DNA of 34,874 nucleotides. It comes from Candidatus Saccharimonadota bacterium. GTDB lineage: Bacteria; Patescibacteriota; Saccharimonadia; Saccharimonadales; Saccharimonadaceae. The notes beneath the pieces were generated by a model that was not told the DNA's origin, did not search any database, and saw nothing but the letters and a program-made list of their open reading frames with translations. The position numbers and the translations under genes are program-made. This document shows positions 1 through 34,874 of this stretch, piece after piece (position 1 is the stretch's first letter; each line of letters begins with the position of its first letter). The DNA lies in the NCBI GenBank assembly GCA_017432225.1, contig JAFRJN010000007.1:1-34874 (forward strand), in the 5' to 3' direction.

Positions 1-1
1 A

Positions 2-334
2 AGCGGTGGAGAGTGTGAAACTCTCGCTACGGCATACGGCTATGGCACTGATAGCGGTAGCACAGTGGCTGGCAAATTACTCGTCGCTAATCCATCTACT
101 GCCACCGAGAATATCAATGGCCAGTATACCCCTGGGCTCTTACTCAGTGGCGACTACTACAGCGGTGGTGCCAACGACCTAGGCGCCAACGGCTACTACT
201 GGTCGCGTACTTCGTACTCTACGGGGCGCGCTTACTACCTGGGCCTTACTACTTCAGGCGTCAACCCACTGCCTCACCTCAATAAGTACAATGGCTTCGC
301 CGTCCGTTGCCTGCTCTCCGAGCCTCAATCCTAA
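2..334 (+). CDS. FISUMP-domain surface protein, C-terminal fragment
   Basis: The gene enters from the left edge, and about 110 C-terminal residues are visible before the TAA. The fragment has the end of a FISUMP domain (Fibrobacter succinogenes major paralogous domain): a GECETLATAYG segment, an ENINGQYTPGLLLSG segment, an aromatic YYWSRTS motif and the closing GFAVRCLL. It aligns along its length with the C-terminus of the complete protein at 25547..26908 (ENINGQYVPGILLSG, YGWSRTS, GLPVRCLL), so the two are paralogues. By that homology it should be secreted and surface exposed, but its own signal peptide lies outside the window. Codon choice differs from the paralogue: this copy prefers C-ending codons and the other A/T-ending ones. 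An intact gene broken only by the window edge is the simplest reading. Confidence 0.85.
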   Translation, partial: SGGECETLATAYGYGTDSGSTVAGKLLVANPSTATENINGQYTPGLLLSGDYYSGGANDLGANGYYWSRTSYSTGRAYYLGLTTSGVNPLPHLNKYNGFAVRCLLSEPQS

Positions 335-356
335 ATATCTAAAATCTCTCAAAACC

Positions 357-405
357 AAAATATCCCCATTAGGTAAGGGTGGGCATCACCTAATGGGGAT
401 ATTTT
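357..405 (+). terminator. Intrinsic terminator after the FISUMP gene
   Basis: A perfect 18-bp inverted repeat (357-374 with 388-405) encloses a 13-nt loop. The stem has an A-rich 5' foot and a T-rich 3' foot, so it could stop transcription from either side. It begins 22 bp after the stop codon. Confidence 0.85.
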
Positions 406-407
406 GG

Positions 408-491
408 CCCTCTAACGCTTCACTTCCTATACCGGGTGAACCCCGGAAGCGCGACCCACCTCACACAAATTGGGGCCCGCCGGTTAGAGGG
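408..491. other. Structured segment, possible small RNA
   Basis: A 9-bp perfect inverted repeat (408-416 with 483-491) closes a segment that can fold into two further arms. One is the 5-bp hairpin CCGGG-TGAAC-CCCGG at 432-446, flanked by GCTT/AAGC (417-420 with 447-450). The other is CCCA/TGGG around 455-474. The result is a three-way-junction-like shape of 84 nt. No promoter is obvious and the strand is undetermined. A CGGAAG near the apex recalls SRP RNA, but the conserved CAGG/AGCA internal loop is absent. No protein gene is seen from 335 to 701. Confidence 0.3.
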
Positions 492-601
492 ATTGCTATG
501 CTTTCGAAATGCTCCCCTTCTAAAGTGGAGGTAATACTTATAACTTAAAACCATTAAGAAATTCTAAGCCCGAAGGGGTTTCAAAAGCACGCAATTTCTG
601 G

Positions 602-670
602 TATACTTAAATAAGTATAGCTGAAATTATAACTTATTTAGGTGCGGTGTAGGGCGCTTTTTGCACCCTA
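602..670. promoter_or_regulatory. Cluster of inverted repeats upstream of dprA
   Basis: TATACTTA/TAAGTATA (602-609 with 612-619) is a perfect 8-bp dyad with a 2-bp centre. Its right half, AAATAAGT (609-616), pairs again with ACTTATTT at 632-639. Next, GCACCCTA (663-670) can pair with TAGGGCGC (650-657) or with TAGGTGC (639-645), so the two hairpins exclude each other. A TGATATAAT box on the minus strand (680-688) would transcribe leftwards through this structure. This could be a dprA operator or leader, or a short minus-strand RNA. Confidence 0.35.
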
Positions 671-701
671 ACTGTATTCATTATATCACGTGAGGAGAAA
701 T

Positions 702-1739
702 ATGTCAACACTTTTTACACACTTTTTTACAAAAATCAATCAAATCTCACCTCTAGAACACGATTTTACAGAGGTGTTAAGCACTATTGCGGTTATGCCT
801 AAAATGTTGTATTTTTATGGCAAATTGCCCCAAAATGTGTCAAAAATAGACCCAAATAACGCCCCAAAATCCGGCCCCAAATCGGCCCAAAATAGCCTTT
901 TTGACGTGCCTAAAAGGCCTAAAACCGTGGCGATTGTTGGCTCGCGCCATAATACCAGATATGGCGAGGAAGTGACCTACAAACTTGCATACGAGCTAGG
1001 AAAGCGCGGCGTCATCGTGGTCTCTGGGCTAGCCTTCGGTATCGATAGCATTGGCCACAGGGGTTGTTTGGATGCTGGTGGCACTACTATTGCCGTGCTC
1101 GGTACCAGAATAGATGATATTTATCCGAAGCCCCATCTACCCCTAGCTAAGCAGATTATAGAGCAGAATGGCGCTATCATCTCTGAATATGCCCCTCTGA
1201 GCTTCCCCGATGCCACAATGGCGCCAGGCGAATATATCGACAAAATCACTGGTCGCCGCCAAATCCACCAGCAATCTAGCTTTCTCTACCGTAACCGCCT
1301 CATCTCTGGGCTCTCCGATATCGTGGTGGTAGTCGAGGCGGCGGCGAAATCTGGCTCCCTCAATACCGCTACTCACGCCCTAGAGCAAGGCAAAGAGGTT
1401 TTTGCCGTCCCTGGCAATATTACCAGCCCTTATTCACAGGGTTGCAACAAACTAATTCAGCAGGGGGCCACCCCCTACACCGAGCCAAATGACGTTTTGA
1501 AGCTTCTCTTCCCTGAAGAATTTGTCAAAAAGCACAAAAATGCCAAAAAACAGGGCCTTATCGGCGATAATGACGTCGAAACCGTCATTCTTACCGCTCT
1601 TTCAGAGGGTATCAGAGGTGGCGAGGATATTATGAGGCTCACCAAGCTTCCCCCAGAGGTGTTTAACCAGGGAGTCACCATGCTCGAAATCAAAGGCCGC
1701 ATCCACCCGCTAGGGATGAATAACTGGGGGCTGGTATAG
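702..1739 (+). CDS. dprA: DNA-processing protein DprA (Smf)
   Basis: DprA loads RecA onto incoming single-stranded DNA during natural transformation. The 345-residue protein has the DprA Rossmann-like core: VAIVGSR (about residue 80), SGLAFGIDSIGH (about 110), the FLYRNRLISGLSD motif (about 200) and AVPGNI. A C-terminal winged-helix-like segment ends at GMNNWGLV. The N-terminal helical region is short and is joined to the core by a low-complexity N/P/K/S linker, encoded by repeated CCCCAAAAT-like units at about 828-900. The start is ATG 702, which has AGGAG at 693-697; the in-frame GTG at 690 lies upstream of that site and is rejected. DprA is often kept in reduced Saccharibacteria-type genomes, consistent with DNA uptake. 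No other competence gene is in the window. Confidence 0.93.
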   Translation: MSTLFTHFFTKINQISPLEHDFTEVLSTIAVMPKMLYFYGKLPQNVSKIDPNNAPKSGPKSAQNSLFDVPKRPKTVAIVGSRHNTRYGEEVTYKLAYELGKRGVIVVSGLAFGIDSIGHRGCLDAGGTTIAVLGTRIDDIYPKPHLPLAKQIIEQNGAIISEYAPLSFPDATMAPGEYIDKITGRRQIHQQSSFLYRNRLISGLSDIVVVVEAAAKSGSLNTATHALEQGKEVFAVPGNITSPYSQGCNKLIQQGATPYTEPNDVLKLLFPEEFVKKHKNAKKQGLIGDNDVETVILTALSEGIRGGEDIMRLTKLPPEVFNQGVTMLEIKGRIHPLGMNNWGLV

Positions 1740-1747
1740 GAGTTATT

Positions 1748-1816
1748 ATGGACAAATTGCCAACAATTATCATTAAATCGGGCCTTACTCTTCATATCTT
1801 GGGTCGCTTGTCATAA
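1748..1816 (+). CDS. Possible 22-residue peptide after dprA
   Basis: An ATG at 1748 follows AGGAG (1738-1742), which overlaps the dprA stop codon. It opens a 22-codon frame starting MDKLPTIIIKSG, with a hydrophobic centre. Its stop lies inside the terminator hairpin at 1801-1823. The ribosome site is good and the coupling to dprA is plausible, but a frame this short can arise by chance and I recognise no family. Confidence 0.25.
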   Translation: MDKLPTIIIKSGLTLHILGRLS

Positions 1817-1823
1817 GCGGCCC
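1801..1823 (+). terminator. Terminator-like hairpin after dprA
   Basis: GGGTCGCTT (1801-1809) pairs with AAGCGGCCC (1815-1823), 9 bp with one G-U and a 5-nt loop, followed by ATTTTG. It separates dprA from the next promoter, whose -10 box starts 8 bp later. Confidence 0.6.
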
Positions 1824-1827
1824 ATTT

Positions 1828-1836
1828 TGCTATAAT
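1828..1836 (+). promoter_or_regulatory. Extended -10 promoter, leaderless start of the cofE-like gene
   Basis: TGCTATAAT ends 6 bp before ATG 1843. Initiation about 7 nt downstream of the box would start the mRNA at the AUG. No Shine-Dalgarno sequence fits in the gap. Confidence 0.75.
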
Positions 1837-1842
1837 GTTGAC

Positions 1843-2568
1843 ATGAATATAGAGGTAATTCCGATTAAAACTAGAGTCGTTTGCCCTCCGAAAGACGAAA
1901 TTTGGGATATTATTGATAGTTTAAAAGTGTCTGATGGTGATATTGTCTTTATTACTTCAAAAATCGTTGCAATTCACCAAGGCCGTACCAAAAAAACGAC
2001 AGAAATTGAAAAGAGAGATCTAATTAAAAGTGAAGCCGATCGGATGTTGGTTCATGAGAATACCGACGCTGGGTTTAGCGTTCACTTATGCTTATCGCAC
2101 AACGCTTTGACTCTAGCGGCCGGAATCGATGAGAGTAATGCTGATGGTTATTATATTCTTTGGCCGGAAGATATAGATGAGTTTTGTAAAGAAGTCCGTA
2201 ACAGATTAATCAAAAAATTTAATTTAAAAAATCTAGGGGTAGTAGTGACTGATTCGCATACCATGCCTTTAAGGTCGGGTGTCACTGGATTCTCGATTGG
2301 CCTTGCCGGGGTTGAGCCTCTACGCGACATTCGTGGTACTAAAGATATCTTCAATCGCACTATGAAAATAACCAAGGTCAACCTGATCGACCCCCTAGCT
2401 GCGCTAGCAGTCAAAGAAATGGGTGAAAGTGCTGAACGTAGGCCAATCGTAATTTTAAGAGGGGATTTAAATATCCCCTTCTCCGATACGGCCTCAATGG
2501 AAGGATTTAAAATCGCCCCCGAAATGGACTTTTATAGACCTCTGATAGAGACTATACCAAAGGTGTAA
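1843..2568 (+). CDS. CofE-like gamma-glutamyl ligase (F420-0:L-glutamate ligase family)
   Basis: CofE adds L-glutamate to coenzyme F420-0 using GTP. This 241-residue protein has the family length and motifs: DGDIVFITSKIVAIHQGR near residue 32, VVTDSHTMPLRSGVTG near 134, IGLAGVEPLRDIRGT, and DPLAALAVKEMGE near 185, ending in an IVILRG strand. The start is a leaderless ATG. No other F420 biosynthesis gene or F420-dependent enzyme is visible nearby, so the substrate may be something other than F420. The gene is monocistronic, between dprA and the convergent pth, with 8 bp between the two stop codons. The first half uses noticeably more A/T-ending codons than most neighbours. Confidence 0.82.
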   Translation: MNIEVIPIKTRVVCPPKDEIWDIIDSLKVSDGDIVFITSKIVAIHQGRTKKTTEIEKRDLIKSEADRMLVHENTDAGFSVHLCLSHNALTLAAGIDESNADGYYILWPEDIDEFCKEVRNRLIKKFNLKNLGVVVTDSHTMPLRSGVTGFSIGLAGVEPLRDIRGTKDIFNRTMKITKVNLIDPLAALAVKEMGESAERRPIVILRGDLNIPFSDTASMEGFKIAPEMDFYRPLIETIPKV

Positions 2569-2576
2569 ATATCTTA

Positions 2577-3140
2577 TTATTTTCTGATAAAATCGTCAAT
2601 TTTCTCGCAAACTTCGGTCAAAACCAAGGGTAGCTTCTCTTTTTCTTCAGGGGTGAAGCGAGAGAGAACAAAATCTACCGCCCCGACGCGGTTCAGAATC
2701 TCCTCATTTTTCGTTCCCACCCTAATCCTCGCATAATCCGAGGTAGAAAGCTCCTTATCTACCGATTTTAGCCCGTTATTCCCCCCAGCCACCCCTGTCG
2801 CACGGTACCTTACTTTGCCAAATTCCAGATCAAAATTATCACAAATTACCAAAATATCAGAGGTCGCAATCTTATAATACCTCGCCCACTGCGCCACCGC
2901 TACCCCTGATAGATTATAAAAATCTTGCGGTTTGATCAAAATCACCTTCTCGCCCTCCGAAGCAGCCGAAGAACCCCCCAGAACCTCCTCTATTTCGCAA
3001 AATAAAGCCCCTAGGCGCGGTTTTTCGCTCCAAGTGCCCCCACACCGCTTAAGGTAAAAATCTAGCGCCAGAAACCCCGTATTGTGCCTCGTAAAGTTAT
3101 ATTTGTCCCCTGGATTTCCCAGACCTACAATCAATTTCAT
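2577..3140 (-). CDS. pth: Peptidyl-tRNA hydrolase
   Basis: Pth releases tRNA from peptidyl-tRNAs that drop off the ribosome. The 187-residue protein begins MKLIVGLGNPGDKY, with the conserved Asn9 and the catalytic His19 in the FTRHNTGF motif. The second half has ICDNFDLEFGKVRYR and GGNNGLKS. In the latter the second catalytic Asn is kept, while the His before it in E. coli (GGHNGLK) is replaced by Asn. The start is the leaderless ATG at 3140. An insertion-like EVLGGSSAASEGEK stretch near residue 55 lengthens one loop. The gene stands alone, convergent with the cofE-like gene. Confidence 0.93.
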   Translation of the reverse strand: MKLIVGLGNPGDKYNFTRHNTGFLALDFYLKRCGGTWSEKPRLGALFCEIEEVLGGSSAASEGEKVILIKPQDFYNLSGVAVAQWARYYKIATSDILVICDNFDLEFGKVRYRATGVAGGNNGLKSVDKELSTSDYARIRVGTKNEEILNRVGAVDFVLSRFTPEEKEKLPLVLTEVCEKIDDFIRK

Positions 3141-3146
3141 ACCCCT

Positions 3147-3155
3147 ATTATATCA
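3147..3155 (-). promoter_or_regulatory. Extended -10 promoter, leaderless start of pth
   Basis: On the minus strand TGATATAAT is followed by 6 bp (AGGGGT) and the ATG of pth. The AGGGGT touches the ATG and is too close to act as a normal ribosome-binding site. Confidence 0.75.
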
Positions 3156-3210
3156 TAAAGCCCACAAAAACTTCTCTGCGTTTAAAACAGGGCAGCTTAA
3201 TACCACAAAA

Positions 3211-3236
3211 TTACCCCGCTATTAAAAGCAGGGTAA
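3211..3236 (-). terminator. Intrinsic terminator after phoH
   Basis: A 10-bp stem with one mismatch (3211-3220 with 3227-3236) and a 6-nt loop is followed on the minus strand by TTTTG. It lies 19 bp past the phoH stop codon. Confidence 0.7.
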
Positions 3237-3254
3237 CTCTAAAACAGGTGGAAA

Positions 3255-4685
3255 TTAATGGGTCAGCCTCTCGGCGATATGCTTGGCCGCTACCGAGCGT
3301 ACTACCTCGCGGGTCTTATCAAACGAAATTACCGCCGCCAGCGGATCTCCAGCCAGCTTGCTTGCGCTGTAGCTTAATCCGTTACTGGTCTTATTTAGAT
3401 GCGGATTAGTCGTCTGACTAGGGTCGCCCAAGATCACAATTTTGCTGTTATTGCCAATCCTAGACAAAAGCGCTCTCGCTTGGCCACGTTCCATATCTTG
3501 AAATTCGTCATAAATCATAAACGAATTTTCAATCGAGCGCCCGCCCATATAGATGACCGGCTCAAACTCAAAATAGCGTTTTTGAAAATCTTCGACCATG
3601 GCCTTGAGAGGCATCTCTTTGCCATTCTCTCCAGGCAGTTTTTTGGGCTTTATGTCGACCAGCCTCAACACCGAACCGAGATTGTCGAGTATCGGCGCTG
3701 CTTGGGGCAGGATTTTTTCGAGCTTATCGCCTTTCAAAAATCCAATTTCGCGGCCCAGCGCTCCATCGCGCGGACAGACGAAAATTTGCTCGTATCGATT
3801 ATTCAGCACCTGCGCTAACCCAGTCGCTACCGTGCAAAAAGTCTTTCCCGTGCCAAAAGTCCCCGAAATCACTACGATCGGCAGCTCTTCGACTGGCGCA
3901 AGCAAAGCGTCAAACAACATCGCTTGCCCAGGGGTCTTTGGTCGCACTTTAGAAAAAGCCGGATTGTCAATCTTGGTTGTCCTAAGTGGCACAATCGCCT
4001 CGCCGTTAAATCGCCCGATATTCTGGAAAGTACTATCCACCTGGCCACTCTGGCTAAAAATCAATTCAACATATTGATTGATTATCAGCGGATGGTCTGG
4101 AAAAACCTCGTTCCAAACATCGACCGGAATGGCGTGCTTCGTCCACCATAGACTCGCCAAATCATCCGGAAAGTCAACTTTGACTCGTCCAGTATAGACA
4201 TCTGGATTCACCCTCGCGATGTCAATGCTGTTAAAAGCCGCCGGCATCGCCAGTTGGTCGCTACCAGTCATGATGGCGACCTCATTCTTCCCAAACTCCT
4301 CTTGTAAAACCTTTGCAATCGCAATTGCGTGGAACTTCGAGCTGGTGTACTTTTCGGCGGTGCTCTTCGAAAAGCCTCGAAAAGTCGGGTTCTCTGGAAA
4401 ATCACGAAATTCCAGTCGCATCCCGTTTTTGAACACGTAGGTTTTGCCTCCGCTCTGATTCACCTCTTCAAAGATTTCTCCCAAAATCTCGGTTAATTCC
4501 CTCGCTGACTCTCCGCGGTTGGTCTGCTCGTTGTAAAAATCTAGCAGACGATAAACGTAAAAAGACGGAATTATCAGTGTCTTTGCCTTTGGTTTGGTTT
4601 TCTTATCTGGGGTCAAGAAACTTGGGTCGCTGATTAGGACGTCTAACCCTGGGACAATGTAGTTATGAAAACTTCCTTGACTCAT
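3255..4685 (-). CDS. PIN-PhoH protein (PhoH2-type ATPase with nuclease domain)
   Basis: This 476-residue protein joins an N-terminal PIN-like nuclease region to a C-terminal PhoH ATPase, the architecture of PhoH2/YlaK proteins, some of which are described as RNA helicase/nucleases. The N-terminal half has GLDVLISDPSFL and, near residues 140-155, acidic IMTGSDQLAMPA-type segments. The ATPase half has Walker A GTFGTGKT near residue 275, CPRDGALG, Walker B FMIYDEFQDM near 392 and the PhoH signature ILGDPSQT near 420. Start ATG 4685 has a full Shine-Dalgarno sequence (AAAGGAGGTG at 4691-4700), the strongest in the window. The leader is about 60 nt and has competing hairpins. The gene is downstream of der but has its own promoter and terminator. 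Confidence 0.9.
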   Translation of the reverse strand: MSQGSFHNYIVPGLDVLISDPSFLTPDKKTKPKAKTLIIPSFYVYRLLDFYNEQTNRGESARELTEILGEIFEEVNQSGGKTYVFKNGMRLEFRDFPENPTFRGFSKSTAEKYTSSKFHAIAIAKVLQEEFGKNEVAIMTGSDQLAMPAAFNSIDIARVNPDVYTGRVKVDFPDDLASLWWTKHAIPVDVWNEVFPDHPLIINQYVELIFSQSGQVDSTFQNIGRFNGEAIVPLRTTKIDNPAFSKVRPKTPGQAMLFDALLAPVEELPIVVISGTFGTGKTFCTVATGLAQVLNNRYEQIFVCPRDGALGREIGFLKGDKLEKILPQAAPILDNLGSVLRLVDIKPKKLPGENGKEMPLKAMVEDFQKRYFEFEPVIYMGGRSIENSFMIYDEFQDMERGQARALLSRIGNNSKIVILGDPSQTTNPHLNKTSNGLSYSASKLAGDPLAAVISFDKTREVVRSVAAKHIAERLTH

Positions 4686-4690
4686 ATAAC

Positions 4691-4763
4691 CACCTCCTTT
4701 GTAAATGTGCTTACTCCAACCAAAAAAGGAGTAAAATCACTCCCACCTGTTTCAATTATACCA
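4691..4763 (-). promoter_or_regulatory. phoH promoter and possible attenuator leader
   Basis: TGGTATAAT (4755-4763, minus strand) should start an RNA of about 60 nt before the phoH ATG. In that RNA, GGAGT (4739-4743) pairs with ACTCC (4728-4732) and is followed by six U (4722-4727), resembling a small terminator. The same ACTCC can pair instead with GGAGT at 4713-4717, and CTCCTTT (4725-4731) is complementary to the AAAGGAG of the Shine-Dalgarno sequence. The promoter is well supported; the switch is an inference from the pairing alone. Confidence 0.5.
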
Positions 4764-4765
4764 CA

Positions 4766-4831
4766 TTATTTGTTCCGGTGCACTTTGATGCCGGTAGCTT
4801 TGGAGCTGTGCTCCACGATGCGAATTTTCAT
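4766..4831 (-). CDS. Possible 21-residue peptide coupled to der
   Basis: Its ATG overlaps the der stop codon as ATGA (4828-4831) with AAGGTG just upstream. The frame is 21 codons, begins MKIRIVEHSSK and is basic. It ends just before the phoH promoter. The overlap matches the style of confirmed operon junctions in this window, but no family is recognised and chance is possible. Confidence 0.3.
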   Translation of the reverse strand: MKIRIVEHSSKATGIKVHRNK

Positions 4832-6288
4832 TTTTCACCTTTCTGCCCACCGTTATCATCAAATTTGTGTGAGTCGGATTTGTTATCGCGACTATTATCA
4901 TCGCTTCGGTACGAAAACATAATCGGTGCCCCTACCATCGGGTATTTTTCACGAATTTTGCGTTCCAAAAATCTCTTCCACGACCAGTGGAGAAGCCCTA
5001 GTGAATGCCCGTGCAGTACAAACCACGGCGGGCAGGTATCAGTCTGGACCAGATATTTTGGCTTCGGTCGGGTGTTTTTGAGCCCCGCCGGGGTATGCTC
5101 CACCACCGCCCCCGCCAAAATCTTATTTAGCTCCGAAGTCGGAATCTCGGTCCGTCGCGCCTCATCTACTTCTAGAGCCAGTTCAAAAATCTGCGTGGCA
5201 TTCTTCCCTGTCTCCGATGAGGTCAAAATCACCGGCGCATAAGGCAGAAAATCAAAATCCCGCTCCAGGTCGTCCAAAAGAAAGTCCGCCGCCGTGCGAT
5301 TTTTGACATTTTCTTCGCCAAAATAATTGGTCGGCTCGGAATTTTCGAGGAGATCTGCCTTCGTCACTACCATGATGATGCCTTTACCAGCCTCCACGAT
5401 CTGCCCCGCCAGAGTTTGGTCGAGCTTTACGTGCGGCTCGGTCGAGTCCACGAGCAGGCAGCAAATATCCGCCTCTTCAATCGCCGCGAGCGTGCGAATC
5501 GCAGAAAATTTCTCAATCCCCACCTCTCTCTTGCCAGGGCGACGCAGCCCCGCCGTATCGAGAATCTCAATCTCCCGCCCCTTATATTTCACAGTTACGC
5601 GGTTCACATCTCTAGTCGTCCCCTGCCTTGAACTGACAATCGCCTGCTGTTTTTTACTCAAGGTGTTAAACAGCGATGACTTCCCTACATTCGGCCTACC
5701 GATCAAGGCAATGGTAAGAGCTTTAGAATCGCCATTTTGGGACCGTCCGGAGGTTACGACCGAGGAAGAGGGCGCTTCGCCCGTAACGACGGGCCGAAGC
5801 GACCCGAGTCCCAGAATGACTGATTCTAAAGCTCCCATTCCCTTTCCAGTAGTCGCCGACACATAAAAAGTGTTTTTCGGATCGATGCCAAGTGCCCGAA
5901 ATTCTGTTAAAGGCAAAGACTCCGCGAGGTCGCATTTATTTAGTACTAGATACACCGGTTTCTTGGATCGGAGCGCATCCTTGGCAATTTTCGCATCTTT
6001 CGCATCAAAATATTTCGACGAGTCTAGCGTCACCAAAATCACATCGGCTGCCTCTATCGCATCCTCGATTTGTTCCTGAATCGACGCCTCAAAATCGTCG
6101 GTCGGGTCCTTCAGCCCCGCCGTATCGATCAAGACAAAAGAATTGTCAATCGTCGCCATCACATTGTCGCGCGTGGTGCCTTCTTCGCGCGCCACAATCG
6201 CGATATTTTTCTTCGCCATCCTATTTAAAATGCTGGATTTCCCAGCATTCGTTTGACCAATCAGAGCTACAATCGGAAGGCGCTTCAT
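4828..6288 (-). CDS. der: Ribosome biogenesis GTPase Der (EngA)
   Basis: Der is a tandem-GTPase factor for 50S ribosome assembly. The 486-residue protein has GTPase domain 1 with P-loop GQTNAGKSS (residues 11-19), GTTRD, DTAGL and NKCD. Domain 2 has GRPNVGKSS, GTTRD, DTAGLRR and TKAD in place of the usual NKxD. A KH-like C-terminal domain follows, ending in a D/N/K-rich tail. The linker between the GTPase domains (about residues 152-190) is encoded by a 117-bp palindromic element that stays in frame. The start is the leaderless ATG at 6288. A 21-codon frame overlaps its stop, and phoH follows on the same strand. Confidence 0.95.
   Translation of the reverse strand: MKRLPIVALIGQTNAGKSSILNRMAKKNIAIVAREEGTTRDNVMATIDNSFVLIDTAGLKDPTDDFEASIQEQIEDAIEAADVILVTLDSSKYFDAKDAKIAKDALRSKKPVYLVLNKCDLAESLPLTEFRALGIDPKNTFYVSATTGKGMGALESVILGLGSLRPVVTGEAPSSSVVTSGRSQNGDSKALTIALIGRPNVGKSSLFNTLSKKQQAIVSSRQGTTRDVNRVTVKYKGREIEILDTAGLRRPGKREVGIEKFSAIRTLAAIEEADICCLLVDSTEPHVKLDQTLAGQIVEAGKGIIMVVTKADLLENSEPTNYFGEENVKNRTAADFLLDDLERDFDFLPYAPVILTSSETGKNATQIFELALEVDEARRTEIPTSELNKILAGAVVEHTPAGLKNTRPKPKYLVQTDTCPPWFVLHGHSLGLLHWSWKRFLERKIREKYPMVGAPIMFSYRSDDNSRDNKSDSHKFDDNGGQKGEK
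5718..5834. repeat. Palindromic element inserted in frame in der
   Basis: Outer arms GAGCTTTAGAATC...GGGAC (5718-5743) and its reverse complement (5808-5834) match over about 26 positions with two mismatches and one gap. Inside, GCTTCGCCCGT (5774-5784) pairs with ACGGGCCGAAGC (5789-5800). The element is 117 bp, exactly 39 codons, and encodes the Ser/Gly/Val-rich linker of Der. The arrangement resembles Rickettsia palindromic elements, which also sit in frame inside genes; that likeness is an analogy, not a match. Confidence 0.65.
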
Positions 6289-6294
6289 AGTTCC

Positions 6295-6303
6295 ATTATA
6301 TCA
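6295..6303 (-). promoter_or_regulatory. Extended -10 promoter, leaderless start of der
   Basis: Minus-strand TGATATAAT, then 6 bp (GGAACT), then the ATG of der at 6288. Confidence 0.75.
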
Positions 6304-6342
6304 CATTTTTCATAAAAAATCAAGCCATAAGAGGCTTGTCTA

Positions 6343-6438
6343 AAAGATGCGTGGTAGTCGCGGCGGGATTCGATTCGGAGAACGAATCCGTCTTTTTGTG
6401 CGCATCTAAAGATGCGTGGTAGTCGCGGCGGGATTCGA
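6343..6438 (-). repeat. Direct repeat: truncated copy of the tRNA-Glu 3' end
   Basis: 6343-6373 and 6408-6438 are identical over 31 bp with a 65-bp period. The copy at 6408-6438 covers the last 22 nt of tRNA-Glu (T-arm 3' side, acceptor strand, CCA) plus 9 nt of downstream flank. The other copy is a remnant with no rest of a tRNA. Duplicated tRNA 3' ends are the usual mark of att sites used by tyrosine recombinases, but no integrase or cargo remains. Confidence 0.75.
6401..6416 (-). terminator. Hairpin directly after tRNA-Glu
   Basis: CGCATCT (6401-6407) and AGATGCG (6410-6416) form a 7-bp stem with a 2-nt loop. Its first base is adjacent to the encoded CCA, and the minus strand continues CACAAAAAG. 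It may serve 3' processing or termination; there is no clean U-tract. Confidence 0.4.
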
Positions 6439-6493
6439 ACCCGCGATTACCTGGATGAGAACCAGGCGTCCTAGACCACTAGACGACGCGACC
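6417..6493 (-). tRNA. tRNA-Glu (CTC anticodon)
   Basis: The 77-nt sequence folds as a cloverleaf. The acceptor GGTCGCG pairs with CGCGACT (G1-U72 wobble), followed by discriminator A and an encoded CCA. The anticodon stem CCTGG/CCAGG closes a TTCTCAT loop, which places CTC at 34-36 and reads GAG. The T-arm contains GGTTCGAATCC. Its promoter is TGATATAAT at 6502-6510. The cognate synthetase gene gltX is in the same window. Confidence 0.95.
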
Positions 6494-6501
6494 ATACCAC
6501 T

Positions 6502-6510
6502 ATTATATCA
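6502..6510 (-). promoter_or_regulatory. tRNA-Glu promoter
   Basis: TGATATAAT on the minus strand ends 8 bp before the mature 5' end of the tRNA, so the primary transcript would have little or no 5' leader. Confidence 0.7.
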
Positions 6511-6519
6511 CATAATTAT

Positions 6520-7770
6520 CTAATATTCAACTGACCCGTACTGGGGTACCGCCTCCACAAACGTCTGCCCTGGCGCCAGTGCGATTTCAGAACCGCTCTC
6601 ATCATAGAACCGAATCTGCTCGGCCACCGAGTCTTTCTTCCAAGTCCCCTTGATCGCCGTGCCATTTTGGAAAATATAGGCCTCTCCCGACCCCACCGTC
6701 GTAATGTCCTCATGGTAATCATCCGAGGCTCTTTTTTCCGAAACCACCATCGCCACCACTACTGACGGCGCGAGCTGGGTCAACTGGCACACCGACTCCG
6801 GATCCTTCTCACCGAGATCCTCCGCAGGGCAGGCATAGACGTCATGCGAATATCCGCTAGCAAAGCTCCGCGCATAATTATTATTATCCGCATTGTAGTT
6901 ATACCGCACGTTGAAATTCGTCAGCCCACCGAAGTTGATCGCAATATTGATCGCACTAGGGCTAAAAGTTGAAGTCTTGCCCGAGGAGGCCTTATAAATC
7001 ACCAACTTCTCCTCCACTGTGGAGTCCACTCGCGATCTTAAAGATTCAGACGGCGTCATCCGGGTGAACCCAGTGATATTTGATCCGCCATAGCCACGGT
7101 CGGAGTTCATTTTTGCTAAATAAGCGGAAGTGGTAAAGAGATTATTCCACCGCCTCTCACCCCGAGTCCCGCGGTACATATAGGAGTAATTTTCGGTCAA
7201 ATCTTTATACCCGTGCGAAACCGCCTGGAGTGCATCCGGCGCCCCGCCCGCGTGCACGATTGTGCAGTCAAACGGCGTATCCCACTGTAGATAATATAAA
7301 CGGAGCGACCGAATCGGCCCAATCACCGCCGATGACGGATTTTGATAAATCGCTGCGAACCGCGTGATTCCCGCCTCCGCAATCGCTTCAAACACCACCC
7401 CCGCTTCGTTCAGCCCCGCCTGTGGCCGCGCCCCGTCCATGCCATTTGGAGTCTGAATACAATAAGCCGGTGCCGTTACGTCCGCTTCCGAGGCTAGCGC
7501 CACCCCAGTCAAATGGCTATAAATCCCGCTATCAGAAGATTTGACCGACGGTATTTCCGGAAACGTCGCCACAAATCCAGAAGTTTTGTTGATAAAGAAG
7601 CTCCCGGCCGCCATCCCCGCCCCAGCTAGCAAGGACAAAATCCCAAGGATTAAAAACACCAAACTAGATTTTGGTTTCGAGCCTTTTTTAGAGTTTTCCA
7701 CAACTTTGTTATCAAAATCATCAGACTTTTTAAGAGGTAATTTGGCTTTTTGGGATTTTTTATCCTTCAT
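6520..7770 (-). CDS. DUF3048 membrane-anchored extracellular protein (YerB-like)
   Basis: This 416-residue protein has a Lys-rich cytoplasmic N-terminus, one transmembrane helix (LVFLILGILSLLAGAGMAAG, roughly residues 37-56) and an extracellular DUF3048 region. Family-typical segments are RPQAGLNEAGVVFEAIAEAGITRF, written here in part, then GPIRSLRLYYL and a DCTIVHAGGAPDA motif. The C-terminal half contains WKKDSVAEQIRFYD and LAPGQTFVEAVP, matching the second part of YerB-like proteins. The molecular role of the family is not established; a cell-envelope function is likely. The start is ATG 7770 with GGAG upstream; the GTG at 7782 overlaps that site. The promoter TGCTAGAAT (7805-7813) is back to back with the promoter of the next gene. 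Confidence 0.85.
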   Translation of the reverse strand: MKDKKSQKAKLPLKKSDDFDNKVVENSKKGSKPKSSLVFLILGILSLLAGAGMAAGSFFINKTSGFVATFPEIPSVKSSDSGIYSHLTGVALASEADVTAPAYCIQTPNGMDGARPQAGLNEAGVVFEAIAEAGITRFAAIYQNPSSAVIGPIRSLRLYYLQWDTPFDCTIVHAGGAPDALQAVSHGYKDLTENYSYMYRGTRGERRWNNLFTTSAYLAKMNSDRGYGGSNITGFTRMTPSESLRSRVDSTVEEKLVIYKASSGKTSTFSPSAINIAINFGGLTNFNVRYNYNADNNNYARSFASGYSHDVYACPAEDLGEKDPESVCQLTQLAPSVVVAMVVSEKRASDDYHEDITTVGSGEAYIFQNGTAIKGTWKKDSVAEQIRFYDESGSEIALAPGQTFVEAVPQYGSVEY

Positions 7771-7804
7771 TTTTTGCTCCACTTTTTAGAAAATTCTTAT
7801 ATTA

Positions 7805-7813
7805 ATTCTAGCA
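7805..7813 (-). promoter_or_regulatory. Promoter of the DUF3048 gene
   Basis: TGCTAGAAT on the minus strand lies 34 bp before ATG 7770, leaving room for a short leader with a Shine-Dalgarno sequence. It faces away from the +-strand box at 7830-7838. Confidence 0.55.
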
Positions 7814-7829
7814 CATTTTTAAAAGCTTG

Positions 7830-7838
7830 TGTTATAAT
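7830..7838 (+). promoter_or_regulatory. Extended -10 promoter, leaderless start of the surface-protein gene
   Basis: TGTTATAAT followed by 6 bp (TAATAC) and ATG 7845. Confidence 0.75.
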
Positions 7839-7844
7839 TAATAC

Positions 7845-8762
7845 ATGGTTAGGTCAATACATAAAACAAACATTATCTTTGGCGCAGTGGCTACCATACT
7901 GTCAGCCGCTTTTATAGGGTCAGTTTCTCCGGCGATGACGGACGACAGTGTCACTTTTAATGTTAATCTAGAAGAGGTTCTTACTGTGTCATTAACCAAG
8001 CCCACCACCTGGGCTAGTGGTAATGTCAATACTTTACTCCGCAACAAGGTCACTGTTTCGGCGCTCACTAATAATTATTACGGCGCGACCGTATCTATGT
8101 ATGCAGATGATACTCAATTAAAAAATGTTACGTCCTACGTTTCTACCGATGCTAGCACCTACATCGACACCTTGGATAATAATAATGCCACCTACAATAA
8201 TTTCGATCCCAACGCTTGGGGTTATTCTTTGACCGACTCCGATGCTGGCACTGCGTCAGCCAGCTATTTACCAGTCACTTTGGTGTCTAACCCTGTTACG
8301 GTGATTCCTCGTACTGTAGCTACGACCGGCACCAACTCCACCAAAGACGTTTTCTTCGGGGCCAAGGCTACTGACGCCAAGCAATCTGGTACCTACGCCC
8401 AGACTGTTAATTTCGTCGCCGTTACCGGTGTGATTGACACTGATAACCCAGTAGTCCCGGTCAACCCATCTACCGACAATACCATTAACGATACACCTGT
8501 CTATACTGCTTCGACCAACCGCACCACCTATACTTCTCGTAGCACTAACGCTACAAACAATACCGCCACTACAACCACTGATGTCATGCCGGGTAACACC
8601 ACCAGCGCTTATGCTAACGCCGCCGGCGTCACCGCCAGCTCGGATGGTAGCTCTACTATCGTCACCGCACTTGCCACCGTCGCCGCAGTTACCGCGGTCT
8701 CCGGTATCACTTTCTTCGCTTTAGCCAAGCGCGACAATGACGACGAAGAAGAAGAGGAATAA
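7845..8762 (+). CDS. Secreted surface protein with C-terminal membrane anchor
   Basis: This 305-residue protein has an N-terminal signal segment (FGAVATILSAAFIGSVSPAM) and a beta-rich, N/T-rich domain to about residue 198. A Thr/Asn/Pro-rich stalk of low complexity follows. The C-terminus has a transmembrane helix (about residues 268-292) and a strongly acidic tail (DNDDEEEEE). The ectodomain shares an order of motifs with residues 30-200 of the FISUMP protein at 25547..26908: VTFNVNLEEVLTVSL, a VTVSALTNNYYG strand, a YIDTL/WGYSLT block and GTYAQTVNFVA. This marks a common surface-domain family. There is no LPxTG motif, so the helix rather than the nearby sortase probably anchors it. The start is leaderless and a strong terminator follows. 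Confidence 0.8.
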   Translation: MVRSIHKTNIIFGAVATILSAAFIGSVSPAMTDDSVTFNVNLEEVLTVSLTKPTTWASGNVNTLLRNKVTVSALTNNYYGATVSMYADDTQLKNVTSYVSTDASTYIDTLDNNNATYNNFDPNAWGYSLTDSDAGTASASYLPVTLVSNPVTVIPRTVATTGTNSTKDVFFGAKATDAKQSGTYAQTVNFVAVTGVIDTDNPVVPVNPSTDNTINDTPVYTASTNRTTYTSRSTNATNNTATTTTDVMPGNTTSAYANAAGVTASSDGSSTIVTALATVAAVTAVSGITFFALAKRDNDDEEEEE

Positions 8763-8768
8763 AAATCA

Positions 8769-8795
8769 AAGACCAGGTCATGGGCCTGGTCTTTT
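8769..8795 (+). terminator. Intrinsic terminator after the surface-protein gene
   Basis: AAAGACCAGG (8769-8778) and CCTGGTCTTT (8786-8795) form a perfect 10-bp stem with a 7-nt loop, ending in a run of five T. It lies 6 bp past the stop codon. Confidence 0.9.
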
Positions 8796-8837
8796 TGACC
8801 TCTGTTATCGGAAAAATCAAGGGCGCTAGGATTAAGC

Positions 8838-10289
8838 CTAAATCGCTCTAGCGACCGCATTTAATCTCGAAAGAGCTGTGTCCCTTCCGAGTACATTCAA
8901 AGTTAAATCCAGTGCCGGGCTAAACGGCGCAAAACTCACTGCTATCCGAATTAGAGAAAATAGTACCGCGGGTTTTTGCCCAGTCTCGGCGAGTAGCTCG
9001 TTCAAGGCGGCGTTAAGATTCTCTGCTGTCCAATCCGTAATTTCACCTAGGCGGCTGATTGATTTTTTCATCAAATCTTCAAGCTCCGCTTCGGACAATT
9101 TCTTCAAAAACTTATTTGACTTCAGCATCTCCATGTCAATTTCCGGGTCTTTAAAGAAATATTCCGTCATGGCCCGAAGGTCCGACAGGGTCTTTAGCCG
9201 GTCGTAAATAATCGACAAAACTTTAAGCTTATATTCTTCGCTAGAGCCTGCCGCTGCCTCCGGCCAGAACCCCTCGGTCTTTACATACAGCGCCGAGGCT
9301 CCTTCCGTGTCAAAAATTCGCCGAATCCATTGCCCATTCATCCAGAGTAGCTTCGTCTCGTCGTAGCGCGCCCCCGAGCTCTGAATCCGATCTCGAGAAA
9401 ACCGAGAGACTAGCTCATCTTTAGTATAAATCTCTTGCTCGGTACCATCGTTCCATCCTAGGCACGCGAGGTAATTTAGCATCGCTTCCGGCAAAACTCC
9501 ATCATCGCGATATTCGGTGACCGACTTCGCTCCGTCGCGCTTGCCGAGCTTTTTGTTCCCCGTCGGGGCTAAAATATGTGGTAGGGACACCAAAACCGGT
9601 CGTTCCAGACCAAAAGCATCATAGAGCCCCAGATAATTTGGCGTAGAAGACAGATATTCTACTCCGCGCATTACGTGGGTCACGCCCATTTCTGCGTCAT
9701 CCACGATATGGGCGAAGTTGTAGGTCGGATAGCCGTCTTTTTTGATCAAAATTATATCATCCTGGACTTCTGGTCCAGCTTTCATCGGCCCCATTACCGC
9801 GTCGGTCCACTCATAATCTTTCGGTTCGGCCAGAAACCGAATCGGCACACCTTCATGGAACTCAAAATCCAGCTTCTCTGGCCGGAAATTGCGATATAGA
9901 AATGGTACTTTCTTCTCTGAACATTCCTTGCGGTACTCGTCAATTTTCTCCGCTGGGGTCGGGTCCGAATAGGCTCGATGGGCATCAAGAAGCTTTTTTA
10001 CCCACTCATGATAAATTTCAAGTCTCTCACTCTGAAAATACGGCCCGTTATCTCCCCCGACCTCTGGTCCTTCGTCCCATTCCAGCCCGAGCCATTTCAA
10101 AGTATCCTCAATCAAGTCCGTCGCCCCCTCGACATAGCGTTCCCGGTCGGTATCCTCAATTCTCAAAATAAACTTCCCGTTATTCTGCCGGGCAACTAAA
10201 TACGGATAAATCGCGCTCCTTACATTCCCGATATGGATATACCCAGTCGGGCTCGGAGCAAATCTGGTAATACAATTGTCAGTCTTCAT
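8838..10289 (-). CDS. gltX: Glutamyl-tRNA synthetase
   Basis: This class I synthetase charges tRNA-Glu with glutamate in the cytoplasm. The 483-residue protein has the signature APSPTGYIHIGN near residues 11-22 (HIGH variant HIGN), LRIEDTDRER near 43, the VMRGVEYLSSTPN region, and KKLGKRDGA as the KMSKS loop (usually KLSKRDG). A helical anticodon-binding region completes the family length. No glutaminyl-tRNA synthetase or GatCAB gene is visible, so whether it is discriminating cannot be told. The start is ATG 10289, 7 bp after TGTTAGAAT, another leaderless arrangement. Confidence 0.95.
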   Translation of the reverse strand: MKTDNCITRFAPSPTGYIHIGNVRSAIYPYLVARQNNGKFILRIEDTDRERYVEGATDLIEDTLKWLGLEWDEGPEVGGDNGPYFQSERLEIYHEWVKKLLDAHRAYSDPTPAEKIDEYRKECSEKKVPFLYRNFRPEKLDFEFHEGVPIRFLAEPKDYEWTDAVMGPMKAGPEVQDDIILIKKDGYPTYNFAHIVDDAEMGVTHVMRGVEYLSSTPNYLGLYDAFGLERPVLVSLPHILAPTGNKKLGKRDGAKSVTEYRDDGVLPEAMLNYLACLGWNDGTEQEIYTKDELVSRFSRDRIQSSGARYDETKLLWMNGQWIRRIFDTEGASALYVKTEGFWPEAAAGSSEEYKLKVLSIIYDRLKTLSDLRAMTEYFFKDPEIDMEMLKSNKFLKKLSEAELEDLMKKSISRLGEITDWTAENLNAALNELLAETGQKPAVLFSLIRIAVSFAPFSPALDLTLNVLGRDTALSRLNAVARAI

Positions 10290-10296
10290 TTTTTAT

Positions 10297-10305
10297 ATTC
10301 TAACA
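10297..10305 (-). promoter_or_regulatory. Extended -10 promoter, leaderless start of gltX
   Basis: TGTTAGAAT on the minus strand ends 7 bp before the gltX ATG. It sits only 3 bp past the terminator hairpin of the upstream gene. Confidence 0.6.
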
Positions 10306-10307
10306 CA

Positions 10308-10342
10308 AAATTTGAAACGGAATTCACTTTCGTTTCAAATTT
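10308..10342 (-). terminator. Terminator of the H1-like-tail gene
   Basis: A perfect 12-bp inverted repeat (10308-10319 with 10331-10342) with an 11-nt loop lies between that gene and the gltX promoter. The minus strand continues TGTG after the AAATTT foot. A second small hairpin of the CTTTCTTT/AAAGAAAG type lies at about 10366-10385. Confidence 0.65.
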
Positions 10343-10389
10343 CAAGCTGGTTTTCTTTGCTGGGCTTTCTTTTCCCGAAAGAAAGTCCA

Positions 10390-11586
10390 CTACAAAGACG
10401 TCGCGATGGTTTTGAGCTGTTTTTTCGTGAGAGACCCGGTTTTAACCTGGAGTTTATAAAGCAGCCCGCCGTTCACCCAGGCTTCCCAGTTAGAACCCAT
10501 ATAAATCGTCAGCCCTTGTTCGATTACCACGCTGTATTCGTCGTCAGAGTAATTTTCTCGGACGTAGTTGTTGAGTAGGGCCGAAGAATCCCAGCTAGAG
10601 GCCTCTTCGGTGATCATAAACGACCCTTCTTCACTCTTAAAATTCATCGTCACTTTGCCGCTGGCCGAAGTCACATCAGAAAGTTCATACCCTCGCGGCA
10701 CGTAGTCTGGATAAGTCGCCTCAATCCCGGATTGCGAAGCTGCTACTTTGAGCGACATATCCGCCGAAGTCAGGTTGACAAAATAAACCAACGCAAATAC
10801 TGCCGTTACTGCGCAGGTAATCATTAACGTCAATCTTGCCCAGCCAAACCGAGTGATGAGGTCACCCTTTTTGTGGTGTTTCTTCCCCGTGTCGGGCAAT
10901 TTCTCAGCTAGAGAAATCGCACGTTTGATCTCATTCTCTTTGACTTCTTTAGCGGACAATTTCCGTGGTTTCTGTTTGGAGGCCTTAAATGTATCGATGC
11001 CAAAGCGCTTTCTCTTCGTCGCCTCTTCGGATTTCTTAGGGGCTATCTTTGCAGGCTGATTCTCGACTTCCGCTCGATTTCTCGCCACATCTCTCAAGAT
11101 GATTTTTGACTCATACCCTCCTAGATTAGCTCCAAGATTCAAAGTCTCAAAGCTTTCAGTCTCCGCCTCTTGAGTCTGTTCAGGCAAAATTACTTCTGGC
11201 GCCTTTTCCGGTGCTTTCTGCTCTTTTAAGGCCTTTACGCTTTTACTAAAGCTCGCCGGCTTTTTTAATTCTTTTACTGGTTCGGCCGCTTTTTTTAGTT
11301 CTTTTTTTGGCTCTTCTAACTTTTTAGGAGCAGTTTTTTCTACCGTAGTCTTTTTTGCGGTAGCCTTTTTCGTAGTGGCCTTTTTTGCCGTAGTCTTCTT
11401 TACAGTGGTCTTTTTAGCAGTCTTTTTTGCAGTGGTTTTCTTCGCGGTGGCCTTTTTCTTGGATTTGGCCTCAAAATTATTATTTACCCGGACGCTGTCT
11501 TTCTCGGTCTTGTTCTCTTGTACGACACGCACATTTAACCCGCGTTCTTTACGTTTCGACTGCGACGATTTTGCTTTTTCTGCCAT
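10390..11586 (-). CDS. Membrane protein with histone-H1-like Lys/Ala/Thr tail
   Basis: I recognise no characterised family for the whole 398-residue protein. Residues 40-90 are tandem AKKTT/VKKTT/AKKAT units resembling bacterial histone-H1-like proteins. A long charged region rich in K, E and P follows, then one transmembrane helix (about 250-270). The C-terminal domain of about 125 residues is presumably outside the cell, with YPDYVPRGYELSDV, a strand-rich middle and a WEAWVNGGLLYKLQ motif, reminiscent of DUF4367-type domains. The positive N-terminal part should be cytoplasmic and could touch DNA or RNA; this is an inference from composition. An LPDTG at about residue 229 lies on the cytoplasmic side and is probably not a sorting signal. 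The start ATG has GAGGT upstream. Confidence 0.75.
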   Translation of the reverse strand: MAEKAKSSQSKRKERGLNVRVVQENKTEKDSVRVNNNFEAKSKKKATAKKTTAKKTAKKTTVKKTTAKKATTKKATAKKTTVEKTAPKKLEEPKKELKKAAEPVKELKKPASFSKSVKALKEQKAPEKAPEVILPEQTQEAETESFETLNLGANLGGYESKIILRDVARNRAEVENQPAKIAPKKSEEATKRKRFGIDTFKASKQKPRKLSAKEVKENEIKRAISLAEKLPDTGKKHHKKGDLITRFGWARLTLMITCAVTAVFALVYFVNLTSADMSLKVAASQSGIEATYPDYVPRGYELSDVTSASGKVTMNFKSEEGSFMITEEASSWDSSALLNNYVRENYSDDEYSVVIEQGLTIYMGSNWEAWVNGGLLYKLQVKTGSLTKKQLKTIATSL

Positions 11587-11660
11587 TATGACCTCACTTA
11601 TATATAATAATGATACTAAACTTGCCGCAAAAAAACAAGAGCGAAATAAAAACTCTCTTG

Positions 11661-11669
11661 TGTTATAAT
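11661..11669 (+). promoter_or_regulatory. Extended -10 promoter, leaderless start of the PEGA gene
   Basis: TGTTATAAT, 6 bp (ATATAC), then ATG 11676. It shows that the in-frame ATG at 11610 lies upstream of the promoter and is not used. Confidence 0.75.
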
Positions 11670-11675
11670 ATATAC

Positions 11676-13082
11676 ATGGACGCAGAAAAACGCGCTCGTC
11701 GTCAAAGCTTAAGGGTTATCATATCAGAGATAATCATGGTCATCGCCGTGGTCGCTACGGTCTCGGTTTTGGCTTTTGTGGTCTCCGGTTATTGGCTGGG
11801 GTCAGATTTCAAAATCGAGCGGCAGGGTCTGCTCCAGATTTATTCTACGCCTACCGGCGCCGATGTAGAAGTGGATAATAATCCTGGCTCGTGGCTCCAG
11901 CGCACCAACACGTCCAAAACTCTCTCGGCCGGCGAGCACACGATTAAATTGACTAAAGACGGTTATGATTCTTGGTCACGCACCATCAGCATCACCGAGG
12001 GGCTACTCTATCGGCTTCACTACCCCCGTTTATTCCTCCTAAATCGCGATCATGAGAGCGCCCTTGATTTTTCCGGAAATTTTGCCTCCGTCACGCCCAA
12101 TCGCAACACGATTTTGCTTGCTAATAACACTACTACCTGGCAGATTTTTAATCTCGATAGCGACTCGGGCAGGCCCCAGAGCATTGACCTATCCAAAATC
12201 CTGCCTTTCACTAGTCTAGCCGAAGGCGCCTCCGAGGGTCTCTTCACTGGCACGATTATAAGCGCCGATTGGGCCACGGATAACGAACATGTTCTCTTAA
12301 AAATCGCTGGCCCAGCCACTCCAGATGCTACTAGCATCGCTACGAATTGGCTAGTTTTGAATATCAAAAATCCTTCAAATTCCATCAATCTCACCAAAGA
12401 ATTCAACGCCGACTTTTCTGAAATCCAGATTCTCGATAGCTCTGCCAATAATCTCCTCGCAGTCCTGAATGGCAACCTCCATCGCATCGATGCCGGCGCC
12501 AAGCAAATTTCCGCAATTTTGGCCCAAAATGTAGTCTCTTTTGACTACTATAATGGCGATGTTATCTTTTCTACCCCTAGCGTAGTGAGCCTACTTAAGC
12601 TCGGCAGCGGCGAGATAGATGAGCTTATCTCTATTTCCGAGCCCACCCAGGTTTTTGCCACCAAATTTTACGACGACGAATACCTCGGCCTCATGAGCGG
12701 CAGTAGCGCAAAGCTTTATTTCAAAAAAGATTTTGTCTTGAAATCTGAATATGACCTCAACTTCTCGCCCGCCAGTGTCAAAGTCGGCCAGCACGGCGAG
12801 TTTATCGCTATGTACACCGGCGGCCATATCGCCACACTCGACATGGAGGCCCAGGCAGTCGTGGACTGGTCCACCGATACCGACAGTTTTGGCTGGCTCG
12901 ATGGCAGCATGATTTATGCGGTAAAGGATGGCGTCTTAAACGTCTATGATTTCGACGGGCTCAATCATCGTACGCTCGCCACCAACGTCTCCGCCCACTT
13001 CCCCGTCACTATTACTTCCGACAAATACCTCTATTATTTCAAAGACGGCACCCTGGTCCGCGAATATTTGTACGAAAAATAA
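11676..13082 (+). CDS. PEGA-domain membrane protein
   Basis: This 468-residue protein has a short basic N-terminus and one transmembrane helix (IIMVIAVVATVSVLAFVVSG, about residues 19-38). The PEGA domain follows: IYSTPTGADVEVDNN, then SAGEHTIKLTKDGYDSWSRTISI, quoted here only in part. The remaining roughly 350 residues are repetitive beta strands with regularly spaced aromatic and Asp residues, as in a beta-propeller. PEGA domains are extracellular beta-sandwich domains often found with cell-surface and peptidoglycan-linked proteins; no enzyme motif is seen here. The gene is leaderless and ends 2 bp before the stop of the convergent thioredoxin gene, with no terminator between them. Confidence 0.8.
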   Translation: MDAEKRARRQSLRVIISEIIMVIAVVATVSVLAFVVSGYWLGSDFKIERQGLLQIYSTPTGADVEVDNNPGSWLQRTNTSKTLSAGEHTIKLTKDGYDSWSRTISITEGLLYRLHYPRLFLLNRDHESALDFSGNFASVTPNRNTILLANNTTTWQIFNLDSDSGRPQSIDLSKILPFTSLAEGASEGLFTGTIISADWATDNEHVLLKIAGPATPDATSIATNWLVLNIKNPSNSINLTKEFNADFSEIQILDSSANNLLAVLNGNLHRIDAGAKQISAILAQNVVSFDYYNGDVIFSTPSVVSLLKLGSGEIDELISISEPTQVFATKFYDDEYLGLMSGSSAKLYFKKDFVLKSEYDLNFSPASVKVGQHGEFIAMYTGGHIATLDMEAQAVVDWSTDTDSFGWLDGSMIYAVKDGVLNVYDFDGLNHRTLATNVSAHFPVTITSDKYLYYFKDGTLVREYLYEK

Positions 13083-13084
13083 AT

Positions 13085-13738
13085 TTATGAGGACAGCCTA
13101 TCTTCGATAGTCTGTTTTAGCTCTTTTAGGTTAATTGCTTTGCCATCAATTCTAAATGTCGGCGTGCCGGTGAGGCCGGTTTTCTTACCCATACTATATT
13201 CAAAGGCTGTGCGATCCTTCACCGCGTCGCTTTTTATATCCGTAGTAAACTTATTGACATCGCCAAGGCTATTACTGGCCTCTTCAAAATACCCTGCAAA
13301 CAGCTTGACTAGCTCGTTAGCATCTTCTTCATAGCACCACTCGCTCTGATTATTAAAGAGTAAATCTTTGTACTCCTTGAAATAGCCTTGGATCTGGGCT
13401 GCCGTGGCCGCACAAGCCGCCAACGGACCATTTGCAGAACCGAGATTATAGGTGCGAAATACCAAGGCGATTTTGCCGTCGTACTTTTCCATCAGGCTAT
13501 TAATAATTCTGTTCCATTCAGCACAGTGTGCACAGGTGAAATCGGCGTATTCGTAGAGAACCATCTCGGCCGTGTCGGGGTTGCCAACTATCTTTTCGCC
13601 AATGTCGCCAGTCTCTACTGACGCGGCGTGAATCGTGTCTACATCCGGGTCCACTGTCTTGCGAGTACTAGAAATCATTGCCGCTACCAGCCCCACTAGC
13701 GCGACCAAACAAATCCCGATAATAATTTTTCTCTTCAT
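13085..13738 (-). CDS. DsbA-family thiol oxidoreductase, membrane anchored
   Basis: This 217-residue protein has an N-terminal signal-anchor (IIIGICLVALVGLVAAMI) and a DsbA-like thioredoxin fold outside the cell. The redox centre is CAHC in YEYADFTCAHCAEW, near residue 73, and the cis-Pro loop is GLTGTPTF near residue 189. Two more Cys (in AACAAT and EWCYE) lie in the helical insert. It should oxidise or shuffle disulfides in exported proteins. The start is ATG 13738, with GAGGAG 3 bp upstream and TATAAT at 13763-13768. The longer open frame reaching 13999 runs through tRNA-Leu and is artefactual. Confidence 0.88.
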   Translation of the reverse strand: MKRKIIIGICLVALVGLVAAMISSTRKTVDPDVDTIHAASVETGDIGEKIVGNPDTAEMVLYEYADFTCAHCAEWNRIINSLMEKYDGKIALVFRTYNLGSANGPLAACAATAAQIQGYFKEYKDLLFNNQSEWCYEEDANELVKLFAGYFEEASNSLGDVNKFTTDIKSDAVKDRTAFEYSMGKKTGLTGTPTFRIDGKAINLKELKQTIEDRLSS

Positions 13739-13762
13739 ATTCTCCTCGCTCAATTTTATACT

Positions 13763-13768
13763 ATTATA
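13763..13768 (-). promoter_or_regulatory. Promoter of the DsbA-like gene
   Basis: GTG-TATAAT on the minus strand, about 24 bp before the ATG, with GAGGAG between them (13742-13747). Unlike most promoters here, the TG directly abuts the -10 box. Confidence 0.55.
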
Positions 13769-13791
13769 CACCTTTTTAGCCTTTTTGCTGC

Positions 13792-13890
13792 ACAAAAAAT
13801 GGTGGGCGAAGAGGGACTTGCCCGCCGAAGGCACCACAGTCCTGCTTTTTGATTTTTTGCTACAAAAAATGGTGGGCGAAGAGGGACTTG
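13792..13890 (-). repeat. Direct repeat: truncated copy of the tRNA-Leu 3' end
   Basis: 13792-13820 and 13862-13890 are identical over 29 bp with a 70-bp period. The shared block is the last 21 nt of tRNA-Leu including CCA, plus 8 nt of flank. Similarity continues with a 2-bp gap through TTTTTGCT on the downstream side. It repeats the pattern seen at tRNA-Glu (6343..6438). Confidence 0.75.
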
Positions 13891-13956
13891 AACCCTCACT
13901 CCATTGCTGGAACCAGATTTTGAGTCTAGCGCGTCTACCAATTCCGCCATTCACCC
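13870..13956 (-). tRNA. tRNA-Leu (CAA anticodon)
   Basis: The 87-nt sequence has the long variable arm of a class II tRNA. The acceptor GGGTGAA pairs with TTCGCCC, followed by discriminator A and an encoded CCA. The anticodon loop CTCAAAA gives CAA at 34-36, reading UUG. The D-loop has AATTGGTAGACGC and the T-arm GGTTCAAGTCC. No clear promoter is placed; TGCTAAAAT lies about 60 bp upstream. Confidence 0.95.
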
Positions 13957-14040
13957 CCACAAGACCAATTTGTGGCAACCGATAAAACCAGTTAGGCAAT
14001 TATCAGTTGCTCTTCTATTTTAGCATATTTTATCGATTTA

Positions 14041-14049
14041 TGCTATAAT
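14041..14049 (+). promoter_or_regulatory. Extended -10 promoter, leaderless start of the sortase gene
   Basis: TGCTATAAT, 6 bp (TATTTT), then ATG 14056. Confidence 0.75.
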
Positions 14050-14055
14050 TATTTT

Positions 14056-15366
14056 ATGGATTCAAATACCGGTGGGCAATTTTCTAATGGTTTGAACAGA
14101 GACGGGTCCATCAGCGACCCACAGAGAAGAACCGCGGTAGACATCGCCAGACAAAAAGTGCTTGCGACCTATAATTCGCAGTCCCGCCAGGGTATTTATA
14201 GCACCGACGCTACTTCGGTTCAACCTGCTCAAGCATCCTCTACTCCTACTGCTACGCCCTCCCATCTAAAAGATGCCCCTGTTGCTACGTCTAATTCCGA
14301 CGCTTGGAAGACTTACCACTCCGCTTGGCAAAATTATTATCAAAAATACTACAGCGAATACTATTCCAACGCCGCTAGAAATTATATCGCTAGGGAGCGC
14401 CTCAAAGACGCACGCGAACGCGCCGAGGAAGAAGAGATTGTCTCTAGTCTTTCCCGTTTTAACAAAAACGAGCCGCTCTCTCCATCGGGATTGTCGCTCG
14501 GCACAGGTGGCACCCCCAATCCACTTAATTCTGACCCATCTAGTCCTAATAATGCGAATAATGAGACCGCCGGTATTAGAGAGAACCTCCGCAAAAAAAT
14601 CCGCCAAAAAGCCACCGACAGTGCCAAAAAATCTCGCCGTCACCGCCGGTTTATCCCGATTCTTGCCGGTGTGGCCGTGGCTCTATTTATTCTCTTTTTG
14701 CAATACAACCGGCTGATTTTTGCCCCGATTATGGCTTATGTTTCCCCGGGCAACACTCCGGCCTCCGAGATTGAGGCGCTCGACCCGACCATCACCCAGG
14801 CCGTTTCCTCTGATCCGCGCCTGATTATTCCAAAGCTAAATATCGACGTACCGATCAATTTCGACGTAGCTCTGGCCGACGTGATGAGTGCGATGAATCA
14901 CGGCGTGGCACATTACCGCATCGCTGGCGCTAGCGCCTATCCGGGCGAAATCGGCAATTTTATCATCACCGGCCACTCCGCAGGCGACGTTTATAGCTCG
15001 AACCCATATAAATATATCTTTAGTGGCCTTGAACGTCTTGAGGAAGGTGATCTGATTTATGTCAATTACAAATCGGTCCGCTACACTTACAAAGTCACCC
15101 AGAAACAGGTAATCGAGCCAACCAACGTCGCCGCTCTGGTCATGCAGACCGACCGACCATTGATTACGCTGGTTACTTGTACCCCGCTCGGCACTTCCCG
15201 CTATCGCTTACTCGTTACCGGCGAGCAAATTTCCCCAAGCTACGACGGCGCCTCCTATTCGGATGAATCCGGCTCCGACATCAACGTGGACGACGGCTCC
15301 TCCGAGCTTCCATCAAACGAACCTTCCTTCTTCGAAGGCATCTGGAACTGGCTCACCGGTCAGTAA
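14056..15366 (+). CDS. Sortase with long cytoplasmic N-terminal region
   Basis: Sortases are membrane transpeptidases that join surface proteins to the cell wall or to each other. Residues 1-195 are hydrophilic and cytoplasmic and include a Tyr-rich segment (WQNYYQKYYSEYY, about 90-105) running into a charged helix. One transmembrane helix lies at about 197-216. The sortase beta-barrel follows, with catalytic His307 in ITGHSAG, Cys375 in LVTCTPLG and Arg382/384 in TSRYR. A Ser/Asp-rich C-terminal tail ends in FFEGIWNWLTGQ. The protein, at 436 residues, is about twice the size of a typical sortase because of the N-terminal part. No convincing LPxTG substrate is encoded in the window. Confidence 0.9.
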   Translation: MDSNTGGQFSNGLNRDGSISDPQRRTAVDIARQKVLATYNSQSRQGIYSTDATSVQPAQASSTPTATPSHLKDAPVATSNSDAWKTYHSAWQNYYQKYYSEYYSNAARNYIARERLKDARERAEEEEIVSSLSRFNKNEPLSPSGLSLGTGGTPNPLNSDPSSPNNANNETAGIRENLRKKIRQKATDSAKKSRRHRRFIPILAGVAVALFILFLQYNRLIFAPIMAYVSPGNTPASEIEALDPTITQAVSSDPRLIIPKLNIDVPINFDVALADVMSAMNHGVAHYRIAGASAYPGEIGNFIITGHSAGDVYSSNPYKYIFSGLERLEEGDLIYVNYKSVRYTYKVTQKQVIEPTNVAALVMQTDRPLITLVTCTPLGTSRYRLLVTGEQISPSYDGASYSDESGSDINVDDGSSELPSNEPSFFEGIWNWLTGQ

Positions 15367-15369
15367 ATT

Positions 15370-15378
15370 TGGTATAAT
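15370..15378 (+). promoter_or_regulatory. Extended -10 promoter, leaderless start of the glycosyltransferase gene
   Basis: TGGTATAAT, 6 bp (AAAACT), then ATG 15385. It starts only 4 bp after the sortase stop codon. Confidence 0.75.
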
Positions 15379-15384
15379 AAAACT

Positions 15385-16602
15385 ATGAAAATCGCGATTT
15401 TTTCCGACTGTTTCCTCGATCTCACCGGTGGCATCGTCACCACTATTTCCGCGCAAAAAAGAGAGTTAGAACGTCGTGGTCACACCGTTTACGTCTTTTC
15501 TAGTGCATACAAAAAATCCGAAAAAGAGCTAGCCAAATTGCAAAAAGAAAACATCTTCCCCGTCAAATCTTGCAAATTCTGGGGCCGCGGCCTCACTCCC
15601 ATCGCCAGAAGACCCAAAGTTATCGAAAAAGACCTCTTAAAATCTCACCCCGAGCTCGAGAGTTTCGACGTTTTTTACGTTCACTACGAAGCTGGCTGCT
15701 CCATCGCCGGTCTCCGCCTCGGCAAAAAGCTTAAGAAGAGGACCATCCAAGTCATGCACGGCCGCGAAGACATCGGCGAGCAAAATCTCGTGCCTTTCGG
15801 GTTCAAGACTCTCGTCGCCGTGCTCCTCAACTGGTTCCACTCCTGGTATCTTCCCCACCCCATCAAAGTCAAAAGAGACGATTATCTCGCCACCACTATC
15901 GCCGGCAGCAAAATGTGGACTCTGATGGTCAACCATGCCAATTTCGCCGACCTCGTCCTCACCCCCAGCCAGCATTTCAGAGAAAAGTTGCTCCACTACG
16001 GGGTAAAAAAGCCGGTTAAGGTCCTGCCAAACGGCGTCTCAGACGACTATTTTGTCCCCGATTTAGCGCCCCGCGAGTTAGCTCCCGGCGAGTCCTTAAG
16101 AATTATCTGGCACTCCCGCGTTTCCAAAGAAAAGCGCATCCTCCCTTTCCTCGAAGCACTTAGCTACGTGAGTGGTCCTTATCATCTTGATGTTTATGGT
16201 GATGGCAATGATTTAAAAAAAGCACAAAAATATGCGAAGAAGCGCCGTTTAAATGTTAAATTTCACGGCCCCACCCCGTTTAAGAAGATTTACCCCGAAA
16301 TCATCAAATCTCACCTTGATGTCTTGAATTCCTACAATTTTGACACCTTTGGCATGACTCTGATCGAGGCCGAGTCCGCCGGCACGCCAGCGCTCTTCGT
16401 CGACCCGGATTTGCAGGAAGTCATCCCCACCTCCGGCGCGATTTTGTCTGCCCCTTCCCCCACCGAGGTCGCCAAATCCATCGAAAGCCTCATCAATAAC
16501 CCCGAGAAAATCACCAAAATGTCCAAATCCATGCTCTCCCACCGCAACGCCGTCCGCGTCTCCCACATCATAGATAAACTCGAGAAATATTTCGTGCTAT
16601 AA
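15385..16602 (+). CDS. Family 4 glycosyltransferase
   Basis: This 405-residue GT-B enzyme transfers a sugar from a nucleotide sugar. The N-terminal acceptor domain has FSDCFLDLTGGIVTTI and the ERRGHTVYVFSS strand. The donor domain has VLPNGVSDDYF, IIWHSRVSKEKR, LDVYGDG and the GT4 acidic motif FGMTLIEAESAG. Members with this N-terminus include diacylglycerol glucosyltransferases, and the next gene is a lipid-type phosphatidyltransferase. Glycolipid synthesis is therefore a reasonable inference but the substrate is not proven. GalU at 24498 could supply UDP-glucose. The -10 box of the next gene includes this gene's stop codon. Confidence 0.85.
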   Translation: MKIAIFSDCFLDLTGGIVTTISAQKRELERRGHTVYVFSSAYKKSEKELAKLQKENIFPVKSCKFWGRGLTPIARRPKVIEKDLLKSHPELESFDVFYVHYEAGCSIAGLRLGKKLKKRTIQVMHGREDIGEQNLVPFGFKTLVAVLLNWFHSWYLPHPIKVKRDDYLATTIAGSKMWTLMVNHANFADLVLTPSQHFREKLLHYGVKKPVKVLPNGVSDDYFVPDLAPRELAPGESLRIIWHSRVSKEKRILPFLEALSYVSGPYHLDVYGDGNDLKKAQKYAKKRRLNVKFHGPTPFKKIYPEIIKSHLDVLNSYNFDTFGMTLIEAESAGTPALFVDPDLQEVIPTSGAILSAPSPTEVAKSIESLINNPEKITKMSKSMLSHRNAVRVSHIIDKLEKYFVL

Positions 16603-16603
16603 T
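16595..16603 (+). promoter_or_regulatory. Extended -10 promoter overlapping a stop codon
   Basis: TGCTATAAT spans the TAA stop of the glycosyltransferase gene (16600-16602) and is followed by 6 bp (ATACTC) and ATG 16610. Confidence 0.7.
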
Positions 16604-16609
16604 ATACTC

Positions 16610-17245
16610 ATGAGATATTTAGCAGACATCCTAACCTTCTCCCGCATGGGGCTATCCGTCGCGCTCCTTGTGATGATTTTTACAGACGCCCCCATCCACG
16701 CCGCCTTCATCGTCTATATGATCGGCGAAATCACCGACGCTCTTGACGGTACCTGTGCTACCCACTTCCCTTTCCCCAAAAATAAAATCCCCAGATACCG
16801 CAAATACGCCGCCAAATACGACATGCTCGCCGACGGCATGCTGGCTTTTGCGGTCGTGCTATTTTTTACCATCCGCGTCAGCCTGATCACCGGCATCATT
16901 CTCTTTGCCACCTATCCGTTGATTTCCACCATCCTTGAATTTATCGTCTATGGTAAGTTCCTCGGCCACCCCGACGACTGCACCAAGACTTCACTTATGC
17001 ATAGAAACTTTAAACTGGCCAAGACTATCGTCCTCGCCCGCCGCAACGTCTATCTCGCTATCATGTTTATGATTGCTGTCTGGATGCTCTACGCTTCCGA
17101 GTGGTCGCTCCTTACCAAAAACATCATTATGGGTATCGGTATCGCCGGTTCGCTCTTCTTCTGGATCTTCCTTTCCACCCGCCGCCACAACATCTCCCGC
17201 GACGCCATCGACATCGAAAAAGAGCTTAGCAAATCCAAAAAATAA
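16610..17245 (+). CDS. CDP-alcohol phosphatidyltransferase family membrane protein
   Basis: This 211-residue integral membrane protein has about five or six helices. The family active-site motif DxxDGxxAR...GxxxDxxxD appears as D43-A-L-D46-G-T-C-A-T and D71-M-L-A-D75. The four metal-binding Asp are kept, but the Arg after Ala is Thr, the Gly before the third Asp is lost, and the loop between the halves is longer and Pro/Lys-rich. Such enzymes move a phosphatidyl group from CDP-diacylglycerol to an alcohol such as glycerol phosphate or inositol phosphate; the substrate here is unknown. The gene is 7 bp after the glycosyltransferase gene and meets the next convergent gene with no gap. Confidence 0.82.
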   Translation: MRYLADILTFSRMGLSVALLVMIFTDAPIHAAFIVYMIGEITDALDGTCATHFPFPKNKIPRYRKYAAKYDMLADGMLAFAVVLFFTIRVSLITGIILFATYPLISTILEFIVYGKFLGHPDDCTKTSLMHRNFKLAKTIVLARRNVYLAIMFMIAVWMLYASEWSLLTKNIIMGIGIAGSLFFWIFLSTRRHNISRDAIDIEKELSKSKK

Positions 17246-18031
17246 TTATTTCCCCATCACCGCAGCTACAGTTGCTTCGATAAACTTCCCCGGATTATAG
17301 AGATTGAGGCAAACAATCTGCGCGGCCATCTCGCCATTCCAAATCGTCAGTACCGAATACGGCGTCTTCACCATCGGCACCGCCACTACCTGGCCGTTTT
17401 TAGCAATCAAAATCTGCCCTTCGTGCAAAGTTACAATTTGTGTCGGATAGCTCAAAGTAAACTTATGGAAAACTTCCACTACCTGCACCAGCGACTGCGA
17501 AGTGAGTAGCATCTTGGGATAATACACCGCCTTGAGAATTTTTTGCATCTGCACTAGCGACCCGACCAGAGTCAAATCCCCCCGCATCAAAATCTGCTCG
17601 ATTTTCTCCCCCGCGATTAAATCTACCGCGTCGCGCGTAATTAAAATCGGCTTCTTCCCGCCAATGATTGCCTTACCTACTGCTCCCGCCGTCACCGAAT
17701 TTTTAGACAAATCCCCCACGACCACCGAGAAATCCACCGCCTCAAGCGCCGCTGACAGACCATCCGTATCCACGATCGACCCACCAGCCACATCTTTTAG
17801 AAACACCGCGTCCGGCAGTGGCGGTAATTTAGATTTCAAAGTCTCCGGCAACACCACTCGTACAGTTTTCAAAGGGAAATTACCCATTAGATATTCCGCC
17901 GTCTTTACCGGCACACGGAAATTCTGCGCGTTCCCGCCCACCACGGCCACCTCGCCCTTTTTCTGCTCCTCCGGCACGTTCCAATACAAATCTTTGTACG
18001 GATTTTTCTCGATTTTTTCAAAGTATTCCAT
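17246..18031 (-). CDS. Ribokinase-fold protein related to NAD(P)H-hydrate dehydratase
   Basis: This 261-residue protein resembles the C-terminal (NnrD/YjeF-C) domain that repairs hydrated NAD(P)H. GEVAVVGGNAQNF matches the glycine-rich start of that fold, followed by FPLKTVRVVLPE, a DFSVVVGDLSKNS strand and PILITRDAVDLI. The usual C-terminal GxGD motif with the catalytic Asp is not recognisable: the corresponding region reads VLTIWNGEMAAQIV. Either the protein is a divergent or inactive relative, or it has another role. The start is ATG 18031, which shares its A with the xth stop (TAATG) and has GGAGG upstream; the longer frame from 18061 is rejected. It is the last gene of the smpB-xth operon. 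Confidence 0.55.
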   Translation of the reverse strand: MEYFEKIEKNPYKDLYWNVPEEQKKGEVAVVGGNAQNFRVPVKTAEYLMGNFPLKTVRVVLPETLKSKLPPLPDAVFLKDVAGGSIVDTDGLSAALEAVDFSVVVGDLSKNSVTAGAVGKAIIGGKKPILITRDAVDLIAGEKIEQILMRGDLTLVGSLVQMQKILKAVYYPKMLLTSQSLVQVVEVFHKFTLSYPTQIVTLHEGQILIAKNGQVVAVPMVKTPYSVLTIWNGEMAAQIVCLNLYNPGKFIEATVAAVMGK

Positions 18032-18813
18032 TAAACCTCCAATTCTATACTTACCGGGCAATGATCTGACCCCAGCACGTTTTCATAAATCTCCGCCGAC
18101 TTTAATTTGGGCTTCAAAGTGTCAGAAATAAAGAAATAATCAATCCGCCAACCCACATTATTTGCCCTGGCATTGCCCCAATGACTCCACCAAGTGTAGC
18201 GCTCGGACTTGGGATGTAGGCTCCGAAAAGTATCCACGAATCCAGCATCTAGCAGATTCGAAATCCCCTTTCGCTCCTCATCGGTAAACCCAGCATTATG
18301 ATGATTAGCCTTAGGTCTTGCTAGGTCAATCTCTTCGTGCGCCGCATTGAAATCTCCACACGTCACCACCGGCTTTTTCTTCTCCAACTCCTTCAGCAAA
18401 TCCAAAAACTCCGGATCCCACTCATTATAACGTAGCGAAAGTCGTGACAAATCCGGCTTTGCATTTGGCGTGTAAACATTCACCAGATAGAAATTCTCAA
18501 ATTCTGCCACCAGGACTCTGCCCTCTGTGCCAGGATTGCCATAATTATCTTCACAATTAATTTTATAATTTTCGGTATTTATCGGTTTAATTTTCGTAAA
18601 AATTGCTGTACCAGAATATCCTGGTCGCTCTGCTGAATTCCAAATTTCTTCGTATTCGGGTAAATCTACTTCAGCCTGGCCCTGCTTGGCCTTTGTCTCC
18701 TGGAGACATAAAATATCCGGCTGATACTCCGAAATAAATTTTTCCAAAGCCCCCTTTCTAATTACTGCCCTTAGCCCATTCACATTCCAAGAAAAAATCT
18801 TTAATTCTGCCAT
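18031..18813 (-). CDS. xth: Exodeoxyribonuclease III (AP endonuclease)
   Basis: This 260-residue enzyme of the ExoIII/APE1 family cuts DNA at abasic sites and trims 3' ends during base-excision repair. Motifs in order are FSWNVNGLRA (N-terminal Asn), LQETKA (metal-binding Glu), YSGTAIF, VNVYTPNA, CGDFNAAH (catalytic Asp/Asn), RYTWWS, WRIDYFF and the terminal GSDHCPV with the catalytic His. The start ATG overlaps the smpB stop as TGATG, which indicates translational coupling; the TTG at 18816 is less likely. It sits between smpB and the ribokinase-fold gene. Confidence 0.95.
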   Translation of the reverse strand: MAELKIFSWNVNGLRAVIRKGALEKFISEYQPDILCLQETKAKQGQAEVDLPEYEEIWNSAERPGYSGTAIFTKIKPINTENYKINCEDNYGNPGTEGRVLVAEFENFYLVNVYTPNAKPDLSRLSLRYNEWDPEFLDLLKELEKKKPVVTCGDFNAAHEEIDLARPKANHHNAGFTDEERKGISNLLDAGFVDTFRSLHPKSERYTWWSHWGNARANNVGWRIDYFFISDTLKPKLKSAEIYENVLGSDHCPVSIELEV

Positions 18814-19226
18814 CAATATTTCCCTCTCTTAATGTCGCGCTTTTTAATCGTCTCGCGCTTGTCGTATTTTTTCTTACCTTTTCCTACTGCAATCACCAGT
18901 TTAATATATCGCCCCCCACCAAGTAACTTCACCGGTACAATCGTCGAACCAGCTACTTTAGCTCGCAAGAGCCCCTCGATTTGCTTATGAGTCGCGAGCA
19001 ACCGGATATTCTCCGCTGTCTCCGCGCCAAGCGTCAGGCCATAGAGCCAGAGCTCCGAACCACGAATCGTCACGTAAGACCCCTTCAGCTGCACATGATG
19101 GTCGCGAATCAGCCGTACCTGCGGCCCCGTCAGCGACATCCCAACAACAAGTTCCTCGCCAAGCTGGTAGTCATAATGCGCCCGCCGATTCACGGTCACG
19201 GAATCTGGAGTCTTTTTCTTCTTCAT
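18813..19226 (-). CDS. smpB: SsrA-binding protein SmpB
   Basis: SmpB binds tmRNA and brings it to stalled ribosomes in trans-translation. The 137-residue protein has the family core NRRAHYDYQLGEELVVGMSL, followed by TGPQVRLIR (GWEVKSLR in E. coli), SYVTIRGSELWLYGL, and the basic C-terminal tail KGKKKYDKRETIKKRDIKR that enters the decoding centre. The start is the leaderless ATG 19226. It is the first gene of a three-gene operon with xth and the ribokinase-fold gene. No tmRNA gene was found in this window. Confidence 0.95.
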   Translation of the reverse strand: MKKKKTPDSVTVNRRAHYDYQLGEELVVGMSLTGPQVRLIRDHHVQLKGSYVTIRGSELWLYGLTLGAETAENIRLLATHKQIEGLLRAKVAGSTIVPVKLLGGGRYIKLVIAVGKGKKKYDKRETIKKRDIKRGKY

Positions 19227-19232
19227 ACCTCT

Positions 19233-19241
19233 ATTATATCA
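19233..19241 (-). promoter_or_regulatory. Extended -10 promoter, leaderless start of smpB
   Basis: Minus-strand TGATATAAT, 6 bp (AGAGGT), then the ATG of smpB. Confidence 0.75.
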
Positions 19242-19246
19242 CTAAA

Positions 19247-19272
19247 CGCTATATCTAGCGCGCTATATCTAG
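19247..19272. repeat. Two 12-bp direct repeats upstream of smpB
   Basis: CGCTATATCTAG occurs at 19247-19258 and 19261-19272, separated by CG. The repeats fill the place of the -35 region of the smpB promoter and lie just past the dnaE stop codon. They could be a protein-binding site. Confidence 0.5.
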
Positions 19273-19275
19273 TGT

Positions 19276-22200
19276 CTAGACCACCTTTACGTGGTCTTCC
19301 CCAAGTAACCCTTTAAAATCATCTAGCGCATCCGACCCCAAGTCCACCTTAAACGGCATCTTTAGTATCTGTTTTTGCCCATTTTCATAGGTCACCAGTA
19401 CTACTTCAGAAAATCCACTATTTAGGTCAGAGATTCGTTTAATCTCGGTCAAAATCCGCGTATCGTCCATATTGTCAATGAGAAGAAACAGTTTTTGTTT
19501 CCGCGGGTCCTTCGGCACATTTTTGAGTACCTTCGGCGCTTCAATCTCGGTTGCCATCTTTTGTCGCCACTTCGAAGTCCCCTCCACCTCGGCCCGAGTC
19601 CACGGCTTTGCAATCCGCGTCCCCGTCGCCTGATAATTTTCCAAAGTTTCATCCGATACCAGCTCCACTACCTCGGCCTTAATCTTTGCTTCCGAGGTCA
19701 AATTCCCATCTCGGTCTTTCGCATCCACCTGCCCCTGCACCCGGATCACATTATCCACCAGAAGTTTTGCTCCACACACGGCAAAAACTTTTGGAAACAC
19801 GATGATTTCTACCTCGCGCGTCTTGTTCTCGATCTTCACAAAGGCCATTTTGTCGCCTTTTTTGCTCAAAATCGTGCGCACATCGGTGATAATCCCGCCG
19901 ATGCAGACCGTTTTGTCCTGATTTTCCGGGCAAACCATTCCCATCGGATGAGTTTGCTCGTCAAAATAGAGGTCGTATTTGTCCAAAGGATGCGCAGAAA
20001 GATATAGCCCCATTAAATCCCGCTCCCAGAGGAGCTGCTCTTTCTCGGAGTATTGTGTCGGTGCCGGCTCCATCTTCGGCTCCGGGATTTCGCCCGCCTT
20101 CCCCATTAGTCCAAAAATATCCATCTGCCCAGATTTGCCGTCCTTTTGACTTCTGGTTCCGAAGGCCTGAATCGCTTCCAAATTATATAATAGATCCGAC
20201 CGCGAAACCCCAAAGCTATCAAACGCCCCCGTCTTGATTGCCGCTTCCCACGATTTTTTGTTAAATTTGGTCGAATCCACGCGCTTCGCAAAGTCGCACA
20301 CCGATGTAAACGGCCCGTTTTTGTCCCTCTCTGGTATCACAATTTCTTCAATCAAGGATTTGCCCATATTTTTCACCCCCGAGAGTCCGAAGCGGATAGT
20401 TTTCTCGCCTCCTACGATGCCAAAGTCGCCATAGCTCTGGTTGATATCCGGACCTAGCACCCGCAGCCCCATCCGCTTGCACTCGGCAATTTCCGGCGCT
20501 AGCTTCTCTGTCCAGCGCATATCCGAGGTCATCAGCGCCGCCATAAAGGCATCCGGATAGTGCGCTTTGAGATACGCTGTCCAATACGCGACCAAGGCAT
20601 AGCACGCCGCGTGGGACTTGTTGAAACAATAGTTTGCAAAGTCGAGCAGCTGATTCCAAAATGTCTCGGCAATCTCGCGCGTCGCCCCACCGACCTTCAC
20701 CGCGCCGTCGATAAACTGCGGCTTCACTTGCTCCATTAGCTTGACTTTTTTCTTCCCCACCGCCTTACGGAGGGTGTCTGCCTGCCCGCCGGTAAATCCG
20801 CACCATTCTTTACTAATCTGCATGAACTGCTCTTGGTAAATCATAATCCCGTAAGTGCTTTTTAAAGAATTTTCTAGCCCTGGATGGAGATAAGTGATCG
20901 GCTCCTCGCCATGTTTCCTTCGAATAAACGAGTCAATAAACTGCATCGGTCCCGGACGATAGAGCGCCACCATCGCGATAATATCCTCAAATGACGACGC
21001 CTTGAGGTCTCTGAGATACCTTTTCATCCCGGCCGATTCCAATTGAAATACGCCGGTTGTCTCTGCTCTCTGCAGTAATTTATAAGTCTCCTCATCATCT
21101 AGCGGCAGTGTACTCATGTCAATATCATTACCATAGACTTTGCGAATCATCCGAAGCGCGTTGTTAATCACTGACAAGTTCGAAAGCCCGAGAAAGTCCA
21201 TTTTGAGAAGCCCCAGCTCCTCCACCTGCGTCATCGGAAATTGCGCGGCAATCGGCCCTTTTGCAGAAACTTCTAGTGGCAGGAACTTTACCAAATCATC
21301 CGGCGCGATAATCACCCCACAAGCGTGCACGCCGTGGTTTCTAATCGTACCCTCGAGCCGTGATGCATAGTCAATCACCTGTTTCGAAATTGGATTAGTT
21401 TCGTACTCTTGTTTGAGATCCGGCACGTCTTTAATTGCATCAGCCAGATGCACATGATGCCCCTGCACCGGGTCCGGCACCATTTTGGCCAGCCTATCCG
21501 CTTCTGCATAAGGCACCTCGAGCACCCGCGCCACATCGCGCACCGCGTTTTTGGCCATCATTTTACCAAAAGTCGCGATGTTCGACACCCGCCCGTCACC
21601 ATACTTGCGCGTACAATATTCAATCACCTCGTCGCGGCGCGTGTCCTGGATATCCGTATCAATATCTGGCATAGAAATCCGGTCTGGATTCAAAAATCTT
21701 TCAAAGAGCAAATCATATTTCAAAGGGTCCAAATCGGTAATACGCAGAGCATACGCTAGAATCGACCCCGCCGCCGAGCCACGCCCCGGCCCGTAAACAA
21801 TCCGCTGCGATTTGCCCCAGTTAATAAAGTCCTGTACAATCAAGAAATAACCATTATAGCCCATGTGATCTACCACCGAGAGCTCGTAGTCAATCCGTGG
21901 CAAAACTTGATGCAGCTCATCCCGGTCTTTATCGACTTCTTCCAGAATTTTGCGGCACTCTTCTACGGAAAGTTCCAGAGTTTCGTCTAATTTTTTACCC
22001 CCATACCGATAGACTAGTCCTTGAAATACTAATTTATCTAGATACGATTTTTCGTCCTCGCCATCCGGCACCGGGAATTTCGGAATCAAAATCCGCCCCA
22101 GCTGCAAATCTACATTGCATCTGTCAGCGATTTTTTTGGTATTAAGTACCGCCTCCGGGCAAGTATCCTGCCAGTGTTCAATAATTTCCTCCGCCGGAAT

Positions 22201-22965
22201 CACATGGAGGTCGTAATCTTTTAGTGTCATCCGGTTTTGGTCGGAAAGATTCGCGGCTGTACCGACGCAGAGCAAAACTTCGTGCGCATCCTGGTCCTCT
22301 TTTTTGAGGTAGTGCGCATCGCAAGTTACCACTAGCGGGAGTCCCAACTCTTTCGCGTGAGCCATGTGCCAATCGTTGACCTTTTTCTGCTCGGCCGAAT
22401 GCGTCGAAGATTTGGGATGTCCGTGGTCTTGCATTTCGAGATAAAATCGGTCTTTAAAGACGTTCCTGTACCAGTCGATTAGTTTAAACGCCCGCTCGTC
22501 ATCATCCGCGCGGATGGCCTCCGAAATTTCCGAGCCCATACAACCAGACAAACAAATAATTCCCTCATTATATTTTTCCAAATCTTCGTGGTCGGTCCGT
22601 GGCTTGTAATACTTACCTTCAATCTCCGCATTGCTCATAATCCGGCAAAGGTTCTCATATCCCTGATTATTCATTGCGATTAAGGTAATATGATAGCGTC
22701 TTTTGTCGTGTGCTGGGTCTTTGTCTGTGCGTTTTCTGGCTGCCACATAGGCTTCTAGACCAAGGAGTGGTTTGATTTCGGCCGCATTGCAGCATTCGTA
22801 GAGCTCTACCAGCCCACTCATGGTTCCGTGATCTGTCACCGCCACCGCTTCCATCCCATCATTTTTGACAAAATCCACCAGTTCCGGCACTTTGGTTAGG
22901 CCGTCAAGCAGCGAATAATGGGTATGGTTGTGTAAGTGCACAAAATCACTAGGGCTTAACTTCAT
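19276..22965 (-). CDS. dnaE: DNA polymerase III alpha subunit
   Basis: This is the replicative polymerase, 1229 residues, of DnaE1 type. The N-terminal PHP domain has FVHLHNHTHYSLLDG (His10/12/14), VTDHGTMSG, LSGCMGSE and VTCDAHYL. The metal ligands look complete, so the PHP domain may be an active proofreading nuclease, unlike the degenerate one in E. coli. The palm has MPDIDTDIQD with Asp434, 436 and 438, followed by LKMDFLGL. ALYRPGPMQFID and the QEQFMQI region are typical of the fingers. A helix-hairpin-helix and an OB fold (VCIGGIITDVRTI) follow. The start is leaderless, 6 bp after TGGTAAAAT. A GACCAC/GTGGTC hairpin spans the stop codon. Confidence 0.96.
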   Translation of the reverse strand: MKLSPSDFVHLHNHTHYSLLDGLTKVPELVDFVKNDGMEAVAVTDHGTMSGLVELYECCNAAEIKPLLGLEAYVAARKRTDKDPAHDKRRYHITLIAMNNQGYENLCRIMSNAEIEGKYYKPRTDHEDLEKYNEGIICLSGCMGSEISEAIRADDDERAFKLIDWYRNVFKDRFYLEMQDHGHPKSSTHSAEQKKVNDWHMAHAKELGLPLVVTCDAHYLKKEDQDAHEVLLCVGTAANLSDQNRMTLKDYDLHVIPAEEIIEHWQDTCPEAVLNTKKIADRCNVDLQLGRILIPKFPVPDGEDEKSYLDKLVFQGLVYRYGGKKLDETLELSVEECRKILEEVDKDRDELHQVLPRIDYELSVVDHMGYNGYFLIVQDFINWGKSQRIVYGPGRGSAAGSILAYALRITDLDPLKYDLLFERFLNPDRISMPDIDTDIQDTRRDEVIEYCTRKYGDGRVSNIATFGKMMAKNAVRDVARVLEVPYAEADRLAKMVPDPVQGHHVHLADAIKDVPDLKQEYETNPISKQVIDYASRLEGTIRNHGVHACGVIIAPDDLVKFLPLEVSAKGPIAAQFPMTQVEELGLLKMDFLGLSNLSVINNALRMIRKVYGNDIDMSTLPLDDEETYKLLQRAETTGVFQLESAGMKRYLRDLKASSFEDIIAMVALYRPGPMQFIDSFIRRKHGEEPITYLHPGLENSLKSTYGIMIYQEQFMQISKEWCGFTGGQADTLRKAVGKKKVKLMEQVKPQFIDGAVKVGGATREIAETFWNQLLDFANYCFNKSHAACYALVAYWTAYLKAHYPDAFMAALMTSDMRWTEKLAPEIAECKRMGLRVLGPDINQSYGDFGIVGGEKTIRFGLSGVKNMGKSLIEEIVIPERDKNGPFTSVCDFAKRVDSTKFNKKSWEAAIKTGAFDSFGVSRSDLLYNLEAIQAFGTRSQKDGKSGQMDIFGLMGKAGEIPEPKMEPAPTQYSEKEQLLWERDLMGLYLSAHPLDKYDLYFDEQTHPMGMVCPENQDKTVCIGGIITDVRTILSKKGDKMAFVKIENKTREVEIIVFPKVFAVCGAKLLVDNVIRVQGQVDAKDRDGNLTSEAKIKAEVVELVSDETLENYQATGTRIAKPWTRAEVEGTSKWRQKMATEIEAPKVLKNVPKDPRKQKLFLLIDNMDDTRILTEIKRISDLNSGFSEVVLVTYENGQKQILKMPFKVDLGSDALDDFKGLLGEDHVKVV

Positions 22966-22971
22966 AATACT

Positions 22972-22980
22972 ATTTTACCA
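22972..22980 (-). promoter_or_regulatory. Extended -10 promoter, leaderless start of dnaE
   Basis: Minus-strand TGGTAAAAT, 6 bp (AGTATT), then ATG 22965. The -10 box has one change from consensus. Confidence 0.65.
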
Positions 22981-23012
22981 TGTTTTACTATCAAAAATCA
23001 GATGTAAAAAGA

Positions 23013-23330
23013 CTACTTTTTCTCGGATTTTTTGGCAGCCTTCTCAGATTTTTCGGCTTTTTCGGCTTTCTCGTCCTTTTCGGCTTGCTTTTCAATTATT
23101 TCGGCGGCATCTTCTAGAGCGGCTTCTTCTTTTTCTTCTTCATCGGCTACCTCCTGGGCTTTTTTCGAAATAAAATGCCCAGCCACTGCTCCGGCTACTG
23201 CTCCAAGCGCAGCCCCGAGGAAAAACTTCCCCGCACCGCTCTTTTTCTTTGGCTCGCAGTCGCAGTCCTTGTCGCACTTGCAATCCTTACCGCAATCACA
23301 ATCTTTGTTGTCGCATTTAGTTTTTGCCAT
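23013..23330 (-). CDS. Small membrane protein with Cys/Asp-rich head
   Basis: This 105-residue protein has three parts. Residues 5-26 alternate Cys, Asp and Lys (CDCGKDCKCDKDCDC) with nine Cys, like a small metal-binding head. Residues about 32-54 form a glycine-zipper helix (GAALGAVAGAVAGHFI). The rest is an E/K/A-rich segment likely to be a long helix or coiled coil. The middle recalls YtxH-type membrane proteins. I recognise no characterised homologue for the whole. Its ATG overlaps the stop of the upstream gene (TAATG) and has GGAG upstream, so it is the third gene after galU. A hairpin AAAAAG-TAGT-CTTTTT covers its stop codon. Confidence 0.7.
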   Translation of the reverse strand: MAKTKCDNKDCDCGKDCKCDKDCDCEPKKKSGAGKFFLGAALGAVAGAVAGHFISKKAQEVADEEEKEEAALEDAAEIIEKQAEKDEKAEKAEKSEKAAKKSEKK

Positions 23331-23608
23331 TACTTTTCTCCTTTCTTTTCAGCTTTTCCAGCTGTTTTTAATTTTGGCTCTACATATTTATCGACAAAAG
23401 TCTGCACTACTCCGCCGATCGAAGTCATTCCCCGTACGTTCATCACCACATCGTTGGCGTTGTCGGCAATATCTTGGCTTTTGACTACCACTTTGCGTGC
23501 CTCATCGGTGAGCCCGAGAAGTCTTACCATTAAGATAATCCCTACCACCAAAAACACAAACAAAGTGACGGCTAAGATTACCACTAATACCCATTCTGCT
23601 ACGTTCAT
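23330..23608 (-). CDS. Small membrane protein, one helix (DUF948-like)
   Basis: This 92-residue protein has one N-terminal transmembrane helix (VLVVILAVTLFVFLVVGIIL), an amphipathic region (EARKVVVKSQDIADNAND) and a Lys/Glu-rich C-terminus. The layout resembles DUF948/YtxG-like proteins that accompany YtxH-like partners, which fits the next gene. The start overlaps the galU stop as ATGA (23605-23608), with GGAG inside the galU coding end. A TATAAT at 23629-23634 within galU could add an internal promoter. Function unknown. Confidence 0.65.
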   Translation of the reverse strand: MNVAEWVLVVILAVTLFVFLVVGIILMVRLLGLTDEARKVVVKSQDIADNANDVVMNVRGMTSIGGVVQTFVDKYVEPKLKTAGKAEKKGEK

Positions 23609-24498
23609 ATATTATTCTCCTTGGCTTTATTATAGCACATTTCGAGTGCATCTTTAGCATAATCTGTTTCGTCAAACACGTATTCGAGTAGCGCCATGAA
23701 ATAATTTTTTGGGTCGCCCGTGGTCATCCACTTACCTTCGCTCCTAGCGACCAAAACGTCACCAGTCTCGGCTAGCTTGGTAATCGCGTCCACCGTCCAG
23801 AGCTCACCATCTAGCCCAGTATTAGCCGGTGCCAAATAGTCAAATACCTCTGGTGTTAGCAAATATCGGCCGTAGCTCGTTAGATCACTCGGGCTGTCTT
23901 CTGGCTTCTCTGGCTTTTCCACGATGTGAGAAAGCGTGCCATTCTCTTTCAGCGCCACCATGCCGTATTTGTGCCAAACTTCCTCTGGCATTTCTTGGAC
24001 GGCGATCACCGCCTTGGCCTCTGGATTCTTTTCGTAGGTATCAATCAAAGTCTTCACATCCGACCCACCAAAAATCAAATCGTCACTATATAGCACCGCA
24101 AAGGCTTCTTCATCCTTCACATATTCCTTCGCAGACAAAATCGGCGAACCATTGCCATAAGGAAGATTCGCATCCTGCTCAATTACGGTGATTTTTGGAA
24201 AATCTAGTACTTCTTTCACCGGCTCAAACCTTTTTGCTTTGCCCTGTTTCTCGAGCAGAGCCTCTACATTTGAAGCCTTGTCATGGAAATAATTTTCATA
24301 AATCTCGCGCGCCATCGTGCCCGGTGTCGCTACGATGATGATTTCTTCAATTCCGGCCGCTACGCACTCCTCTACGCACAGCTGCATCACTGGCTTCGCG
24401 CCAATCGGCACCATCGCCTTTGGAATCGTCTTAGTAATCGGTAAATACCTACTGGCAAATCCCGCATCAGTAATAATTGCTTTTTTTACGGTTGACAT
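23605..24498 (-). CDS. galU: UTP-glucose-1-phosphate uridylyltransferase
   Basis: GalU makes UDP-glucose for glycolipids and envelope polysaccharides. The 297-residue protein has the nucleotidyltransferase start KKAIITDAGFASRYLPITKTIPKAM. The usual GLGTR loop reads GFASR, a clear change, while the Lys of the IPKAM motif is kept. The sugar-binding parts AVLYSDDLIF, WHKYGMVAL, EKPEKPEDSPSDLTSYGRY and the GDPKNY region are typical. The start is ATG 24498 with AAGGAGG, and TGATATAAT lies 18 bp upstream of the ATG. It leads a three-gene operon with two small membrane proteins. It could supply the family-4 glycosyltransferase at 15385. Confidence 0.9.
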   Translation of the reverse strand: MSTVKKAIITDAGFASRYLPITKTIPKAMVPIGAKPVMQLCVEECVAAGIEEIIIVATPGTMAREIYENYFHDKASNVEALLEKQGKAKRFEPVKEVLDFPKITVIEQDANLPYGNGSPILSAKEYVKDEEAFAVLYSDDLIFGGSDVKTLIDTYEKNPEAKAVIAVQEMPEEVWHKYGMVALKENGTLSHIVEKPEKPEDSPSDLTSYGRYLLTPEVFDYLAPANTGLDGELWTVDAITKLAETGDVLVARSEGKWMTTGDPKNYFMALLEYVFDETDYAKDALEMCYNKAKENNI

Positions 24499-24516
24499 AA
24501 ACCTCCTTAAAACCCT

Positions 24517-24525
24517 ATTATATCA
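24517..24525 (-). promoter_or_regulatory. galU promoter
   Basis: Minus-strand TGATATAAT, followed by 18 bp with AAGGAGG before the ATG, so the leader is about 11 nt and carries a Shine-Dalgarno sequence. Confidence 0.7.
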
Positions 24526-24537
24526 TACAAAGGAGGA

Positions 24538-25161
24538 TTATTTTTTCTTTTTAGCAGCTTTTTTACTGGATTTTTTACGTTTTTTCGCGGCCTCACTTCT
24601 TGCCACTGTATCTTCAATAACTTGCGAACGGTTGTGTACCCCGTAAATCATGCTAGTTACACCTACGATTAGCATATATGCGCCAAAGAATCTCACAAAC
24701 GTGCTAATCTCAAAATCACCCGCATTCATAATTACGATACCCATCACGCAACCCAGTACGCCGGCAAGTACCCGGATGAACCGGTCGGTCGGGTCCACGG
24801 TAGAAAGGAATCCATGAAAAATATCAATCACGCCCGAAATAATCGTGTAAACTGCAATGATAACAAGCCCCACTACGATGTTGTTTTTTGCAAAGAACAA
24901 CAACGCAACAGCGGCGACGATGTCGATAAGTGCATCAATCACAGAGTTGAGCCAGCCGTGCTTTTTAACTGAAGCATACAGAGCGCATATTGAATCGATA
25001 ATTCCCATTAGTAGTAGGAATACTGCTACCACCGAAATCACCATTTCAAAATCTTCCATCACGCCAAAGAGCGCCATTAGACCAAACGCCCCCGCCATGA
25101 TGCCACGGAGGATAAATACCAGCCAGTGTTTGTCAATAAATCTTCGATTGATATGTGCCAT
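24538..25161 (-). CDS. DUF308 (HdeD-family) membrane protein
   Basis: This 207-residue protein has six predicted transmembrane helices in three pairs, the DUF308 repeat: LRGIMAGAFGLMALFGV, a VVAVFLLLMGIIDSI helix, a DIVAAVALLFF helix, and a later LAGVLGCVMGIVIM helix. HdeD in E. coli is an acid-resistance membrane protein; the function here is unknown. The C-terminus is a poly-basic tail (KKRKKSSKKAAKKKK) on the cytoplasmic side. The promoter TGGTATAAT is at 25194-25202. A weak AAGGG lies 9 nt before the ATG. Confidence 0.85.
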   Translation of the reverse strand: MAHINRRFIDKHWLVFILRGIMAGAFGLMALFGVMEDFEMVISVVAVFLLLMGIIDSICALYASVKKHGWLNSVIDALIDIVAAVALLFFAKNNIVVGLVIIAVYTIISGVIDIFHGFLSTVDPTDRFIRVLAGVLGCVMGIVIMNAGDFEISTFVRFFGAYMLIVGVTSMIYGVHNRSQVIEDTVARSEAAKKRKKSSKKAAKKKK

Positions 25162-25193
25162 TTATAATCCCTTTTTTAGATGCTTATGCTTCC

Positions 25194-25202
25194 ATTATAC
25201 CA
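25194..25202 (-). promoter_or_regulatory. Promoter of the DUF308 gene
   Basis: Minus-strand TGGTATAAT about 32 bp before the ATG at 25161. It is back to back with the small-RNA promoter at 25210. Confidence 0.65.
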
Positions 25203-25209
25203 CAAAAAC

Positions 25210-25238
25210 TTGATTTTTTGTAATGCTTGCGGTATAAT
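25210..25238 (+). promoter_or_regulatory. Strong promoter of the small-RNA candidate
   Basis: TTGATT (25210-25215), a 17-bp spacer and TATAAT (25233-25238). The same TTGATT-17-TATAAT arrangement drives rpsJ. No protein gene follows on this strand. Confidence 0.75.
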
Positions 25239-25244
25239 TAAAAC

Positions 25245-25318
25245 ATAAGGGACAAGTACTAGGAACTTATCCCAATGGTTGTTTGTAAGGTTAGATTAGT
25301 CTAGCCTTACTTATTTTT
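25245..25318 (+). ncRNA. Small RNA candidate, about 75 nt
   Basis: Downstream of a near-consensus promoter, the sequence forms two hairpins. GGGACAAGT/ACTTATCCC (25249-25257 with 25265-25273) has one mismatch. A 10-bp stem with one G-U and a TTAG loop (25286-25295 with 25300-25309) is followed by CTTATTTTTC, a good intrinsic terminator. Only a 9-codon frame lies inside. The RNA is convergent with, and overlaps the 3' end of, the short ORF on the minus strand. It matches no RNA family I recognise. Confidence 0.6.
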
Positions 25319-25375
25319 CTTTGGCTGCTTGTTCTTTTTACTGAAATTCAAGATGATGAGTGCAAATTGCGCCAT
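25307..25375 (-). CDS. Possible 22-residue peptide opposite the small RNA
   Basis: An ATG with AAGGAG 5 nt upstream opens a 22-codon frame starting MAQFALIILNFSKKNK, with a short hydrophobic stretch followed by a Lys/Asn/Gln tail. Its stop codon is inside the terminator stem of the +-strand small RNA. No clear promoter is visible; it might be read from the FISUMP gene upstream. The remaining 25380-25546 shows no other gene, only repeated TCTAG-containing words. Confidence 0.35.
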   Translation of the reverse strand: MAQFALIILNFSKKNKQPKKNK

Positions 25376-25546
25376 TTCTCTCCTTCCTAGGACAACTTTG
25401 ACTTACCTAGAACGTCGTTTAGTGAGTCCTCGCAGTGGGTACTGCTAGACTAAAACCCGACCCGCTAGACCAACCAAAGCCAACCGCTATCAACAGTAGC
25501 ACATTCTTGTCTAGAAATCAACCCCCTACCTCCAGCTTATGGTTAT

Positions 25547-26908
25547 TTAAGATTCTTGGAGGAGGCAGCGGACTGGGAGGCCATAGGCTTTATTAAGAGC
25601 GTCAAGTGGGTAAACCTGCGAAGCACTAATGATAAAGCCATGTCCACCTTGTTGGTTTTTAGAAGTCCTAGACCAACCGTAGCCCCATTCGCCAATAACT
25701 TCAGCACCACTATTATTATAGCGACCACTTAATAAAATACCAGGAACATATTGGCCATTAATATTTTCAATAGTAGAAGTTGGATCAGCGACGAGCAAAT
25801 TAGCAGCCGCAGTTACATCGGTGCCACCGTAAGCATTAGCAAGAGCTTCGAACTCGCCACCGGAACCACCAGTAGGAAGCGACCAGCCTACCGGACAGAT
25901 AGAATATATCACCGTAACATTCTCTCCGGTAGCAGAAGTCATGGCTCCAGCAGTGGCAGTGTATGCATTATAATAACAACCGTAAGCTTCCGTACAATAA
26001 TACTCTGAACTGTCGTTTTGATAACGGATACCATCTATTGTATAAAAGTGAAATACCCCATCCGTCAATTCGCCATCCAGCGTAAACCCCCCACTTGAAA
26101 CATTAGAATCTGCGCTCGTAAGCGCAATTGAGTCGGAGAGTTTCCCAAGCTTCAAATTCTGCACCATCCAACATTTACCATCGGCTAGCCTCGCGATGGC
26201 GTAGGTCTGGCCATCTCTACTGTCAACAACGAGGGTAGGGTCGGCAGTACAGAGGGTGGCTTTGTCAGTATCAGAGGCAGAGCCAATTTCTTGCATAGTA
26301 AGTGTAGTAATTAATGGGAGAGCTTTGAAATTTAAATCTAGAGTATAAGTACCAGATGGTTTCTGATAATTGATTTTTGAAGCAAAGGTAAGAGTTGCGC
26401 TACTAGCATTAGTAGCAGTAGAAGAAGAGCTAATCAGACTTCCAGGAGCAAATGGAAAGAAGCTGGTAGTACTAGTAATACTAGTATCACCAGTGATACT
26501 AGAGTCTTCTGGATCTCCCGTAATTCTAAAGCCCCATTTGTTGGTATCAAAGGTTGATTCAGTAACAGTACTTCCTAGTGTTTCTATATAAGCATCAGAA
26601 TAATTAGTATTGATGAGATTGGTAGTATCATTATCGGTATTTACGTATAGTTTATAGCCATTAGAATTATTAGTGCTAACTGTGACTAGTAAATCTTGGG
26701 TATCAAAGGTTTTGTTTAATGGATTTAGATCTAAAGAAACGTTGTCAGAAGAAAATGAAATGTTTAAAGACGGTTCTACTTGGACTTCGTAGGTGACGGT
26801 GGTATCGGCAAAGGCGGAGCTGATATTTACTAGAAGTACTGAAAATACCAATAGCGCGATACCGTATAATATATATCTTTTTCTCAAATTATGTATGGCC
26901 TGTGGCAT
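25547..26908 (-). CDS. FISUMP-domain secreted surface protein
   Basis: This 453-residue protein has an N-terminal signal segment (YGIALLVFSVLLVNISSAFA). Residues 30-200 are a beta-rich N/S/T-rich domain shared with the protein at 7845 (VTYEVQVEPSLNISF, LLVTVSTNNSNGYKLYV, WGFRI, GTYTLDLNF). Residues 210-453 are a FISUMP domain: DSRDGQTYAIARL, DGKCWMVQNL, ICPVGWSLPTGG, ENINGQYVPGILLSG, YGWSRTS and GLPVRCLL. It is paralogous to the fragment at the window start. The role is probably surface display or adhesion; this is an inference. A/T-ending codons dominate, unlike most neighbours. The start has AAGGAG and follows a long structured leader. Confidence 0.85.
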   Translation of the reverse strand: MPQAIHNLRKRYILYGIALLVFSVLLVNISSAFADTTVTYEVQVEPSLNISFSSDNVSLDLNPLNKTFDTQDLLVTVSTNNSNGYKLYVNTDNDTTNLINTNYSDAYIETLGSTVTESTFDTNKWGFRITGDPEDSSITGDTSITSTTSFFPFAPGSLISSSSTATNASSATLTFASKINYQKPSGTYTLDLNFKALPLITTLTMQEIGSASDTDKATLCTADPTLVVDSRDGQTYAIARLADGKCWMVQNLKLGKLSDSIALTSADSNVSSGGFTLDGELTDGVFHFYTIDGIRYQNDSSEYYCTEAYGCYYNAYTATAGAMTSATGENVTVIYSICPVGWSLPTGGSGGEFEALANAYGGTDVTAAANLLVADPTSTIENINGQYVPGILLSGRYNNSGAEVIGEWGYGWSRTSKNQQGGHGFIISASQVYPLDALNKAYGLPVRCLLQES

Positions 26909-26959
26909 TTTTACTCCTTATAATTTTAATTTGTAGGCCATTTTGTAGGTTTTTACTAA

Positions 26960-27112
26960 AAACGGCACCACGAGGTGCAACAATCATATATACTTACAGG
27001 CGTTAACCCATAAAGCACATGATTCCCTCATGATGCCGTTCTTATGTTTTATGGATTACGCCAATTTTAATAAAAATCGGCCGCCTTTTGTAAATATATA
27101 TAATTGTTGCAC
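26960..27112 (-). promoter_or_regulatory. Structured RNA leader with competing terminator (riboswitch-like)
   Basis: The minus-strand transcript should start near 27110. Its first 24 nt (27089-27112) pair without interruption with 26975-26998, using two G-U pairs that are mismatches on the other strand. Inside are a 15-bp helix with one bulge (27048-27062 with 26999-27014) and a hairpin with a GGGAA loop (CAUGA/UCAUG, 27021-27035). Just after the closing helix, GCACC (26974-26978) and GGTGC (26965-26969) form a hairpin followed by CGTTTTTAG. It shares four bases with the closing helix, so the two cannot both form. No known riboswitch class is recognised. Confidence 0.6.
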
Positions 27113-27116
27113 TTTA

Positions 27117-27146
27117 ATTATATCACGCTTTTGTTTCAAAGGTCAA
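27117..27146 (-). promoter_or_regulatory. Promoter of the FISUMP gene leader
   Basis: Minus-strand TTGACC (27141-27146), an 18-bp spacer and TATAAT (27117-27122), which is also preceded by TGA. The predicted start coincides with the 5' end of the closing helix of the leader RNA. Confidence 0.8.
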
Positions 27147-27147
27147 T

Positions 27148-27176
27148 AAAAGTGTTGTAAAATTTACAACACTTTT
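27148..27176. terminator. Perfect 29-bp dyad between femX and the FISUMP promoter
   Basis: AAAAGTGTTGTAAA (27148-27161) and its reverse complement (27163-27176) are separated by one base. The stem has A/T feet and lies 30 bp after the last gene of the cell-wall operon, so it can act as its terminator. It also ends 1 bp from the -35 box of the FISUMP promoter, so an operator role is possible. Confidence 0.6.
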
Positions 27177-27205
27177 GTACCGGACAAAATTTGTGAGCTA
27201 GTTCT

Positions 27206-28225
27206 TTACACATGTCGCTTTTTCTTGCGGGTGGTTTCGACTAGTTTGGTTAGCTTATATTTCAAAGGCGAAAGCACCATATCATGCGCTGGAGTATATT
27301 TGAGCTCCTCGCACCCAAACGACCGTTTAAATTCGCTTACTCCATAGAACCGATGCGAAGTCTCTTCCTTCCCCACAATCCCCCAGAGATTATAGCGCAT
27401 ACATCCGCGCTTTCTCGCTTCATCCATCGCGGCGAGATGTAATAGCGGCGCTGCCGAATACTTGGTCCCGAGCTCGCTCGACACGCCATAATGATAGCTC
27501 GCTTCCGGCCCGTAAAAAATCATAAAGTTCTGCGCCAAAATCTCGCCATCTTTCCTCGCGGTATAGATTAAAATCTCATTGTTCTTCCTAAACGCCTCAA
27601 ATTGTTTAGTCAAAAAACTATCCGAGAATGCCACATATTTTTGCCTTTCAGAATGCAGTTTTTCCAGCTTGCAAAAATCTGCAATATCCGCATCGTCCGC
27701 CGAAGCGCTAATTTTAATTTCATTTCTCTCGGCTTTGCGCAGCTTCCGTCGGAACCCTTGTGACGCTCCAGCCAAAATCTCTTCACGGGATTTCGTAAGA
27801 TCCAAAATCCCGGCATACTCCACCGAAAGATACATCGGCGCCCGTACTAGTCCGTTATCGGCCATAATTTTCAAAGATTTTTCGGACAGTTCCAGCTGTG
27901 GCCTTACCCGCACAAACACACATTTGTGTTTCAGCCCTTCAGAACGGACGTCATCAAACACTTCTCGTACCAACTCCCTGTCATTCCAGTCCAGAAGCGG
28001 TCCGCCCGCCACTGCGAGGTACGTCCCGCGCTTCGCGGTCTCTACTACTCCGGCCCAGGCTCCCACAATAACATCATTTTTAAAAACCAGCCTTCGGACT
28101 ACTTTCTTCCCCCGCGCGAGGTGAAATTCATAAAAATCCCAGCTCTGCAAAAAATTCGCTTCTGGCCTGCCCGCAACAAACCCGTCCCATTCTTCCCGCG
28201 ACGAACAATCAACAAACTCACTCAT
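27206..28225 (-). CDS. FemAB-family aminoacyltransferase (FemX-like), second copy in operon
   Basis: FemX-type enzymes transfer amino acids from aminoacyl-tRNA to the peptide stem of lipid II. The 339-residue protein has two GNAT-like folds: residues with NFLQSWDFYEFH and VVRRLVFKNDVIVGAW in the first, and ILAQNFMIFYGPEASYHYG, RYNLWGIVGKEE and FKRSFGCEELKYTP in the second. A LAGASQGFRRKLRKAER segment between them corresponds to the family's helical part. It is paralogous to the next-upstream FemX (28319..29341), both ending in a KKKRH tail. The start is ATG 28225 with GGGGAG; the upstream GTG at 28246 is less likely. It is the last gene of the operon. Confidence 0.9.
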   Translation of the reverse strand: MSEFVDCSSREEWDGFVAGRPEANFLQSWDFYEFHLARGKKVVRRLVFKNDVIVGAWAGVVETAKRGTYLAVAGGPLLDWNDRELVREVFDDVRSEGLKHKCVFVRVRPQLELSEKSLKIMADNGLVRAPMYLSVEYAGILDLTKSREEILAGASQGFRRKLRKAERNEIKISASADDADIADFCKLEKLHSERQKYVAFSDSFLTKQFEAFRKNNEILIYTARKDGEILAQNFMIFYGPEASYHYGVSSELGTKYSAAPLLHLAAMDEARKRGCMRYNLWGIVGKEETSHRFYGVSEFKRSFGCEELKYTPAHDMVLSPLKYKLTKLVETTRKKKRHV

Positions 28226-28322
28226 TGCACGCTCCCCTTTCCTCACACGGCACTTTTTCTTCCTCGGACAAGGCTTCTTCTAAAGTTTCCTCCAAAGTCT
28301 TTAAGTCACTATCTTTGTTCAT
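28218..28322 (-). CDS. 34-residue acidic peptide between the two femX genes
   Basis: An ATG at 28322 overlaps the stop of the upstream femX as ATGA. The frame runs 34 codons to a TGA at 28218-28220, overlapping the first 8 bases of the downstream femX. The peptide begins MNKDSDLKTLEETLEEALSE, is strongly acidic, probably helical, and ends with two Cys (PCEERGAC). The double overlap and exact fit between two real genes support a coding role. It could be a small partner of the FemX enzymes or a coupling frame that carries ribosomes across. No homologue is recognised. Confidence 0.6.
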   Translation of the reverse strand: MNKDSDLKTLEETLEEALSEEEKVPCEERGACNE

Positions 28323-29341
28323 AAATGCCTCTTTTTCTTCCGCATCGTTTCCACGGCTAAATTTTTCATATATTTGATTTTAGAAATCACCAAATCGTGC
28401 GCCGGCACGAATTCTACTACTTCGCCGCCAAACCCAGTCTTAAAGGTGGTCACCCCGGCATACCGGTGGTGTGGCTGCCCCGCCGGAGCAATCCCCCAGA
28501 GGTTGAACCGCTCGTAGCCGTCTTTTTTGAGGTCTCGCATCGCCTGCCACAAAAGCATATAGGCGCCCGGCAATTTGCGATTAAGTAGTGTCGAAGCGGC
28601 CTCGTAATAATCAGCCTCTAGCCCACTCCCCACAATCAGCCCATACGCCACAGGCTCATTCTCATTTATTACTTTGTAAATCCAAATTTTGTCACTAAAC
28701 GCCTCTCTCTCGGCTAGCAAAGTCTTAAGTGAAGGCGGTACAAAATTTTGTCTTCTTGCTGTCTCTGCCTGCACAGCATGGAATTCTCTGAAAATCTCCT
28801 CGCTATTGTCTCTAGAAACGGTGAGCCCCATTTTGACTCCGCGTCGTACTTCGTAGCGCGTTTGCCTTCGCATACTCGCGAGCATCTCTTCATCCGAGCG
28901 CGTCAAATCTAGTATTACGGTATGTTCCGCGGCGAGATGCATCGGCGATTTTTTGAACCCTAGCCCCGAAAGAATTTGTAGATTCTCCGCCGTGGCGGTT
29001 AACTGCGGACGAATCCTCACAAACACACACTTTTCCTTCGCTGCGATTTCGCTAATTTTGTCCAAAACCTCTCTAGCTACACTTTTGTCTTCCCAATCGA
29101 TTAGCGGTCCGCACGGTATTTCCAGATACCGCCCGCGCTTGGCGTTTCTTACGACCATGGTGGCAAAGCCTTTGCCGTCAAAATTATCATAAATCACTTT
29201 GCTGCCCAAAATTTCGTTCATTCTGCCATATTCTGGTGACTGCAAAAAATTCGCTTCCGGATATTTTTTAACAATTTTGTCCCAATCCGCGATTTTGGGG
29301 TCTGGCGATGTCTTTATTACTCGCTCTTCTCTCGTAAACAT
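28319..29341 (-). CDS. FemAB-family aminoacyltransferase (FemX-like), first copy in operon
   Basis: This 340-residue paralogue of the FemX at 27206 should add an amino acid to the lipid II stem or bridge. Matching blocks are NFLQSPEYGRMNEILG, GRYLEIPCGPLIDW, CVFVRIRPQL, MRRQTRYEVRRG, the AYGLIVGSGLEADYYEA strand pair, RFNLWGIAPAG and FKTGFGGEVVEFVPAHD. Two copies in a row suggest either sequential additions, as with FemA and FemB, or two different amino acids. The start ATG directly follows the aminotransferase stop (TAAATG) with GGAGG 5 nt before, so they are translated together. Confidence 0.9.
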   Translation of the reverse strand: MFTREERVIKTSPDPKIADWDKIVKKYPEANFLQSPEYGRMNEILGSKVIYDNFDGKGFATMVVRNAKRGRYLEIPCGPLIDWEDKSVAREVLDKISEIAAKEKCVFVRIRPQLTATAENLQILSGLGFKKSPMHLAAEHTVILDLTRSDEEMLASMRRQTRYEVRRGVKMGLTVSRDNSEEIFREFHAVQAETARRQNFVPPSLKTLLAEREAFSDKIWIYKVINENEPVAYGLIVGSGLEADYYEAASTLLNRKLPGAYMLLWQAMRDLKKDGYERFNLWGIAPAGQPHHRYAGVTTFKTGFGGEVVEFVPAHDLVISKIKYMKNLAVETMRKKKRHL

Positions 29342-30448
29342 TTAATCCTCCCTTTTTAAATATGGCTTGATAATCTCAAGCGCCGGTTTTAGATCCTTCG
29401 CGCTGTAATATTTTGGAAAATTGATAATTTGCTGACTAACTTCCACCGCTACCGGGCATTTTTGCTCTGGAAATTTCACTTCTTTGTAGTATCTAGCTGG
29501 CGAGACCGGCTTTTCGTACCAAAAAGAGTCAAAGAAATATCCCGCCTCGCGCAGTTTCTTTAATACTTCATCTCTGTCTCGCACTAGATAAAAATCTCGA
29601 ATCGTCCCCTGCCCTCGGTGGTGAAATCCGCGGATTTGCGTGAGAGCGATTTTGGCCACAAATTTTGGCGGCCGCCTCTTCAAATCTACCGTGCTATCAG
29701 CGCTACGCTCCACCCAGTGGATTTTTAAGAAAAATCGCATCAAAGCCCCGCCGAGATGTACTTGATTGAGCACTCGAGACATACCGCACAATAAAGGATA
29801 GAATCTCGCTCTCAAAATCTCCGATATTTTCGGAATCTTGAAGGGCGCTTCGATCTCGTGTCTAACAGGGGCGCGAAGCACCAAAGCTCCGCCCGTGATT
29901 GAATTAATCGCCTTGTCGCGGCCAAAGGATAGCGCCGTCGCCGCTCCCACCGTTCCGACCTCTGCTCCGCCAAAATATTTCGCCCCCGCCGAATGTGCCA
30001 GATCCTCGATAATAGTCAAGTCATGTTTCTTGGCGAATTTCTGGATTTTCTCAATATCGCAGGGATTACCGAGTGTATTCTGGATAATAATCCCCTTGGC
30101 AGCCCGCCCGGTGGTACTCTTCATCAGCCCCTCGAGCGCATTTATATCAAAATTCAAATCCGTCTTTGAGATATCAGCAAAAATCGGCGTCATCCCGGCC
30201 TTTTTCACTGCTTCGTACACTGCGTAGCAGGTAAATCCTGTGATGATGATTTTGTCACCCCCGTTGAAATAGGCCTTAAGTGCCAGCGCTAGAGCCGAGC
30301 GCCCGTTTTTGCAAAGCATCGGCGTCCCCTGATATTTCTTTGCTAAAAGCTCCGAAAGCTCGCGCACTGCTCGAGTACTCCCGTGAGAAAACAAACATTC
30401 GCGAATTTTTGGACCTCCCGCATTTAGACCTAAATAATATCTTCTCAT
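29342..30448 (-). CDS. DegT/DnrJ/EryC1-family aminotransferase
   Basis: This 368-residue PLP enzyme of the sugar-aminotransferase type has CKNGRSALALALKAY near residue 46, GFTCYAVYEAV, IIQNTLGNPCDI, the PLP-contacting IIEDLAHSAGA (Asp149) and the lysine motif SFGRDKAINSITGGA with Lys179 as the likely Schiff-base residue. The family usually aminates nucleotide-linked keto-sugars; some members make amino acids or act on other carbonyl compounds. Between a Mur ligase and two FemX genes it may make an unusual amino sugar or amino acid for the wall; this is an inference. The start overlaps the hydrolase stop as ATGA. Confidence 0.88.
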   Translation of the reverse strand: MRRYYLGLNAGGPKIRECLFSHGSTRAVRELSELLAKKYQGTPMLCKNGRSALALALKAYFNGGDKIIITGFTCYAVYEAVKKAGMTPIFADISKTDLNFDINALEGLMKSTTGRAAKGIIIQNTLGNPCDIEKIQKFAKKHDLTIIEDLAHSAGAKYFGGAEVGTVGAATALSFGRDKAINSITGGALVLRAPVRHEIEAPFKIPKISEILRARFYPLLCGMSRVLNQVHLGGALMRFFLKIHWVERSADSTVDLKRRPPKFVAKIALTQIRGFHHRGQGTIRDFYLVRDRDEVLKKLREAGYFFDSFWYEKPVSPARYYKEVKFPEQKCPVAVEVSQQIINFPKYYSAKDLKPALEIIKPYLKRED

Positions 30449-31230
30449 GCGCTTTTCTTCGCCTCCGCTTCGGCGGTCTTAACCGGCACCTTGGCCGCCC
30501 CGTCAGTCTTAACTGGTACTTTGGCCGCTTCGGCGCCCTTCACTTTCATTTTTTCAACCAAATTCCGAATCGCCCGAGCTAACCCTTCCGGATCCGAGAT
30601 GTACGGGGCGTGTGTCCATTTAGCATAAAATTTCAAATCCGCGTTTGGCAACTTTTCATAAATCGTCGTAGCCTGGCGCGGGGGTGTAGTGGTATCCTTT
30701 TTGCCCCACAGGATAAAAGTCTTGGTTGTTACGTTTTCAAATTTCAGATTTTTGTCCGATTCTAACATATTAACGAGGGTCTGTTTCATATTCTCTGGCG
30801 CCTTGGAATAGTCTGTTGTCCCAGTAAACCGATGAAAAGCTTTGTCTACAATTGGGATCTTTTTGAGGGGTTTACCCATTTTGGCGAGTTTTTCGACAAG
30901 TTTCTTTTTGGCTGAAACCTCGTAGACTCCAGCCGAATCTAGCAAAATCAAATATTTTAGCTTCCCTGGCTTATTCGCGCAGAGATTTAAAAGAATCCGT
31001 CCGCCATTAGAGTGTCCAAGTGCTACTGCTCCGTCCGGAATCTCTGCATCCGCCCATTTTACATAATCAGAAATCTCGTAAGTCTTCTTCGAAGGCTCGG
31101 TCAGCCCCGGCACGCGGAGCATTTTTACGTTAATACCCTGGTGCTTTAATATCGCCAACGTTCGATTCCACGGCTCTACCGTGTAAGTCCACCCGTGGAT
31201 GATGTAAAGGTCGTATTTCTCCCCGCTCAT
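30445..31230 (-). CDS. Alpha/beta hydrolase
   Basis: This 261-residue alpha/beta-fold hydrolase has an oxyanion HG motif (YIIHGWTYTVEPW), nucleophile elbow LGHSNGG with Ser74, acid loop LWGKKDTTTPP and catalytic His in WTHAPYISDPEG. The C-terminal 35 residues hold a repeated AAKVPVKT unit and a Lys/Ala-rich end, not part of the fold. There is no signal peptide, so it acts in the cytoplasm on an unknown ester or amide. The start is ATG 31230, overlapping the Mur-ligase stop as ATGA; the longer frame from 31245 is less likely. Confidence 0.85.
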   Translation of the reverse strand: MSGEKYDLYIIHGWTYTVEPWNRTLAILKHQGINVKMLRVPGLTEPSKKTYEISDYVKWADAEIPDGAVALGHSNGGRILLNLCANKPGKLKYLILLDSAGVYEVSAKKKLVEKLAKMGKPLKKIPIVDKAFHRFTGTTDYSKAPENMKQTLVNMLESDKNLKFENVTTKTFILWGKKDTTTPPRQATTIYEKLPNADLKFYAKWTHAPYISDPEGLARAIRNLVEKMKVKGAEAAKVPVKTDGAAKVPVKTAEAEAKKSA

Positions 31231-32498
31231 GAATCCAGCCCCCAATTCTTCCGTCTCTGTACCGACCCCTTATCGCGTCGGCAGAGCTTATTCGCATCCT
31301 TCGGGTCGGCTAGCAATTTCTCAATAATCCATTCCAGGTACTGGCTCCCCTTAAAAATCAATGTTTCTTTGCCGGTAATGTGATGCTCGATGTAGGTGAG
31401 AGCCTTCTTCGGGTCGGTCGTCGCCACCACCGAGACTCCGAGCTTGATTAGCTCCGGCGCAGTCCACTTTTTGGTGCGCCGCCCCACTAGAATCACCTTG
31501 TCTGGCTCTACATTAGCAATCAACTTGGCGAGCTTCTTATGCTCCTCTTCCTCTAGCGACCCCTGGTCTACAATGTCGCCAATCACCAGCCACTTGCGCT
31601 CCGCGTGCATCCGCTTTACCATGTCGAGTACCGACTCCATACTGATCATGTGCGCATTGTAGCTACTATCAACGATGTTAATTCCCTTCACTCCCTTGAA
31701 ATACGAGCTCCGCCCTGGCAGCTGCTTTACCCCCGAGAAGTCCGGGTTGAACGGCAACTTCAAATATTTCATCAAATCTTGGAGCACAAACAGATGAAAT
31801 GCTAAATCTTTCGGCTCAGGATGGGAGAAATGAAAAGTTGTATCCCCATAAGTAAAATCTGTCGAATCCGGGTAAACCACATATTTTTTGAGCAAAGTCT
31901 TCTTGATTGCAACCACTTTGGCCTTGATATTTTTGGTTGCGTCCACCATCGCCTTCGACCCCGCGTCGATATAAACCAATTTCTGCGTGTTCTCTGGCAA
32001 ATTGGCAAATTCCGCCGTGATGGCGCTCTTTAGATCTTTAAATTCGCCCTCCTCTACTACCTTTTCAAACTGCACTGCGTGGGATAGGCCTGCTGAGACC
32101 CAAATCGTCACCTCTGGCTTCAACCACTGGGCTAGAAACTCCGCCTCGTGCGGCCTCTCTCCATCAATTTCCACCACATAAAAAGGCTCCTTATGCTTGT
32201 AAAAAAGCGATCGAATCGGTGCCGCGACAATCAGATAAATCCACTTTAATTTCGACGCTTTTACTCCTTTAAGACCCAGTAAATCAAATGGCACCCCAAA
32301 GGCCGAGTTGGCATCATGGGAATAGTGGGCTTTCTTCCCAATTTCGTGCTCAAGTAGGTTTAGCATCGTAGTCTTCCCCGCCGAGCCGGTCACCGCAATA
32401 ATCCGCGGATGCCACCGTTTCAGGGCGCGATTGGCCAAACGCCGAAAATAACCCGCCAGCTTAAAATAAAATCGCTTTTTCACTTTTGCGAAACTCAT
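31227..32498 (-). CDS. Mur ligase family protein, MurF-like, lacking the N-terminal domain
   Basis: Mur ligases add amino acids to the peptidoglycan precursor with ATP. The 423-residue protein starts almost directly at the central ATPase domain: P-loop TGSAGKTT at residues 37-44, then HDANSAFGVPFDLLGLKG (compare NNxIGVPLTLL in MurF), VVEIDGERPHEAEFL and VSAGLSHAVQF. The C-terminal domain has LPGRSSYF, IVDSSYNAHMISMES and VIGDIVDQGSLE, again MurF-like. The UDP-binding N-terminal domain is replaced by about 35 basic residues, so the substrate may not be the usual UDP-MurNAc peptide. The start is the leaderless ATG 32498. It heads the operon down to 27206. Confidence 0.85.
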   Translation of the reverse strand: MSFAKVKKRFYFKLAGYFRRLANRALKRWHPRIIAVTGSAGKTTMLNLLEHEIGKKAHYSHDANSAFGVPFDLLGLKGVKASKLKWIYLIVAAPIRSLFYKHKEPFYVVEIDGERPHEAEFLAQWLKPEVTIWVSAGLSHAVQFEKVVEEGEFKDLKSAITAEFANLPENTQKLVYIDAGSKAMVDATKNIKAKVVAIKKTLLKKYVVYPDSTDFTYGDTTFHFSHPEPKDLAFHLFVLQDLMKYLKLPFNPDFSGVKQLPGRSSYFKGVKGINIVDSSYNAHMISMESVLDMVKRMHAERKWLVIGDIVDQGSLEEEEHKKLAKLIANVEPDKVILVGRRTKKWTAPELIKLGVSVVATTDPKKALTYIEHHITGKETLIFKGSQYLEWIIEKLLADPKDANKLCRRDKGSVQRRKNWGLDS

Positions 32499-32504
32499 GT
32501 ATCC

Positions 32505-32513
32505 ATTATAGCA
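32505..32513 (-). promoter_or_regulatory. Extended -10 promoter of the cell-wall operon
   Basis: Minus-strand TGCTATAAT, 6 bp (GGATAC), then ATG 32498. This excludes the longer frame from 32516. No other promoter is obvious within the operon. Confidence 0.75.
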
Positions 32514-32579
32514 CAAGATATCAAAGCTACCAACCCTTTCTCTGTTGAGGATTTTCTATAACATGGGTGAGGGGTACCA

Positions 32580-32608
32580 TTGATTTTTCACACAAAGTGT
32601 GATATAAT
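32580..32608 (+). promoter_or_regulatory. rpsJ promoter with an embedded dyad
   Basis: TTGATT (32580-32585), a 17-bp spacer, then TATAAT (32603-32608). The spacer holds the dyad TCACAC-AAA-GTGTGA (32588-32602), ending exactly at the -10 box. The transcript would have a leader of about 85 nt before rpsJ. Confidence 0.75.
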
Positions 32609-32701
32609 AAAGGTATAACAAGCTAATTATCTACCCCTAAAAACTTATCGCCTTGTCATCTAAGTACAAAGCTAAGGTTATAGAGGAGAAAGGAACCAAA
32701 A

Positions 32702-33028
32702 ATGGCAGAAGCCAAAAAAACCGAAGGTCTGACCATCCGGATCAGATTAAAAGCTTATGATCACCGTGTGATCGATCAGAGCGCCCGCCAGATCGTGGAT
32801 ACCGCTATCCGCACTGGCGCTAAAGTTAGTGGCCCAATCCCACTACCTACCAAGAGGAGCACTTTTACCGTAGTGAAGTCCCCACATGTCTACAAGACCG
32901 GTGGTGAAGCTTTCGAAATGAAAGTCCACAAGCGTCTCATCGACATCCTAAACGCCACGCCAAAGACGATCGAGAGCCTCCAAAATCTCTCCCTCCCTGC
33001 CGGCGTCGACGCAGAAATCAAGATGTAA
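32702..33028 (+). CDS. rpsJ: 30S ribosomal protein S10
   Basis: S10 is a small-subunit protein of the head domain. The 108-residue protein has the family blocks [20 protein letters not shown], quoted at its limit, then [20 protein letters not shown] and [11 protein letters not shown]. The start ATG has GAGGAG and AAAGGA upstream. It is normally the first gene of the S10 operon or follows tuf; here it is followed by a terminator and then by a gene on the other strand, so it appears to be monocistronic. Its codon use (AAG, CGT, ATC) suits high expression. Confidence 0.96.
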
Positions 33029-33070
33029 CAAGCAAAAATTAAAAGCTGTCATACTCTTAAAAATGGAAAA

Positions 33071-33091
33071 GGTCGGCTAAAGTAGCCGGCC
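33071..33091 (+). terminator. Terminator of rpsJ
   Basis: GGTCGGCTA (33071-33079) and TAGCCGGCC (33083-33091) form a 9-bp stem with one G-U and a 3-nt loop, followed by TAATCTGTTTTC. It lies 42 bp after the stop codon. Confidence 0.7.
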
Positions 33092-33124
33092 TAATCTGTT
33101 TTCAGTTTTGTTAATGAAGTAGTT

Positions 33125-33853
33125 TTAGTCTACCCTGCCAAGGTATTCGTTGTAGTCATATAAATACTCTTTGAGGCATTTTTGCATGTCAATCGGCAGA
33201 CTGATGTAATCGTATGAAAAGGTTACGTCATCCACATTTGGATAAAGCCAGCCACGCCCGTTGTAATCACTAGCGCCGGCTGAATAACTTTTGTAGACGG
33301 ATGTCTTGGTAGTACTCCCGGTCCAATCATCAGTCCAAAGTTTGGTGGTTACACCCTCTCTGGAGTGCATAATCACTTCGGCTACGCACGGGATCATTCG
33401 CACCCATACTCGGTCGCCAATAAATGACAGCTCCACCTGAGGATTTTCACCCGGGTTAAAAACGTAGAGGTAGCTCGTCGCTCTCGTTTGACCCGGGAGC
33501 GCTTCGAAGTATTCTAATGTTACCATTAGGATACGTTTTTCCTGTGTATCTGGATTTGGCGCATTGAAATTATAATTTTCAATATCCTCCGCGTCCAGAT
33601 TTTCTAACTCTGGTACCGAAAAAGTGATTAAACAGTTTCGGTATAGAGACTGGCCGAGCAGTTTGTTTCTCACTCCATCCTCAAAATCGTCCAGATTTAG
33701 CGGGAAAAGGTACTCCTTGCTGTCATCTGGCAAAACGAGTGGCACATCGCTCATTGCGACAATGTTCGTTTCCTCCGCTCGCGCTGGCACCACTGGTACT
33801 AGACCAATAGCCACCACCAACATCAACAAAACTAACTTCTTAATATGCTTCAT
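33125..33853 (-). CDS. Secreted protein of unknown function
   Basis: This 242-residue protein has a clear signal peptide (KKLVLLMLVVAIGLVPVV, predicted cleavage after ARA at about residue 26). The mature part is rich in aromatic and acidic residues, with about four Cys and blocks such as LPDDSKEYLFPLNLDDFEDG, RILMVTLEYF, SYLYVFNPGENPQVEL and GRGWLYPNVDDVTFSYDY. No transmembrane helix, sorting signal or known domain is recognised. The start ATG has GGGGGTG. It sits between tuf and rpsJ, an unusual position for a secreted-protein gene. Confidence 0.75.
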   Translation of the reverse strand: MKHIKKLVLLMLVVAIGLVPVVPARAEETNIVAMSDVPLVLPDDSKEYLFPLNLDDFEDGVRNKLLGQSLYRNCLITFSVPELENLDAEDIENYNFNAPNPDTQEKRILMVTLEYFEALPGQTRATSYLYVFNPGENPQVELSFIGDRVWVRMIPCVAEVIMHSREGVTTKLWTDDWTGSTTKTSVYKSYSAGASDYNGRGWLYPNVDDVTFSYDYISLPIDMQKCLKEYLYDYNEYLGRVD

Positions 33854-33883
33854 TTTTTCACCCCCTTATGATTTTATGCTCTA

Positions 33884-33892
33884 ATTATATCA
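33884..33892 (-). promoter_or_regulatory. Promoter of the secreted-protein gene
   Basis: Minus-strand TGATATAAT about 30 bp before ATG 33853, leaving a short leader with a Shine-Dalgarno sequence. Confidence 0.7.
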
Positions 33893-33918
33893 CACTTATG
33901 CAAAAATGTCAAACAACA

Positions 33919-33944
33919 AAAATCCCCCTGTATAGGGGGATTTT
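33919..33944 (-). terminator. Terminator of tuf
   Basis: AAAATCCCCCT (33919-33929) and AGGGGGATTTT (33934-33944) form a perfect 11-bp stem with a 4-nt loop and T-rich foot on both strands. It is 17 bp beyond the tuf stop codon. Confidence 0.9.
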
Positions 33945-33961
33945 GCCAAGATAGAACAATA

Positions 33962-34874
33962 CTACTTGATAACTTTGGTGATCACACCAGAGCCAACGGT
34001 CTTGCCACCTTCGCGGATAGCGAAGCGGTCTTGATCGTTCATAGCCACTGGAGCGAGCAGCTTGACCTTGAAGGTTACCTGATCGCCAGGCATGACGATT
34101 TCCTTGTCAGCTGGAAGTTCGACTTCACCAGTCACATCGGTGGTGCGGAAGTAGAACTGTGGCTTGTAACCCTTGGAGAATGGAGTGTGGCGACCACCTT
34201 CCTCTTTCTTCAAGATGTAAACCTGTGCCTCAAACTCGGTGTGTGGGGTGATAGTACCAGGCTTGGCAATCACCTGACCACGCTCAATCTGATCGCGCTC
34301 GATACCACGGAGGAGAAGCCCTGCGTTATCGCCAGCTTGACCCTGATCGAGAGTCTTATGGAAGGCCTCGATACCAGTCACCACTGACTTCTGAGTGTCG
34401 CGGAGACCGACGATTTCAACTTCGTCGTTCAATTTCACAACGCCCTGCTCGATACGACCAGTAGCAACAGTACCACGGCCTTTGATCGAGAAAACGTCCT
34501 CGATTGGCATTAGGAACGGCTTGTCGAGATCGTGCTCTGGAATGTCGAAGTATTCATCCATCGCATGGACGAGCTCCATGATTGCGTCTTCGTTTTCCTT
34601 GTCGCCTTCGAGCGCCTTAGTAGCAGAACCCTTGATGATAGGAGCGTTGTCGCCATCAAAGCCATATTTGTTCAAAAGATCACGCACGTCCATCTCGACG
34701 AGCTCGACGAGTTCTGGATCAGCGAGGTCCATTTTGTTGAGGAACACAATGATCTTTGGTACGTTCACCTGGTGAGCGAGAAGTACGTGCTCACGAGTCT
34801 GTGGAAGCGGACCATCGTTCGCAGCTACCACGAGGATAGCACCATCTACCTGTGCAGCACCGGTAATCATGTTC
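33962..34874 (-). CDS. tuf: Elongation factor Tu, C-terminal part
   Basis: EF-Tu carries aminoacyl-tRNA to the ribosome. The window holds about 303 residues; the start and P-loop are beyond the right edge. Visible are the end of the G domain ([20 protein letters not shown], then FLNKMDLAD in place of NKCD), KGSATKAL, domain 2 with [16 protein letters not shown] and [17 protein letters not shown], and domain 3 with [24 protein letters not shown] and [15 protein letters not shown], quoted in parts. The ATG at 34870 is an internal Met. A strong terminator follows. Confidence 0.96.

Follow-up and report, generated by a model that had tools for sequence, protein, structure and literature searches.

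An uncatalogued family of structured RNA leaders upstream of surface-protein genes in gut Saccharibacteria

What purpose is served by a long RNA pairing at the predicted start of a surface-protein transcript in Saccharibacteria? The locus lies on the minus strand of the window, the whole 34,874-nt stretch of DNA that was analysed, and an earlier note had described there a structured leader with a mutually exclusive terminator in front of a FISUMP gene. Judged by comparison across genomes, most of them metagenome-assembled (MAGs), the leader is a real, previously uncatalogued RNA family of gut Saccharibacteria surface-protein messages. All of the evidence is comparative. Two features absent from the earlier note are the size and distribution of this family and its best-conserved element, a pairing between an internal loop and the terminator tail.

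Fold and promoter of the window copy

The leader opens with 24 nt, GTGCAACAATTATATATATTTACA (27112-27089, minus strand), that pair with TGTAAGTATATATGATTGTTGCAC (26998-26975) to form the closing helix P1. Its two non-Watson-Crick positions are G-U on the minus strand and C-A on the opposite strand. The continuous pairing, as the earlier note had described it, is borne out by the fold of the leader (27112-26958, minus strand), which reaches -63.8 kcal/mol compared with -26.5 +/- 3.3 in shuffled sequences (z -11.3; 0 of 200 shuffles). The covariance model gives the predicted strand 157.9 bits and the other strand 25.8 bits. Within P1, a short helix P1b joins GGCG (27085-27082) to CGCC (26999-27002), supported by the fold and by compensatory changes, and a P2 hairpin with a U-rich loop, seen in the fold and in homologues, completes the segment 27060-27085. 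The next helix, P3, has its strands at 27049-27058 and 27004-27013 and is supported by the fold, compensatory changes and homologues. An inner helix had been claimed at 15 bp; it is present, yet P3 is interrupted and spans about 10-14 bp. The GGGAA hairpin also reported is specific to the window copy and was rejected as a part of the family, where the corresponding segment is a conserved loop element able to pair with the terminator tail. This is element A, the P3 apical loop AACGGCATCATGAGG (27026-27040). Its partner, element T (CCTCGTGGTGCCGTTTTT, 26958-26975), directly follows P1.

The last four bases of the P1 3' strand (26975-26998), GCAC, double as the 5' arm of an intrinsic-terminator-like hairpin, GCACC-TCGT-GGTGC followed by CGTTTTT (26958-26978), and T carries its 3' arm and the run of five U (U5). 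Further downstream are a candidate element D (AAAATGGC, 26935-26944), a Shine-Dalgarno sequence AAGGAG (26914-26919) and, as anticipated, a FISUMP surface-protein gene of 453 aa (25547-26908, minus strand; PF09603, E 5.8e-12). On the other side, a sigma-70-type promoter at 27117-27146 (TTGACC, 27146-27141; 18-nt spacer; TATAAT, 27122-27117) would start transcription within a few bases of the closing helix. The arrangement recurs in homologues: the -10 box matches at least five of six positions in 118 of 119, and lies at a fixed distance from the RNA 5' edge in 101 of 119. This agrees with the earlier placement of the structure at the 5' end of the transcript. Just upstream of the promoter is a near-perfect palindrome, AAAAGTGTTGTAAAATTTACAACACTTTT (27148-27176), which resembles a terminator of the preceding gene. 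Two tandem minus-strand genes directly upstream of the leader (27206-28246 and 28319-29341) are presumably FemAB-type peptidyltransferases.

Copies, distribution and downstream genes

Using the covariance model, we found nine leader copies in the window's own genome, eight of them besides the window copy, and BLAST in the same genome places copies at 67-72% identity. Six of these were aligned, and 27 of the 42 consensus pairs show compensatory double changes, in support of the proposal that selection acts on this RNA strand. The model has matches in 30 of 100 relatives, the richest genome having 29 copies; inspection of that genome's other FISUMP genes added four more, for a maximum of about 33 copies in 0.8 Mb and well over 100 copies across related genomes. 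The covarying homologues on which the earlier note had staked its proposal are thus abundant. A second covariance model detected the leader in 14 of the 143 genera that were sampled from the order. The remaining genera of the same taxonomic family have one copy each, and the four positive genomes in other families have one or two apiece. A phylum-wide sample of Patescibacteria outside the order gave no leader matches. Public contigs that match are titled almost entirely as Saccharibacteria MAGs, many from the ruminant gut. At the Rfam 15 gathering score, the window and 20 family loci returned tRNAs only, and a permissive search of the leader region gave sub-threshold matches only, in line with the previous remark that no known riboswitch fits. 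A phage or viral origin was rejected after the exact pattern gave no match in IMG/VR. A search of open-licence papers turned up none that dealt with FISUMP, or with structured RNAs of Saccharibacteria or Patescibacteria.

In nearly every inspected copy, P1 (about 10-25 bp) encloses P3, often together with P2, whose loop has a run of at least four U in 98 of 118 copies compared with 37 expected. The P3 apical loop carries element A across the family. Downstream open reading frames start at a median of 67 nt past U5, and 93% of them have an N-terminal hydrophobic stretch compared with 23-32% of control frames; the downstream genes are, by this prediction, nearly always secreted or membrane proteins. 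Their Pfam domains include FISUMP, InlB-type repeats, TM2, DUF4352 and a glycine-rich domain, with an OmpA-like match just below the cut-off. Genes that do not fit this pattern are those for RelA/SpoT, an aminoacyl-tRNA synthetase-like protein and a DNA methylase; the few copies that precede housekeeping genes include L143 and L145. In genome G056 the leader is present at four of five further FISUMP genes examined. We rejected the idea that FISUMP always comes with the leader, as all six FISUMP genes examined in genome G003 lack it. Since FISUMP genes also occur without it, the leader appears to be an added regulatory module.

Several observations concern the genomic setting of the copies. The leaders of G056 share 60% mean identity (52% when shuffled), while the untranslated sequence after them is up to 100% identical between copies, and we infer that the leaders diverged with their pairing kept as the downstream parts were homogenised. 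More generally, sequence past the U-tract is near-identical among the copies of one genome whose leaders differ, and contigs often end 100-300 nt 3' of a leader. Together these suggest that surface genes undergo gene conversion or exchange cassettes. The compact single-copy leaders of other genera have small membrane proteins downstream and, in two cases, serine recombinases and ATPase genes as neighbours, a setting reminiscent of genomic islands. Two MAGs from rabbit gut, labelled Oscillospiraceae/Dysosmobacter, contain strong matches (90-116 bits). These lie on contigs of 84-161 kb beside a serine recombinase or integrase-like stretch, with Saccharibacteria-like FISUMP/InlB surface genes coming next. 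In one further Oscillospirales genome the match is weak, and the leader is rare in Oscillospirales MAGs. These copies reflect either cross-phylum transfer or chimeric contigs.

The dispersed copies, the contigs that end just downstream and the near-identical sequence after the leader would also suit a DNA element (an inverted repeat, recombination site or mobile repeat) instead of an RNA, but this is extremely unlikely given that G-U pairing and covariance-model scores are strand-asymmetric, the promoter is locked to P1 and the loop-tail pairing makes no DNA palindrome.

A loop-tail pseudoknot facing a predicted terminator

Element A (27040-27026) is complementary to T (26975-26958) over 13-16 bp, and because A lies inside P1 and T outside it, their pairing forms a pseudoknot. 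Across the family, A and T of the same copy form 15.06 of 16 pairs, compared with 13.59 when tails are permuted (maximum 13.89 in 2000 permutations); this comparison slightly favours pairing in cis, since A was placed in whichever register paired best with the T of its copy. Kinship between copies is left uncorrected in the shuffle comparisons. The A-T duplex averages -26 kcal/mol compared with -9 for shuffled tails. Column -10 of the pairing is found as AT 51, GC 42 and TA 9, and column -8 as GC 74, AT 25 and CG 4. Both columns fall in the loop of the terminator, where they covary only through A-T, so the terminator cannot explain their covariation. RNAalifold applied to the compact homologues of other genera picked the A-T helix independently (94-176: GC 10, CG 6, UA 2). 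On these alignments, the A-T pseudoknot is the best-conserved pairing of the family, covarying in distant genera.

The same tail carries the terminator-like hairpin. The window hairpin has a free energy of -7.5 kcal/mol (family mean -6.9), and a terminator search of the window region alone is at chance level (six found, 6.4 expected). Among homologues, arms of at least 4 bp, including ACACC/GGTGT variants, are kept in 110 of 118, and a U-tract of at least five in 110 of 118. The hairpin that had been noted for sharing GCAC with the closing helix is therefore conserved. Hairpin and U-tract recur at the same place with eight exceptions, and the conserved, covarying pseudoknot overlaps the terminator 3' arm. 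As drawn from the sequence, P1 with A-T and the terminator are mutually exclusive, which is the anatomy of a pseudoknot antiterminator. The fourth and fifth U of the tract are conserved in 115 and 112 copies, compared with 68 and 85 for the opposing A, which suggests a role for the U-tract beyond A-T pairing.

We consider it probable, with some reserve, that this leader family acts in cis by transcription attenuation, P1 and A-T preventing the terminator and allowing read-through. In this mechanism, P1 would close and A would capture T, so that the terminator could not form and RNA polymerase would read into the gene (ON); if A were unavailable, for example with P3 or its loop bound by some other factor, the short hairpin would form and transcription would stop (OFF). 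A helix of 13-16 bp should not fit the P3 loop unless upper P3 opens, which makes P3 the likely input point and its opening a possible regulated step. Candidate triggers are a metabolite, a protein, host contact or kinetics only. A-T with P1 is thermodynamically so favoured, and the hairpin so short, that termination would need kinetic control. Further points against attenuation are that the eight copies without an intact local hairpin keep A-T, and that a few copies precede housekeeping genes, as a separate RNA would.

Those eight copies could instead mean that the stem of the terminator is the A-T helix, a long-range pairing directly adjoining U5 (OFF), and that breaking it gives read-through. 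The A-T helix stops right at the U-tract, and no pairing in the family is better conserved. We regard this as unlikely, as such a stem has no need of the local GCACC/GGTGC hairpin kept in 110 of 118 homologues, and intrinsic terminators usually rely on hairpins formed locally. Control may also lie at translation, with T paired either to A or to D, a repeat of the A motif further downstream, and the choice settling whether the ribosome site is masked by an anti-Shine-Dalgarno segment. T-D pairing exceeds that of shuffles in 68% of copies (p<0.05), and such pairing in many genomes could mean translational control. Ribosome-site pairing covaries between copies of the window's own genome (ATGGCCT/AGGCCAT and ATGACCT/AGGTCAT). 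In the window, ATGGCCT within the D region (26935-26944) can pair with codons 3-5 (p 0.02), while T-D is weak (p 0.125). Only 30% of copies show significant pairing at the ribosome site, and a hairpin there was rejected as a universal part; a purely translational switch also leaves the U5 tract without explanation and is, on balance, rather improbable. Since T-D pairing occurs in many genomes and the ribosome site is covered in some leaders, the window's included, translational control may add to attenuation in some lineages. Several otherwise different FISUMP proteins of the own genome share an AGGYCATACA start (V/A-I-Q/H; 26901-26895 in the window) that can pair with the leader end, perhaps because the RNA constrains the coding sequence.

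The leader could also be a separate small RNA whose 3' end is U5, or a 5' stabiliser, the gene being transcribed by leak-through. This would account for the leader having its own promoter and terminator and for L143 and L145, whose housekeeping genes have space for promoters of their own. We find it very unlikely: nearly all copies lie a median of 67 nt before a membrane or secreted gene, where a second promoter hardly fits, and in the window the 49 bp from U5 to the start codon leave little room for one.

Relation to known leaders and possible meaning for the cell surface

The attenuation reading has relatives among known leaders. Its likeness to the fluoride (crcB, RF01734) and ZTP (pfl, RF01750) riboswitches is a tail pseudoknot set against an intrinsic terminator. 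In the ZTP riboswitch it is likewise the tail pseudoknot that competes with the terminator. For fluoride, PMC11077080 describes a pseudoknotted aptamer competing with an intrinsic terminator. The conserved aptamer core of either family had no cmscan match in the window or the 20 family loci, and in contrast to both, our leader has a much longer pseudoknot (13-16 bp), a 24-bp closing helix and surface-protein genes downstream. On this comparison, the leader belongs to neither family, and its kind of expression platform is one already known. T-box leaders (RF00230) are similar as attenuation leaders, and in some copies element A has what we take to be a resemblance to the T-box UGGNACCG. We rejected this assignment as there was no cmscan match in the window or the 20 loci. 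The T-box UGG is not conserved, being CGG, AGG or GGG in many copies including the window's, with A column -1 varying between U, C and G, and, one copy excepted, the leader lacks the association with aminoacyl-tRNA genes. Protein-dependent antitermination leaders such as those of PyrR or LicT/SacY also have an alternative terminator, but no matching RNA family was found. In those leaders the competing partner is an adjacent antiterminator hairpin, whereas here it is a distal loop.

The repetition of the leader within genomes also raises the question of cross-talk. In the window's own genome, A-T pairing averages 15.25 of 16 in cis and 11.29 in trans; in G056 both values are 15.17, each copy's A and T being exchangeable with those of the others. 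If A of one transcript paired with T of another, a terminated leader could regulate other surface genes, a trans network that we think quite improbable. Elements that are interchangeable in G056 and largely private in the window's genome mean that lineages would differ in such cross-talk. If true, the network could lead cells to express few surface proteins at once.

What is new here is the RNA family; what is known is its kind of expression platform. Gene regulation has hardly been explored in Saccharibacteria, which are tiny epibionts, and a leader repeated up to about 33 times in a 0.8-Mb genome, nearly always before surface or membrane genes, points to RNA-level control of the host-facing surface. 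Through compensatory mutations in loop and tail, the family offers a concrete handle on cell-surface control.
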